Position numbers and translations under genes: made by a program
In this document: positions 1 through 64,000 of the stretch, in pieces
Numbering within the stretch: the stretch's first letter is position 1
How the letters are laid out: each line of letters opens with the position of its first letter
The notes under the pieces: model-generated
Database searches by the model: none
Told to the model about the DNA's origin: nothing
What the model saw: only the letters and a program-made list of their open reading frames with translations
From: Pseudomonadota bacterium
Lineage (GTDB): Bacteria; Desulfobacterota; Desulfobulbia; Desulfobulbales; JAHJIY01
Assembly: GCA_018823175.1 (NCBI GenBank)
Contig: JAHJIY010000065.1
Span: 1 to 64,000, forward strand
Direction of reading: 5' to 3'
DNA length: 64,000 nucleotides

Positions 1-6
1 ATAGAT

Positions 7-140
7 ATTCACCCGCCGCCCAACGGGGCGCCCGAGAGCGGCGCATCTGCTGTGTTGACAACTCGTTGATATACCCAAGTATTATCAACATCGTCGTCGC
101 CTTGCATCTACGCCGCTCTCGAACGCTCACGGATTCAGGA
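7..140 (-). repeat. Dispersed palindromic repeat, family A copy 1
   Basis: Near-identical to the reverse complement of 20456-20590 (ttcacccgccgccc..acggggcg..cgag..catctgctg.gtt.acaactcgttgatatacc.aagtatta.caac..cgt.gtcgccttgcatct.cgccg.tctcgaacgctcac.gattcagga). Ends are imperfectly self-complementary. Confidence 0.85.
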
Positions 141-254
141 TTATCTCTTTGTAATCTGATAACTTTATAATCAATTTTTGTCAGCCGGTTGCATTTCCCG
201 ATTATACCATGGGACTGAAAAAGTTGGTGGTCGATAAAAGATCTCAAGGAGTTT

Positions 255-1790
255 GTGATGGATCTCAACCAGATATGTTTCGGTCAGAAGAAAAAGAAAT
301 TAACTGATGTTTCGGCACTCTCCGGACCGGGAAAACGCCATTCTTCCCGAAGGCGCGAAAACCGATTTCTCTGGGTTGTTCTAATCTTTAGCTTGCTCTT
401 GTTGGTTGCCGTCGGGTGTGGCGGGGGTGGGTCGAGCTCCTCGCAGATTGACGATGAGGCCGGTCTGCCGAATATTGATGGCGAGGAGGTTCCGCCCAGT
501 CCTGACGATGAAGCGATTCCGTCTGATCCGGAAGTTGCCGCCGATTCTCCCTTTGGGGTGGCCGAGCATTTCAATACCCTGGCAACGGTTGCGACCCAGG
601 CTGATGAACTGGGTTTTCGTGCTATTAGGCTCGCCGGGCCGCAGGCCATTGCCTGGGACCGAGTTCAGCAAGATGGTTGGACCAATGACGCGCTTTATGC
701 CGAGTTAACCGCAGCCGGCTACGAACTTTCCGTTGTTGTGCTCGGCGGCAACCCTGCGGCGACCGGCACCCTCACCGAATATGCCGAGTTTATCACGGAG
801 CTTGTCGAACGATACGATGGTGACGGCACCGATGATGCCCCCGGTTCGCCCCGCATCGCGATCATTGAGATCGATAACGAACCGGATCTTTATGAGGGGC
901 CGCAAGAGCAGACGCCATGGCATGGCGAGCTTTCCGAGACGAGCGATTATGCGGCGGTACTGCAGACCGCCTATGCGGCGGCTAAGGTAGCAAGCCCGGA
1001 CATGCAGGTGGCGATTGCCGGGATGGGGTTTGACGTTGATTATTATGGCGCGATTCTAGCAGCTCTTGCTGGTGAAACAGCCTTTGATCTCTTCAATTTT
1101 CATTATTACTCCCCCGAGGATAAATATTTTCAGCTCGGGGTCCCGATGATTAACGGCATTGATACAAGCCCGTCCCTGGCCGAAGTACAGGCTATGCTCG
1201 CCGCTGTCGGTTATGCCGATTTCCCGATTATCATTACCGAGACCGCGACCTACTCCGGCACCTCATTTTTTGGAACGGGCGGCGGGGATTTACCGGTCCA
1301 GACCGAGCGGGAGCAGGCCATTTCCCTTGTCCGTCGCTATCTGTACGCGGCAACCAGAGGGGTGAGCCGAATCTTCTGGTTTCAGCCGCTGGGTGAGGCA
1401 GGAAACGCCCTGGTCAATGGCGCCCAGCGAAAGCTTGCCTATTACACGTATATGCGGATGGTTGATGAGTTGGATGGGGTCGATTTTGCAGGGGCCCAAA
1501 TCGTGTGTGACGGCGATGACGGCATTTATATCCACAAATTAATCCGGGACGGTGATCCGGTCTGGGTGTTGTGGCGCGATGGTGACGAAAGCCTCGGGAC
1601 GATGAATGTTCCCGTTGCGGTCGGGGATATCGGGCCGCTACGGGCCATCACTTCGGTGCCGTCCGGCACCGTCGGGGGCGATCTTGATTTTGGCAGTTAC
1701 GCAGACCTTTTTGTTGAGCTCGAAGTAACGCCGGTTGCCGGTGAGGTTACGCTTGCGGTTGGTGCGGTGCCGATCTATCTGCGACCTTAG
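255..1790 (+). CDS. Lipoprotein with glycoside-hydrolase-like TIM-barrel domain
   Basis: Signal/lipobox LLLVAVGCGGGGSSSS; motifs IIEIDNEPDLY and IIITETATYSG resemble the acid/base and nucleophile Glu regions of clan GH-A hydrolases. Confidence 0.6.
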   Translation: MMDLNQICFGQKKKKLTDVSALSGPGKRHSSRRRENRFLWVVLIFSLLLLVAVGCGGGGSSSSQIDDEAGLPNIDGEEVPPSPDDEAIPSDPEVAADSPFGVAEHFNTLATVATQADELGFRAIRLAGPQAIAWDRVQQDGWTNDALYAELTAAGYELSVVVLGGNPAATGTLTEYAEFITELVERYDGDGTDDAPGSPRIAIIEIDNEPDLYEGPQEQTPWHGELSETSDYAAVLQTAYAAAKVASPDMQVAIAGMGFDVDYYGAILAALAGETAFDLFNFHYYSPEDKYFQLGVPMINGIDTSPSLAEVQAMLAAVGYADFPIIITETATYSGTSFFGTGGGDLPVQTEREQAISLVRRYLYAATRGVSRIFWFQPLGEAGNALVNGAQRKLAYYTYMRMVDELDGVDFAGAQIVCDGDDGIYIHKLIRDGDPVWVLWRDGDESLGTMNVPVAVGDIGPLRAITSVPSGTVGGDLDFGSYADLFVELEVTPVAGEVTLAVGAVPIYLRP

Positions 1791-1891
1791 GTCTTACCAA
1801 GGCGGGGATGTTCCGGGTTGCAACAATGGTCTCCGGTCGGGTCACATGAAGCGACTGTGGCATAACGAATTGAAAATTACAGGCGATATCT

Positions 1892-2428
1892 GTGGCATTT
1901 AAACCGACGATTTATAAATTGAGAATTACCCTGGCCGATACCGATCGGAATTATTATGAGACGCTCAATTTAACGGTTGCCCAACACCCATCCGAGACCC
2001 TTGAACGAATGATGGCCCGGGTTCTGGCGTTTTGTCTTAATGCCCGGGAATATCTGGTTTTTACCAAGGGACTTTGTGCGGTGGATGAACCTGATATCTG
2101 GGCTCACACCCTGGATGATCGAATCTCATTATGGATTGATGTCGGGGAACCGGCGGTTGAGCGCATAAAAAAAGCAACCCGCCTTGCACCAATGGTCAGG
2201 ATTTATTGTTTTAATACAAAGGCGGATACCTGGTGGGCGCAGGGCCAGGCAAAGTTTAAGGAGTTGAAGGTCTCTGTTTTTCAGTTTCGGTGGGCAAGTA
2301 TTCAGGAATTGACCGGGCTGGTGAAGCGGACGATGGATCTTTCTGTCACTATTACCGGCGATACGGCCTATGTCGCCACTGAGTCAGGGGACTGTGAGGT
2401 GTCTTGGAAATCTTTACAGGAGGCATGA
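1892..2428 (+). CDS. yaeQ: YaeQ family protein
   Basis: GTG start; MAFKPTIYKLRITLADTDRNYYETLNLTVAQHPSET..RMMARVLAFCLNA matches YaeQ (PD-(D/E)XK-like) family. Confidence 0.85.
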   Translation: MAFKPTIYKLRITLADTDRNYYETLNLTVAQHPSETLERMMARVLAFCLNAREYLVFTKGLCAVDEPDIWAHTLDDRISLWIDVGEPAVERIKKATRLAPMVRIYCFNTKADTWWAQGQAKFKELKVSVFQFRWASIQELTGLVKRTMDLSVTITGDTAYVATESGDCEVSWKSLQEA

Positions 2429-2471
2429 TCAAAGGTGACAAGTTTATGCCAATTATTTTTCCGGATATCGA

Positions 2472-2500
2472 AAGGCCGGGTTTGATCCCGGCCTCTCTTT
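2472..2500 (+). terminator. Rho-independent-like hairpin after yaeQ
   Basis: aggccggg-tttgat-cccggcct followed by ctctttgtttt. Confidence 0.6.
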
Positions 2501-2508
2501 GTTTTGGC

Positions 2509-3465
2509 TTATTCCTCTGGTTCTTCCACTTTCTGCCAGGTCGCGTCAGGATCGTAGGTGGTCATGTTTGCGGCCTCGCCGGTCCGCTCGCCCAGGTCTT
2601 TTTCATAAATGAGGCCGGTCTGGTTGACCATGAAGGTTTTGACGCCCGTTGATCCATAACTGGCCGGATAGGCCACCATTCCGAAGCCCAGGATCATCTT
2701 GTCGTTAACCAAATAGTCGAAGGCCCCGCCGGTGGCATGCTCTCCTTGGGCCGTAAGGATCTTGAAGTAGTAACCCCGGAATGGTTCGGCTGCGGCATCG
2801 TCTAGTTTGCCGTCATATCCGGCTTTGGTGGCCTTGGCGATCAGGGGGCCGAAGGGACTCTCCTCCTCGTTCTCCCCGGCCGGCCAGTAGAGACCGTCAT
2901 GCTTGCCTTTGCTGCTGATCAAGCGCTGGGCGAACCGGGGGGCATCGTTATCCTGACGGGTTCGGCAGGCATAATCGCGTTGGGCGTCAGTATAGGCACG
3001 CAGCACCTCGATGATCCGCAGTTCGTTGCGGCCGATTCGCCGGTTAAGGATTTCTTCAATGCCGGCCTTGGTGTCGAAAAACCAAACGCCTTCCACGCGG
3101 CTAAGAGCGATCGGGAAGGGATAATCGTGCATACCGATATGCAATACTGCCTGGTGGTCACTTAAATTTTCCAGGGAATTCTTCTTGGTGTAGGCTTTCA
3201 GGAACCGGTCCCGGCCATTGCGATCGGCCACCGGATCGCCGGAGGAGATCAGTTCCTCGCCGCCCGGTCCGAAAATGGCGGTCAGTTTAGCGTTATCTTC
3301 AGCTTGAATTGCCAAGATCAGGGCCTGCACCGCTTCGTCCGGCGAGGCAAAGGTTTTTTGCGGCACCGGGTTGGTCAATTCTTGCGCCACTGCCGGCAGT
3401 GCCAGCAGTCCGGCTACTACGATCAGTACACCTGCCCACAACAAAGATTTTCGATTATTGAACAT
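2509..3465 (-). CDS. DUF2950 family protein
   Basis: Signal peptide; QKTFASPDEAVQALILAIQAEDNAKLTAIFGPGGEELISSGDPVADRN and GGAFDYLVNDKMILGFGMVAYPASYGSTGVKTFMVN typical of DUF2950. Confidence 0.85.
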   Translation of the reverse strand: MFNNRKSLLWAGVLIVVAGLLALPAVAQELTNPVPQKTFASPDEAVQALILAIQAEDNAKLTAIFGPGGEELISSGDPVADRNGRDRFLKAYTKKNSLENLSDHQAVLHIGMHDYPFPIALSRVEGVWFFDTKAGIEEILNRRIGRNELRIIEVLRAYTDAQRDYACRTRQDNDAPRFAQRLISSKGKHDGLYWPAGENEEESPFGPLIAKATKAGYDGKLDDAAAEPFRGYYFKILTAQGEHATGGAFDYLVNDKMILGFGMVAYPASYGSTGVKTFMVNQTGLIYEKDLGERTGEAANMTTYDPDATWQKVEEPEE

Positions 3466-3523
3466 TATCGCAGCCTCTTTTTGATTTGCACACTATTTAC
3501 TCTCTGGACTATTGGCTGGTAGG

Positions 3524-4738
3524 TTAGCGGGGAGAACGACCGCGACCGCCACCGCCATTACCGCCGCCACCTCGTTCTTCTCGTTGCTCATTGCCGGAGG
3601 GGCTGCGTTGTTGCGGTCTGTTTCGGTCCATGTCGCCTCGACTGTTTCTGCCCCGAGCGCTGGATTGATTTTCCTCGCGGCCGTTACCTTCGCCATCGAA
3701 GATCGTAGATCTTTCTCGTGACCGGGGCGTTTCATTCCGTTTGATTGATTCACGGTTCTGGTCCGGTCTTTTCATGTTATTGTCGCGTCTGGTCTCAGTC
3801 GGTGGTCGGCCCGTTGGGCGGCCTGACTGGTCACGCTCGGGAAAGCCGCGCACCTTGCGGTCGTAGACCTGACCCGGCCCGCGGACTTGGCCGAACCTCT
3901 CGGCCGTTGATCGGTCGCGGTACACTACCCCGCGGCGATGATCGGGTTCATGATGCCAGCGGCCCGGATCGGTCGGCCAGTGGTGATCTGGTCGGAAAAA
4001 TCGGGGGCGCTGGTGGACGTCGATGATGATAGTCCGGCCAGGCCAGTCGAAGTGGCTCCAGTAACCGAAGCCGAAATTGAATCCGACGTAAACATTGGGC
4101 CAGAAATATATGTCCCGGCCGACCACTATTTCGCCCGGTCCCCAGTACCAGGGCGGCCAGGCGGGATACCACCAGCTGCCATAGACATAGCGGGTATTAT
4201 AATATGGCACGTAAACGGTTTGCGGATCGGCTGGTTCGATGATGATGGTGCCGTCTATTTTGAGCGTGACCTTCTGCTTGTCGTCGGAACGGAGATTCCT
4301 TTCCCGGTAGGCACGGGAACGCAGTTCCTGGACCACGTCCATCACTTCATCTTCCTGGGCCAGAAAGGCGTTGCCCAGATTGGTGGTTTCGTCGAGTCTC
4401 TCGCTCATCATGGCCAGCACCGTCGGGATATGGCAAAGCGCTTTGATGCTGGCGTCCCAATCCTGATCGATCAGGGCTCGATTAAGATTTTCACCGGTCA
4501 GCAGCGGATTCTTTCTGATCCAGCGATCTGCCGCTACTACTTCAAGAGGGTAAGTGGCGGCCATCAACACCTGGGAGAGTAGAGCATCCTGGTAGAGGGC
4601 GATCGGCGCCAGCATTTGGGTCAGTTGTTCCCTTGAGTAAGCGCCCTGGTCGTCCTGGGCTGCCACGGAACCGGGTCCTGCCAGTAGAAAGACAATGAAA
4701 ACGACGACTATCCCTTGCCAGATTTTATGAATATTCAT
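3524..4738 (-). CDS. DUF3300 domain protein, low-complexity Arg/Gly-rich C-terminus
   Basis: SREQLTQMLAPIALYQDALLSQVLMAATYPLEVVAADRW is the DUF3300 signature; basic disordered tail. Confidence 0.85.
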   Translation of the reverse strand: MNIHKIWQGIVVVFIVFLLAGPGSVAAQDDQGAYSREQLTQMLAPIALYQDALLSQVLMAATYPLEVVAADRWIRKNPLLTGENLNRALIDQDWDASIKALCHIPTVLAMMSERLDETTNLGNAFLAQEDEVMDVVQELRSRAYRERNLRSDDKQKVTLKIDGTIIIEPADPQTVYVPYYNTRYVYGSWWYPAWPPWYWGPGEIVVGRDIYFWPNVYVGFNFGFGYWSHFDWPGRTIIIDVHQRPRFFRPDHHWPTDPGRWHHEPDHRRGVVYRDRSTAERFGQVRGPGQVYDRKVRGFPERDQSGRPTGRPPTETRRDNNMKRPDQNRESIKRNETPRSRERSTIFDGEGNGREENQSSARGRNSRGDMDRNRPQQRSPSGNEQREERGGGGNGGGGRGRSPR

Positions 4739-5140
4739 CTTTCATCCCTCCATGCCGTTTGTATGACCGGCAAAATCTTCTTTTCAATCCGGGAGCGTAA
4801 TCTTTTCATCCACCAAGAATCTCTCGGAGGTAAAGCATCTACCTCATATCTGAATTGTAATACCAGTTTTCTTAAAATTACAATTTATTATAACAAAAAA
4901 ATGGCGGCCGGTAAAAAATTGGAATCAGTTGGGAGGTATATGTTCCTTTAAATTTTGAGATGTTATGCATGGTCTTGGTCCCCAATCTTTCTGCCTGGTT
5001 TAAAATGATAGGGGAACAATGTGACGTTGAGACGAATAATGCTTGACTGGATAACTGATTTAACGATATTTTCTGGGAGCTATTCTGTATTTCAAGATAA
5101 CAGGGGCTCTAACTTTCATTTAAGGTAAAGGGGAAAATTA

Positions 5141-6961
5141 ATGTCTCAAATCAAATGCCGTCTTGTCATGTTCTCCATGTTTTGTCTGCTGGTCAGTTGC
5201 GGTGGCGGTGGTTCCAGCAGTCCTCCGGCGACAACCGATCCCACCCCGGATAGCGGCGGGTCCACAAAAGACTGGACATACATGATTTATTTGGGGGCGG
5301 ATAATACCCTGTCCACCTCCGGACTGGTTGATTTGAACGAGATGGAAACCGTCGGCTCAACTGATCAGGTCAATGTCGTTCTGCAGGCGGAATTCAGTAC
5401 TAAATATACGACTTTCAGCGAGTTTGGACATCCGTCTTATGTCGGCGATACCTTGCGGATGTTGGTCCAGAAGGATAACGACCCAAACGATGTTGATCTT
5501 GAGGCTGGCACCAGCATCGGTAATGTGGATATGGGCTCACCCGCCGCCTTGAAAGGTTTTATCCAGTGGGCGGCGGCCACCTATCCGGCTGACCATTACG
5601 CCCTGGTGGTCTGGGACCATGGGGCCGGCTGGAAAACCGCGGAGCTTCAGCGGGGGGCGGTGGAGGATGCGACCAGCGGCAGCTTCATGTCTCTGCCCGA
5701 TCTGGCCAAGGCGGTGAGCGACTCCGGCGTTCATTTTGACCTGATCAATTTCGATGCCTGCCTGATGGGCATGTACGAGGTGGCTTATGAGTTCCGGGGG
5801 CTGACGGATTATATGGTCTTTTCCGAAGAGGTCGAGCCGGGCGACGGCGATCCTTACGACACCATCCTGGCCGCTCTGGTCGCCGATCCGTCCATGACCG
5901 GCAATACCCTGGCCCGGACCATCGTCGATAAATATATCGATTTTTATGGTAGTGGCTCCCGGAGTGAAAAGGTAACCAAGTCGGCGATCGCGATGAGTGG
6001 TCTTGATGCCCTTCATACGTCGGTGATCAACCTTGCCTCAACTCTGGTCGCCGATTACTCGACCAACTCCGGCCTGGTATTGAGTGCTCTGACTAACAGC
6101 CAGTCCTATGCCTATCCATCCAATTACGATCTCTATGATTTTTCCAAGGAGCTGGTCGGCCAGTTTCCATCGGGGGCGATCAGGACCGCAGCCCAGGCAG
6201 TCATGGCCCAAATTGATGATCCCAGTTTCGTGGTGCGCAATAATAGTCTGGGCAGCGCAGTGGCCGGCTCCAAGGGATTGGCGATCTATCTGCCCCAGTC
6301 TAATCAGATTTCCGTTGATCAGGTGGTGGATGAATTGCAAAAGTATTCCCAGCTGGCCTGTAATCAGAACCGGGCCACAGCCTGGTATGACGCGGTGGTG
6401 GCGGTGATGGAAGGACGTATCGAAGACCTGGTCAAGGGGGACTTTACCTTTTATATCGAGTGGACCGGCGACGCCGACCTTGACCTTTATGTCTGGGAGC
6501 CTGATGCAATTTATGCCCCGTGGATGGGCCAGACCACCCCGAATGGTTTTTTGTCCGGTGATTCCGCCGAGACCGGTTCTTCGGAAGAATATTATTCGGC
6601 CAATAGCTATGTGCAGTCCGGCCAGTATGATTTTCTGGTCAACTACTACGAGAACGGACATACCTCTTCCTCGGCTGAGGTGTACCTCTGGTATCGGGAC
6701 GCGACGATTGATGATCAATGGTATTCTTACGGTCCGGTAACCCTCAACCTGTCTCAGCAGTATACCGGTGATTTTACCGATCTGTCGACTTTGAGTGATT
6801 TGAATGCCTACAGTGATTGGTGGTATCGTTTATTCACCACCAGGATGTCGGACCTGTTGCAGCCGCCGGTGCTCATCAATACCGGTTCCCGGGTGCTGAA
6901 TATTAATTTCCGCAGCAAGAAGCGGAAACCGGATTTTAATAATCTGATCAAGGAGCGTTGA
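5141..6961 (+). CDS. Clostripain-related (C11-like) cysteine peptidase, lipoprotein
   Basis: Lipobox LLVSCGGGGSSSPP; WTYMIYLGADNTL, HYALVVWDHGAGW (His) and INFDACLMGMYEVAYE (Cys) match C11 peptidases. Confidence 0.88.
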   Translation: MSQIKCRLVMFSMFCLLVSCGGGGSSSPPATTDPTPDSGGSTKDWTYMIYLGADNTLSTSGLVDLNEMETVGSTDQVNVVLQAEFSTKYTTFSEFGHPSYVGDTLRMLVQKDNDPNDVDLEAGTSIGNVDMGSPAALKGFIQWAAATYPADHYALVVWDHGAGWKTAELQRGAVEDATSGSFMSLPDLAKAVSDSGVHFDLINFDACLMGMYEVAYEFRGLTDYMVFSEEVEPGDGDPYDTILAALVADPSMTGNTLARTIVDKYIDFYGSGSRSEKVTKSAIAMSGLDALHTSVINLASTLVADYSTNSGLVLSALTNSQSYAYPSNYDLYDFSKELVGQFPSGAIRTAAQAVMAQIDDPSFVVRNNSLGSAVAGSKGLAIYLPQSNQISVDQVVDELQKYSQLACNQNRATAWYDAVVAVMEGRIEDLVKGDFTFYIEWTGDADLDLYVWEPDAIYAPWMGQTTPNGFLSGDSAETGSSEEYYSANSYVQSGQYDFLVNYYENGHTSSSAEVYLWYRDATIDDQWYSYGPVTLNLSQQYTGDFTDLSTLSDLNAYSDWWYRLFTTRMSDLLQPPVLINTGSRVLNINFRSKKRKPDFNNLIKER

Positions 6962-7476
6962 TCATGCCAGGATTACAGGTCATAAATGGCCGGGGCCTCG
7001 CTGATGCTTTGTGGACGATGCTCTCTGTCGTTCTGGCCTGGGCTATACTGACTGGTTGCGCCGCCGGCGTTACGGCGGAAGAACCATCGCCTCCCGTGAT
7101 GGTTGAGAAAAAGGTGGTCAGCTATGATACCTTAAGGCCGGACGTATCTGGTAGCGAGCATCATTCATCCGGCCTTGGCGCGCGGCAGATCAATATCGCC
7201 GGATTAAAGTCCCGGAGCAATACTTATGCGGGGCAGAAGGTCCTGCTGAGTGGGGTCTTCAAGGGTTGGAAGGGAGCATGTTTCGGGGCACCGCCGGTGA
7301 CCAGAAGCGACTGGATGCTGGAAGACGACAGCGGATGCCTCTATGTGACCGGCCCCTTACCGGCCGGACTCGATGCCCTTAAGCCAAACTCGGAACAAAT
7401 CATGGTCAAGGGTCTTGTTCTGACCGACCGCAAGGGAGAGCCCTATCTTGAGGCGGAGTCGGTGACGATTAACTGA
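6958..7476 (+). CDS. Putative lipoprotein, OB-fold-like
   Basis: Lipobox ILTGCAAG; overlaps the upstream stop by 4 nt; YAGQKVLLSGVFKGW..DDSGCLYVTG..VMVKG resembles OB-fold layout. Confidence 0.5.
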   Translation: MIMPGLQVINGRGLADALWTMLSVVLAWAILTGCAAGVTAEEPSPPVMVEKKVVSYDTLRPDVSGSEHHSSGLGARQINIAGLKSRSNTYAGQKVLLSGVFKGWKGACFGAPPVTRSDWMLEDDSGCLYVTGPLPAGLDALKPNSEQIMVKGLVLTDRKGEPYLEAESVTIN

Positions 7477-7500
7477 TCGTCAGGAGTTGGTGAATTTTTT

Positions 7501-7546
7501 TTAAGGGCTTTTCCTGATAATTATTATTATCAGGAAAAGCCCTTAA
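7501..7546. terminator. Bidirectional hairpin terminator (21-bp perfect stem)
   Basis: ttaagggcttttcctgataat-tatt-attatcaggaaaagcccttaa. Confidence 0.85.
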
Positions 7547-7748
7547 TTATTTCCGGCAAGTACCTGCATTGTCCTGCAAATCAAATTATTTTCAAACTTC
7601 TTTCCTGGCTCCTTTTGGCAACCAACTTTTTTACTATAAAAAAGGAGAAAATAGGTCGGCTCATTTTATTGTTTATTTTCTTCTTTGCCGATGTGATATC
7701 ATCACTATATATCCTTGCCCGTATTTTGTTTGATGAGGAGGAAAAGAG

Positions 7749-7973
7749 ATGAGCAAGATGATAGATCCGCGTTTTTGTAAAAATTTTCTCGACCAGGATA
7801 TCTGTCCTAATTGGGACCTGGAAATAATGGCTTATCTCGATAATCGGGTTGTCTCCCCGCTGAGCCTTCCTTTAGAAACAGAAGCGTTTGACAAGGCCTT
7901 TGCCTATTGTGCAAGTTGTACGCAATTTCAAGCGTTTGACCAGATTCATGGTCCGAGCCAGTCCGTTCATTAA
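7749..7973 (+). CDS. Small Cys-containing hypothetical protein
   Basis: RBS-like gaggagg upstream; CASCTQF motif. Confidence 0.5.
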   Translation: MSKMIDPRFCKNFLDQDICPNWDLEIMAYLDNRVVSPLSLPLETEAFDKAFAYCASCTQFQAFDQIHGPSQSVH

Positions 7974-8000
7974 ACACAAACTCGCTCTACCTCATTTCCC

Positions 8001-8447
8001 ATGAAAACAATCGCACCGATCAGTGAGAAATTGCTGGAAGTCCGGCAGCATAAAGATCCCGGCTATCTTCCCCTGGTGGATTTTGAAAGGTGGAGGGTGG
8101 CGGTGTTGAATTTTGCAGAGGATCTGCGATCCGGGAATATTACCCGGATGCAGCGCCACAACGAAACCGATGAGGTTTTTGTACTGCTCAAGGGCCGCGC
8201 GATACTTTTTGTCGGGGAGGGGGATGAGCAGGTTACGGAGGTTCATGCCCAATCCCTTGAGCTCCACAAGCTTTATAACGTCAAGCGGGCCGTCTGGCAC
8301 CATCACACCTTGAGCGAGGATGCCATGGTCCTGGTGGTGGAAAACCGGGATACCACCTATGACAATTCACCGTTCTGTGACCTCTCCGCCAAGCAGCAGG
8401 CAAAGATTAAAAGCCTGACCATGATCTTGTGGGACAATCAGGAATAG
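8001..8447 (+). CDS. Cupin-fold protein
   Basis: MQRHNETDEVFVLLKGRAILFVGEG..EVHAQSLELHKLYNVKRAVWHHHTLSEDAMVLVVENRDT, double-stranded beta-helix pattern. Confidence 0.75.
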   Translation: MKTIAPISEKLLEVRQHKDPGYLPLVDFERWRVAVLNFAEDLRSGNITRMQRHNETDEVFVLLKGRAILFVGEGDEQVTEVHAQSLELHKLYNVKRAVWHHHTLSEDAMVLVVENRDTTYDNSPFCDLSAKQQAKIKSLTMILWDNQE

Positions 8448-8492
8448 CGCCTTGATCTTTATAAGGAGCATAAAGGGTGACTGTTCTTGTTA

Positions 8493-8933
8493 TTATTTTG
8501 CCGGTAATGGCTTGGCTTTGTTGATCTCACTGATCTGTTCATTGAGTGTCCAGAAATCATAAACGATGCCTACCAGAAACAATCCGCCGGTCAGCAGATA
8601 AATCAGAGCGGTAATCCACTTGCCCAGATAAAACCGGTGCAGGCCGAAAAGCCCCAAAAAGGTAAGCAATATCCAGGCAATATTATAATCAATTGTGCCG
8701 GTCGCATAGGTGTTGTCCGCCGCCCTGTCCATGGAGGGAATCAAGAACAGGTCAACGATCCAGCCGATGAAAAAGAGTCCAAGGGTGAAAAAATAAATGG
8801 TGCCGCTGATCGGTCGCCCGAAATAAAAGCGGTGGGCGCCCATGAACCCGAAAATCCAGAGCAGGTAACCTATGACTATACTATGTGTGTTCATTTTATT
8901 CCTCTTTCCACATTGGTTGATTTTTCTTTTCAA
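8493..8933 (-). CDS. TM2 domain-containing membrane protein
   Basis: Two TM2 repeats: GFMGAHRFYFGRPISGTIYFFTLGLFFIGWIVDLFLIP and GLFGLHRFYLGKWITALIYLLTGGLFLVGIVYDFWTL. Confidence 0.9.
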   Translation of the reverse strand: MKRKINQCGKRNKMNTHSIVIGYLLWIFGFMGAHRFYFGRPISGTIYFFTLGLFFIGWIVDLFLIPSMDRAADNTYATGTIDYNIAWILLTFLGLFGLHRFYLGKWITALIYLLTGGLFLVGIVYDFWTLNEQISEINKAKPLPAK

Positions 8934-8934
8934 G

Positions 8935-9150
8935 AACTAATTTCACGGGTCTTCGTCCGCAGGGTTAGGCGGAGGATCTCGCTGGGTCGTCAGAGCCTCG
9001 TTCTGGAGCCTTAGGCGGTGCCCCGGCAGACGATAGCTGTTGTCGTCAATCGCATAATGACGCAAGCAAGGGATGTCGGCGTCTGATCAGTTGGCTCAAT
9101 GGTCTGATCCACCCTCGTGGGGATGACACTGAACATTAATTTCACTCTAA
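8935..9150 (-). pseudogene. Decayed 3' fragment of a metallophosphoesterase gene
   Basis: Aligns base for base in blocks to the 3' end of the intact gene at 12805-13025 (ggaggatctcgctgggtcg.cagag.ctc; cggcagacgat.gctgt; gtggg.atgac.ctgaacattaat.tcactc); frame disrupted. Confidence 0.8.
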
Positions 9151-9506
9151 CTGTGGTGATCATATTCATGCAAGAGTATTTGTTCGCGGAAAGCATTGGG
9201 TAAAACCATTGAGAATCCAAGTTCGTATTTTAACTCCATGAAGAAGGAATTTCCCTTCACTAGAGGAGATAGTAGTAGTGTTAAATCTACCCTGATTTTC
9301 AACTCTATAGCGCTTGTAAATAGTAATTACTACTGGTAAATTAAATGGATGATAATTGCAGGTTAATCAAGACGCAAATGTGACGGTGTTTGGGCTCTTC
9401 TTTTTGCGCTACAAATTCCGACATTGACTAATTATTTTGTGTATTATAAGTCTGAGTATCTTGAACTCTATTCCCTGTTCCAGAGAATTATGAAGGAGGT
9501 CTTAAA

Positions 9507-10490
9507 GTGCAAAATATTGTTGAGTTTTCAGAAGGTCTGGTGGTTCAAACAGCTTTAATCAATGGATATTCCGAGAGTGATTGGGGCGTTCTCTGTGATG
9601 TCCAATCAATCACTATGTCGTGGAGTAAGGAATTTTCAAAAATGTTTACGGAGGCATTATATGCTGATCCGAACACCTCAAAAATATTGGCTAAGGTAAA
9701 TTCCACCGATCACCAGCAGTCCTTTGCCGTCTGGTATGAAACGCTGGCCTCGGGCAAACCGGGTGCGACCTTTTGGCCGGAAACCTGTTTGGTCGGTCTT
9801 TTCCATGCGGCGGCGGGAGTTGATAACCGGCATGTCATTGGATTATTCAGCAAACTTGAAGTGAGCTTCCATCGGAAATGTCTGGAAAGTTTCGAGTTAG
9901 ATAAGGCGAACGAGGTGTTTTGGGCATTCAAAAGAATCATGGATATCGCCTTGGCAATTATGGTCGACAGTTATCATTTTGCTAACATCGTCGGCATGAA
10001 GGACGTCGGCGTTAATGAGGCCTTGTTTGCCAGGATTCGCGGTCTTTCCATTCGTAAAATGATTGATGAGGCAAGGTCGGTACTCCCCCTGATTGAATGG
10101 AATGATTCTTTGAGTGTCGGTCTTGACAGTATTGATGAACAGCACAAAAAACTCGTAGATATCCTGAATTCATTGCACGGATCAAGCGCCTCGGCCAAGG
10201 ATCCTGAAGCAGTGAAAAAAATACTGAACGATCTGGTTGAGTATACTGTTTATCATTTTAACTACGAAGAGGGTTTGATGAAAGAACATCAGTATCCTGA
10301 TCTTGAAAATCATTTAGTTGCCCATAAGGCCCTGGTTGAACAGGTTGGTAAATTTAATGAGGACTTTCAGGCGGGGAGGGCCAAACTATCCAGTGAGTTG
10401 TTTAAATTTCTCCGAAGTTGGCTCAATGGTCATATCAGAGGAACCGATAAGCGATATTCCGCGCACATGAAGGCATGTGGGGTTAATTAG
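9507..10490 (+). CDS. Hemerythrin-domain protein with N-terminal globin-sensor-like domain
   Basis: C-terminal bacteriohemerythrin (DEQHKKLVDILN..YHFNYEEGLMKEHQYP..HLVAHKAL..WLNGHIRGTDKRY); N-terminal helices RHVIGLFSKLEVSF and FWAFKRIMDIALAIMVDSYHF resemble globin-coupled sensor helices. Confidence 0.8.
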   Translation: MQNIVEFSEGLVVQTALINGYSESDWGVLCDVQSITMSWSKEFSKMFTEALYADPNTSKILAKVNSTDHQQSFAVWYETLASGKPGATFWPETCLVGLFHAAAGVDNRHVIGLFSKLEVSFHRKCLESFELDKANEVFWAFKRIMDIALAIMVDSYHFANIVGMKDVGVNEALFARIRGLSIRKMIDEARSVLPLIEWNDSLSVGLDSIDEQHKKLVDILNSLHGSSASAKDPEAVKKILNDLVEYTVYHFNYEEGLMKEHQYPDLENHLVAHKALVEQVGKFNEDFQAGRAKLSSELFKFLRSWLNGHIRGTDKRYSAHMKACGVN

Positions 10491-10721
10491 ACAGTGGGCT
10501 GGATGGTCTTGTTGCCTGCTGTCTTTAACACTACAGGGAGAAAAGCATCCGTGAATATCTAAAGTGAAATGCCTCCCCGGCAGCTTGGCGTTGAAGGTTA
10601 TCTTTTGCTGGAATACTGAACAAACATGATGATAATATTTTTTAAGCCTCTTTGATAGTTCAGGACTATGCCTGGGTAATTTTGAAAATCGTAATTGATG
10701 AAAAACAAGGAGAAACCTGTG

Positions 10722-11120
10722 ATGGACTATATCGTATGGCAGGAAAATTTCAACGTCCGGGTTGACGTGATTGATGAACAGCACAAGAGGCTTGTGCAAG
10801 TGATCAATAATTTTTTATCTGATCTGGGCAATAATAATGACCGTCTTGCCGTTGGTCGCAGTCTTGATGAAATGATAAAATATACGGAGTATCATTTTTG
10901 TACCGAGCAACTTCTGCTTGAGAAACATCCTGATTTTTTGTCCCACTTGAATCAACACTGGCAATTGATCAAACAGGTAAGGAAAATTCAGGATGACTTT
11001 CATAAAAATCTTGAACTGAAAGCCGATATCTTTGATTTTCTCTTGGCATGGCTGAAGAATCATATCCTTGGCACCGACAAGGTTCATTTTAGTTATCTAC
11101 GAAAAAACAATCTGTTATGA
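10722..11120 (+). CDS. Bacteriohemerythrin
   Basis: DEQHKRLVQVI..YTEYHFCTEQLLLEKHPDFLSHLNQHWQL..WLKNHILGTDK; start moved from 10695 to ATG 10722 by homology. Confidence 0.88.
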   Translation: MDYIVWQENFNVRVDVIDEQHKRLVQVINNFLSDLGNNNDRLAVGRSLDEMIKYTEYHFCTEQLLLEKHPDFLSHLNQHWQLIKQVRKIQDDFHKNLELKADIFDFLLAWLKNHILGTDKVHFSYLRKNNLL

Positions 11121-12574
11121 ACGAAAAAAATCTTACTCAATCTCTCATCAAAGGAGGGATAGTTCATGGTTATCGGCGACAGCGTCTTTTCTGGACGTTG
11201 ATGCTGTCTCTGTTTCTGGTCTTTGCCTTGACGGTGGCGGTTGGTGGACGCATTTTCTATGAGTGGGAGCATGAAGAGATGCACGAGGTGGCTCGCGAGC
11301 GGTCGGCGGCCTTGGCTCTGCCCGGAGCAATAGGCGACGTCGGGCCAGGGCCGGCTGTGACGGTTGATGAGGACGCACTGAAAGAGATTATGTTCAAATT
11401 GACTCTGGTGTATTTGTTTGTCCTTGCCATCTTCGCCTGCCTCTTGCTGTTGGTGGCCCGGATCCGCACTCGTCAGTTCGGCAACCTTGTCGATACTCAA
11501 CGCAGCATGGTTTTTGCCCTGGCAAGCCTGGCGGAACTCCGGGACCAGGCCACCGGTAAACACCTGGAGCGGACCCGGAGTTATGGGGTGATTTTGGGTG
11601 GCAGGCTGCGCAGGCTGGCCAAATATCGTCAGGTGATTGACGATCAGTTTATCGATAATCTCTATGATGCGGCTCCACTCCACGATATCGGCAAGGTTGC
11701 CATTCCCGATCATATCCTGTTGAAGCCGGGTCCTCTCACCGACGAGGAATTTGTCTTAATGAAGAGTCATGCCGAGATAGGTGGCCAGATCCTTTCCAAA
11801 ATTATCGAAAGGCTGGATGATCCGCTACCTTTTTTGGTTATGAGTCGGAACATTGCCTGCTATCACCATGAGAGATATGATGGTAGCGGTTATCCGGAAG
11901 GTCTGGCCGGGGATGCCATTCCCCTGGAGGCACAGATCTACGCCCTATGCGACACCTATGATGCCATCCGGTCTAAACGACCCTATAAGGGGCCGGTGAC
12001 TCATATGGAGGCGGTGCAGCGGCTGATGGTTAGCCGGGGCAGTCATTTTGCCCCTGATGTGGTTAATGCCTTTATTGATTGTGAGGAACAGTTGTTGGAG
12101 TTGTTTGAGTCCTACCAGGTTTACGATGAAGTTTACCAAGGCTTTTTTGATAATCAGAGCGGCGGCGGACCGGCGGTAGTCTGGAGCAGTGAATTTGAGG
12201 TGGGAGTGGAGTTGATCGACCGTCAGCATCAGGAATTGATCAACCGGATCAATAGTCTGATCGTCGCTATCCGGGAAGGTCGGGGCAGGGAAGAAACATT
12301 CATGTTGATGCGCTTTCTGCAGGGGTATGTGGTAGAGCACTTCAGAACGGAGGAGGGGTTTATGCTTCGGCACCATTATGCCGAATATGAGGCCCACAAG
12401 GAAATACACGACGCCTTTATTGCCGATCTGGATCAATTGGCGGCAACCATGGAAAGTACCGGGATTGATTCTGATCTGGTTGTGGATGTCAATCAGAAGG
12501 TGATCAACTGGTTGGTGGCACACATCTTTCTGATTGACAAAGGGTTGCGGAATTGCCTGACTTCTTCGGAGTAG
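11117..12574 (+). CDS. Membrane HD-GYP phosphodiesterase fused to C-terminal hemerythrin domain
   Basis: Two TM segments; HDIGKVAIPDHILLKPGPLTDEE and YHHERYDGSGYPEGLAG (HD-GYP); VELIDRQHQELINRI..HFRTEEGFMLRHHYAEYEAH..WLVAHIFLIDK (hemerythrin). Confidence 0.92.
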   Translation: MNEKNLTQSLIKGGIVHGYRRQRLFWTLMLSLFLVFALTVAVGGRIFYEWEHEEMHEVARERSAALALPGAIGDVGPGPAVTVDEDALKEIMFKLTLVYLFVLAIFACLLLLVARIRTRQFGNLVDTQRSMVFALASLAELRDQATGKHLERTRSYGVILGGRLRRLAKYRQVIDDQFIDNLYDAAPLHDIGKVAIPDHILLKPGPLTDEEFVLMKSHAEIGGQILSKIIERLDDPLPFLVMSRNIACYHHERYDGSGYPEGLAGDAIPLEAQIYALCDTYDAIRSKRPYKGPVTHMEAVQRLMVSRGSHFAPDVVNAFIDCEEQLLELFESYQVYDEVYQGFFDNQSGGGPAVVWSSEFEVGVELIDRQHQELINRINSLIVAIREGRGREETFMLMRFLQGYVVEHFRTEEGFMLRHHYAEYEAHKEIHDAFIADLDQLAATMESTGIDSDLVVDVNQKVINWLVAHIFLIDKGLRNCLTSSE

Positions 12575-12797
12575 AGGTGATTGTCGGTAATGTCATATTC
12601 TTTTTGCGGATTATCACCATGATCACTTGTTATTCTTTATAGAATCCAATTGGATTATCTGCTGATGTCGACAACGGTTTTCTCCAGGGTGTTGACCTCA
12701 AATTAAGATTGGGATTACTAATAGTTGAACTGTCCTTTGGGTTTTGAACAAAAACAAATAATTTTTATTATTCAGGACAGCCCCTTTATTTTCCTTT

Positions 12798-13910
12798 TCA
12801 GGAAGTAGTCTTCGGGGTTTTGGTCCGCAAAGTTATGCTGAGGATCTCGCTGGGTCGCCAGAGTCTCATTCGTGGCCCCCAGGTGCCTGTCCCTCGGCAG
12901 ACGATTGCTGTCATGTCGTCAATCTTGTAACGCCCCGCTAGTAGTGGATATCTGGTTTGGACCAGATAGCCGAATGGCCAGATCTGTCCGCCGTGGGTAT
13001 GACCACTGAGCATTAGTCCCACTCCTGCGGCGGCGGCCTTTTCTGCCTGCCACGGTGTGTGGGAAAGCAGGATGGTGGCCCCGGCGGGGCGGTTCGCGAG
13101 GGCTTGCGAAATGGGGTCGCCGCCCTGGCCGTTCCGATATCTATTGGTCAGATCGTCAACTCCTGCCAGGATAAGACCAGGTTTTATTTCGGCCCAACTG
13201 TTATTGAGCAGGTTGAAGTTCGCTTCTTTAAAAAGTTTCATCTTGTCCCCCCCGTAGAATTCGTGATTGCCGGGCACGGCCCAGACCCCTAAGGGCGCGG
13301 TGAGTTGTTTGAATGTTGTGATTAATTGATCTTCCGGCGGGCCATGTCCTTCGAAGATGTCACCGAGCAGTACTACCAGGTCTGGCCGTTCGGCTTTTAC
13401 CTGGGCGATCCGGGATGCCAGCCAACGCTCACCGAGTTGCGAACCCAGGTGCATATCGGACATGGCGACCAGGACTGTGCCGTCCATCTCGACGGGAAGG
13501 CCGGCCAGGCTCACCTCGTATTTTTCGATTATCGGCGGCCGTATCCCCTGGGCCAGGGCGATTGCCGAAAGGGTCAAGCCGGTCAACAAGGCCCATCCGC
13601 GCAGCGTGGCGGATAACCGGGGCATCAGAAAACCGAAAAGAGTGAAAATGTCTGTTGCTAAAAGAGGGCTGAAAGTAAGGAACAGGATGGCCAGCCAGCT
13701 CATGCCGAGAAATTCAAGGATGCCGGCCAGGGCACCTGTGCCATTGTGTCCGACTAGGCGACCCAATAAAAATATGATCCATAGGATGATCCCGGTGCCA
13801 AGGATGATTTTGCGGGATAGGTGTCGAGTGATGAACGGTACGCTGAGAGCCCGCCAAAACACGTAGATATGCATGACTGTACAGATCGAAAGGAGAATGG
13901 TTCCAAACAC
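12798..13910 (-). CDS. Membrane metallophosphoesterase (YkuE/YaeI-like)
   Basis: SDMHLGSQLG, LLGDIFEGHG, VPGNHEFYGG, LLSHTPW, SGHTHGGQIWPFG motifs. Confidence 0.9.
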   Translation of the reverse strand: MFGTILLSICTVMHIYVFWRALSVPFITRHLSRKIILGTGIILWIIFLLGRLVGHNGTGALAGILEFLGMSWLAILFLTFSPLLATDIFTLFGFLMPRLSATLRGWALLTGLTLSAIALAQGIRPPIIEKYEVSLAGLPVEMDGTVLVAMSDMHLGSQLGERWLASRIAQVKAERPDLVVLLGDIFEGHGPPEDQLITTFKQLTAPLGVWAVPGNHEFYGGDKMKLFKEANFNLLNNSWAEIKPGLILAGVDDLTNRYRNGQGGDPISQALANRPAGATILLSHTPWQAEKAAAAGVGLMLSGHTHGGQIWPFGYLVQTRYPLLAGRYKIDDMTAIVCRGTGTWGPRMRLWRPSEILSITLRTKTPKTTS

Positions 13911-14117
13911 AGCTCGTCTCCAGAGATAAAATGAAAGTGGGTAAGGTCTGCCGGTAATTTATTGAAAAATTGAATTTATTAAGACACCATACTTAATTAT
14001 CATAAATTGTCGGGGTGCCATACATAATTTAAAAGAAATGATCAGCGGCCAACGCCAGGATTGCAGGTTGCAGAATATTCTTGTTGGTCATTCGGCATCC
14101 TGCTACTCTCGTTTAGT

Positions 14118-14262
14118 TAGTGTCTGTCCAGAAATGCGGATTTTTATTCGAGAACGAGGAGCTAGGATTTTGAAAAGCGCAGCGGACTGGTGTCCGTGAG
14201 CACTTTTAAAGAACGAAGCGACGACGTAATCGGAGAAAAAGACCATTTATGGACAGGCACTA
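14118..14262 (+). repeat. 145-bp TIR-bounded (MITE-like) repeat, family B copy 1
   Basis: Ends tagtgtctgtccagaaatg / catttatggacaggcacta are inverted repeats (2 mismatches); homologous to the reverse complement of 17829-17973. Confidence 0.75.
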
Positions 14263-14296
14263 GATAGCAATTAATCTTTCTAGGGGAACATAAACT

Positions 14297-15109
14297 ATGT
14301 CGAAAATTCAGGCTGCCCCGACTCGTCATCGTTACCGTCTGACCCTGGAATATGCCGGTGCCGGTTTCAGTGGCTGGCAGAAGCAGGATGATGCCCGGAC
14401 CATCCAGGGTGCGATGCTGGCTGCCGCTGTCGAGATTTTCGGGGATGAACGGGTCGATATTCAGGGTACCGGTCGCACCGATGCCGGGGTCAACGCCCTG
14501 AACTATACGGCCCATCTTGAAACCACCGGTGAGAGATTGCCTCTGGAAATCATCATTGAGCGCTTCAATGAGCTCCTGCCGGCCAACATAGCCGTGCTGG
14601 CGATTTCCCCTTGTCATGCTCGCTTTCATGCCCGTCACAGCTGTATCGGTCGGAGTTATCTGTACCAGATCGCCAAGCGCAAATCGGCTTTTAATAAGAA
14701 ATATGTCTGGTGGGTCAAGGATCGTCTTGATTCGGCCGCCATGGCTGAAACGGCAGTGATTTTCGCCGGGATGCACGACTTTGTCTCTTTTGCTGAAAGA
14801 CAGGAGCTGAAGAAGTCGACCCTGGTACGGCTCAATGGCGTCTATCTTTATGAGGATGATGAGATGCTCAGGTTGCGGGTGGTTGGCTCGCACTTCCTCT
14901 GGCGGATGGTGCGGAGGATGGCCGGGGTGTTGGTCGAGGTGGGGCGGGGTAATCTGTCAAAAAGTGAGGTGGCTGCCTTTCTCGCCGGACCGGCGGATGC
15001 TCCGAGTCGGTTAACGGCGCCGCCTTCCGGTCTCTTTTTTGAGCAGGCTTTTTATGATGAGCAGGAATTTGAAGATTTTCTGGTGATGGCGGCCGAAGAG
15101 GCACTCTGA
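14297..15109 (+). CDS. truA: tRNA pseudouridine(38-40) synthase TruA
   Basis: YRLTLEYAGAGFSGWQKQ, GTGRTDAGVNAL, GSHFLWRMVRRMAGVLVEVGRG. Confidence 0.95.
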   Translation: MSKIQAAPTRHRYRLTLEYAGAGFSGWQKQDDARTIQGAMLAAAVEIFGDERVDIQGTGRTDAGVNALNYTAHLETTGERLPLEIIIERFNELLPANIAVLAISPCHARFHARHSCIGRSYLYQIAKRKSAFNKKYVWWVKDRLDSAAMAETAVIFAGMHDFVSFAERQELKKSTLVRLNGVYLYEDDEMLRLRVVGSHFLWRMVRRMAGVLVEVGRGNLSKSEVAAFLAGPADAPSRLTAPPSGLFFEQAFYDEQEFEDFLVMAAEEAL

Positions 15110-15131
15110 GCCGGCAGCAGATAATGTACGG

Positions 15132-15175
15132 TAAAAAAATAGCGGCCTGGACGTTGCCCGGTCGCTATTTTTTAT
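15132..15175 (+). terminator. Terminator downstream of truA
   Basis: gtaaaaaaatagcggcc..ggtcgctattttttatt hairpin plus T-run. Confidence 0.65.
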
Positions 15176-15184
15176 TCGGCAGGA

Positions 15185-15251
15185 TTGAACATGCAAAGTG
15201 AAACGTACCCCAGGGGTACTTCGTTTGCTTATCTGCCGCGGGGAGCTTCAA
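15185..15251 (+). repeat. Dispersed repeat family C, copy 1
   Basis: ttgaacatgcaaagtgaaacgtaccccaggggtacttcg...tgccgcggggagcttcaa; cognates at 18547 and 35710. Confidence 0.8.
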
Positions 15252-15298
15252 AGCAAATCACTTCTGTTTTTATTTATGGCCCTGATCCCGGCTCAGTT

Positions 15299-17023
15299 TT
15301 ATTTCCCTGGTTTTCTAGTCGTCTTTGTGTCGCGTCCTTTGCGGTGACTTATTTTGCCGCGTTTGGCGGGGCTGGTGGGGCGATTGCCGCCGCCGGCGAC
15401 TTCAATGGAAATTGTATTGGTATTGATTTGCGCCTGCCCAAAGGTGTCAAGGATCTGGGAGGTAAACTTGCTGTCTGCTTCGAGCAGGGCCGAGTTGCGC
15501 AGAATTTCAATCTTACCGACTTTAATCCGCCCACCTCCGGGAATGCCATTGATTTTGGCAATCAGGTCCTGGGGTGTAATCCCCTGCCGGCGGCCAACAT
15601 TAAGAAAGAATCGGGTAAACTGTTGCGGGCGGTTGGCACTACTTGTCGATTCTCCACGCGAGCGGTCATTTTTAAGCGGCCCCTTTTTATCTCCACCACT
15701 CACATTGAGATCGGGCGCGTTTTTGTAATATTCCAGGTACCGATTAAACTCCACTGAAACAAATCTTTTGACCAGTTCTTCACGGTCCATTGATTCAAAT
15801 TTTTCTGCAATTTCGGCATAAAGCGGGTCGATCTGATCGTGGTTAACCTCAACTTTTGTCACGACATCAATCAGGCGGACCAGTTGCTTTTTGCAAATCT
15901 CCACGCCGGAAGGAATACGGCCCTGCTTAAACTTTTTATTAAGCATTTTTTCAATTTCATTGATCTTGAATCGTTCCTTCATGTTAATGATGGCGATTGA
16001 GATGCCGGTCCGGCCGGCTCGACCGGTCCGCCCGCTGCGATGGGTATAATTGGAGGTGTCATCCGGTAGATTGTAATTGATTATATGGGTCAAATCATTC
16101 ACATCCAGGCCACGGGCGGCAACATCGGTGGCCACCAGGATCTGCAGATTCTTGGCGCGGAATTTATCCATTACCTGGTCGCGCTGGACCTGGGACAGAT
16201 CGCCATGCAAGGCATCGGCGTTGTATCCGTCCTGAATCAACTTATTGGCGACTTCATGGGTTTCCTTCCTGGTCCGGCAAAAAATAATAGAATAGATACT
16301 TGGGTAATTGTCGACGATGCGCTTTAGGGCAAGATAGCGATCCTTGGCATGGACCATGTAATATTCATGGCGGACATTTTCGGCACCGGCATTGCGTTTG
16401 CCGATGGTAAGTTCAACCGGGTTGGTCATGTATTTGGCGGCGATGGCGGCAACTGCCTTCGACATCGTGGCTGAAAATAACCAGGTAGATTTTTCTTTGG
16501 GGGTCTGGGCCAGGATCGCGTTTAGTTCCTCCTGAAAACCCATCTGCAGCATTTCATCGGCTTCATCAAAAACAACATAACGCACGGCCGAGATGTCAAC
16601 CCTGCGGCGTCTGATCAAGTCATTCAAACGGCCTGGGGTTGCGACAATAATCTGGATGCCTCTACGCAGGGCGCTGATCTGCTGCTCAATGCTTGCCCCT
16701 CCGTATACCGCTAATATTCTTAGCCCGGCAACATGTTTGGCAAATGATTCCAGGTCCTTGGCTACCTGTACACAAAGTTCCCGGGTCGGACAAAGAATCA
16801 GTCCCTGGGTTTTATGGTTTTTTGTGTCGGTCAGCTGAATTAACGGCAGGCCAAAGGCCGCGGTTTTTCCTGTTCCGGTTTGGGCCAGACTTACCAGATC
16901 CACCTGTTTTTCGAGCATTAAGGGAATGACTTGAACCTGGACCGGGGTCGGTTCTTCAAATCCCAGGGTTGATAGACCTTTGAGGAGATCGTCATTAATG
17001 CCAAGCGCTGTGAATGCATTCAT
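15299..17023 (-). CDS. deaD: DEAD-box RNA helicase with C-terminal DbpA-type RNA-binding domain
   Basis: AQTGTGKTAAF, TPGRLND, VFDEADEMLQMGF, SATM, HRSGRTGRAGRTG; C-terminal FFLNVGRRQGITPQDLIAKI..IKVGKIEI. Confidence 0.92.
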   Translation of the reverse strand: MNAFTALGINDDLLKGLSTLGFEEPTPVQVQVIPLMLEKQVDLVSLAQTGTGKTAAFGLPLIQLTDTKNHKTQGLILCPTRELCVQVAKDLESFAKHVAGLRILAVYGGASIEQQISALRRGIQIIVATPGRLNDLIRRRRVDISAVRYVVFDEADEMLQMGFQEELNAILAQTPKEKSTWLFSATMSKAVAAIAAKYMTNPVELTIGKRNAGAENVRHEYYMVHAKDRYLALKRIVDNYPSIYSIIFCRTRKETHEVANKLIQDGYNADALHGDLSQVQRDQVMDKFRAKNLQILVATDVAARGLDVNDLTHIINYNLPDDTSNYTHRSGRTGRAGRTGISIAIINMKERFKINEIEKMLNKKFKQGRIPSGVEICKKQLVRLIDVVTKVEVNHDQIDPLYAEIAEKFESMDREELVKRFVSVEFNRYLEYYKNAPDLNVSGGDKKGPLKNDRSRGESTSSANRPQQFTRFFLNVGRRQGITPQDLIAKINGIPGGGRIKVGKIEILRNSALLEADSKFTSQILDTFGQAQINTNTISIEVAGGGNRPTSPAKRGKISHRKGRDTKTTRKPGK

Positions 17024-17126
17024 AATGTTTGTTCTTTTGGGTAAAGGAGTGTTGTGAAAATTGCACAGTATCGTTTTTGTTCAACGGTAGAATATATTGT
17101 AGCAGACGACGGTGCAGGTTGGTCAA

Positions 17127-17170
17127 AAAAAAACCGCATAATCCTGAGACAAGAGGATTGCGCGGTTTGT
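17127..17170. terminator. Hairpin with flanking A/T runs
   Basis: aaaaaaaaccgcataatcct-gagacaag-aggattgcgcggtttgtt; lies 5' of the helicase gene (minus strand), so its transcript is unclear. Confidence 0.5.
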
Positions 17171-17311
17171 TATGGCGGTCTCTTACGGGAAAACAGATAG
17201 TGCGTTGCTAAGAACATGTCAATATACTTTATATCTGCAATAAAGCAAGTCGCTTTTTGCTGGGGCAGCCGACCATGGCCATGAACAATCAGGAAGAGGG
17301 AAGAAAGTATA

Positions 17312-17710
17312 TTATATAGTTTTTTTCTCGATCAGAAAATCCGCCAGCTCCTTGTCTATTTTCATGATGTGTTTCATCACCCATTTACTGAGTTTCATCA
17401 TCAGTTCTTTGGGGGATTTGGCGTCTTCGTAAATGCAGTTTGATTTGAACTGCCGGTAATCGTCGATGAAAATCTTATGTTCCTTCAGGTGTTCAAGCAT
17501 CTTGGGGTAGTTGTGCTGCTTCATGTATTGTGCCTCAAGGGCAAAATGCTCTTTGATGTATCTTTCCAGAAAGTGCATGGTTTCATAAAACTCGATTTTT
17601 TCCATTCCTTTTTCTTTGGCGTTGGCCATGGTTTCAATATGATTAATGAGTTGTTCGTGCTGAAAATCCTGCCACAAAATGCCGAGGCGGTATTTTTTTT
17701 CCCAGGTCAT
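17312..17710 (-). CDS. Bacteriohemerythrin
   Basis: ILWQDFQHEQLINHIE..HFALEAQYMKQHNYPKMLEHLKEHKIF..WVMKHIMKIDKE. Confidence 0.85.
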   Translation of the reverse strand: MTWEKKYRLGILWQDFQHEQLINHIETMANAKEKGMEKIEFYETMHFLERYIKEHFALEAQYMKQHNYPKMLEHLKEHKIFIDDYRQFKSNCIYEDAKSPKELMMKLSKWVMKHIMKIDKELADFLIEKKTI

Positions 17711-17828
17711 ATAATTTTACCGTGTAAAGTTTATTGTTAATGTTGTCTGAAGCTCAAGAATAGATCTGGCTCTTCAGGAAGGGTCTAATTCAAAATATTT
17801 AAGCTATAAAACGGGGTCGCAGGTTAAA

Positions 17829-17973
17829 TAGTTTCCATCCAGAAACGGTCTTTTTCGTGAATTTCTGCGTCAAACCGCACAGTTGCTTGTGCGGCGTACC
17901 CATGTACGCCTCCGCGTAACGGTTTGTTTTCCTTGACCTTCTCGAAAAATCCTCGTTTTCGAATTGGAAACTA
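17829..17973 (-). repeat. 145-bp TIR-bounded repeat, family B copy 2
   Basis: Perfect terminal tagtttcca / tggaaacta; reverse complement aligns with 14118-14262 (ggatttttcgag; gaaaaagaccgtttctgga). Confidence 0.75.
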
Positions 17974-18015
17974 AATAACTAAAATAAAAAAACCTGGCCT
18001 TTGCTGATTTGAAGG

Positions 18016-18420
18016 TTATTCACTCCTGTTTTTGTTGATGAATATGCCCATGATCCGATCTTTGTCTCTGGTATGACCGACAAACCATTCAATCAGAAAA
18101 TAGAGTAGTTCGGAAATATCATTTTCCGTTTTCACTTGTTCCATCATGGTTTTAAGTTTTGCATTAATCAATTTATGTTCTGTTTTTTGATCTTCGTATT
18201 TTGGGTAGGAGTAAAGTTCCATGAGCATTTCTTCACTCTTGAAATGGAATTGCGCATATTTTTTTAATTCACGCAGGGTCTTTTTTAATTCCGGAGAGGA
18301 CGCTTCCTGGTCCTTCAGGCTAAAGACCTGCCGCATAATTTTTAATAACATTTTATGCTGGACATCAATCTCTTCAACGCCGATCAGATAATGATCATTC
18401 CACTCGAGGTCTATTTCCAC
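18016..18420 (-). CDS. Bacteriohemerythrin
   Basis: GVEEIDVQHKMLLKIM..QFHFKSEEMLMELYSYPKYEDQKTEHKLI..WFVGHTRDKDR. Confidence 0.85.
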   Translation of the reverse strand: MEIDLEWNDHYLIGVEEIDVQHKMLLKIMRQVFSLKDQEASSPELKKTLRELKKYAQFHFKSEEMLMELYSYPKYEDQKTEHKLINAKLKTMMEQVKTENDISELLYFLIEWFVGHTRDKDRIMGIFINKNRSE

Positions 18421-18546
18421 CGTTTACTCCTCCATTGCTGTTTATTCCAGCTGAAATGAAACAGTTCATTTTTTAGTCTGCTCTAATCTCTTAATGTCAT
18501 ACTATATAACAGGATCAACCGGCAAGCATCCCTTGCCCGGAATTTT

Positions 18547-18738
18547 TTGAACATGCAAAGCGAAACGCACCCCAAGGGCACTTCCTTCGAGGCGCATTCC
18601 CCGCAGTTCGATGTCTCATACTGTTCGCTATCTGCTGCGGGGTTAGTGAGCGAATCTAATGAAAGAATCCTTCCATCCGGAGATTCCCCGTGGCTCGAAG
18701 TCGCACTTCGTTTGCTTATCTGCCGCGGGGAGCTTCAA
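18547..18738 (+). repeat. Dispersed repeat family C, copy 2 (long form)
   Basis: ttgaacatgcaaagcgaaacgcaccccaagggcacttcc...ctgccgcggggagcttcaa with internal repetition of ccgcggggag/cattccccg. Confidence 0.8.
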
Positions 18739-18809
18739 TCGGAGGTTCAGGGCAATTAGTAAACTTGTTAAATGTGACAAGCGCAGGTCAACGGAGATTA
18801 ATCTCCTTG

Positions 18810-19454
18810 TTATTCAGCGGTCTGGAGATAATTTTGTAGTTCCACCAGTGGTGTTCTGCGCATCAAACGGCCGCTCCTTTCCATCTTTCGGGCCTTTTCC
18901 TTGTAAAAAGCCAGACAACGGTTAAGCAGCTTTAAGACCTCTTCATCGTTTAATTTTTCTCCGATCATATCGCCGATCCGGGGAGCCCCGCCACCGTTGC
19001 CGCCGAAAACCAGGCTCCAGCCCTTGGTGGTCCCGAAGATCCCGATATCGCGGAGATAGCTCTCGCAGCAGTTGAACTGGCAGCCGGAAATACCGACCTT
19101 GGTTTTGGCCGGCAGCGGCAGGGTCATAAATGATTCTTCGATTTTTCTGCCGAGGGTAAGGGAATCCTGCCGGCCGTACTTGCACCAGGCAAGCCCTGGA
19201 CAGGCCTGGATATAGTGGATGCCCACCGGTTTTTGCGGACCGGTGGGTTGACCCAGCTCCCGCCAGATCTCTGCGGCGGTCTCCGGCGAATGGCCGGCGA
19301 TGGCCAGACGCTGGGCGCCGGTAATCTTCAGAAAGGGGATCGCATGACGGCGGGCGGCGGCGGCTATTTCTTCCAGGTAGTCGGGAGTGATCAGGCCCAT
19401 TTTGGGGCCGGGCAGCACATTATAGGTTTTGTGGTCGGTGGGAAGGGCGGTCAT
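18810..19454 (-). CDS. Small siroheme/[4Fe-4S] sulfite/nitrite reductase-like protein
   Basis: C-x5-C (ACPGLAWC) plus C-x3-C (GCQFNC) siroheme/4Fe-4S motifs; short assimilatory-type (Asr-like) length. Confidence 0.85.
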   Translation of the reverse strand: MTALPTDHKTYNVLPGPKMGLITPDYLEEIAAAARRHAIPFLKITGAQRLAIAGHSPETAAEIWRELGQPTGPQKPVGIHYIQACPGLAWCKYGRQDSLTLGRKIEESFMTLPLPAKTKVGISGCQFNCCESYLRDIGIFGTTKGWSLVFGGNGGGAPRIGDMIGEKLNDEEVLKLLNRCLAFYKEKARKMERSGRLMRRTPLVELQNYLQTAE

Positions 19455-19609
19455 GATATCACCTGTTGAGAGATATGGTTGATCTACTGTTTAATATTAC
19501 CATATTACAACTCTAATGCTTAAACCTTGATTCAGATCAATTCGGGATAAATTTCATGATTTTGGACGGGGCAAGGAATCGGGCTGGAAGGTAGATTCGG
19601 GATGGGTTT

Positions 19610-20446
19610 TTAATTGTTGCGCCATAAATGGTGGAGCAGGGGGCCGTTGCCATGACCGATCTGGTGCTGGCTACTGTTTTTCAGAAGAAAATCGATAAAT
19701 TGTACGGCCTGGTGGAAGGCCTGCTGGTAATCGCCGGTCAGCAGATGCCAGGCTCCAAAGGCAGAGGCCATAGTGCAGCCGGTACCATGGCTGTTTCTGG
19801 TGGTAATTCTGGGATGGACCGCCTGGTTGATCAGGATTGCCGGACCGTTTTGCTCTCTGGTTAACAGATAGTCGGTTACCTGGTTATCTTTTTCGTTGAG
19901 GTGGCCGCCCTTCAGGACCAGGGCATTAAGATTTTTGTATTCATTTAGTAAAGAGTGGGCCGCGGTCAGGGCTTCTTCTGAATTGTTGCAGGGCAGGCCG
20001 GTGATGGTTTGCAGTTCGTCTCGGTTCGGGGTGAGAACGGTGGCTCGGCCGACCAGATGTTTTTTGAATTCGCCCAGGTCATCAGGGGCCAAAAGAGCAG
20101 GGCCGAGACTGGCTTTTAAGACCGGATCGCAGATCAGCTCGCCGGTGAAGTCTGTCAGGGTATCGGCAATGGCTTTGGCGATTCGACCGGTGCCGATCAT
20201 CCCGATTTTAATGTGGGTGACCTGCATGTCCGTCAGCACTGCTTTGATTTGTTGGCTGACAAAATCTACTTCCACCGGCAGAAAAGTTGAGACTCCGTTG
20301 GTATTTTGTGCGGTCAGGCAGGTTATGGCGCCGCCGCCGTAGACCCCGATCGCGGCAAAGGTCTTGAGGTCGGCCTGGATGCCGGCCCCGCCGGAAGGAT
20401 CGGAGCCGGCGATGGATAGAATTACTTTCGTCTCAGGCGCGCTCAT
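19610..20446 (-). CDS. thiD: Bifunctional hydroxymethylpyrimidine kinase/phosphomethylpyrimidine kinase
   Basis: [42 protein letters not shown]; start reassigned from 20653 to ATG 20446 because the upstream extension lies in a repeat. Confidence 0.93.
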
Positions 20447-20455
20447 ATAATATTT

Positions 20456-20590
20456 TCCTGAATCTGTGAGCGTTCGAGAACGGCGCAGATGCAAGGCGAC
20501 AACGAAGTTGGTAATACTTAGGTATATCAACGAGTTGTTAACGCAGCAGATGTGCTGTTCTCGAACGCCCCGTAGGGCGGCGGGTGAATT
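20456..20590 (+). repeat. Dispersed palindromic repeat, family A copy 2
   Basis: gcgttcgagaacggcgcagatgc...gcagatgtgctgttctcgaacgc; inverted copy of 7-140. Confidence 0.85.
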
Positions 20591-20679
20591 TTTACCCACC
20601 GAAAACCAAACAATTTTTACGCAATTACCGCCACCTAATCTGAAAAACCGCACGAAGCCGTCACGGATTCAGGATTTGA

Positions 20680-21132
20680 CTAAGCGGCTTCCTGGGGCCC
20701 GATCGACTGTAAGGTTATTTTGTAAGTCAGGGGTTCGCCAGCCAGGGGATGATTGAAATCAACCTTCACTTTATCGCCGGTCAGTTCAAGAATCATGGCC
20801 GGGACTTTGTGGTTTTGGCCGTCTTTTTCAATCGTCAGCCCCAGGACCATGCCCGGTTGGGGGGCAATATTGTCTCCCAGGGAAGCACGAGGAACCGAGA
20901 TGATTAAATCATCTTTTTTCTCGCCGTAGGCGTCTTTGGCTTTGATCTCAACGGTCTTGGTCTGGCCGATCGCCATGCCGATTATTCCTTTTTCAAAGGC
21001 GGACATTACGCTTTCCTGGCCCAGTTGGAAATGAAGAGGACCGGTGTCGTCGGCGGTCTCAAAAACATCGCCGTTTCTAAGCAGTCCTTCGTAGGTGACG
21101 GTTACAAAATCATCTTTTTTGGCTTTTTGCAT
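20680..21132 (-). CDS. FKBP-type peptidyl-prolyl cis-trans isomerase (SlyD-like)
   Basis: VTVTYEGLLRNGDVFETADDTGPLHFQLGQ..MSAFEKGIIGM..VDFNHPLAGEPLTYKITL. Confidence 0.92.
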   Translation of the reverse strand: MQKAKKDDFVTVTYEGLLRNGDVFETADDTGPLHFQLGQESVMSAFEKGIIGMAIGQTKTVEIKAKDAYGEKKDDLIISVPRASLGDNIAPQPGMVLGLTIEKDGQNHKVPAMILELTGDKVKVDFNHPLAGEPLTYKITLQSIGPQEAA

Positions 21133-21297
21133 GTGGTGCTTCTCCTGATCAAAAGTAGGCTTGGCAAGATTACGAAAGACCCTGATCTTATCCTGGTCCG
21201 GATGATTCTTGCCAAGCGGCAGAGGTGTTTTGTTAGTTGCCCTGAATTACCGGGTGGCTCAAATGTAATATCTACCAGGCGTCAGGTCAAGGGCGGC

Positions 21298-21504
21298 TTA
21301 CTTGCTCGCCTTGATTAGCAGGAGAATGAGCGGTATAAGATGAAAAAAAAGGTCAAAGATATCGATCGGCCTTTTAAGCAGGCCGTTTTTCAGCATAATT
21401 ATTTTTTCAAGGGCGTGCGGCATGGGGTGAAATGGAGCAAGCAGCATGAAAATTGCCACCACAATGAGGACCGGGTAAGGAATCTGGTCAAGAAAGTCAA
21501 ACAT
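21298..21504 (-). CDS. Small conserved membrane protein
   Basis: Two hydrophobic helices flanking MPHALEKIIMLKNGLLKRPIDIFDLFFHL. Confidence 0.65.
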   Translation of the reverse strand: MFDFLDQIPYPVLIVVAIFMLLAPFHPMPHALEKIIMLKNGLLKRPIDIFDLFFHLIPLILLLIKASK

Positions 21505-21616
21505 GATTTAGCCTGTGTTTTTAAAGGTTTTGGTTATTAGCCGATGCCTACTCTGCCTCCTCTTGGAAAAGGAAGCAATTATAATCTCACGGCCGCTATT
21601 TTATCTGGTTGTTAAG

Positions 21617-23041
21617 TTATTTGATTTTCCGTAAGTTTTCAGCTTTTTCTTTGAGCTGACTGGTCAAGGATGCAACCGTAGAGTTTTTACCCTTGAAAAT
21701 GTCCGGTTTGGTGAGGGGTGAGGTCTCGGAGGATTGTTCCTCGACCGGGAAAGTGCTGATGTAATTTTCGATTTGGGAGCCATACGTGGCCAGGGTTTTT
21801 TTGCTCAGCCTTAAAAGTCCGTTGTAGGGGAAAGGCTTGTTGTATCCCTCAAGAACAGAATTAATAAATGTTTTCAGGGTCTGGAGATCGGCTTCGCTGT
21901 TGCCGTAATAAATGGGACAGGAAACAAGTAATTCCTGCATCTTCTCTTCTATTTCATTGGAGCTGATCAGGCGGCCGCCGCTCAGCAATGAGGAGAGCAG
22001 CAGGCGGATAATTCGCAAGATTCCTTTTGGGCCATGGAAATAAATGGCCGCCATCAGTGCGCTGATTTTTGCCGGGTTCAGGGGGGAGTCGGGTCGGATG
22101 ATCCGGGCTCGCAGCTCTTCCAGAAGACGGTGTTTTATGATCTGGCAAAATATATTAAGGTCTTGGATCAGGGGTGGAGCGAGATTGAAATCCTTTGCCA
22201 GCTGACTTTTGGCGGCAAAATCCATTATCATTTCGCCTAAAGGTCTGATCTGCTTGTGTGTGTGGTTCAGTAAGGAGGGTAAAGGTTCATTTTTCAGGGA
22301 TGAAATGGTTTGTTTTAATTTCTTGATTTTATCGAGTTCCTGCTCAAATTTGTGGGCATGTCGATCGATTAAATTTTTAATGTCATTGGCCGCGCTGATT
22401 GCGATCTCGCTGTAATGGGCAATCATTTGTTTGGCCGGTCCCGGCAAACCTGAAGTGTCCAGGTTGTTTAAGGTTGTGATGATCTGATTTGCCTCGATGA
22501 AATATTGATGAATACCTGGTTGATCGCTTGATTCTTCGCGGTCGGTTGTTACCAGAAAGAACAGGCGTAGTCCCTCATCGAATTTCTTTTCCTGGGAACT
22601 GGTGCTGAACCTGGCTAAGGGGAGTAAGGTTTGGAGCGTCAGTTTCTTTCGGATAATCGCCTCTGCCGCAATGAATTTGGCGCATGATTTTTGTAGATTT
22701 GTAATCTGCCGGTTCAGTTCCGCACATTCTTTTGATATTCTCAGGCTTTCCGATTCCGCCTTGACCTGATTGACTGATTTGTGGTCGATGGCGGCGAGGA
22801 GTTCTTTTATGGCGTTGTCCTGTGCGGTAATCTGGCGGGCAAAGCTGGTGACCATTGCGAGGTCTTTTTGGGTAATTTTTAGTTCGGTCGGCAGTTCGAG
22901 TGACTCGAGCATTGAACCGTAAGCGTCAAGATTGACCTTTTGCCACTGACTGATTTCCGGCCGATTAAGTTTGTCCAGGTTGAGCCGGCAAGCATTCAGG
23001 GTGTGGGTCGCATTTTCCAGGTTGTCTTTTACCGGCTTCAT
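21617..23041 (-). CDS. Hypothetical coiled-coil protein
   Basis: 474-aa uninterrupted ORF, heptad-like helical composition. Confidence 0.6.
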   Translation of the reverse strand: MKPVKDNLENATHTLNACRLNLDKLNRPEISQWQKVNLDAYGSMLESLELPTELKITQKDLAMVTSFARQITAQDNAIKELLAAIDHKSVNQVKAESESLRISKECAELNRQITNLQKSCAKFIAAEAIIRKKLTLQTLLPLARFSTSSQEKKFDEGLRLFFLVTTDREESSDQPGIHQYFIEANQIITTLNNLDTSGLPGPAKQMIAHYSEIAISAANDIKNLIDRHAHKFEQELDKIKKLKQTISSLKNEPLPSLLNHTHKQIRPLGEMIMDFAAKSQLAKDFNLAPPLIQDLNIFCQIIKHRLLEELRARIIRPDSPLNPAKISALMAAIYFHGPKGILRIIRLLLSSLLSGGRLISSNEIEEKMQELLVSCPIYYGNSEADLQTLKTFINSVLEGYNKPFPYNGLLRLSKKTLATYGSQIENYISTFPVEEQSSETSPLTKPDIFKGKNSTVASLTSQLKEKAENLRKIK

Positions 23042-23184
23042 ATTTATTTCAGGCGCGTGGTTTTGATTTTATCCGGTGTAATTTGGTAATTAATTCTGTT
23101 TCATTGCGGTCAATGCTCTTTACTGATAGTCGTAAGGTGTGTATAGTTGTTGATTTTGCTATTTTACAATAAAAGTTATGTAAA

Positions 23185-23805
23185 ATGCCATTTATGTTGG
23201 CGGTGGTTAATTTGAGTTTTCAGATGCAACAGGTTTGTGAAAAATACAAAAAAAAGGTTGAGGCGGAAGGCGCGGTTTGTGAGCATCCCACTGAATACTG
23301 CAAGTTCAGAAATTCCTGTATCATCAATTTTATGGGAAGAGAGGCGGCAAGGATCAAGTCCGGCAATTCTGATCTGCAGAAAAAAACCGGACCAGATGAG
23401 TCTTTGACGCTGATCCGGGCCGAGGATAATCTTATGGATAAATTGAGATTTGATAAGGGTGGCGGCTTGCTGCCGGCTATTGCTCAGGATTATAAGACCG
23501 GCGAGGTCTTGATGCTGGCGTATATTAATGAGACGGCTTGGCGCAAGACCCTGGAGACCGGCAAGGCCCATTACTGGAGCCGGTCCCGCAATAAATTGTG
23601 GCTGAAGGGCGAGACCTCCGGCCATGTGCAGATGATTAAGGAGGTCCTGGTTGATTGCGACGAGGACACTGTTATTTATAAAGTTGAGCAGCTGGGAGAT
23701 GCTGCCTGTCATAAAGGCTATAAGAGTTGTTTTTTTAGGCGGGTTGAGCAATCTCTTTTCAAGATTAAAGATAAACCCGTATTTAATCCCGATGAGGTCT
23801 ATTGA
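23185..23805 (+). CDS. hisI: Phosphoribosyl-AMP cyclohydrolase with Cys-rich N-terminal extension
   Basis: [81 protein letters not shown]; extension [23 protein letters not shown]. Exact start uncertain. Confidence 0.92.
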
Positions 23806-23807
23806 TC

Positions 23808-24680
23808 ATGAGTATTTTGAAACTTGGTATTCCCAAGGGTAGTCTGGAAAAGGCCACCATAGAATTGTTTGCCAAATCAGGTTGGCAAATTAAATTGTCT
23901 TCCCGTAATTATTTTCCTGAGGTTGATGACCCGGAGCTGGCCTGTTCTATTTGCCGGCCCCAGGAGATGCCCCGTTATGTTGAGCAGGGAGTGCTTGATG
24001 CCGGGATTACCGGCAAGGATTGGATCCTGGAGAATGGCTCGGATGTTGTGGTGGTTGAGGACCTGATTTATTCCAAGGTAAGCAAAAAACCGACCCGTTG
24101 GGTTATTGCGGTGCCTGGCGATTCGGAGATCAATAAGATTGAAGATCTGGAAGGCAAGAAAATATCAACCGAACTTGTTAATTATACCAAGAGGTTCTTT
24201 GCCGAAAAAAATATCAATGTGGATATTGAGTTCTCCTGGGGCGCCACCGAGGCCAAAGTTGTTTCAAAACTGGCCGACGCGATTGTCGAGGTCACGGAGA
24301 CCGAGAGTACCATCCGGGCCCATGGCTTGAAGATTATTTATGAGCTGATGTCTTCCAATACCCAGTTGATCGCCAATCGGCAGGCCTGGGAGGACCCGTG
24401 GCGGCGGGAGAAAATTGAGAATATCGCGATGCTGTTGCAGAGCGCTTTGCGGGCCGACAAGATTGTCGGGCTTAAAATGAATGTGCCCTATGAAAAGCTC
24501 GATGCCGTGATGAGTATCCTGCCCAGTATGAATGCCCCGACCGTCTCTCATTTGTATCAAAAAGAATGGTACTCCGTGGAGACTGTGATCTCGGAGCATC
24601 AGGTTCGGGATCTCATTCCCTCTCTGCTCAGAGTGGGCGCTGAGGGAATAATCGAATACTCACTTAATAAGGTTATCTAG
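23808..24680 (+). CDS. hisG: ATP phosphoribosyltransferase (long form)
   Basis: [48 protein letters not shown]-terminal regulatory domain; ATG 2 nt after hisI stop. Confidence 0.95.
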
Positions 24681-24683
24681 CTT

Positions 24684-25298
24684 TTGACTACTCCTGTTGC
24701 GCTTGAAAAGATACTTGCCGCCTCCCATGACATTCACTTTGTGACAAGTGTTTTTAATGTATCGCAGCTTCCCGCTCCGGAGTATCCGGAGATTGCCTTT
24801 GCCGGCCGGTCCAACGTCGGCAAATCCAGTTTGATCAACCGCTTGCTTAACCGGCAGAGTCTGGTCAAGGTCAGTGCCCGGCCGGGCAAGACCCAGAGTC
24901 TTAACTATTTTTTGGTCGGGGAGGCCCTTTATCTGGTCGACCTTCCCGGTTATGGCTATGCCAAAGTCCCCAAGAAAATGCAGGCCGAGTGGCAGGGGTT
25001 GATCAGTGAATATCTGGAGAACAGGGCAACCCTGAGATGCGTGGTTGTTATCGTTGATCTGCGGCATAGTACCAAACCGCAAGACCTTGAGCTGTTGAAC
25101 TGGCTGCGAAGTAAGGATATCCCCTGTCTTCTGGTTTATACCAAGCGGGATAAGCTCAAGGCAAATGAGTGCTCAAGGCAGACCGCCATCCTGGATGCCG
25201 GTTTTGGTGTCACGCCGGCGGAGAGGGTTTTGTTCTCGGCCAAAACCGGGGATGGCAAAGAAAAACTTATCCTTGCACTTGAAAAATATCTCCAATAG
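24684..25298 (+). CDS. engB: Ribosome biogenesis GTP-binding protein YihA/YsxC/EngB
   Basis: PEIAFAGRSNVGKSSLINRLLNR, PGKTQSLNYF, LVDLPGYGYAKVP; TTG start. Confidence 0.94.
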   Translation: MTTPVALEKILAASHDIHFVTSVFNVSQLPAPEYPEIAFAGRSNVGKSSLINRLLNRQSLVKVSARPGKTQSLNYFLVGEALYLVDLPGYGYAKVPKKMQAEWQGLISEYLENRATLRCVVVIVDLRHSTKPQDLELLNWLRSKDIPCLLVYTKRDKLKANECSRQTAILDAGFGVTPAERVLFSAKTGDGKEKLILALEKYLQ

Positions 25299-25408
25299 TA
25301 TTTAATTCAATATTTAAATTGTTTGGTGTCAATATCGCCATGACGATTTTCTTGCCGTTTGTAAAATGTCTGTTATATTTATGCCGGTTAAGGATGATAA
25401 ATGTTGAA

Positions 25409-25699
25409 ATGAGTAAGGAGATCGTTATGGATTCAGTGATGACGTGGCCTTGTTGGGAGATTATGCATTGTTCCCAGAAAGAACAATGCCCAGCCTGGCA
25501 CCAGGCTCCGACCCCCTGCTGGGAGATTGCAAGGGCAGCTGATGATTATCGCAAGGCCATGAATGTCTGCCCGGACTGTGTGGTTTATGTGATTAATCAG
25601 GGGGAGTCGATTCTGACCAAAGAAGAGCTGAAGGGAATTGTCGCCCACAAGAACGCCTGTGTTCTTAATTCTGGATTCTCGCAAGCCGCCATTTCGTAA
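25409..25699 (+). CDS. Two-CW domain-like Cys-rich small protein
   Basis: PCWEIMHCSQKEQCPAW..PCWEIARAADDY..VCPDCVVY; start moved to ATG 25409. Confidence 0.7.
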   Translation: MSKEIVMDSVMTWPCWEIMHCSQKEQCPAWHQAPTPCWEIARAADDYRKAMNVCPDCVVYVINQGESILTKEELKGIVAHKNACVLNSGFSQAAIS

Positions 25700-25727
25700 G
25701 GTCTCTGGGTATTTTTGCTCGGTTTGT

Positions 25728-26036
25728 TTATTGGCAGACGATCTCCGCACCGACCGGCATTATTGACAGACAAAGGGCAAGCTCCTGCTGCTCGTCTTTT
25801 GATAATTTGGAACCATGCTTGACCATCCGCTTAATAGTTGATTTCCATTGTCTCAGGCTTTTATTGCCGAGTTGTTCACATATCCTTGCCATATAATGAC
25901 AAGCTTCGCATTTCTGGGTCAGAAGTGTCTCGCATTTTCCTTGCTTTTCCTGGTCGGCCACCAAAGGTTGGGCAACCGCGATTGAGAGAAACAAGATCGC
26001 CAGTAGCCACGATATTCTATTCCCTGAACTTTTCAT
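25728..26036 (-). CDS. Exported small c-type cytochrome-like protein
   Basis: Signal peptide plus one CxxCH (CEACH). Confidence 0.6.
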   Translation of the reverse strand: MKSSGNRISWLLAILFLSIAVAQPLVADQEKQGKCETLLTQKCEACHYMARICEQLGNKSLRQWKSTIKRMVKHGSKLSKDEQQELALCLSIMPVGAEIVCQ

Positions 26037-26159
26037 GGCATTTCATTTCCGGGTGGTTATTTTATATGAAAGTCGGTCGAAGCCTCTGCCGGTCGGGAGG
26101 CTGAAATGACCAACTTTCATGTTTCGTTGAGGCTGGCCGATATGGTCCAGCCATGTTGG

Positions 26160-27953
26160 TTAGTTGTCGGACTTAAGCACCGCCAAAAAGGCTTTTTGTG
26201 GAATTTCGACATTGCCGACCGTTTTCATTCTTTTCTTTCCGGCCTTTTGTTTCTCAAGTAGTTTGCGTTTCCGGCTGATGTCGCCGCCATAACATTTGGC
26301 GGTAACATCCTTTCGCAGGGCCGAGATGGTTGTTCTGGCCACAATGTTACCACCGATCGCCCCCTGAATTGCGATCTTGAACATCTGGCGCGGAATTTCC
26401 TCTTTCAGCCGTTCGCAGGCATTCAGGCTTCGTTCGCGGGCCTTGTCCCGGTGTGACAATTGGGAAAGGGCGTCAACCCGTTCGCCGTTAACCAGGATGT
26501 CGAGTTTTACCAGGTCGCTTGGTCGATAATCAAGAAGTTGGTAGTCGAAGGAACCGTATCCCTGGGTGATTGATTTTAATTTGTCGTAGAAATCATAGAT
26601 CACTTCGGCCAGGGGCAGTTCGCAGGTCAGCTCAATGCGACCCGGGGTCGGATAGTTGTAGTTGGTGTTTTCGGCCCGACGTTCCATGCACAAGGTCATT
26701 ACCGGACCCATATAACGCTCCGGCATCAGGATGGAGGTTTTGATGAACGGTTCTTCGGTGCGGATGATCGTTGCCGGGTCCGGAAAATATGACGGGTTGT
26801 CGATTTCCTTGATCGTGCCGTCCTGCAGGTAAAAATGATAGTTGACGGTGGGGACGGTCAAGATCAGGGGGATATCGAACTCCCGTTCAATTCTTTCCTG
26901 GACGACTTCCAGATGGAGCAGGCCTAAAAAACCGCAACGAAAACCGAAACCAAGGGCAGCGGAAGAGTCCTTCTGAAAGGTTAATGCGGCATCGTTGAGT
27001 TTGAGTTTGTCCATGGCCGCAGCCAGGTTCTCGTAATCATCGGTTGATATGGGGTAGAGCGAAGAAAAAACTACCGGTTGTATTTCTTTGAACCCCGGCA
27101 GCGCTTTTGGGCATGGTCGATCTCTCAGGGTGATAGTGTCGCCCGGTCTGGTATCGTTGACGGTTTTTACTCCGGCCAGAATATAGCCGACCTGGCCGGC
27201 GGACAATTCTTTCTGGGCGCTTCTCACCAGGTGAAACAGGCCAACCTCCTCTACCTTGTAGGCGGCTTTGTTGGACATGAAGATGATGGTGTCGCCAGCT
27301 TTTACTCGGCCATTCATGATCCGGCAGGAGATGATAGTCCCGCGAAACGGATCGTAGTTGGCATCGAAAATGAGGGCTTCCAGTGGTGCGTCCGGATCTC
27401 CCTGTGGTGGCGGCAGAAGATTTACCACTGCCTCCAGTACTTCATCAACCCCTTTCCCGGTCTTGGCTGAACACATTCTGGCAGAGGCGATGTCAAGCCC
27501 CAGTTCATCTTCGATTTGAAGCATGATTGCATCCGGGTCGGCAGAGGGCAGATCTATTTTGTTGATGATCGGGATTATTTCCAGATTGTTTTCCATTGCC
27601 AGATAAAGATTGGCCAGGGTCTGGGCTTCGACGCCCTGGGCTGCGTCGATTAAGAGCAGCGCTCCTTCACATGACGCTAATGCGCGGGATACCTCATAGC
27701 TGAAATCAACATGTCCCGGGGTATCAACGAGATTGAGAGAATATTTTTTGCCGTCCCTGGCGGTATAAGGCAGACAGATGGTCTGACTTTTGATCGTGAT
27801 CCCCCGTTCCCGTTCAATGTCCATATTGTCGAGGATCTGGTTTTTGAATTCACGGACGGAGACCATCTCGCACATCTGGATGAAACGGTCGGCCAAGGTT
27901 GATTTGCCATGGTCGATGTGGGCGATTATGCTGAAGTTTCTGATGTTTTTCAT
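26160..27953 (-). CDS. lepA: Elongation factor 4
   Basis: MKNIRNFSIIAHIDHGKSTLADR..DTPGHVDF..C-terminal KCYGGDISRKRKLLEKQKAGKKRMKTVGNVEIPQKAFLAVL. Confidence 0.97.
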   Translation of the reverse strand: MKNIRNFSIIAHIDHGKSTLADRFIQMCEMVSVREFKNQILDNMDIERERGITIKSQTICLPYTARDGKKYSLNLVDTPGHVDFSYEVSRALASCEGALLLIDAAQGVEAQTLANLYLAMENNLEIIPIINKIDLPSADPDAIMLQIEDELGLDIASARMCSAKTGKGVDEVLEAVVNLLPPPQGDPDAPLEALIFDANYDPFRGTIISCRIMNGRVKAGDTIIFMSNKAAYKVEEVGLFHLVRSAQKELSAGQVGYILAGVKTVNDTRPGDTITLRDRPCPKALPGFKEIQPVVFSSLYPISTDDYENLAAAMDKLKLNDAALTFQKDSSAALGFGFRCGFLGLLHLEVVQERIEREFDIPLILTVPTVNYHFYLQDGTIKEIDNPSYFPDPATIIRTEEPFIKTSILMPERYMGPVMTLCMERRAENTNYNYPTPGRIELTCELPLAEVIYDFYDKLKSITQGYGSFDYQLLDYRPSDLVKLDILVNGERVDALSQLSHRDKARERSLNACERLKEEIPRQMFKIAIQGAIGGNIVARTTISALRKDVTAKCYGGDISRKRKLLEKQKAGKKRMKTVGNVEIPQKAFLAVLKSDN

Positions 27954-28150
27954 TTTTATTCCTGGTTGCAAAAAATTGAACGTCACTTTTTAGCATAAAA
28001 GCATGGAGATTGGAATACAATTTTGGGATGATATCTAAAGCTGATGTTAAAAAGGTGGAATATATAGTTCCGATAAATTATATTAACTACTTTTTTCTTA
28101 AGATCTGAAAGAGATTGATCTTTGTCCCAGTTGGATTGATACTATATATT

Positions 28151-29131
28151 ATGACGAATAAACCGGAACTTATCGAAAATACGCCCCAGGAAGCAGAAGA
28201 GATTGATGCTTATCCGTTGCTCAGTCTGGGTGATGATGCTAATCTTCCCGCCGTCGGCCAACCTGGCTTGCATCGTTATCTGCAGGAAATCAACCAGTAT
28301 CGGCTCCTGACCAGGGAAGAAACGGAGGAGCTGGCGGTTTCTTATCAGCAAACCAAGGATCCTGAGACTGCTTATAAACTGGTAACGGCTAATCTCCGTC
28401 TGGTGGTCAAGGTTGCGATGGACTTCCAGAAATACTGGATGCAGAATTTTCTTGATCTCATCCAGGAGGGAAACGTTGGGCTTGTCCAGGCGGTAAAGAA
28501 GTTTGATCCTTATCGGGGCGTAAAGTTTTCTTATTATGCCGCATACTGGATCCGGGCTTATATCCTGAAGTCCATTATGGATAACTGGCGGTTGGTTAAG
28601 ATCGGCACCACCCAGGCCCAGCGCAAGCTTTTTTTCAGTCTTAATAAAGAGCGCAAACTTCTGGAGTCGCAGGGGTTTAAGCCGGAAACGAAATTGTTGG
28701 CAGAGCGGCTCAATGTTAAGGAAAGTGAAGTTATTGAGATGAGTCAGCGCATGGACTACAGCGATGTTTCCATGGAAAGTCCGCTGCGAGACGATTCCGA
28801 GAATGAACAGAAAGATCTTTTTGCCTATGAGGGTCCTACCGTTGAAGAGGTTGTGGCGGAAAATGAGGTAAAGGAGCAGGTGGCGCTTGTTCTGGAAAAA
28901 CTCAGGACCAAACTTAATGAAAAGGAAAAGGTTATCCTGGCAACCAGGTTGTTAAGTGATGAACCCCTTACACTGCAGACTATTGCCGAGCAATTTGGTA
29001 TTTCCCGAGAACGGGTGCGTCAGATTGAGGCCAATCTGCTGAAGAAAATGAAGGACTTTTTTGAGCAGGAAATTCCGGATATAAATAATTTTCTCGATGA
29101 AATATTGACCCAGTGGCGTAGCACCAAATAA
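28151..29131 (+). CDS. rpoH: RNA polymerase sigma-32-like factor
   Basis: LHRYLQEINQYRLLTREEE, NLRLVVKVAMDFQ, DLIQEGNVGLVQAVKKFDPYRGVKFSYYAAYWIRAYIL; start moved to ATG 28151. Confidence 0.9.
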   Translation: MTNKPELIENTPQEAEEIDAYPLLSLGDDANLPAVGQPGLHRYLQEINQYRLLTREETEELAVSYQQTKDPETAYKLVTANLRLVVKVAMDFQKYWMQNFLDLIQEGNVGLVQAVKKFDPYRGVKFSYYAAYWIRAYILKSIMDNWRLVKIGTTQAQRKLFFSLNKERKLLESQGFKPETKLLAERLNVKESEVIEMSQRMDYSDVSMESPLRDDSENEQKDLFAYEGPTVEEVVAENEVKEQVALVLEKLRTKLNEKEKVILATRLLSDEPLTLQTIAEQFGISRERVRQIEANLLKKMKDFFEQEIPDINNFLDEILTQWRSTK

Positions 29132-29180
29132 GATTTTTGGGCCATGCGAAAGAAAGCTGTGTTTAACGTAGCCAATGGCC

Positions 29181-29210
29181 TTATGTCCCGCAATGGGACA
29201 TAATTTTTTT
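29181..29210 (+). terminator. Rho-independent terminator downstream of rpoH
   Basis: ttatgtccc-gcaat-gggacataa-ttttttt. Confidence 0.9.
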
Positions 29211-29417
29211 GCCTATAGTACCAATTGCCAGTTATGTTTTTTTGTGAAGTCTTCGGGTTTCCGGCTGGATTTTCTGTATATCATTAAGGATGTTTACGCA
29301 TTAAAGGAAAGAGTGATAGCCCAGCATCGTAATGATTAAAAAACGAGCTGCTGATTTTTTATAACTTGTACATACAATGCCCGACTATAACAATCAGAGG
29401 TTGATAACAATTTGATT

Positions 29418-30614
29418 ATGAAAGTACCATTGCTGGATTTAAAGGAACAACTTGTTCCGCTGCGTCATGAGATCATGGCAGCGGTGACCGAGGTAATAGA
29501 TTCCACTGGATATATCATGGGGCCTAAGGTCGAGGCCTTTGAAAAAAATATAGCATCCTATTGCGGAAGTAAGCATGCCATTGGAGTTGCCAGCGGCACA
29601 GATGCCCTGCTGGTTTCTCTTATGGCATTGGGTGTTGGTCCAGGCGATCTGGTGATGACGACGCCTTTTACTTTTTTTGCAACTCTGGGTTCTATTCTGC
29701 GCTTGGGGGCAAAGCCCCTTTTTGTAGATATAGATCCTGTCACCTACAACATCGATCCGGATCTGATGTCCAGAGTCTTGGCGGAAGATGAGAAATTGGC
29801 CAAGAAGGTAAAGGTTATTCTGCCGGTCCATCTTTACGGACAATGCGCGGATATGTCCCGAATCAAGGCGCTGGCTGATCAATACGGGATACCGGTGCTT
29901 GAAGATGCCGCCCAGGCTATTGGCGCGGCCTGCCCGCTGGTGGATGGAAAAAACAAAAGAATATGGCGCAAGGCCGGAACGATCGGGGCGGCAGGCTGTT
30001 TCTCTTTCTTCCCCAGCAAAAATCTTGGTGGGATCGGCGATGGCGGTATGATCGTTACCGATGATGATAAACTGGCTGAAACCATGAAAATTATCAGGGT
30101 GCATGGCGGGGCCCCGAAATATCATCATGCTATTATCGGCGGTAATTTCAGGCTTGATCCAATCCAGGCGGTGGTGCTTGATATTAAACTGAAGCATTTG
30201 CCCGGCTGGCATGCGGCGCGGCGCGAAAACGCCGATCTTTACAACACCATTTTTGAAGAATCCGGGGTAATTGCTGAAAATAAGGTATCGACTCCGGTTG
30301 GATTCTACCGTTCGGCGGCGCAAGCTGAAGCCACCCTGCCGGATTATCATATCTATAATCAATATGTGATCCGGGCGGCTGAGCGAGACAGTCTTCTTGA
30401 ATTTCTTGGGAAAGAAGGGATAGGAGCGGAAATTTATTATCCGATTCCTTTACATAAGCAGAAATGTCTTGCCGGGATGGGTTATAATGAATTGTCGTTT
30501 CCTGAGTCCGAGAAAGCAGCCAAAGAGACCATGGCCCTGCCTATCTATCCTGAGTTGACGGATGAAATGCAACAATATGTGGTGGACCGGATTGCGGCAT
30601 TTTATCTTGGTTAA
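29418..30614 (+). CDS. DegT/DnrJ/EryC1/StrS family aminotransferase
   Basis: VPLLDLKEQL, IGVASGTDALLVSLMALGVGPGD, EDAAQAIGA, CFSFFPSKNLGGIGDGGMI. Confidence 0.93.
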   Translation: MKVPLLDLKEQLVPLRHEIMAAVTEVIDSTGYIMGPKVEAFEKNIASYCGSKHAIGVASGTDALLVSLMALGVGPGDLVMTTPFTFFATLGSILRLGAKPLFVDIDPVTYNIDPDLMSRVLAEDEKLAKKVKVILPVHLYGQCADMSRIKALADQYGIPVLEDAAQAIGAACPLVDGKNKRIWRKAGTIGAAGCFSFFPSKNLGGIGDGGMIVTDDDKLAETMKIIRVHGGAPKYHHAIIGGNFRLDPIQAVVLDIKLKHLPGWHAARRENADLYNTIFEESGVIAENKVSTPVGFYRSAAQAEATLPDYHIYNQYVIRAAERDSLLEFLGKEGIGAEIYYPIPLHKQKCLAGMGYNELSFPESEKAAKETMALPIYPELTDEMQQYVVDRIAAFYLG

Positions 30615-30807
30615 TTTTTTTCTGACATTTAAGGATCGGCATATTCAGAGGGCAGGTCTATAATTTGTTCCGCCAAGATTTACTGGCAAAAAATTGAGCT
30701 TGACTGGATTATATTTTGATCATGTGCGGGTTGTTATACTTTTTGATTAAATATACTTGTTTGTATTTTTGCGCGTCCAACGGAAGCACCCTTGGGTTGG
30801 GACCATC

Positions 30808-33804
30808 ATGATTGACGATCCGAACAGCAGAATCAGGAATTATTTAAGATCTGTGGCAGGTCCGGGCTGTGTGCCGGTTCTTTCTGTGGTTTTGATTTGT
30901 TTATTCTGTAGTAATCTCTATGCCGCCAGTCCGGCGGAATTTTTTCAGTCATCCACCTCACTTCCCGCCCGGGAGATTAAGCAGCGGGTTCCTGAGACGC
31001 CGGAATGGAAAAAGATCTGGGACGAAGCCCGGCAGTTGACCCGGCGAGGGGATTACATCAGCTCGGTTGTGCTTTATGAAAAGCTCCTTGCCTTGAGGCC
31101 CAAATTAGAGGAAGGCCGTTGGGAACTCGCTATTATTCTGATTAAAAGTCAGGAGTGGGACCGGGCGGCTTCGGTTCTTGAACTGTTGGTTGAGGCTGAT
31201 CCTGACCGGGTAGACTATCTGAATGGCCTGGCTCTGGTTATGAAAGAAAAGTCTTTTTATGGCAGAGCGGTTGATCTTTTTTCCAAGGCCCATGAAAAGG
31301 ATCCCGCCAATTTAACCTCTTTGAGTGGTTTGATTCAGGCGTTGGTAGAGGTTGGCAGGAGGGAAGAGGCATTACCCCTCTTGGAGGAATTGTACCAAAA
31401 GAAACCTGACGATCGTAATATCCGTCGTGATTTGGCCAATTTAGCCTTCGGCCTGGGGCGTTATAAACTGGCCAGACCTCATATGGTTGATCTGGCTTCT
31501 GCTCCCGATGCGGATCTGAATATTCTGCTGATGGCTGCTCGGGTGCATGATCACCTTGGTTTGGACAAGCAGGCAAATAAGTACTGGCAGCAGGTTATAA
31601 AAAAAGATCCGGGCAACCGGGAAGGGCATGGTCGGCTGGCCCTTTATTACGAAAAAAGAGGACTTAAGGATAAGGCTCTTTATCATTTGTTGTTGCTCCT
31701 GGAAAAAAATCCGGATAATCCTTCTTTGTTGAATTGGATCTGTCGAATATATGTGCAGACCGATCGTTTTGCTGAGGCTTTGCCCTATTTTGAAAGATAT
31801 GTTGCCGAAAGACCCGGCGACCAAAGGGCCCTTGAGTCGATTTTGAATATAAATGCCGCTTTGGGTAATGACGCTATTCCTTTGTATCGGCGTCTGCTGG
31901 CAATTAATCCCGATGATCCGGAAGTGATAGACGTTCTGGCCAATGATTTGCTGGCGATTGGTGATCAGGAGGGAGCGATGTTCATGTTTGAGCATATTGC
32001 CAGGTTGACTCCTGATAACCCTGATATTTACCGCGCAATTGCCGCCATGCACCAGAGGTTGGGACAGCAGGATAATTATCGGTCGGCACTTGAAAAGGTC
32101 GTTACCCTGGCGCCTGATGATATGGGTTCCATGTTAAAGCTGGCCCGTCAATATCTGGAGTCTGGGCGCCTGGCGGAAAGTCAGTCCTGTTTTTTGAAGC
32201 TGTCCGAGGCGGGTGCCTGTAATGAAGAATGTCTTGAAAGCAGGGTTTTATTGCATGAAAGATTATGGGAAGACAGTTATGCGCTGACCGATTACGAATC
32301 GCTGCTTGCTGAAAAAAAAGATCTTGAAGAGATCAGGGTTAATTGTGTGAAGCTGGCTGGGGCCTTGGGTCGGACAAAGGTTTTGTGGGGCCATCTGGCC
32401 GTTTTATATGAAGGTGATTTGCCGACAGCTCCTCCTCCTGATCTGAAAATCAGGTTAGCTGCCGCCACCGCTTTAGCCGAGGCCGGGGTTTATGTCGATG
32501 CTTTGAGAGAGTATCGAAATATACTGAGTACCCTTGCAGGGGATGATAATCTTTCGGCTGAAGAGAAGGTTCGATTTGCCTTGTCGACATACATGGGGAT
32601 TGCCGATCTCTATGAGGCGCGGAATTTGCCATATGAGGCAGAACAGATTTTGCGACAGGCTTATAATCAGGGTTGTGACCCGGAAAAGGTTTTGACCCGT
32701 TTGTTTTTGCTTTCCCTGAAGAATGATTGGGAAGAGTACTCTGATGCAGGGATCTGGTTTGATGAAATTGTTTCTTTGCTGGGGCCGGTGGCCCGTCAGG
32801 TTCGACTGTTGGAGGTCGAACTAATGGCGGCCCGCGGGGCAGAGAGGGAGGCGCTTAAATTGGGTCGGGGATTAATGGCCGACATTGGTGTGGAATTAGA
32901 GCAGGTCGCAGATCCCGATCTTCGCGAGGAATTGTTGGCCGAGAATCTGAAGGTCGGGATGGTGCTTGGTCGACTTCTCTTAAAAGCAGAGAAATTCTCC
33001 GAGGCCGAGAAATATTTGTCAAAGATGATTTTGGCGCACAATGATCTGGGTCCTTTGGTTTTGTTGCAGAAGCTTTATTTGCGGACAGAGAATCATGAAG
33101 CTCTGCGGGAGGTTAATCACAGGCTTTATGCGGACAGGAAAGATGGCGGATACTGGTTGCGTCTGGCCAGGCTTTATGATCTTTATGAAATGCCCGAAGA
33201 GATGTTGACGGCTGCCGCCTTTGCTCTGGATGCTTTGCCTGACTCGACAAAACCTTTGTTGATGTTTGTTAAGGGGCGTGAGCAGAGTGGCGACTTTGGC
33301 GAAGCGGTTGCTTTTGTGGACAAGGTTCTCAAAATTGAACCTGATAATATTCCGGCTCAGGTTATTCTGGCCAGATTGTTTTTTCGGATGGGCAAATTTA
33401 AAAAAGCTGAACAGCAATGTGAAAAGGTGTTGGCTCTTGATCCTCAACGGGTTGATCTTTTTTTCTTGAAGATGCGTATTTTCTGGGCTACGGATAATAG
33501 AATTGAGTCTGATCTTATCCAAAAAAGATTTATCTCTGCGCCGATTGAAGAAAATATAGAAAAGGCCGGTCGGGAATTAGGGTTCGAGGTCGTGTCCTCA
33601 CCAGATAAACGTTCTTTCTGGGAGATGGTCACCTTTGCAAAGAGACCGCTGCAAAGTTATACTGACAAGGTTATGTCTCCGAGCCACTTTCTTGATCGTG
33701 ATTCAGAAAGCAAGCGGCGATTGAATGAACTGGCGACCGCATGGTTTGTCAGTTACAAGTGGGCGCAGGATTTCGTTGGGGAAGGACTTTCTCGCCAACC
33801 ATGA
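30808..33804 (+). CDS. Large exported TPR-repeat protein
   Basis: Hydrophobic N-terminal segment followed by many TPR-like helices (ARPHMVDLASAPDADLNILLMAARVHDHLG, NREGHGRLALYYEKRG). Confidence 0.8.
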   Translation: MIDDPNSRIRNYLRSVAGPGCVPVLSVVLICLFCSNLYAASPAEFFQSSTSLPAREIKQRVPETPEWKKIWDEARQLTRRGDYISSVVLYEKLLALRPKLEEGRWELAIILIKSQEWDRAASVLELLVEADPDRVDYLNGLALVMKEKSFYGRAVDLFSKAHEKDPANLTSLSGLIQALVEVGRREEALPLLEELYQKKPDDRNIRRDLANLAFGLGRYKLARPHMVDLASAPDADLNILLMAARVHDHLGLDKQANKYWQQVIKKDPGNREGHGRLALYYEKRGLKDKALYHLLLLLEKNPDNPSLLNWICRIYVQTDRFAEALPYFERYVAERPGDQRALESILNINAALGNDAIPLYRRLLAINPDDPEVIDVLANDLLAIGDQEGAMFMFEHIARLTPDNPDIYRAIAAMHQRLGQQDNYRSALEKVVTLAPDDMGSMLKLARQYLESGRLAESQSCFLKLSEAGACNEECLESRVLLHERLWEDSYALTDYESLLAEKKDLEEIRVNCVKLAGALGRTKVLWGHLAVLYEGDLPTAPPPDLKIRLAAATALAEAGVYVDALREYRNILSTLAGDDNLSAEEKVRFALSTYMGIADLYEARNLPYEAEQILRQAYNQGCDPEKVLTRLFLLSLKNDWEEYSDAGIWFDEIVSLLGPVARQVRLLEVELMAARGAEREALKLGRGLMADIGVELEQVADPDLREELLAENLKVGMVLGRLLLKAEKFSEAEKYLSKMILAHNDLGPLVLLQKLYLRTENHEALREVNHRLYADRKDGGYWLRLARLYDLYEMPEEMLTAAAFALDALPDSTKPLLMFVKGREQSGDFGEAVAFVDKVLKIEPDNIPAQVILARLFFRMGKFKKAEQQCEKVLALDPQRVDLFFLKMRIFWATDNRIESDLIQKRFISAPIEENIEKAGRELGFEVVSSPDKRSFWEMVTFAKRPLQSYTDKVMSPSHFLDRDSESKRRLNELATAWFVSYKWAQDFVGEGLSRQP

Positions 33805-33877
33805 ATGCGAGTTTTCGTTTAAAGTTGGTGGGATGATTTCTATTGCCGGCTGATCATGAAATTTTTCAGGTAAGAAT

Positions 33878-33979
33878 ATGGAAGGATGGCCGCAGATCAT
33901 GAAGTTGTTGGGGATGTTGGTTTGCCTGTTTCTGGTGATCATTTATGTTGTTCCCCGGGTTAAAGGCGGGTTCTCTTGA
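33878..33979 (+). CDS. Possible 33-aa single-pass small membrane protein
   Basis: MEGWPQIMKLLGMLVCLFLVIIYVVPRVKGGFS*, not in ORF track. Confidence 0.35.
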   Translation: MEGWPQIMKLLGMLVCLFLVIIYVVPRVKGGFS

Positions 33980-34311
33980 CGGGCTGAAGATTGTCGGCTC
34001 GTGAAGTCTGACGAATATCCCGCTGTTTTGCCTGAGAGCAAGAAAGAAAATAAGGATTAAGTTATTTTGGTTATAACTTGACCTGATGGTAAAACGATCG
34101 AAACTTATCATGTTTTTAGGGGTTTTAAAGCAGTATTTCAGGGTGTTAATTTGGACTTTGAAAGTTTAGCAGGTGAAATGGTTTAATTTGTTTTAATACT
34201 TAATGCTCCGGATTCTGCCCGGATTAAGCAATTAATTTACCCCGCACGGGGGTATTAAAAAGTCGCCGGCTTTGCCGGATTAAGAGTTATTTAGTTTTTT
34301 GGAGGATTTTT

Positions 34312-34797
34312 ATGGTAGTGCGCGTTCCCATGTCGAAAGAGGGGCATATTAAATTAAAGGATGAACTTACTCGCCTGCAGTCCAAGGAACGGATCCAGGT
34401 GATTAGGGCTATAGAGGTTGCCCGGGAGCATGGTGATCTGAAAGAGAATGCGGAATATCATGCCGCCAAAGAAAGACAGGGATTTATCGAAGGCCGCATA
34501 ATGGAACTCAAAGATAAGTTGGGTCGGGCGGAGGTTATTGACTGTTCAATGGTTGATTGCGAAAAGGCCGTTTTTGGAGCAGTGGTTTCCGTGGTTGATC
34601 TTGAGACCGACGAAGAATCATCTTATCAGTTATTGGGTCCGGAGGAAGCCGATGTGAAGCATGGCAGTATCTCTGTTGGCTCGCCGCTCGGGCAGTCGAT
34701 GCTGGGCAAGAGTGTCGGTGACGAGTTCACGGTTAAAACTCCGGGCGGGATAAGGCAGTTGGAGGTCATGAGTATCTCGCGTTCCGGGAAATCATGA
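34312..34797 (+). CDS. greA: Transcription elongation factor GreA
   Basis: VPMSKEGHIKLKDELTRLQ..IEVAREHGDLKENAEYHAAKERQGFIEGRI. Confidence 0.95.
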   Translation: MVVRVPMSKEGHIKLKDELTRLQSKERIQVIRAIEVAREHGDLKENAEYHAAKERQGFIEGRIMELKDKLGRAEVIDCSMVDCEKAVFGAVVSVVDLETDEESSYQLLGPEEADVKHGSISVGSPLGQSMLGKSVGDEFTVKTPGGIRQLEVMSISRSGKS

Positions 34798-34818
34798 TTC
34801 CGCTGGCAGGATAAGTGC

Positions 34819-35439
34819 TTACTGATTGATGCCTCGCATGAAAATGTCGCTTATCTGTCTGGCGGCATCTTCAATCGTGTATTGATGCGATGGTGACAGG
34901 ACCCATAACCGTGAGGTCTCGTCAAGGGCTCCGAAGAAGGCCCGTTTGGCCAGGCCTGGCAGCACTTCTTTTCTGAAGATTCCGTTGTCCTGCCCTTCGT
35001 GGATAATCTTTGATATTATATCAACATATTCAATGAATTTGGTGTTGCGATATTCGCGCATGAACTTGTTACTCTGTCGCAACTCCATCTGCAATACTTC
35101 GGATAATTCCCGTTTGTCCTGGATCAGTCGCATGTGATTCAAGGCAAAAATTTCCAGCTGTTTCCGTGGGTCATCCTCTTCATCAATCTGTTGTTTTACC
35201 TGCAGGATTATTTTCCCAATTTCTTCTTCAAACAGGGTAATGAGAATATCGTACTTGTTGTTGAAGTAAAGATAGATGGTGCCGTCCGCTACTCTGGCTT
35301 CTTGAGCGATATCGGATATGCGGGCGCTATAAAAACCTTTGCGGGCGAAAACCTTTACCGCCGCCTGGATGATTTTGTGATGTTTGTCTGATACTCGCAT
35401 CGAGGTCTTTCCTTGGTTAGGGTTGGCGGCCCCGATCAA
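34819..35439 (-). CDS. TetR/AcrR family regulator (FadR-like)
   Basis: IIQAAVKVFARKGFYSARISDIAQEARVADGTIYLYFNNKYDILI. Confidence 0.9.
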   Translation of the reverse strand: MIGAANPNQGKTSMRVSDKHHKIIQAAVKVFARKGFYSARISDIAQEARVADGTIYLYFNNKYDILITLFEEEIGKIILQVKQQIDEEDDPRKQLEIFALNHMRLIQDKRELSEVLQMELRQSNKFMREYRNTKFIEYVDIISKIIHEGQDNGIFRKEVLPGLAKRAFFGALDETSRLWVLSPSHQYTIEDAARQISDIFMRGINQ

Positions 35440-35709
35440 AAGAATGATTATTAAAACTACGGAGTAATATTTATGAATGAAGAAGCATTCATTTTTACAT
35501 AATAAAAAAGGAAAGAGCTCTATGTCAAGGTTAAAGTGAGCAAATAGTATATTGATTCCTGTAGTTATCGTATAGGAGGCGTATCGGAAAAATATTCGTT
35601 TTGGCGTTTATATCTTATGCTTAAACGGTGATTTTGTCTTTTTCTGCCAAGGGTGATTTTTATCTGTGAGTAGAATCGAAGGGTTGCATATTCAGGCACT
35701 TCAACCTTA

Positions 35710-35763
35710 TTGAACATGCAAAGCGAAACGCACCCCAAGGGTATTTGCTGCGGGGAGCTTCAA
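35710..35763 (+). repeat. Dispersed repeat family C, copy 3 (short form)
   Basis: ttgaacatgcaaagcgaaacgcaccccaagggtatttgctgcggggagcttcaa. Confidence 0.8.
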
Positions 35764-35968
35764 TAACTTCATGTGGTTTGGATATTCTGACGGTATAATC
35801 AAGTTTGCCTGGCTGAATGATCCGCCAGCTAGTGTCTGTCCAGTGTGTGGTTTTTTAGAAACCGACAATTCTTGACAAGACTTGCAGCGGCTGGGTAGGA
35901 TGCACTTTTTGTCTGAGCATGGGGGCAGTCAAAATTTTATATTTAATTAACAGTGAGGATTTATCTCA

Positions 35969-37255
35969 ATGAAGATTTTAGTAATTGGTGCCGGTGGTCG
36001 TGAGCATGCCATTGTTTGGAAACTTAAGCAGAGCCCGAGGGTAGATCGGATTTTTTGCGCTCCCGGTAATGCCGGGATCGCGATGTTGGCTGAATGTATA
36101 GAAATTGACGGTAATGATCTGGAGAAACTTGCCCGCTTTGCCCTGGATGAAAAAATTGATCTGACGGTGGTCGGACCTGAAGTGCCTTTGACTTTGGGAA
36201 TTGTGGATTTTTTTACCGAGAAAGGTCTGCGGATCTTCGGTCCGTCCCGTAAGTCTGCCGCTCTGGAGGGTAGCAAGGTTTTTTCCAAGGATTTGATGAA
36301 AAAATATCATATTCCTTCTGCTGCTTATGAAGTATTCGATGATCGAGACCAGGCGGTCAGCTTCATCAAGAAAACAGGGGCTCCGCTGGTGGTCAAGGCC
36401 GATGGTCTGGCGGCCGGCAAAGGAGTGATTCTGGCCCAGACCATTGAACAGGCCGTTGCGGCGGTTGATCTGATTATGGCGGACAAGGCCTTTGGCGAGG
36501 CCGGGGAAAAAGTTGTGGTTGAGGAGTTTCTGGTCGGTGAGGAGGCTTCTTTTCTGGCTTTTACCGATGGGAAAACAGTTCTGTCCTTGCCTTCTTCGCA
36601 GGACCATAAAGCGATTTTTGACGGAGATCAGGGGCCCAATACCGGCGGGATGGGAGCATATTCGCCGGCCCCGGTATTGACGGAAAGCCTCCATCAAAAG
36701 GCGATGGATACGGTGATGTATCCTATTGTTAAGGCGTTGGCCGCGGAAGGTTGCGATTACAAAGGAATTCTTTATGCCGGCCTGATGATTGATGGTGATC
36801 AGCTTAAAGTTTTGGAGTTTAACTGCCGGTTAGGTGATCCGGAGGCGCAGCCTTTGCTGATGCGCCTGAAAACTGATTTGGTTGATGTGATGGAAGCAGT
36901 AATCGACGGGCGATTGGCTGAAGTTAAGTTGGAGATTGATCCCCGGCCCACAGTCTGTGTGGTCATGGCGGCAGGAGGTTACCCCGGCTCATATGAAAAA
37001 GGGCAGGTGATCAGCGGGTTGGCTGCGGCCGCACAGATTGACGACGTAGTAGTTTTCCATGCCGGCACTGCGAATCGAGACGGTGAAATCGTAACTAATG
37101 GCGGTCGGGTTCTAGGGGTTACCGCAATTGGTGACAATCTTCCCGCGACCATTGCCAGCGCCTATCGTGCGGCAGGTGTCATCAGCTGGGATAAATGTTA
37201 TTTTCGAAAGGATATCGGCCAGAAGGCCATAAGGCGGATGGAGGGAGGAAAATAA
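35969..37255 (+). CDS. purD: Phosphoribosylamine-glycine ligase
   Basis: MKILVIGAGGREHAIVWKLKQS, VGPEVPL, KADGLAAGKGV, NTGGMGAYSP. Confidence 0.97.
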   Translation: MKILVIGAGGREHAIVWKLKQSPRVDRIFCAPGNAGIAMLAECIEIDGNDLEKLARFALDEKIDLTVVGPEVPLTLGIVDFFTEKGLRIFGPSRKSAALEGSKVFSKDLMKKYHIPSAAYEVFDDRDQAVSFIKKTGAPLVVKADGLAAGKGVILAQTIEQAVAAVDLIMADKAFGEAGEKVVVEEFLVGEEASFLAFTDGKTVLSLPSSQDHKAIFDGDQGPNTGGMGAYSPAPVLTESLHQKAMDTVMYPIVKALAAEGCDYKGILYAGLMIDGDQLKVLEFNCRLGDPEAQPLLMRLKTDLVDVMEAVIDGRLAEVKLEIDPRPTVCVVMAAGGYPGSYEKGQVISGLAAAAQIDDVVVFHAGTANRDGEIVTNGGRVLGVTAIGDNLPATIASAYRAAGVISWDKCYFRKDIGQKAIRRMEGGK

Positions 37256-37256
37256 A

Positions 37257-37751
37257 ATGATCGGGATAGTAATGGGTAGTGATTCTGATTTGCCGGTAAT
37301 GCAAGGTTGTCTGGAAACTCTAAAAAAGTTCGGTATTCCCTATGAATTGACGGTGGCTTCGGCCCATCGGACCCCGGCCCGGGCGGCTGAATTTTCAAAG
37401 ACCGCTCGCGAACGTGGAATAAAAGTTATAATCGCGGCGGCCGGGATGGCCGCGCATCTGGCCGGAGTGTTGGCCGCCCATACCACTTTGCCGGTAATCG
37501 GGGTGCCGATCGATGCCTCGGCGCTTAATGGTCTTGATGCCTTGCTCTCTACGGTACAGATGCCGCCTGGCGTGCCGGTTGCCACTATGGGTATCGGCAA
37601 GGCCGGGGCCAAAAATGCGGCAATTCTTGCAGCACAGATTTTAGGTGTGTCAGATCCTGCGATGGCTGTCAGGCTTCAGGATTTCAAGAATGAAATGGAG
37701 GCCCAGGTTAACGAAAAGGCTGCCAGAATTGACGACCTGGTAAAAGGGTGA
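37257..37751 (+). CDS. purE: 5-(carboxyamino)imidazole ribonucleotide mutase
   Basis: IGIVMGSDSDLPVM, SAHRTPARAAEFSK, AAGMAAHLAGVLAAHTTLPVIGVP. Confidence 0.97.
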   Translation: MIGIVMGSDSDLPVMQGCLETLKKFGIPYELTVASAHRTPARAAEFSKTARERGIKVIIAAAGMAAHLAGVLAAHTTLPVIGVPIDASALNGLDALLSTVQMPPGVPVATMGIGKAGAKNAAILAAQILGVSDPAMAVRLQDFKNEMEAQVNEKAARIDDLVKG

Positions 37752-37784
37752 ATCGAATATCGCGTTTGCGGTGTTAAGTTAACA

Positions 37785-38417
37785 ATGATGAATAAGGATA
37801 ATGGGCCGGGCCTGGAACCGGAGGCGATTGCGCGGGCGGTTGATGTTTTGCGGCGGGGGGGGGTGGTTGCGTTCCCCACTGAGACATACTACGGTCTGGC
37901 CGTTGATCCTTTTAACCAAAAAGCTCTGGAGCGTTTGTTTGCCGTCAAGCAGCGCTCTTTTTCTAAAGCTGTGCTGACTATTATTGATCACCCGGATCAA
38001 TTGTCTCGCCTGGTTAGAGAAATCCCGCCGGTATTTAATATTCTTATCAGACATTTATGGCCCGGGCCTTTGACCCTGGTTTTTGATGGTTTACCGCAAT
38101 TGCCTTCATTGCTGGTGGCCGACGATAATACCATCGCGATCCGGATTTCATCCCATCCGCTGGCCCGCAGTCTGGTCAGGGCATTTGGCGCTCCGGTCAC
38201 CGCGACTAGTGCCAATCTGGCCGGAGAGCCGGCCGCCATAAATGGGCAGCAGGTTCTGCAGTCATTAGGTTCTGGGGTTGATTTTGTTATAGATGGCGGG
38301 GATACTCCCGGCCTTATTGCTTCTACCATTGTCGGTACCAGGAATGGGCAGTTGAATTTGATTCGGGAGGGGGCCATATCCTTTCAGCAAGTTCTTGATG
38401 TCCTGTCAGCCGGCTGA
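37785..38417 (+). CDS. tsaC: L-threonylcarbamoyladenylate synthase (Sua5/YwlC/YrdC)
   Basis: GGVVAFPTETYYGLAVDPFNQKALERLFAVKQRS, LWPGPLTLVF, VTATSANLAGEPAA. Confidence 0.93.
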   Translation: MMNKDNGPGLEPEAIARAVDVLRRGGVVAFPTETYYGLAVDPFNQKALERLFAVKQRSFSKAVLTIIDHPDQLSRLVREIPPVFNILIRHLWPGPLTLVFDGLPQLPSLLVADDNTIAIRISSHPLARSLVRAFGAPVTATSANLAGEPAAINGQQVLQSLGSGVDFVIDGGDTPGLIASTIVGTRNGQLNLIREGAISFQQVLDVLSAG

Positions 38418-38578
38418 AGTTGTAGCCGAGTGGTTTGTTTTCTTTCCTTTCTTGCTATTCGAGTAACTTTGTCCTTTGAAGGTCTGTAATTCTTTTGCTT
38501 GCCAGCTGCATAATTTTTTCCCCATAATGATTTTAAGGACATGATAGGGAAGGTCAATAAGATTGAGCAAGGGGAGCT

Positions 38579-38905
38579 ATGATGATTGAATTGAATTGGG
38601 ACCGTAGTTTTGCTCTGGAGCAATCGGCTGATGAAGAGGAAGTTCTGGCTGAATTGCTGGATCTGTTAAGGGAAACGGCGACGAATGATCTGGCAAAAAT
38701 TAAGCTCGGGGTTGAGAAAGGTGACGCCAAAGGTGTTGAATACGCCGCTCACAGCCTGAAAGGAGCGGCTGCCAGTCTTGGCGTTGAGGGACTCCGGCGA
38801 GTATCCTTGGCTATAGAAAATGGCGGGCGAGCGGGGGACTTGAATCTTGCAGAGCAAGTGGCGGAACTTGCTGAATTGGTAAACCAGCTTTCTTCCTTGA
38901 AGTAA
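38579..38905 (+). CDS. Hpt domain protein
   Basis: GVEYAAHSLKGAAASLGVEGLR phosphotransfer His motif. Confidence 0.88.
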   Translation: MMIELNWDRSFALEQSADEEEVLAELLDLLRETATNDLAKIKLGVEKGDAKGVEYAAHSLKGAAASLGVEGLRRVSLAIENGGRAGDLNLAEQVAELAELVNQLSSLK

Positions 38906-38923
38906 TCATTTTGTGCTTTTTTT

Positions 38924-39787
38924 ATGAGTGGAAGATTAATGTATAATTCAGATAAGATTGCAAAAAAATTCAATGATTTAAAGACATTGCCGCATGTTGC
39001 CATCAGGGTCACCCAGCTGGTGAATTCCGAAAAAGCAACCATGCATGACTTTGAGGAAATCATCAAGCTTGATCCGGTCCTGGTTACCAGGTTGTTGAAG
39101 CTGGTTAACAGTCCTTATTTCGGATTGGCCAATCGGGTGGAATCAATCTCAAAGGCGGTGGTGTTCACCGGGATGAAGCATTTGAGAAATCTGGTCGCGG
39201 TGGAGGGGTTGCGTGATATTTACAAGGGAGAGGACTCGGAAAATGGATTCTCCCGGAGAAATCTCTGGCTCCATTCCGCCACAGTAGCCATTTTGGCCGA
39301 GATGATTGCTAAACGAATTTTTGGACTTGAGGGGGAAGATTTTTTTCTGGCCGGGATTATCCATGATATCGGTCTTATTGCTGAAGATCAGGTGGCCGGG
39401 GAGTTGCTGCGCAAAGCCTGCGCGGCTTATCAGCCCGGCCTGAAGTCTCTGGTTGAGAGTGAACGCGAGATCGTCGGTACCGATCATTGTCGGGTCGGGG
39501 GATTGCTGGCCATGGAGTGGAAACTGCCGGACGAAGTGTTGAATGCTATCAAATATCACCATGAAACCAAGAAACAATTCCCGCTGGAAAGCGCGGCCAG
39601 TGTTGTGCAGTTAGCGGAATATTTTGCCGGAAAACTAAAGTATACCACAATTGCCGGCAAGGTAGATCCTTTGCCGCCCCATTTGATTAAGCATGTCCAG
39701 AGTATGTTGGCAAACTACAAGGTGATAGTCAGGGATTTGCCTGGAGAAATGGAAAAGGCCAAAGAACTTTATAATCCTGCCGCATGA
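38924..39787 (+). CDS. HDOD domain protein
   Basis: LPHVAIRVTQLVNSEKATMHDFEEIIKLDPVLVTRLLKLVNSPYFGLANRVESISKAVVFTGMKHLRNLV. Confidence 0.92.
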   Translation: MSGRLMYNSDKIAKKFNDLKTLPHVAIRVTQLVNSEKATMHDFEEIIKLDPVLVTRLLKLVNSPYFGLANRVESISKAVVFTGMKHLRNLVAVEGLRDIYKGEDSENGFSRRNLWLHSATVAILAEMIAKRIFGLEGEDFFLAGIIHDIGLIAEDQVAGELLRKACAAYQPGLKSLVESEREIVGTDHCRVGGLLAMEWKLPDEVLNAIKYHHETKKQFPLESAASVVQLAEYFAGKLKYTTIAGKVDPLPPHLIKHVQSMLANYKVIVRDLPGEMEKAKELYNPAA

Positions 39788-39841
39788 TAGATCCGCCAGA
39801 GGTTTTAACCGTGAGACAAATTTGTCCTTTGGAAAGCAGTT

Positions 39842-41611
39842 ATGATTGACGATACAATTATCGATTCGGTTTTTGCAGACCTGGAAGACGGGCATGAAAA
39901 ATTTCGTGTTTTCATAAAGGAAGTCAGTTGCCTGCTTGCTGGTGGAGAAGTTCAGTTATGGCTTAATGAAGAGCAGAACTGGATTCCGGTCGAGATATTT
40001 CCTGAATTCTCCAAGAGTGACAGGAAAAAGTTATTAAAAAAAATTGAGCGGCAACCATTGGTTCGGGTGCAGACGGACAAGTCCGGTGAAATTTATGGCA
40101 TCGCGGTTCCCTCCATTGAAGTTGTGATGCTGGTTCGGTTCTCGGGCGGCGAATTTAATCTGGTTGACAGCCCTATCGGCTCATCTCTTCTGCAAAACAC
40201 AATAAATCTTGCTCTGCTCAAATGCAGTCAACAGGATATCCGGATTGAGAACGAGCAGCTTTCCCGGCAGATTGACGCCCTTAATCGACAACATGGCAAA
40301 TTGATTGAGGATAATTACCGGCAGTACCGTGTTATCCAGGATAAGGAAAAGAGTTACGCCCGAAAACTTGAGCAGGAGATTGCCCGGCAGACGGCTGAAC
40401 TCCGTGAAACCAATCGTAAGCTGGAGGATGCCAGCCGGATGAAAAGTGAGTTTTTGGCTAATATGAGCCATGAACTGCGGACCCCGATGAATGCGATAAA
40501 CGGCTTTAGTGATCTGTTGATCGAAACCGAACTGGATGAAGAGCAATATGATTATGTCAAAACGATCAGCGGCGCGGCCGACAGCCTGCTTAACCTGATC
40601 AATGATATTCTTGATCTGGCCAAGATTGAGGCCGGCAAGCTGGAACTGGAGAATGTTTCTTTTGAGTTATTTGAAGTAATTGAGCGGGCCGTGGCCATGT
40701 TTAAAATTCCGGCCCGGAATAAAAATATTGATCTGAGTTTTGTAATAGACCCGATTATCCCGCCAGAACTCTTTGGCGATTCGAATCGTCTTCGGCAGAT
40801 TATCGTTAATCTGATCAGCAATGCCATGAAGTTTACTGAATCCGGACAGGTTGTGGTTAAGGTTGAGCTGGTGGAACACGGCGTCTTGAATTTACTCAGG
40901 TTTTCGGTCCGGGATACCGGTATTGGTATTCCAAGTGATCGGAAGAGTGCCATTTTTGAAAAATTCGTCCAGGCCGATGGTTCCACCACCCGCAAGTATG
41001 GTGGCACCGGTCTTGGTCTTGCCATCTGTGCCCAGCTTGTGGAATTGATGCAGGGTAAGATCGGCGTTGAAAGTGAGGTGGGCAAGGGCAGTGTGTTCTT
41101 TTTTACTATTCCCCTGTTGTCTCCTGTCGTAGGTCATGATCGAAGTGCGTCCCTTCCGGCCGTTGATCATCAGGAACAGGCGCCGGAAGTTTTGTTTGCA
41201 GGAAGAGAGCGACCCAGGGTGTTGATTGTCGAGGATAATAAGGTCAACCAGAAGCTGGCGGTTATCATCGTTAAAAGGCAGGGCTGTGACGTTGAAGTGG
41301 CGGGAGATGGTCTGGAGGCTTTGCAAATTCTGGAGCGGGAAAGATTTGATCTGGTTTTGATGGACGTTCAGATGCCTAATCTCGATGGGATTGAGGCCAC
41401 CAAAAGGATCAGGGCGCTGGAGATGAAGACCGATGCCGGAGGTTATGTCGGTTTGTCCGGCGAGAAACTGGTGATTGTCGGGCTTACCGCACATGCCAGG
41501 AAAGAAGATCGGGACGAATGTCTGGCGGTCGGGATGAATGATTTTCTGACCAAGCCGATTATTAAAGACAAGCTTACGGCTGTTTTGCGTAAATATATTC
41601 CCCGTAACTGA
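39842..41611 (+). CDS. Hybrid sensor histidine kinase/response regulator
   Basis: FLANMSHELRTPMNAI (H box), RDTGIGIP, GGTGLGLAIC; receiver VLIVEDNKVNQKLA..LVLMDVQMPNLDGIEATKRI. Confidence 0.95.
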   Translation: MIDDTIIDSVFADLEDGHEKFRVFIKEVSCLLAGGEVQLWLNEEQNWIPVEIFPEFSKSDRKKLLKKIERQPLVRVQTDKSGEIYGIAVPSIEVVMLVRFSGGEFNLVDSPIGSSLLQNTINLALLKCSQQDIRIENEQLSRQIDALNRQHGKLIEDNYRQYRVIQDKEKSYARKLEQEIARQTAELRETNRKLEDASRMKSEFLANMSHELRTPMNAINGFSDLLIETELDEEQYDYVKTISGAADSLLNLINDILDLAKIEAGKLELENVSFELFEVIERAVAMFKIPARNKNIDLSFVIDPIIPPELFGDSNRLRQIIVNLISNAMKFTESGQVVVKVELVEHGVLNLLRFSVRDTGIGIPSDRKSAIFEKFVQADGSTTRKYGGTGLGLAICAQLVELMQGKIGVESEVGKGSVFFFTIPLLSPVVGHDRSASLPAVDHQEQAPEVLFAGRERPRVLIVEDNKVNQKLAVIIVKRQGCDVEVAGDGLEALQILERERFDLVLMDVQMPNLDGIEATKRIRALEMKTDAGGYVGLSGEKLVIVGLTAHARKEDRDECLAVGMNDFLTKPIIKDKLTAVLRKYIPRN

Positions 41612-41618
41612 AAAAGTG

Positions 41619-42092
41619 TTATCCCCGCAATATTGCCTTAATCCTTGCTTCCCAAGTCTTATGGTGGGCGGTCAGGATGACGGTTCTGGCATTTTCCCCG
41701 GTAAAAATTAGTTCAATCCCAAGATAGTTTTCCGGCATAAGATCGCCCAGGCGGTCGGGCCATTCAATAACCGTCAAGCCCTCGCCGTAGATGTAATCTT
41801 CCAGGCCGAGCGTTTCTGTTTCCTCCTGGTCGGCAAGACGGTAGAGATCAATATGGTATAGGGGGATTCTGGCCGGATATTCGTGGATCAGGGCAAAGGT
41901 CGGACTGGTGATGTAACAGGAGTCCGGCACCTCAATTCCTTGACCGATCGCCTGGGTCAGGGTGGTTTTTCCTGCCCCCAGATCCCCGCTCAGGGTGATA
42001 ACGTCGCCCGGTATTGCTGTTTGACCAAGCCTTCGGCCCAAGGTCTGGGTCTCGGCTAAAGAGGGTAATTCTATGGTCTCTTGGCAGGGCAT
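41619..42092 (-). CDS. tsaE: tRNA threonylcarbamoyladenosine ATPase TsaE
   Basis: GDLGAGKTTLTQAIGQG, SPTFALIHEY, HIDLYRL, VIEWPDR. Confidence 0.95.
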   Translation of the reverse strand: MPCQETIELPSLAETQTLGRRLGQTAIPGDVITLSGDLGAGKTTLTQAIGQGIEVPDSCYITSPTFALIHEYPARIPLYHIDLYRLADQEETETLGLEDYIYGEGLTVIEWPDRLGDLMPENYLGIELIFTGENARTVILTAHHKTWEARIKAILRG

Positions 42093-42116
42093 GGTGATAA
42101 TCGCACGAGTTGGGCC

Positions 42117-42389
42117 TCAACCATCTTTTTTGTGACAGAACAGGCAGCGATATTTTGGCGGATGTCCTTCGGGCAGAGGTCTTACTCCATCAGGATTATG
42201 ACATTCGCCGCAGAATTTTTCGGCGGCTTTTTTGTCCATGGTATGAAAGCTTTCGTGATCCGAATCATGAGGGAGCCGGGTCGTTGTCTCCGGCGGTGCA
42301 TTCCATAAGAATAGAAACAGGGCGACGCAAACTGCAATAAACATGATGTTGTAGATCATGGTTTTTTTGGGATGGGTAGGGTTATCCAC
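42117..42389 (-). CDS. Small membrane-anchored diheme c-type cytochrome-like protein
   Basis: N-terminal TM; two CxxCH motifs (CGECH, CLFCH). Confidence 0.75.
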   Translation of the reverse strand: MDNPTHPKKTMIYNIMFIAVCVALFLFLWNAPPETTTRLPHDSDHESFHTMDKKAAEKFCGECHNPDGVRPLPEGHPPKYRCLFCHKKDG

Positions 42390-42415
42390 AGCAATAATTC
42401 CTCCGGTTAAGTATA

Positions 42416-43441
42416 TTATTCTTTGGCGCCCATTTCCAGGGCGCTAAAATGGATTATTTTTGTTTTCAGGGCGGCGATCAGCGTTTCAGTGACAATTTTG
42501 CAGAGCAGACGGTTGCTTGATGTGAGACGCACAAAGAGACTGTGGGCCTGATGTCTGCGGATCAGGCGTTTGAGCTTTGTTATGTCGTATTCCGGGTCCA
42601 TGATGCATCTGGCCACCGTTTCTCCCGAGATAATGGCCGGGAAGATACCTTCACCGGTGTAACCTGAAGCAAGTCCGGCCGCGTCACCCACCAGAAAAAT
42701 ATTATTAAATCGCCAGCCGCGATAGTCAAAATTAATCAAGGCTGCTTTAGGTCGAAGTTTATCAAGATTAATACCACGTTTTTGCGCCCACTGGTTGAAG
42801 TTTTTTAAGAGTGTCGCCGGTTTTATTGCCTGGCTATAAGCATAGGCCCCGATCGAGGCATGGTCTTTATGGGGGAAGATCCAGGCATATCCGCTGCCTA
42901 GAAGCTCAGTGTTCAGGTGCCACTCCATGCGATCGAAATCCCCTTTTACCTCAAGATTGATACCGGTCCCTGAACGCCTGGTCCCGATTTTTAAAAATCT
43001 TCTGACCAGAGAGCTGCTGCCATCGGCGCCGACCAGAAAATCATAGCCGAATTCCTCCCCGTTTGCGGTGATGATTTTGTGAGAGGTTATTTTTCTGACC
43101 AGGGTCCCTGTTTTGATTTGGGTGCCGGCCGCTATCGCTTGTTTGAGCATACATTGTCCCAGCTTTTCCCGGCTTACGGTGGAGATGATCGGTTGCGGTG
43201 AAGATATTTTTACCTGTTGCCAGCCCGAAAAGATGAATTGTTCGTGGAACGATTTTTCGAGCAATGACTCCGGCAGGTGCTGGGTGAGCCCGGACCAGGT
43301 CACACCGCCGCCGCAGATTTTAGGGCCGATGCGTTGGTTCTTTTCTAAAACCAGGACGTTATGTCCTTGTTTGGCAAGGAGGGTGGCGCAGGTAAGTCCT
43401 CCAGGGCCGGCACCGATGATAATGGTGTGAAAGTTTTTCAT
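42416..43441 (-). CDS. Geranylgeranyl reductase family FAD-dependent oxidoreductase
   Basis: TIIIGAGPGGLTCATLLAKQGHNVLVLEK, VGADGSSSLVRR, FLVGDAAGLASGYTGEGIFPAI. Confidence 0.92.
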   Translation of the reverse strand: MKNFHTIIIGAGPGGLTCATLLAKQGHNVLVLEKNQRIGPKICGGGVTWSGLTQHLPESLLEKSFHEQFIFSGWQQVKISSPQPIISTVSREKLGQCMLKQAIAAGTQIKTGTLVRKITSHKIITANGEEFGYDFLVGADGSSSLVRRFLKIGTRRSGTGINLEVKGDFDRMEWHLNTELLGSGYAWIFPHKDHASIGAYAYSQAIKPATLLKNFNQWAQKRGINLDKLRPKAALINFDYRGWRFNNIFLVGDAAGLASGYTGEGIFPAIISGETVARCIMDPEYDITKLKRLIRRHQAHSLFVRLTSSNRLLCKIVTETLIAALKTKIIHFSALEMGAKE

Positions 43442-43808
43442 TTTTTATTACTCAAGATAGCCGATCGGGCAAAGGTCCAATTGGTAATATCTTCAACAGG
43501 GCCATTTTTGATTGATCTCAACTCGACAAGCTGCCGTCTTTATCTGCCCCGCAGGTGATAAGCGCCCGGTGAGGGGGTGAATTCCGACTCAAAGTGGCCG
43601 CGTGGTGGACAGGTTGCGGAGTTTCTTGTGAAACCGACAAGATAATTAGCTATTGCGGTTCATTTTTGACTAATAACATGTTACTATTCGTCGGTCTTGA
43701 AAAAAATGTTCAGTCTCCATGGTCTTATCTTTTCCCTATGATCGGGGGCTTTTGCTCTAATAATTTTTCTTGGGCCCAGGTGGTCTTTGTCTTTAAAGAG
43801 GTGTTGGC

Positions 43809-45179
43809 ATGGAACCGTTAGAAGGTATTGAAAAAAACAAGGGTAAAACCCCTTTTATCGTTTTGCTGATCCCATTTGCCATCCTTCTGGTGGCGGGGGC
43901 AATGCTCCTGAAATTATATGAGCGGGAGCGCCCTCAGCTGTCGATATTAAATGATTTATCAAAAGTGGGAATGCAGGAAGAAGTGCAGATGGTCCTGACT
44001 GACGCCAAAAGTGGTTTGCGGCGGGTCGAGGTTTATATGCTTCAGGGAAATAAAAGGGTTAAAGTTCATGAAAATGAGTTTGCCGGTATGGGATTTATGG
44101 GTAATTCCGGCCCGGAACGGGTCGAGGAATCCTTTGTCCTTGATGGCCGTTCTTTGAAATTTGAGGATGGCGAGGCCACCCTGGAAGTGGATGTTCGCGA
44201 TTATTCCTGGTGGGGTTTCATGCAGGGGAATCTCGCTGTTTTGACATATCCGGTACTCCTGGATACTAACCCTCCCCGGGTCGCAATTATTGATTATCCT
44301 CGCTACATAATACCGGGTGGCGCAGGGATTGTTACCTATCGGCTTGATGAGCCGGTGGCGGAGCACGGGGTCAGGGTCAACGGGTATTATCACCCCGGGT
44401 TTCCCTTGCCTCAGCATGGGGAGGACGTTTACGGCGCGATGCTGGCCGTGGTCTATGATACTGAAACACTTGATGTGGTGCAGGTGGAAGCCAAGGACCA
44501 GGCTGGCAACCTCGGGGTTAAACCTTTTGCCATGATTTTGCGCCGGGCCAAGATTAATACCGATCGGATAAATGTGAGCGATAATTTTTTAAATCTTAAA
44601 ATGCCGGAATTCGCGCAGCATTATCCTGACCTGGTTACCGGAGATTTACTGGCCCAATATCTGGTGGTGAACAATACAATCAGGCAGGAGAATAATAAGA
44701 AAATCAGGGAAGCATGCAGTAAGTCGAATCCGGAGCGCCTGTGGAGCGGGCGTTTTAAGCGGATGGAGAGAAGCAGCCGCCGGGCCGGATTTGCCGAATA
44801 CCGCACCTATTACTATAATGGCAAAGAGGTTGATAAGCAGGTCCATCTGGGGATTGATCTGGCCTCGACCCAGCATGCGTCTGTCCAGGCGGCTAATCGC
44901 GGGCAGGTTGTTTTTGCCGATTATCTGGGGATCTATGGCAATGTTATTATTATTGATCATGGGCAGGGGGTCTTCACTCTATATTCACATTTAAGTCGGA
45001 TTGATGTGGCGGTCGGCGACATGGTTGAACAGGATGCGGGGATTGGTTTGAGCGGGGCCAGCGGGATGGCCGGAGGCGATCATCTGCATTTTAGTGTGCT
45101 GATTAATGGTATCTTTGTTAATCCTCTTGAATGGTGGGACGCGCAGTGGCTCAAGATCAACATCGTAAATTTTCTGTAA
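43809..45179 (+). CDS. M23 family metallopeptidase
   Basis: HLGIDLASTQHASVQAANRGQVVFADYLGIYGNVIIIDHGQGVFTLYSHLS..GGDHLHFSVLINGIFVNPLEW. Confidence 0.93.
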   Translation: MEPLEGIEKNKGKTPFIVLLIPFAILLVAGAMLLKLYERERPQLSILNDLSKVGMQEEVQMVLTDAKSGLRRVEVYMLQGNKRVKVHENEFAGMGFMGNSGPERVEESFVLDGRSLKFEDGEATLEVDVRDYSWWGFMQGNLAVLTYPVLLDTNPPRVAIIDYPRYIIPGGAGIVTYRLDEPVAEHGVRVNGYYHPGFPLPQHGEDVYGAMLAVVYDTETLDVVQVEAKDQAGNLGVKPFAMILRRAKINTDRINVSDNFLNLKMPEFAQHYPDLVTGDLLAQYLVVNNTIRQENNKKIREACSKSNPERLWSGRFKRMERSSRRAGFAEYRTYYYNGKEVDKQVHLGIDLASTQHASVQAANRGQVVFADYLGIYGNVIIIDHGQGVFTLYSHLSRIDVAVGDMVEQDAGIGLSGASGMAGGDHLHFSVLINGIFVNPLEWWDAQWLKINIVNFL

Positions 45180-45251
45180 ATATATTGGGTCGGTAAAATC
45201 AGGCTGATGTTTTAACCCGGCACAATAAGCAACCTTCAAAAGTCCAGGCCT

Positions 45252-47159
45252 TTGTCTAGAATCAAGATTCTTTCCGAAAATTTGGCCAACCAGATTGCTG
45301 CCGGTGAGGTGGTCGAACGACCAGCTTCCGTGGTCAAGGAGTTAATGGAAAACTCCATTGATGCCGGGTCTGCCAATCTTGCGATTCAAGTGGAGAGAGG
45401 CGGCACCGGGCTGATCAGGATCATTGATGACGGCCTCGGCATGGACCAGGATGATCTTCTGCTGTGTCTTGAACGTCATGCCACCAGTAAGCTCAGTAGT
45501 GTTGAGCAGCTCAATTCGATAAACACCCTGGGGTTTCGCGGCGAGGCGATCCCCAGTATTGCCTCGGTTTCAAAACTGACGATTACCTCCCGCCCGGTTG
45601 ACGCGTTATTGGGTAGTAGACTGGAAGCGCGGTTTGGGCGGGTGATGAAAGTTCATGAGATGGGATGCCGTCAGGGGACGGTGATCGAGGTGCGTGATCT
45701 GTTCGGAAACGTCCCGGCCCGCAAGAAATTTCTCAAGACCACTCAGACCGAGTTGGCCCATATTGAAGAGGCGGTCAGAAATTATGGGCTGGCCTATCAT
45801 GAGCTCGGAGTCAGCTATACGGTGGACGGCAAGGAATTGTTTAACCTGCCGGCCGGGACCGGTGACCGGCAAAGTCGGATCAGACATCTTTTATACCGCA
45901 ATCAGGATGTGTCGTTGCTCCCTGTCTCCTTGTTGCCGGAATCATCAGAGGCCGGAATTGAAATCTCAGGTTATCTGGTGCCGCCGGATTATCCGGTTGG
46001 CGCTGCCGCCCGGATTAGAATTTTTGTTAATGGCCGGTCGGTAAAAGATCGGATGGTTGCCCATGCCATTAGCGAGGGGGCGCAGAGCTTTTTAATGAAA
46101 GGTCGGCGGCCGTCGGGTGTTTTGTTCATCAAGATTGATCCTGAGTCGATTGACGTCAATGTCCATCCCACAAAACAGGAAGTCAGGTTCCGCCAGGGCA
46201 ATGTTGTGCATCAAATGGTCGTGCTGGCCGTAAGTCGGGCGATCAATGGTTACCAGCAAACCTTGAAAAAATCCCTGTTTGCCAATAGAGCTGACGAAAA
46301 CCAGGAATTGGATAATGTGCCGCCCGCGGTGAGGAAAAGTACGGTTGTGCCGGGATCTTTGCCTTTTGTTGCTCCGGAAGATGGTCCATTTCCCAAAAAA
46401 AATGTTTCTCTGCCTCAGAAGTTTACTTTTTATGATAACATAATAAAAGAATCCGCTCCAGGAGTTGTGGCGCAAGATCTACCGAGCACAAATTTACCTA
46501 GTTCTCATGGTTTGACCTTTTCCGAGCCGCAGCCCAACATCCGGCCCACTGATTCCTGTCAGGTAACGGAATACGGTTCTTTGCGGCTAATCGGTCAACT
46601 GGCCAATGCCTATATCCTCTGTGAATCCGATGATGGGCTGGTGGTCATTGACCAGCATGCCGCGCAGGAGCGGTTGATTTTTGAAAGACTGAAAAAACAG
46701 TTTAATTCCGGCAAGGTTGTCAGACAAGTCTTGCTGTTCCCCGAGGTTATGGAGTTTGGGCCGGCGGAAGCGGAGCTGCTGGTTGATTATCAAGACGATA
46801 TTGTTCGTCTGGGGATTGATCTTGAGGAATTTGGCGGGGCAAGTTTTGTGGTGAAGGCGGTGCCGGCCGTCATGGCCCATCTGCCGACCGCCGAGATCGT
46901 GCTGGGGGTGATTTCCCAATTCGGTCAGTTTGCCGGTGGGCGAGACCAGGAGACGACGGGAAAAAGGGTTGACGGTATTCTGGCGAACATGGCCTGCAAG
47001 GCCTCAATTAAGGCGGGGCATGATCTTTTGCCGGAGGAGATGGAGTCGCTGTTGCGTCAGATGCTGGAGGCGGATGTCTTTTCTCACTGTCCCCACGGCC
47101 GGCCGGTGGTGAAGAGTTTTTCCGCCGACGAGATTAAAAGATGGTTTAAGCGCACGTAA
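45252..47159 (+). CDS. mutL: DNA mismatch repair protein MutL
   Basis: IKILSENLANQIAAGEVVERPASVVKELMENSIDAG, GFRGEAIPSIASVS; TTG start. Confidence 0.96.
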   Translation: MSRIKILSENLANQIAAGEVVERPASVVKELMENSIDAGSANLAIQVERGGTGLIRIIDDGLGMDQDDLLLCLERHATSKLSSVEQLNSINTLGFRGEAIPSIASVSKLTITSRPVDALLGSRLEARFGRVMKVHEMGCRQGTVIEVRDLFGNVPARKKFLKTTQTELAHIEEAVRNYGLAYHELGVSYTVDGKELFNLPAGTGDRQSRIRHLLYRNQDVSLLPVSLLPESSEAGIEISGYLVPPDYPVGAAARIRIFVNGRSVKDRMVAHAISEGAQSFLMKGRRPSGVLFIKIDPESIDVNVHPTKQEVRFRQGNVVHQMVVLAVSRAINGYQQTLKKSLFANRADENQELDNVPPAVRKSTVVPGSLPFVAPEDGPFPKKNVSLPQKFTFYDNIIKESAPGVVAQDLPSTNLPSSHGLTFSEPQPNIRPTDSCQVTEYGSLRLIGQLANAYILCESDDGLVVIDQHAAQERLIFERLKKQFNSGKVVRQVLLFPEVMEFGPAEAELLVDYQDDIVRLGIDLEEFGGASFVVKAVPAVMAHLPTAEIVLGVISQFGQFAGGRDQETTGKRVDGILANMACKASIKAGHDLLPEEMESLLRQMLEADVFSHCPHGRPVVKSFSADEIKRWFKRT

Positions 47160-47173
47160 TCAAGGGAGGTCAT

Positions 47174-49360
47174 ATGTCTCAACCATCCGGGTTGTATATT
47201 CAACTTTTCAGTGTCCACGGTCTGATCAGGGGGGTATCGCCGGAGTTGGGACGTGATGCCGATACCGGAGGCCAGGTCCAGTATGTTCTGGAGCTGGCCA
47301 GGGCGCTGGCTGAGCGGCCAGAGGTTGCGCAGGTCGATCTGGTTACCCGGTTGATTTCTGATAAAGCCTTATCCAAGGATTATGCCAGGGTAATTGAACC
47401 TTTGTCCGATAAGGCCCGGATCGTGCGAATCCAATGCGGCGGTCGCCGGTACATCCGGAAAGAATTGCTGTGGCCTCACCTCGATGAGTTTGTCGACAAG
47501 AATTTGAAGTTTATCAAGTCCTCCGGTCGAGTTCCAGATATCTTTCACGGTCACTATGCGGATGGGGGATATGTGGCCCGTGAGCTGGCCAGCATCTTCG
47601 GCAGCCCTTTCATCTTTACCGGTCATTCCATGGGCCGTCACAAGAAAGACAAGTTGTTGCAGGAAGGGGCGACCAGCGAGGAGATTAATCGCCGTTATCA
47701 TATCGATTATCGCATTGAGGTGGAAGAGCGGGTGATCCGGGCTACGGAACAGATTATCACCAGCACCACCCATGAGATCGAGCAGCAGTACGGGCTGTAT
47801 CGTAACTTTGAGGCGGGGCGCTATGCGGTAATCCCCCCCGGTGTCGATGTCGATGTCTTTTATCCATACTATAATTGTCAGCTTGACCCTGATGTCGCGG
47901 ATGAGGCCTCAAAACAGGCCCGCATGCTTTTGTTAAATGAGCTGCATCGCTTCTGGGTCTCTCCGCAAAAACCTTTTATTCTCGCGCTTTGCCGCCCGGA
48001 TCAGCGAAAGAATATTTCCGGTCTGATTACCGCCTACGGCGAGAACAAAAACCTGCAGGCCATCGCCAATCTTGCGATATTTGCCGGGATCAGAAAAAAC
48101 ATCAGTGAGATGGAGGAAAATGAACGAAATGTTCTGACCGAAATGCTTCTTCTGATGGACCGTTATGATCTGTACGGCAAGCTGGCTATCCCGAAAAAAC
48201 ATGACTTTTCCCTTGAAGTTCCGGAATTGTATCGGTTATGCGCCGACAGTCACGGGGTCTTTGTTAATCCTGCCCTGCTGGAACCTTTTGGTCTGACCCT
48301 GATCGAAGCCGCAGCGGCTGGTCTGCCGATAATTGCGACCAAGGAAGGCGGCCCGTCTGATATTATCGGCAATTGTGAAAATGGGACCTTGATTGATCCG
48401 ACCAACAGCGATGAAATTGGCGAGGCCTGTATCAAGATCCTGGTTGATCGGGAGCTGTGGGAATTTTATTCGCATAATGGCATTAACGGGGTTCGGGAAC
48501 ATTATTCCTGGGAGTCGCACTGCGCCAGAACCATTGAGCTGATCCGAAAGGTGCAGGATGAAATGCCGCAGGCAAAGTCGGTATCTGAGCCGCCTCGCGT
48601 ATCTATTGGTCGACGTTTGACCACGGTTAAGCGGTTGTTGATTACCGATATCGATAATACGCTGGTCGGGGATGATGACTCTCTGGCCCAGTTGCTGGAT
48701 ATTCTGGCGCGGAACAAGGATAATATCGGCTGGGGAGTAGCTACCGGGCGTTGCCTGGAGCGGGTCTTGGATGCTTTGGCGGAATATGGCGTGCCGGCGC
48801 CTGATATTATTATCTCGTCGGTGGGGACGGAGATCTATTACGGGGCCGATTTTACGCCGGATAAAGGCTGGCAGCAGCATCTTGCCTATCAGTGGAAGCC
48901 GGAGATTATCAGGGAAGAGCTGCAAAAACTCGAGAAAATGGGGATTGTCAATGCCCAGGATGATGAGGATCAGCGACCCTTCAAGGTGAGTTACTATCTG
49001 GAAGATGACCCGGAACTTCTGAGCAAGGTTCATCAGGCTCTGCAGGCTAGAAAAATAAGATATAATCTGGAGTTTTCCAACAGCCAGTTTCTGGATATTC
49101 TGCCTTATCGGGCCTCCAAGGGCAAGGCGGTGCGATATCTGAGTTATAAATGGGGAATCCCCCTGCCTGAAATTATGGTCTGCGGTGATTCCGGAAATGA
49201 TAAAGAAATGCTCAAAGGTGATACCTGCGGATTAGTCGTGGGTAACTACAGTAAAGAGCTTGAGTCCCTCAAGGGATTACGGCGCATGTATTTCAGCGGC
49301 GAGGAATATGCGGCCGGGATTATCGACGGGATCAGCCATTACAGGTTTACAGAGGTATAG
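47174..49360 (+). CDS. Sucrose-phosphate synthase with C-terminal HAD phosphatase domain
   Basis: SVHGLIRGVSPELGRDADTGGQVQYVLELARAL; glycosyltransferase E-x7-E LLEPFGLTLIEAA; C-terminal LLITDIDNTLVGDDD..MVCGDSGNDKEML. Confidence 0.93.
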   Translation: MSQPSGLYIQLFSVHGLIRGVSPELGRDADTGGQVQYVLELARALAERPEVAQVDLVTRLISDKALSKDYARVIEPLSDKARIVRIQCGGRRYIRKELLWPHLDEFVDKNLKFIKSSGRVPDIFHGHYADGGYVARELASIFGSPFIFTGHSMGRHKKDKLLQEGATSEEINRRYHIDYRIEVEERVIRATEQIITSTTHEIEQQYGLYRNFEAGRYAVIPPGVDVDVFYPYYNCQLDPDVADEASKQARMLLLNELHRFWVSPQKPFILALCRPDQRKNISGLITAYGENKNLQAIANLAIFAGIRKNISEMEENERNVLTEMLLLMDRYDLYGKLAIPKKHDFSLEVPELYRLCADSHGVFVNPALLEPFGLTLIEAAAAGLPIIATKEGGPSDIIGNCENGTLIDPTNSDEIGEACIKILVDRELWEFYSHNGINGVREHYSWESHCARTIELIRKVQDEMPQAKSVSEPPRVSIGRRLTTVKRLLITDIDNTLVGDDDSLAQLLDILARNKDNIGWGVATGRCLERVLDALAEYGVPAPDIIISSVGTEIYYGADFTPDKGWQQHLAYQWKPEIIREELQKLEKMGIVNAQDDEDQRPFKVSYYLEDDPELLSKVHQALQARKIRYNLEFSNSQFLDILPYRASKGKAVRYLSYKWGIPLPEIMVCGDSGNDKEMLKGDTCGLVVGNYSKELESLKGLRRMYFSGEEYAAGIIDGISHYRFTEV

Positions 49361-49365
49361 GGTTT

Positions 49366-51765
49366 ATGGGCAAGACGTTACTCAGTTTTATTGAGGAGCC
49401 GGAAATATTTTTTCTACAGAAGTTTTTTTCAATGCTGGTTGCCTCGGAGCATCAGATAATTCTCCGTAACGATATTCTGCTGTCTTTTCAAGAGTTTATC
49501 GCTAACGAGGGTGAAGGTTTATCTTTGAAGAGCTCCTGGCGCTTTTTGCGAAAGGTGCAGGAAATTATCCATCATAGCGGCGAAAAGCTGATCATGGTCT
49601 ATCGTCATCGGCGGGCCAATTGCCGGATTTATGCCCTGACCGGCAAAGATGCCGAACTTGAGATGCTTTCAATCAGAGAGTTTCTGGTACTCAAAGAGAG
49701 TTTGATCAAACCGGAACTCTCTTTTTCGAATCGGACCATGGAATTGAACCTGGCCCCTTTTTATGATTATGGCCCTAATCTTAAGGACCCGCAGACCATC
49801 GGCAACGGGATCACTCATTTGAACCGTTATATGTCGACTAATCTGGCGCTGCAGCCGGAAAAGTGGAATCGGACCCTTTACGAATTTCTGAAGCTGCATA
49901 ATCTGCATGGCGTCCACCTTTTGCTGGATGGGGAGATGATTAGAGATACCTCGGAGCTGGAATCCGGTCTCGAAGACGCGATGGATTTTCTCGAGCGGTG
50001 TGATTGTGGTGAGGATAGCGAAAGGATTAAGGCTAAACTCCGGACCTTTGGTTTTCTGGATGGATGGGGTGACTCTCTGCCCCGGATCATGGAGACTTTT
50101 CACCTGTTGCAAGATACCCTGGAGCAACCAAATGAGGATACGCTGGAGGAATTTTTGACCCGGATCCCGATGGTTTCCAAGGTGACGATGATTTCCCCCC
50201 ATGGCTGGTTCGGACAGGATAATGTCCTGGGGCGACCGGACACCGGTGGCCAGGTGGTCTATGTTCTTGATCAGGCCCGGGCCATGGAAAAATATCTGAC
50301 CGAGGATTTACGGAAGTCAGGGCTCCTGATCGAACCGAAGATCTTGATTGTTACCCGCCTGATCCCTGAAAACGAGGGGACCAGGTCGGATCAGCGTCTG
50401 GAAAAGGTTTATGGTACTCGTAACGTCTGGATCCTGCGCGTTCCTTTTTTTGATGCGGAAGGGAAGATTATGCCGCAATGGATCTCAAGGTTCCGGGTCT
50501 GGCCTTATCTCGATCAGTTTGCCGTTGACGTGGAAAGGGAGATCAAGGCGGAATTCCAGGGTCGCCCCGACCTGATTATCGGCAACTATTCTGACGGGAA
50601 TCTGGTTGCCACTCAGCTTTCTAAAAGCATGGGCGTAATTCAATGCAATATCGCCCATGCCTTGGAAAAATCCAAGTACCTGTTCAGTGATCTTTACTGG
50701 GACAATTTTGAGGATGAATATCATTTTTCCGTCCAGTTTATGGCCGACTTGATTGCGATGAATCTGGCCAATTTCATTATAAGCAGTACCGGACAGGAGA
50801 TTATCGGCACTGACGAGTCAATTGGTCAGTATGAATCATATCAGTTTTTCACCATGCCCGGTCTGATGCACGTCATTAGCGGGATTAACCTTTTTCATCC
50901 GCGGTTTAACGTGATTCCGCCCGGCGTGAATAATGATGTGTTCTTTCCATATCATCAAGAGAAGAGACGACAATCGCGGCAACAGGTTGCGGAATTGTCC
51001 CGGCTTATTTTTGAGCAGGAAGATGATGATTGCCTTGGCAAGTTGGAAAATCCCCAATTGCCGCCAATTTTTTCCATTGCCCGTCTGGATCGGATAAAAA
51101 ATATTACCGGTTTGGTCGAGGCCTATGGCAAGGACGAAAAACTGCGCAGTCAGGCTAACCTGATGATTATCGCCAGTGTTCTAGATCCTGCCAGGTCTAA
51201 GGACTCGGAGGAGGCTAGTGAGATCGTCAAGATGCACGACTTGATCAAGGAATATAAATTGGCCGGTCATATCCGGTGGATCGGCAGGATTCTTGCCACC
51301 GAGGACACCGGTGAGGTCTACCGGATAATGGCGGAACGGGGCGGTGTTTTTGTGCAGCCCGCTCTTTTTGAGGCCTTTGGTTTGACCATTTTAGAGGCCA
51401 TGCATTCCGGTCTGCCGGTTTTTGCCACCCAATTTGGCGGGCCGCTTGAGATTATTGAGCATAACAAGAGCGGATTTTTAATTAACCCGACCGATCAACT
51501 GGCGATGACCGCCAGAATCAGTGATTTTTTTAACCATTGTGCCGGGGATAAAGAGTACTGGTCCCATTATTCGCAAAAAGGACTGGGGCGGGCGACAACC
51601 TACTTTACCTGGAATCTGCATTGCCAGAAATTGACCATGTTGACCAAGGTTTACGGATTTTGGCGTTATTCCATTTCCTATGAGGCCAAATCCCGTTTGG
51701 CCCAGTACTGTCAGCTTTTGTATAATCTATTCTTCCGGGAGAGGGCGAAGAAGATTAAAAATTAA
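49366..51765 (+). CDS. Sucrose synthase
   Basis: SPHGWFGQDNVLGRPDTGGQVVYVLDQARAME; FTMPGLMHVISGINLFHPRFNVIPPGVN; LFEAFGLTILEAMHSGLPVFAT. Confidence 0.94.
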   Translation: MGKTLLSFIEEPEIFFLQKFFSMLVASEHQIILRNDILLSFQEFIANEGEGLSLKSSWRFLRKVQEIIHHSGEKLIMVYRHRRANCRIYALTGKDAELEMLSIREFLVLKESLIKPELSFSNRTMELNLAPFYDYGPNLKDPQTIGNGITHLNRYMSTNLALQPEKWNRTLYEFLKLHNLHGVHLLLDGEMIRDTSELESGLEDAMDFLERCDCGEDSERIKAKLRTFGFLDGWGDSLPRIMETFHLLQDTLEQPNEDTLEEFLTRIPMVSKVTMISPHGWFGQDNVLGRPDTGGQVVYVLDQARAMEKYLTEDLRKSGLLIEPKILIVTRLIPENEGTRSDQRLEKVYGTRNVWILRVPFFDAEGKIMPQWISRFRVWPYLDQFAVDVEREIKAEFQGRPDLIIGNYSDGNLVATQLSKSMGVIQCNIAHALEKSKYLFSDLYWDNFEDEYHFSVQFMADLIAMNLANFIISSTGQEIIGTDESIGQYESYQFFTMPGLMHVISGINLFHPRFNVIPPGVNNDVFFPYHQEKRRQSRQQVAELSRLIFEQEDDDCLGKLENPQLPPIFSIARLDRIKNITGLVEAYGKDEKLRSQANLMIIASVLDPARSKDSEEASEIVKMHDLIKEYKLAGHIRWIGRILATEDTGEVYRIMAERGGVFVQPALFEAFGLTILEAMHSGLPVFATQFGGPLEIIEHNKSGFLINPTDQLAMTARISDFFNHCAGDKEYWSHYSQKGLGRATTYFTWNLHCQKLTMLTKVYGFWRYSISYEAKSRLAQYCQLLYNLFFRERAKKIKN

Positions 51766-51790
51766 TTTTTCTGGTCTTTATTGGTTGAGG

Positions 51791-52660
51791 ATGGAAAGGA
51801 GGATTGGCTTGATTGTTTCGATCGGAGAGGTGGTGTGGGATATCTTTGCCGACCGGCAGGTACTGGGGGGGGCACCGGTTAATGTGGCCTATCATCTTTG
51901 TTCTATGGGGATGGATGTGGGGGTGATTACCGGGGTCGGTTCTGATCGGCTTGGCGAAGCTGCCCTCGATAAATTAACGGAACTTGGTCTGCCGTTGGCC
52001 GGGGTCCAGCAGAATGATCTGCCGACCGGCCGGGTCAAGATTACGGTTGGTCCCAACCATGAACCGGATTTTGAGATTGTGGCCCCGGCTGCCTGGGATG
52101 ATATCAGACTAGCCCCGGCTTTAGAGTACCTGGATAATCGTCCCTTTGATTTAGTGTTCGGCACCTTGGCCCAGCGGGACGAGCGGAGCCGTCAAACAAT
52201 TCGTGCCTTGTGGGCCAAGGCCGGGAGATGTTTTTACGATGTCAATTTGCGGCCGCTTTTTACGACCAAAGAACTGGTTGTTGATTCTTTAGGTGCCGCC
52301 GATCTGGTCAAGCTCAATGGTGATGAATTGCTGATTGTTGGCCGGTGGCTCAATCTGGATGTTCAGGACAAAAAGAAAGTTGCCAAGGAGCTGATCGTTC
52401 GGTATAACATTTCGGTCGTGGTTGTGACCGAAGGGGTAGCTGGGGCCTGGCTGATGGCCGGGGATGAATATTTTCATGACCGCGGAGAACCGGTGACCGT
52501 AGCCGATACGGTGGGCGCCGGGGATTCTTTTTTTGCGGCTCTTCTTTATGGCTATATAAACCATTTCCCTTGGCCTGATAATTTGACCAGGGCCAATCGG
52601 CGGGGAGGTTATGTCGCTTCCCAGCCTGGCGCTACGCCGTCCATGCCTGAAAATATTTAA
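51791..52660 (+). CDS. PfkB family carbohydrate kinase (fructokinase-like)
   Basis: SIGEVVWDIFADRQVLGGAPVNVAYHL; DTVGAGDSFFAALLYG; start moved from 51680 to ATG 51791. Confidence 0.88.
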   Translation: MERRIGLIVSIGEVVWDIFADRQVLGGAPVNVAYHLCSMGMDVGVITGVGSDRLGEAALDKLTELGLPLAGVQQNDLPTGRVKITVGPNHEPDFEIVAPAAWDDIRLAPALEYLDNRPFDLVFGTLAQRDERSRQTIRALWAKAGRCFYDVNLRPLFTTKELVVDSLGAADLVKLNGDELLIVGRWLNLDVQDKKKVAKELIVRYNISVVVVTEGVAGAWLMAGDEYFHDRGEPVTVADTVGAGDSFFAALLYGYINHFPWPDNLTRANRRGGYVASQPGATPSMPENI

Positions 52661-52705
52661 TAAAATTAATTAGATAAGCCAATTATTTTTTTATGAGGAT
52701 GTAAG

Positions 52706-53593
52706 ATGTCTAATTCCGTTACCGAGACCAACTTTGAGAATTTAAAGCTGATTCATCGCGGTAAGGTCCGTGATCTGTATGAGGTGGAAGATAAACTTCT
52801 GATCGTGGCCAGCGATCGGATTTCAGCCTTTGATGTGGTGATGGGCGAGCCGATCCCGAACAAGGGCAAGGTGCTGACCGAGCTTTCTCTTTTCTGGTTT
52901 GATCTCCTGAAGGATATCGTCCCGAACCATTTAATCACCTCTGAGGTTGATGAGTTTCCGGCGGTATGTGCCCCGTATAAAGAAGAGTTGCGGGGCCGCA
53001 GCATGCTGGTAAAAAAAGCAAAACCTCTGCCGGTTGAATGTATTGTCCGGGGTTATATTTCAGGTTCTTTCTGGAGTGCTTATCTGAAAGATACGACCGT
53101 TTGCGGGTTTAATCTGCCGGCTGGCCTGCGGGAATCGGAGAAGTTGCCCCAGGTATTGTTCACCCCGTCGACCAAGGCTGATCAGGGACTGCATGACGAG
53201 AATATCTCCCTGGCCCGAATGGCCGAGCTGGTCGGTCAGGATGAGGCTCGCCAGATCGCTGATATCTGCATCCGGATCTATCAAACGGCCTCCGATTACG
53301 CCAGGGCAAAGGGGATTATTATTGCCGATACCAAGTTCGAGCTGGGTTGGTTTGCAGGGAAATTGATCCTGATTGACGAGGTTCTGACCCCTGATTCTTC
53401 GCGCTTCTGGCCGGCAGATCAATATAAGCCGGGTGGAGGGCAACCCAGTTTTGACAAACAGTTTTTGCGGGACTATCTCTCTTCCCTGGATTGGGATAAA
53501 ACTCCGCCGGCGCCGCCTTTGCCGGCCGAAATCCTGGAGAAGACCGGGGCCAGGTATCTGGAAGCATTGCAACGGATCACCGGCGCTGCTTGA
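52706..53593 (+). CDS. purC: Phosphoribosylaminoimidazole-succinocarboxamide synthase
   Basis: [56 protein letters not shown]. Confidence 0.96.
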
Positions 53594-53614
53594 TCAATTT
53601 AAATATTTCATGCC

Positions 53615-53899
53615 ATGAACAAGTGTTTTTCTTGCGGAAATGAAGTGGGAACCGGCAAGCCGGGGCGGGGTGATACCTGCCCGACCTGCGATGCCGATCT
53701 GCGGGTTTGTCGTAACTGCAAATTTTTTGAGCAGGCGGTTTACAATGAATGCGCTGAACCACAGGCCGAGCGGGTAGTTGATAAGGAGCGGGCCAATTTT
53801 TGCGATTATTTTGTTTTTGGCGGTGAAGGTCAACGCGCCGCGGCCAGTCAGCAGGATGAGGCGTTAAAAAAGTTGAATGCACTTTTTGGCGGATCGTGA
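53615..53899 (+). CDS. Small zinc-ribbon/Cys-rich protein
   Basis: CFSCGNEV..CPTCDADLRVCRNCKFF. Confidence 0.7.
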   Translation: MNKCFSCGNEVGTGKPGRGDTCPTCDADLRVCRNCKFFEQAVYNECAEPQAERVVDKERANFCDYFVFGGEGQRAAASQQDEALKKLNALFGGS

Positions 53900-53964
53900 T
53901 TTGTTTGTGCCGCCTGAGTTGTATTTCCCTGGAAAAGGGGAGTTATTTTTCTTAAGGCCTGGGG

Positions 53965-54189
53965 CTAGAGGTTTATTAATTCCTTAATTCCTTTGATCTC
54001 GTTCACCACCTGGCGAATATCGGCCAGGCATCATCGACCTTTTGGGTTGGTCGACTCACAATGGCATTTTTCGTTTTTCTTGTCATCTATAATTCTAGCC
54101 ATGATCAGAGAGCGGCCATTGGCAAGAAAGTCTTGCTTGATATCTTCTGTGGTATAGCCAAAACAGTAACAAATTAAACCTTTATTCAT
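53965..54189 (-). CDS. Candidate selenoprotein: BFD-like [2Fe-2S] small protein with in-frame TGA (54031-54033) as Sec
   Basis: MNKGLICYCFGYTTEDIKQDFLANGRSLIMARIIDDKKNEKCHCESTNPKGR-[TGA]-CLADIRQVVNEIKGIKELINL*; frame stays open 21 further codons to TAG at 53965-53967. ORF track stops at the TGA. Confidence 0.65.
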
Positions 54190-54270
54190 CTTTGTTTTCC
54201 TTTCATCAATTCTAAAATTGTTGTGCAAATGGTCTTCGTCTGATCACGGATTTGGTCGATGCCATACTGT

Positions 54271-55332
54271 TTATTTATTCTGCTCGAATAGCTTCAGAAA
54301 CTCTTCATAACCTTCTTTTTGCAGATCAGAGCGCGGAATAAATTTCAGGGCCGCCGAGTTAAGGCAGTAACGCAACCCGGTTGGCGGCGGGCCGTCTGCA
54401 AAGACATGGCCCAGATGTGAGTCGGCGTTTTTGCTTCTTACCTCGGTGCGCACCGTGAAAAGTTTGCGGTCCTCCCGGGTCACAATGTTATTTTCCACTA
54501 ACGGTCTGGTAAAACTGGGCCAGCCGGTGCCTGATTTATACTTGTCTAAAGAGCTGAACAGGGGTTCGCCCGAAACGATATCGACATAGATCCCTTCTTC
54601 TTTATTGTCCCAATATTCATTTTTAAAGGGTGGTTCAGTTCCTTCCTCCTGGGTCACCTTATATTGCATGGGGGTCAGTCTGTTCTTGAGGTCTCTATGG
54701 TCGGTCTGGTCTTGCTCTTTGCCCCAGACCTTGTTTAAGAATTGGTCACGACCTGAGTTAAAACGGTAAAACTTGTAACGTAATGGGTTTTTCAAATAAT
54801 AATCCTGATGGTATTCCTCAGCTTTAAAAAATGGGGAAGCCGCAATGATTGGTGTGATCAGCGTTTTGGAAAAAATATTTCGGGCGGCAAGTTCTTTTTT
54901 TGATTGGGCCGCTTCTTTTTTCTGTTCTTCATTATGGTAGAAAATTGCGGTGGAATAGGCCTTGCCCCGGTCGACGAATTGACCGTTTGGATCGGTCGGG
55001 TCGACCTGCCGCCAGAATACATCAAGCAACTCCCTGAAGGTGATAATGGTCGGATCAAAGGTTATTTCCACCGCTTCCAGATGGCCGCCTTTCACATAAT
55101 TCTGGTAGGTTGGATTTTCGGTTGTCCCGCCAATGTAGCCGGAAGTGACGCTAATCACACCGGCCAGTTTCTCAAATGGTTTTTCCATGCACCAGAAACA
55201 GCCGCCGGCAAAGGTTGCTTTTTGAAGATCTGCAGCGGTTACTGCCGGTGGCGAAATGAGTTGCAGCAAAAGGATTAAGATCGGTAATAACAGAAAGGGG
55301 TTGGTCAGCAAGAAGTTGAAGGTTTTCATCAT
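54271..55332 (-). CDS. msrAB: Bifunctional peptide methionine sulfoxide reductase MsrA/MsrB
   Basis: [21 protein letters not shown] (MsrA); [42 protein letters not shown] (MsrB). Confidence 0.96.
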
Positions 55333-55433
55333 ACTACCTCATGATCTTGTATGGTTTCAAAAAAATCAAAACCCGGTTAGAGTTTGTTAAGCGGTCTGTT
55401 GCAAGAAATATAAGCATTATTTTCGTAAGTGCG

Positions 55434-55451
55434 TGCCTCCTTCGGGAGGCT
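55434..55451 (-). terminator. Short GC hairpin after the rhodanese-like fragment
   Basis: gcctcc-ttcg-ggaggc. Confidence 0.45.
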
Positions 55452-55459
55452 TTGATATA

Positions 55460-55564
55460 TTATCTGAATTTTTCGTCACTGTCGTAGGCACATACCAGGA
55501 TTGCCTCACCGGTTATGATTCTGGCACGTGCTTCCTGCGGAGTGATCCGTGTTGTCTCGACCAT
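55460..55564 (-). pseudogene. 34-aa ORF resembling the N-terminus of a single-domain rhodanese (truncated)
   Basis: MVETTRITPQEARARIITGEAILVCAYDSDEKFR*; good RBS (gaggtg); ends before any catalytic Cys loop. Confidence 0.4.
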
Positions 55565-55787
55565 TATTCACCTCTTGTTTGGAATTTTGCGGAATTTATC
55601 CAAAAGTAATTAAATCCATCATAGCATATTGGTCTTTATGTCTGGTCTTTTCAACTTCAGGCCCCGGAAAATTGATCTTCAGAATTATTTTAAGGAATTA
55701 TTCTGGAATGGGAATTAGTTAAATTCCAGTAAATCCTGTATGGTATGCTTAACTGTTTGATCTTGCTAATTTAACCGAGAAGGGAAA

Positions 55788-56390
55788 ATGGAAGGAAACA
55801 TAGAGCGATTGATCAAGAAGATAAAACAGCTTGATAACGAGTTGCGCCGCGAACTCCATAAGAAGCAGGATGAGTTCTTTTATCATATCGATCAGAAAAA
55901 GGTTCGGTTTGAAAAGGAGGTAAGAAAACAACATAAGAACCTGGTTAAAGGGCTAAGTCGGTATTTTCTGGAGGCCTCGTTGTTAAATATCCTGACCGTG
56001 CCGGTGATCTGGGGTTGTTTGTTTCCTGCCCTGCTCCTGGATCTTTGCGTAACACTATTTCAGGCCATCTGTTTTCCGGTTTACAAAATACCTAAGGTTC
56101 GGCGCAGCAAGTATATTGTGATTGATCGTCATGCCCTGAGTTATCTGAATCTGATTGAAAAGATCAATTGTTTTTATTGCGGTTATTTTAATGGCCTTTT
56201 AGGCTATGTCCAGGAAGTCGCGGCCCGGACCGAACAGTATTGGTGTCCGATAAAACATGCCCGGCCGGTCGGGTTGATTCACAGCCGTTACAAGTTTTTC
56301 TTTGATTATGGCGATGCAGAGGGTTTCCGGCAAAGAATCGCTGAGGTGCGCCGTGATTTCGCTGATTTGGAAAAGAAGCTTGATGACTGA
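55788..56390 (+). CDS. Conserved-looking membrane protein of unknown function
   Basis: Coiled-coil N-terminus, hydrophobic hairpin, then FYCGYFNGLLGYVQEVAARTEQYWCPIKHAR. Confidence 0.7.
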   Translation: MEGNIERLIKKIKQLDNELRRELHKKQDEFFYHIDQKKVRFEKEVRKQHKNLVKGLSRYFLEASLLNILTVPVIWGCLFPALLLDLCVTLFQAICFPVYKIPKVRRSKYIVIDRHALSYLNLIEKINCFYCGYFNGLLGYVQEVAARTEQYWCPIKHARPVGLIHSRYKFFFDYGDAEGFRQRIAEVRRDFADLEKKLDD

Positions 56391-56411
56391 ATGTAAGGTT
56401 CGTTAATTTTT

Positions 56412-57023
56412 ATGGAAATTATTTTTCGTTTCGGGTGGCCGGGAGTCCGAGGCCCCGGAAAATCATGGTTTGTTGCGATAGGTCGCCTTGTTTCTATTGT
56501 GCTGGCCGGCTTAAGTTTTTCACTGTGTTTCTGCCCGGTCAGGCCGGTATTTGCCGCGGAGAATGAATTGCCGTCCTTCAAGGTTGCTAAATCTGTGTTG
56601 AGCCGGGATGATTTTGTTGATCATTATCTGGATTCCTACGAACGGCAGAGGATTGCCGCAGCCATGTGTGCGCCGGATTCATTCCTGTTGCAATGTACCG
56701 GTTCCCTGACCAGGGCTTATATCCCTGCGGGCAACGGCAAGAAATTGAGCCAGGACTACTGTAAGGAGTATTTTGGCGATCGGCTGGAACAGGTCTTGCG
56801 GCATGACAAGGAAAAAACAGGGTATTTTTATAAAGAATTGCCGGTGAAAATTAGTATTGATAAGGCCCGATTGTTGCGGAAGCGACTGGTCAAGGACATC
56901 CATGGTTCGTTGCTCAGTTTGTTGCGGGATCAGGGCGCGGCCATTGGGCAGGACGAAAAGTGTGTCTATCGGTTTCTTTATTCTATTGAGCAGGTTGATT
57001 CGATGGGAGTGGCTGCTGATTGA
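56412..57023 (+). CDS. Hypothetical exported protein
   Basis: Signal-like N-terminus ending VFAAENELP; 203-aa ORF. Confidence 0.5.
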   Translation: MEIIFRFGWPGVRGPGKSWFVAIGRLVSIVLAGLSFSLCFCPVRPVFAAENELPSFKVAKSVLSRDDFVDHYLDSYERQRIAAAMCAPDSFLLQCTGSLTRAYIPAGNGKKLSQDYCKEYFGDRLEQVLRHDKEKTGYFYKELPVKISIDKARLLRKRLVKDIHGSLLSLLRDQGAAIGQDEKCVYRFLYSIEQVDSMGVAAD

Positions 57024-57556
57024 CGGCATCTGGTATATTCGTACATGACGATGGAGGCGGCAATGCTCACGTTCAGACTTTGGACCTTGCCGTACTGGGG
57101 AACCCGCAGGAACTTGACATTGGCGAAACTGTCGGGGGCAAAACTGAAGCCGAATTCCTCGTGGCCGAAGATAAAGGCGCTGCGTTTGGGTAGCACCGCG
57201 TCATGGATTAATTCCCCTTTCTCCGGATCAAGGACGAAGAAGGTATAATCTCGGGGTGCAATAGTGTGATAACAGCTGTAAAAATCATCGTGAAACCTGG
57301 CAGGCACCCACTTGAATGATCCCTTGGCCGGGGCCGGGTCGAAATAATTTATGCCGATCAGATGGACCTCATGGGCGCCGAAGGCATCGGCGCTGCGGAA
57401 GATCTTGCCGATGTTGAAGGCCTGCTTCAGATTGTCCAGCACTATTATAAAATCATGGATTCCAGGCTTGGCCAGGTAGTTCAGCCGTTTATGTTTTTCA
57501 TATCGGCGAACGCTTAACTCTCTCTCCCGCTGGCGGTCTTGTCGAAGTTTTCCCAT
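56978..57556 (-). CDS. SpoU/TrmH-family RNA methyltransferase
   Basis: VLDNLKQAFNIGKIFRSADAFGAHEVHLIG; AFIFGHEEFGFS; VPQYGKVQSLNVSIAASIVMYEY. Confidence 0.9.
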   Translation of the reverse strand: MGKLRQDRQRERELSVRRYEKHKRLNYLAKPGIHDFIIVLDNLKQAFNIGKIFRSADAFGAHEVHLIGINYFDPAPAKGSFKWVPARFHDDFYSCYHTIAPRDYTFFVLDPEKGELIHDAVLPKRSAFIFGHEEFGFSFAPDSFANVKFLRVPQYGKVQSLNVSIAASIVMYEYTRCRQSAATPIESTCSIE

Positions 57557-57569
57557 CTCGCCGTGTCCC

Positions 57570-60110
57570 TTATCTATTTAATTCCCGCAGACACTTCCTG
57601 GTCGCTTCGGCCAATTCTCTGGCGCTGGCAAACCTGCGGGATTTAGCCTTTGACATGAGTTTGTGGACAATGTCGATGCAACAGGGCTCTATGCCTGGGT
57701 CAATTTCCGGCAAAGGGGTATAGGAAGCGGTGGCAATGGTGTGCATCAGGGTGGCGATATTGTCGTTCTGAAAAGGTTTTTTACCGCTTAGCAGTTCGTA
57801 AAAGACAATGCCCAATGAGAACAGGTCGGACCGACCATCAACTCTCAGGCCTGCAACCTGTTCCGGTGACATATAGTTGGGGGTGCCGAGGACGACCCCG
57901 GTTTGGGTTTTGGATGAGGTGAGTAAACGGGCGATTCCGAAATCCGCCACTTTGATATGGCCATCTTCCAGCATGACAATATTGGCTGGTTTTATGTCAC
58001 GATGGACAACGTTGTTTTTGTGGGCATAATCCAGCGCGTCCGCTACTTCGGTTATGATCTGCAGTACCTTGGGGACCGGCAGCAGGTTGCCGAACCGGCA
58101 ATAGGGGGTAAGGTCGGAGCCGCTGAGCAGTTCCATCGCCATATAGGTCATGTCAAGATCTTCGTCGATATCGTAGATTGTGACGATGTTTGGGTGGTTT
58201 AATTTGCCGGCCGCCTCCGCCTCACGGAAGAACCTTTCCCTCACCTCGGCCAGATCTTCCGGGTCAACTTCTTCGTAGCGCAGGGTTTTGATCGCCACCG
58301 AGCGATTTATTTTAGGGTCGCGGCCCAGATAGACGGTGCCGATGGCTCCCTGGCCCAGCTCTCTGATTATCTCGTAGCGACCCAGGGTAGGTTTGATCGT
58401 GCCGCTGGTCATGATCGTCGCGTCACCCGAGGTTCTGGCCAAAGATGGGAGATTGGCGTTGGCCTGCAGCTGTTTGATTTTTTCGGCCGTGTCCTTGAAT
58501 TTACCGTCCCGGATAATGTGCTCGTAGACGGCAACCGCTTTGTTGTGCATTCTTTTTCGTTCGAAATCAAGGCCGAGGTTGTACAAAAGGTCTTTGACCG
58601 CCGGGTCTTTAATCGGGCATTTCATGAATTTTTCAAAGGCCAGATCAAGCATGCCCTGGCTCTGGAAGGTCAGGCCAAGCATTTTATTGGATTCGAGATC
58701 GGCATCGGTATGCAGGGGGTTGAATAACTTGCGATTGATTATGATCAGCAATAGGCCCAATAGCGCCAGCAGGGTAGGGCTAACCGCCTTGAGCCAGATC
58801 CCGGATGAGGTGAAAAGGAAGATGGCGGCGGCCTGCCAGGTGATGATGAAAATAAACAGAATCGTCGAGCCCAGAGATATTTTGACTCGGGGAATAATCA
58901 GGATGATAAATAACGCGAAGAATAAAAGAACAGCCATCTCAAGCATCCTGGCCCATTCGGGGCGATTGATATGGTTGTCGGTCAGGATGTTTTCTAAAGT
59001 TATGGCGGTCAGTTCGATTCCGGTCAAATCCTGGTTGATCGGGGTCTCGTACCTGGGAACCAGCCCCGGCGAGGTCAGACCGATCAGAACTGATTTACCT
59101 TTAAACAGGTCCGCTTTTACTTTGCCATTTAAGACAGCGTGAAACGGGTAAATTGAATAGTTTTTTGGATCAGGATTGAAATCCAGGAGCATTTGGTAAT
59201 TGCAGTCGATTGGTATTTCAAAGGCCGCGGTCTTGATGGTGGTGATCGATTCGTTGCTGTAGAAGCCTTTTATCTTCGATAATTTATCTTTTGAGTTGAT
59301 CAGGGCCATTTGCAGGGCAAGTGAAGGAAAGACCCTTCCATGCAGGGTTATGAAAAGGTTGGCTTTTCGCACTATGCCGTCCCGGGTCGGGATAAAATTA
59401 TTGTGGCCCAGCGTGGTGGCGTTTTCCGCCAGCTGCAGGTAAGGGGGCATGATGCTGGTGGCCTCAATAATTTCGGGCTGGATAGTCGGTAGCGGGTTGG
59501 TTAATTGCAGGACCGGCTTTCTGGCAGGTAAGGTCTCCTTGACATATTCCAGAGAATATTTGTTGAGCCAATCAGGAATTTTTTGGTCGGCCCAACTGGA
59601 GTTGCCGAAATTAAATTGTAAGGGGAGGATGACTACGCCTGATTTTTTGATGGCGTTTCTTAAGCGGAGATCGTTGTCCAGTCTTTTTTCGGAGTCGGCA
59701 AGATTCTTGTTGATCTCGCCAAGAGAATATTTGTTAAGTTTCAGGGATTTTTTGGTGAGATTTTCCTGTAGTCTTTTGATCTCTTGAATTCCGGCATTCA
59801 TTTCCGGCTCGGGAAAAGGAAGGTCAAGGCCGATTGTTTTAGCCCCGGCTTTGGACAAAAGGTCGATCATCTCGGCAATTTTATCCCTGGACCATGGCCA
59901 GCTGCCGAGCCGGTTGATGCTGTCGCTGTCGATGGCGATCAGGACGACCTGGCTGCGGCTTTCCCTTTGCCGTATGAGGGTCATCAGGTCAAAGGCTTTG
60001 TTCTCAATGGTTCGGGGGAGTGATGCTTCAAATAACACTCCCGTTCCTATGAGCAGGGTTAACAGGGTACAAAGGAACCAGTTGGAAGTGAATAGTGATT
60101 TAAGGCGCAT
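57570..60110 (-). CDS. CHASE2 sensor domain Ser/Thr protein kinase
   Basis: CHASE2-like VVLIAIDSDSINRLGSWPWSRDKIAEMIDLL; kinase GQGAIGTVYLGRDPKINRSVAIKTL, VVHRDIKPANIVM, DFGIAR, GTPNYMSPEQ. Confidence 0.93.
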   Translation of the reverse strand: MRLKSLFTSNWFLCTLLTLLIGTGVLFEASLPRTIENKAFDLMTLIRQRESRSQVVLIAIDSDSINRLGSWPWSRDKIAEMIDLLSKAGAKTIGLDLPFPEPEMNAGIQEIKRLQENLTKKSLKLNKYSLGEINKNLADSEKRLDNDLRLRNAIKKSGVVILPLQFNFGNSSWADQKIPDWLNKYSLEYVKETLPARKPVLQLTNPLPTIQPEIIEATSIMPPYLQLAENATTLGHNNFIPTRDGIVRKANLFITLHGRVFPSLALQMALINSKDKLSKIKGFYSNESITTIKTAAFEIPIDCNYQMLLDFNPDPKNYSIYPFHAVLNGKVKADLFKGKSVLIGLTSPGLVPRYETPINQDLTGIELTAITLENILTDNHINRPEWARMLEMAVLLFFALFIILIIPRVKISLGSTILFIFIITWQAAAIFLFTSSGIWLKAVSPTLLALLGLLLIIINRKLFNPLHTDADLESNKMLGLTFQSQGMLDLAFEKFMKCPIKDPAVKDLLYNLGLDFERKRMHNKAVAVYEHIIRDGKFKDTAEKIKQLQANANLPSLARTSGDATIMTSGTIKPTLGRYEIIRELGQGAIGTVYLGRDPKINRSVAIKTLRYEEVDPEDLAEVRERFFREAEAAGKLNHPNIVTIYDIDEDLDMTYMAMELLSGSDLTPYCRFGNLLPVPKVLQIITEVADALDYAHKNNVVHRDIKPANIVMLEDGHIKVADFGIARLLTSSKTQTGVVLGTPNYMSPEQVAGLRVDGRSDLFSLGIVFYELLSGKKPFQNDNIATLMHTIATASYTPLPEIDPGIEPCCIDIVHKLMSKAKSRRFASARELAEATRKCLRELNR

Positions 60111-60436
60111 AAATATTTTTAATTTTTCATGGTTATATAAAAAGAAAAAAGCGGTTGATTCCGCTGGCGTTAAATCAATGACTCAGGGGACTTGTGGTCA
60201 TGTTTGAAGTGATCTTGGGGGCTTCTGTTAAGTAACCAAAGGATCTGAAATTCATGATTAAAGTCCGATGAAAATCCATCCTGATTTTTAGCACGTTACG
60301 TGGCGACTGGCAATTTAAACCATTTGGGATGATGATTTTTATCTTTTATCAATCACGGAAAGCTGCCATTGCCACGAAGACAATGGAGAGGTTGTCTTGT
60401 CTCTGTGCCCGGTTATAGAAAAGCAGTTGTGGTTTT

Positions 60437-61869
60437 TCAGGAGGTCAGAAACTGGGCCGGTTGAATGCCGTAATGGGCCGGATGGATACTCTCTTCAATA
60501 TTTCTCAGAAATGCCCCGGTTTTCGGATCGCAGTCCGACAGGTCGATTTCTTCAGCTTTGGTGAAGCCGCCATTTCTTTCATCCCAGACCAGTTTTATTA
60601 AACGGGGCCGGTCCAGGGCCTCGGTGGAAGGTTTGTCCGAGACCAGACCGATTTCTTCGGTGTCGAGTTTGAGCAGGGTACCGACCGGATATATTCCCAG
60701 CATGTTGATGAATATCTTAAGGGCGATTGGGTCAAAGTCGGTGCCGGATCCTTGGAGCATCAGACCCAAGGCTCGGTCCGGGCTAAGTCCCTCCGGTCGG
60801 TAAACCCGGGCTGAAGTCAGGGCATCGTAAACATCGGCGATTGCCAGGATCCTTCCGAACAGGGTCAGCGGTTTTTTCCAGCCGAGGTCCGGATAACCGG
60901 TAAGGTTATACTTTAGGTGGTGCTCGAATGGGGCCATGATTATTTTGGCTTTCCGTTCTCTGGTGGCCCTTAACTTGGTGATCAGACGCACGCTGTTAAA
61001 GGGATGCCATTTGATTTTTGAAAATTCGTTATCATTTAGTTTTCCCGGTTTGTTCAGAATGTTCGGCGGGACAAGAATCTTGCCGAGATCGTGGAATAGG
61101 CCGCATACGCCAAGGCTTTCCAGTGATTTTTTTGATAGACCGATCTGTTTGCCCAGATACATCGAAAGGATGGCGACGTTCACTGAGTGGGTGAAGGTGT
61201 AGTCATCATAAACTTTGAGGGTGCTTGCCGCTAAAAGGACAGGTTTGTCCTGCAACATTACTTCTTCTACCATATCCTGGATTACCCGGACCGCTTTTCT
61301 GATTCCGGCCCGGTTTGACAGGGAGATTTTCTGGGCTACTTCATGCATGGAGGTTAAGGCGTAGGAGTAAATGCGCCGGGCCGATCTTTTCTTGTTCGGA
61401 GTGGAAGATGGCGCGATTGCGCCGACTTTGTTTTGGGTGCTGATTTCTGGTTCCCCGGGTTCAATGCCGGTTCCGATTCCCGATCCTTCGGTTCCACTGC
61501 CGGTGCCACCGGACCCGATTCCTGATCCTCCGGTTCCACTGCCGGTGCCGCCGGTCCCGGTTCCCGATCCTCCGGTTCCTCTGCCGGTGCCACCGATTCC
61601 GGTTCCTGATCCTCCGGTTCCACTGCCGGTGCCACCGGACCCGATTCCTGATCCTCCGGTTCCACTGCCGGTGCCGCCGGTCCCGGTTCCTGGTCTTCCG
61701 GTTCCACTGCCTGTGCCACCGGTTCCGATCCCCGGTCCTTCAGTTCCAACGCCTGTGCCGCCGGTTCCTGCCCCGGGGATGCCGGGAAACCCAATGGAAG
61801 GAGATACTGTTTGTTGAGTTGATGATTTATCTTCGGCATCCAGTTCGGTCAGAAAGTCAACCGGACTCC
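60437..61869 (-). CDS. HD-GYP domain protein, C-terminal part of an apparently frameshifted gene (with Gly/Thr repeat linker)
   Basis: [38 protein letters not shown]; frame open upstream of the called ATG (61348) through the 42-bp repeats to the G8 tract with no start codon seen. Confidence 0.85.
61470..61775 (-). repeat. Tandem array, about 42-bp unit, coding for ([14 protein letters not shown])n
   Basis: Repeated (c/t)cctgatcctccggttccactgccggtgccgccggtcccggtt on + strand. Confidence 0.85.
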
Positions 61870-62616
61870 CCCCCCAATTATATTGGGGCCTGATTGTGAT
61901 GTGCCGCCTCGAACTGAATAACCTGAACCAGATCCTTTGTTTTTCCCCTTTTGGGTATCGTCATCAAAATCCGGCAGAAAGTCTATTGGGGCATTTCCTT
62001 CTCCTCCTCCCCCCATGAACGGGCCGGATTTGCCCTCTGATGATATGTCTGAAGTCTTGTTGCCGGCTGGCTGGTTACTTAGGGCGGGGGTGTCGGCGCT
62101 GGGTTCAAGTCCGGTGAAAAAATTCATAAATCCGGCGGATTCCGGTTGGACAATGGAAACCCATTGCAGATGGAATTTGGCATCTTCAATTTTCAGAACC
62201 AGCCATTCTTGCGGATCTTTTTGTTCGCCGGCCATGTTTAGCAGGCGGGCAAAGGCAAGGATTTGTTCGGCGGTGGCGTTTTTGATTGAGGCATAAAAAC
62301 GTATGCCGAGCAGTTCTCGTTTATCGAAGTAATCCAGCAAATTTTCAACCAGTAGTGACGTTTCTTTGCGGAAAGGTAGTTTCTCTTCGCAGACGTAAAA
62401 TCTGCCGCTGGCGATCTGGATGGTAATATACTCGTCTTCTCCCATCAGTCGGATGGAGATATGGAGAAATTTTTTTACAGACTCCAGGACCAGACGGTTG
62501 TTATCCCGGTGTATTTTTATGGCCTGCAACAGGCTGTTGATTGAGGCGAGAAGTTGCTCTGCCAAGGTCGGCTCTGAAGAGAGCAGGGAATGTTTAAGTC
62601 CTTTGTTGTCGGTCAT
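61849..62616 (-). CDS. N-terminal sensor-like part of the same gene (ends prematurely after G8 tract)
   Basis: [64 protein letters not shown]; reads into SGPNIIGGG at G8 then VRLTF*. Confidence 0.8.
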
Positions 62617-62622
62617 CTTTAT

Positions 62623-64000
62623 TTACCTGATATTCTTGCAGGATGCGCGGATATGAGGAAAAGGGCTTTTGGCGGCTTTGCGTAAAATCAGCTGACTTCC
62701 CCTCGAGTTGAGTACGGCAAGGGCTTCGGCTGCGCCTTGTCGGTGAGCGGCGGTGCCTGATCCGAACATGAAATTCCAGGGTTGACTCAATAATATATTT
62801 TCCAAAAAAGGCAGCATACTGTCGGAACAGCAACCTCCTAAAGCCTGGTAACAGGCAACTATGTGGTCGTTGCCCAGTTCGCCATACCGTTGTTTTTCGA
62901 GGTATTCCCGGATGGTCAAGGCAACGCTGTCGGAGCGTTCCTTCCCCAGAAAAAAAAGCACATCTTTGCGGATGGTACTATTGCTGTCATTTACCAGATG
63001 GAATAACTTTTTGAAGTCAAATTCCTTTCTGATGGTCAGTGCGCTTAGCGAGGCCAGGCGTACTTTATCGTTGGTATGATGTGCTCCTTTCTCAAGGAGA
63101 ATATTGGTGGCGCTTGTCGTATCTATCCCGTCCAGGATTTTGATCAGTCGAAGAAGAAGATCTTCTTCCGGTCTTTCTTCCAGCATTTTTTTCAGATAAT
63201 TCAGGTCATTTTTGACGAAGGAGGCGATCACATCAACCAAGACTTGTCGGGCCGGGCCGGAAGGGATCTGGGAAAACATGGGGGCCAGTGATTCTCCGGC
63301 CTTGGGAGGCAGGAAGCGAATTACTTGCGAGAAGATCTTGAGCTTCTTTGATTCAAAGGAGCTGAGATCTGCAAATACCGGGAGCAAAACTTCCAGGATT
63401 TCCGGTTCGGATATTTCGTCAAAATAATCATTCAGGAGTGGTTTAGCCCAGTCTTTTGCGCATTGGTTGCGGAATTCCGAGATTTTGGTCAGAAGATCCA
63501 GAGCGGATTGAAATTCCTGAAGATACATGTCGTTGCGGAATTCTTCCTGGAAAAAGCCGAGAATAGTTGCAAAGCTTAATGGGTCCTCTTCTTTGTCCAG
63601 GACGATCATTAAAAGTTCAATAACGTCTGAAGTGTCTTCCTGGTTTTCCTCTTCGTCAACCATGCGTTTCATTTCCCGCTGATCTTGCGGGCTTAAATTC
63701 CATAGGCCGCGATCAAGACTGGGCATGGCAATGCTTACCGCCACATATTGTTCCTGGACGGTAGGGTTGATTCTTTGATTTTCCGGATCAAGTTCTCCGC
63801 CGGAGCGGGTTGCGATATCCGGGCGAACGGTATTGTGGACCGGTCCGAAATCAGGAGTGGAGATTCTGCCGGATCCAGCTCCGGTCTCCATTCCGCCGGT
63901 GCCTCCAGCTCCGGTGCCCAATCCGCCGGTACCGGTGCCGGTGCCTCCAGCTCCGGTGCCCAATCCGCCGGTACCCGTGCCGGTGCCTCCAGCTCCGGTG
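62623..64000 (-). CDS. HEAT-repeat-like protein with Gly/Thr-rich repeat N-terminus (5' end outside window)
   Basis: Helical repeat composition (TNDKVRLASLSALTIRKEFDFKKLFHLVNDSNSTIRKDVLFFLG); frame still open at window edge through GTGAGGTGTGTGGL repeats. Confidence 0.7.
   Translation of the reverse strand, partial: TGAGGTGTGTGGLGTGAGGTGTGTGGLGTGAGGTGGMETGAGSGRISTPDFGPVHNTVRPDIATRSGGELDPENQRINPTVQEQYVAVSIAMPSLDRGLWNLSPQDQREMKRMVDEEENQEDTSDVIELLMIVLDKEEDPLSFATILGFFQEEFRNDMYLQEFQSALDLLTKISEFRNQCAKDWAKPLLNDYFDEISEPEILEVLLPVFADLSSFESKKLKIFSQVIRFLPPKAGESLAPMFSQIPSGPARQVLVDVIASFVKNDLNYLKKMLEERPEEDLLLRLIKILDGIDTTSATNILLEKGAHHTNDKVRLASLSALTIRKEFDFKKLFHLVNDSNSTIRKDVLFFLGKERSDSVALTIREYLEKQRYGELGNDHIVACYQALGGCCSDSMLPFLENILLSQPWNFMFGSGTAAHRQGAAEALAVLNSRGSQLILRKAAKSPFPHIRASCKNIR
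63898..64000 (-). repeat. 42-bp tandem repeats (partial, runs off window)
   Basis: ggtgcctccagctccggtgcccaatccgccggtaccggtgcc repeated about 2.5 times. Confidence 0.9.

Follow-up and report, generated by a model that had tools for sequence, protein, structure and literature searches.

A homopolymeric G8 tract in a glycine-rich linker divides one gene for a HD-GYP domain protein into two reading frames

We analysed a stretch of 64,000 nucleotides (hereafter the window) and found that two of its minus-strand open reading frames (ORFs) are halves of one gene, a conclusion that is strongly supported by comparison with homologous sequences. The 5' half encodes a conserved N-terminal domain, the 3' half a HD-GYP domain, and the frame changes between them at a run of eight Gs. 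The lesion is best explained as a frameshift caused by DNA (replication) slippage in a slip-prone glycine linker, a reading to which we assign a probability of about 0.65.

Results

Direct inspection of the sequence shows a G8 homopolymer at positions 61868-61875 of the minus strand, and it is here that the reading frame changes. The 5' part of the split gene (61849-62616, minus strand) is an ORF of 255 aa, which comprises an N-terminal domain (approximately aa 15-160) and an acidic, glycine-rich tail. Its terminal residues are ..[10 protein letters not shown], and it is closed by a TGA shortly 3' of the tract. A -1 shift inside the G8 enters a frame that is open for 478 codons, up to a stop at 60437-60439, and that includes [14 protein letters not shown], a series of 14-aa repeats and then the HD-GYP ORF. 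The 3' part of the gene (60437-61867, minus strand) thus consists of a linker, the HD-GYP domain and a C-terminal extension. ATG, GTG and TTG are absent from this frame for 174 codons, the first of them being the ATG at 61348 (codon 174), and the only start-like codons before it are two CTGs at codons 6 and 9. The apparent HD-GYP ORF of 303 aa (60437-61348, minus strand) begins at this ATG, before which no Shine-Dalgarno-like sequence was seen. The frames before and after the G8 differ by one, so tract length determines how the rest of the gene is read. A preliminary description of this DNA had reported the tract together with the 5' ORF, the -1 shift into the HD-GYP frame and the lack of a stop or plausible start codon between the tract and 61348; the first of these agrees base for base with what we find, and the other two are borne out.

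To find homologues, we searched 258 genomes of the same order with the N-terminal 172 residues and then with a profile built from them. This yielded 48 strong homologues from 41 of the 258 genomes, a count that includes the window's own. The latter has 257 codons, and two others are truncated at contig ends (G170:C30 and G020:C63), which leaves 45 that can be assessed. All 45 are single open frames, of 483-719 codons, and none is divided into two separate genes. Moreover, each of the 26 complete homologues, read residue by residue, has the layout N-terminal domain, variable linker, HD-GYP domain. The alignment with the relatives also continues 5' of the ATG at 61348, where [12 protein letters not shown] faces ARKxYSYALxSL with an invariant Tyr. 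This conserved block indicates that the ATG is internal rather than the native start. It is on the single ORFs of the homologues and on these conserved residues that the assignment of the two ORFs to one gene is based.

A 3-periodic Markov model that allows for frameshifts and had learned its parameters from the ORFs of this genome likewise describes 60437-62616 as one frameshifted gene (a simple codon-usage model is too weak for this purpose). Although the location had not been supplied, the model puts the -1 shift at a distance of 26 nt from the tract. This is the only shift that it calls in the 64-kb window and one of three in 262 kb; of the remaining two, one falls on an ordinary ATGA overlapping start. 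Its sensitivity is incomplete, as it missed the T8 frameshift at locus L090 described below.

The assignment of the 3' ORF to the HD-GYP family, made before any database search, is confirmed by matches to HD_5 (1.4e-21) and, in a phmmer search against the PDB, to 4mcw (5.8e-24). The motifs FHDLGK, EHH..TGYP and ADVYDA, which contain the HD and GYP signatures and the metal ligands, are present and common to the relatives. In the HD-GYP part, 67 of the 69 columns that are invariant in 13 relatives are retained, the two exceptions being conservative, and this retention is similar to that of other members when they are left out in turn. The 1,430 nt downstream of the lesion contain no further stop or frameshift. 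Judged by its motifs, the domain should hydrolyse cyclic di-GMP. The split gene has the HD motif, the metal-ligand pattern and the GYP motif in common with HD-GYP phosphodiesterases such as PDB 4mcw and 4r8z. Unlike these, it adds an undescribed N-terminal domain through a hypervariable glycine-rich linker and is paired with the gene of a HEAT protein.

The linker is rich in Gly, Thr and Ser and contains a tandem repeat with a 42-nt (14-aa) unit in 7.1 copies (61467-61765, minus strand), in the fused frame as had been proposed. Differences among the copies fall on the third position of the fused frame 64 times, compared to 32 and 34 times on positions 1 and 2. This excess fits translation of the fused frame while the array evolved. 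Two alternative-frame ORFs over the linker, one of 161 aa (61354-61839, minus strand) and one of 148 aa (61371-61817, plus strand), are not genes; they are by-products of the 42-nt repeat, which contains no stops.

The N-terminal domain (62101-62616, minus strand) had been labelled sensor-like. This label finds no backing, as the 172 residues match no family in Pfam or NCBIfam and no PDB structure, and profile searches gave chance-level matches only. The domain is instead an undescribed one that is common to a neighbouring gene: comparison of profiles shows it to be distantly homologous to the N-terminus of a HEAT protein (hhalign E 3.6e-6, probability 87.5%). The HEAT-repeat gene lies immediately upstream (62623-63963, minus strand), recognized by domain match and neighbourhoods, and lacks its 5' end, as the contig breaks off at 64105 within a Gly/Thr repeat that belongs to the HEAT gene itself. 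In all ten neighbourhoods examined, a HEAT-repeat gene directly precedes the HD-GYP gene. Downstream lies a gene for a CHASE2 Ser/Thr protein kinase (57570-60110, minus strand; domain match and neighbourhoods), which occupies this position in the two nearest relatives (G001 and G014) as well. The N-terminal domain is also present at the N-termini of the HEAT genes in L132, L134-L136, L138, L139 and L032, and in the HEAT proteins it precedes a D/E-F-S-x-[LF]-N-like motif similar to PIDFLPDF and PVDFLTEL of the window. At L135 (G020:C63:1-9219), three HEAT and HD-GYP gene pairs follow each other in tandem, which suggests duplication of the module. A structure predicted for the intact homologue L032 from three sequences had a mean pLDDT of 45.6 and was not used.

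G tracts of this length are common in the genome. We counted 73 runs of at least eight Gs in 4.1 Mb, 43-46 of them inside genes (three flagged cases may be counted either way), so that a G8 alone is unremarkable. Only the G8 of the split gene breaks its ORF; about 45 of the 46 coding tracts, including runs of G9 to G11, are in frame, among them a G9 at 37855 and a G8 at 51865 of the window. Several other suspected splits were rejected: at L079 the gene is intact on the other strand, at L111 the tract lies at a gene end, and PfkB (51680-52660) reads in frame through its G8. At L090 (G000:C41, ~81.0-81.9 kb) a different gene is broken, not at its G8 but at a T8. It encodes a membrane 4Fe-4S protein and, compared to its 78%-identical orthologue L141, has a CAG-to-TAG stop and the T8 frameshift. 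On the strength of this comparison L090 is a genuine pseudogene with two lesions, which means that real gene loss occurs in this genome. A G29 run at L130 (G000:C69:63423-63451) and a G15 run at L116 (G000:C87) lie at or near contig ends and are probably poly-G read artefacts.

In the homologous gene of nearly all relatives, the longest G run is three to six. A G8 was found only in G038, whose linkers have long tracts in frame, a G8 in the HD-GYP gene and a G10 in the HEAT gene. The latter gene (L133) has both a G10 and a G7 run, and its G10, in the glycine-rich linker and in frame, represents another slip-prone site. The recurrence of G tracts in the glycine-rich linkers of relatives indicates that glycine codons build slip-prone tracts there. 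A scan of viral contigs for the G8 tract with its flanks gave no match.

Discussion

Given that glycine codons build such tracts, the split is most simply traced to a slip of one base. We propose that the glycine codons of a fast-evolving linker would have produced the G8, and that slipped-strand mispairing at the tract during replication would then have caused the one-base frameshift. The recorded G8 would correspond to an OFF state, in which translation stops a few codons past the tract and yields a 255-aa protein with the N-terminal domain and without the enzyme. The HD-GYP part, for which there is no separate conserved start, would be silent, and the cell would presumably lack the phosphodiesterase. 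Since the 3' part is undecayed, the shift is either recent or repeatedly reversed. That a G8 is short for a contingency locus counts against slippage.

Two outcomes of slippage can be envisaged, and each by itself is rather unlikely. In the first, the gene would be a contingency locus, in which tract length reversibly toggles the HD-GYP phosphodiesterase and the arrangement is kept by selection. The position of the G8 inside the ORF, where a change of one base cuts the protein short ahead of the enzyme, and the intact 3' domain are consistent with this. There are also precedents. Reversible indels in homopolymers are documented in M. tuberculosis (PMC11898584), where, likewise, the homopolymer lies in the coding body and its length sets the frame. 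In Clostridioides difficile, the c-di-GMP phosphodiesterase gene pdcB is phase-variable through site-specific inversion of its promoter (PMC9286219). The same outcome, an on/off c-di-GMP phosphodiesterase, would result here, by slippage within the gene instead of promoter inversion. Unlike in the homopolymer contingency loci, the tract of the split gene, known here from the sequence of one assembly, is not conserved, the longest G run being three to six in most relatives. Moreover, no other gene of the genome is split at a tract of at least eight Gs. We put forward only tentatively that the linker homopolymer is an on/off slippage switch for the phosphodiesterase, within a module of HEAT and HD-GYP genes in whose linkers long in-frame G tracts recur.

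In the second, the same slippage event would have become fixed as a recent, irreversible null on its way to a pseudogene. Such a loss is a live alternative in view of the two-lesion pseudogene on C41, where the gene near 81.4 kb has suffered a nonsense change and the T8 frameshift. Against it stand the conserved residues retained by the split gene and the absence of a second lesion from the 1,430 nt 3' of the tract.

A somewhat more doubtful explanation is that in the cells the tract is in frame and the fused gene intact, the length of eight Gs being a miscall in the consensus of a metagenome-type assembly. Consensus errors often take the form of a one-base difference in homopolymer length, all assessable relatives have the gene intact and it is undecayed here, and the surroundings are rich in repeats, with the contig ending ~2.2 kb away in a related one. 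The preliminary description had listed a homopolymer error among its options. As a systematic error this is disfavoured, since about 45 of the 46 coding tracts of at least eight Gs, up to G11, are in frame, and the few other shifts that the Markov model calls in 262 kb indicate that the assembly is not generally error-prone; a single error at this site has a small but real chance of being the cause. In addition, the G29 in which contig C69 ends has the look of a two-colour Illumina artefact and points to short reads. In two-colour Illumina short-read data, consensus homopolymer errors are rare. Phase variation, a fixed null and an artefact all predict the same assembly.

Programmed -1 ribosomal frameshifting or transcriptional slippage, by which one template would give both the short protein with the N-terminal domain and the full phosphodiesterase, had also been suggested. 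G GGG GGA, in the right frame and followed after a short distance by a stop, could serve as a -1 slippery heptamer. Yet all 45 assessable homologues do without a shift and nearly all relatives lack the tract. Furthermore, the RNA 3' of the tract folds no better than shuffled sequences (z -0.66), and no upstream Shine-Dalgarno-like stimulator was seen in the sequence. We therefore consider recoding highly improbable and reject it. Finally, that the ATG present at 61348 starts a second genuine gene can be dismissed almost with certainty, because it lies within a conserved region and lacks a Shine-Dalgarno-like sequence, the 174 codons of open frame before it continue the 5' half, and none of the 45 assessable relatives has separate genes.

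Replication slippage in the linker therefore remains our preferred origin of the split. A literature search found no paper that joins homopolymer slippage with phase variation of a c-di-GMP phosphodiesterase, and no such report for this lineage. The gene pair affected, encoding a HEAT and a HD-GYP protein with an unnamed domain in common, has the appearance of a small, as yet undescribed module for signalling. Should the frameshift not be real and reversible, the split gene would illustrate clearly how slip-prone DNA, and with it the apparent splitting of genes in metagenome-type assemblies, arises from glycine-rich linkers. If it is both, slippage would provide a second route, besides inversion, to the phase variation of a c-di-GMP phosphodiesterase.
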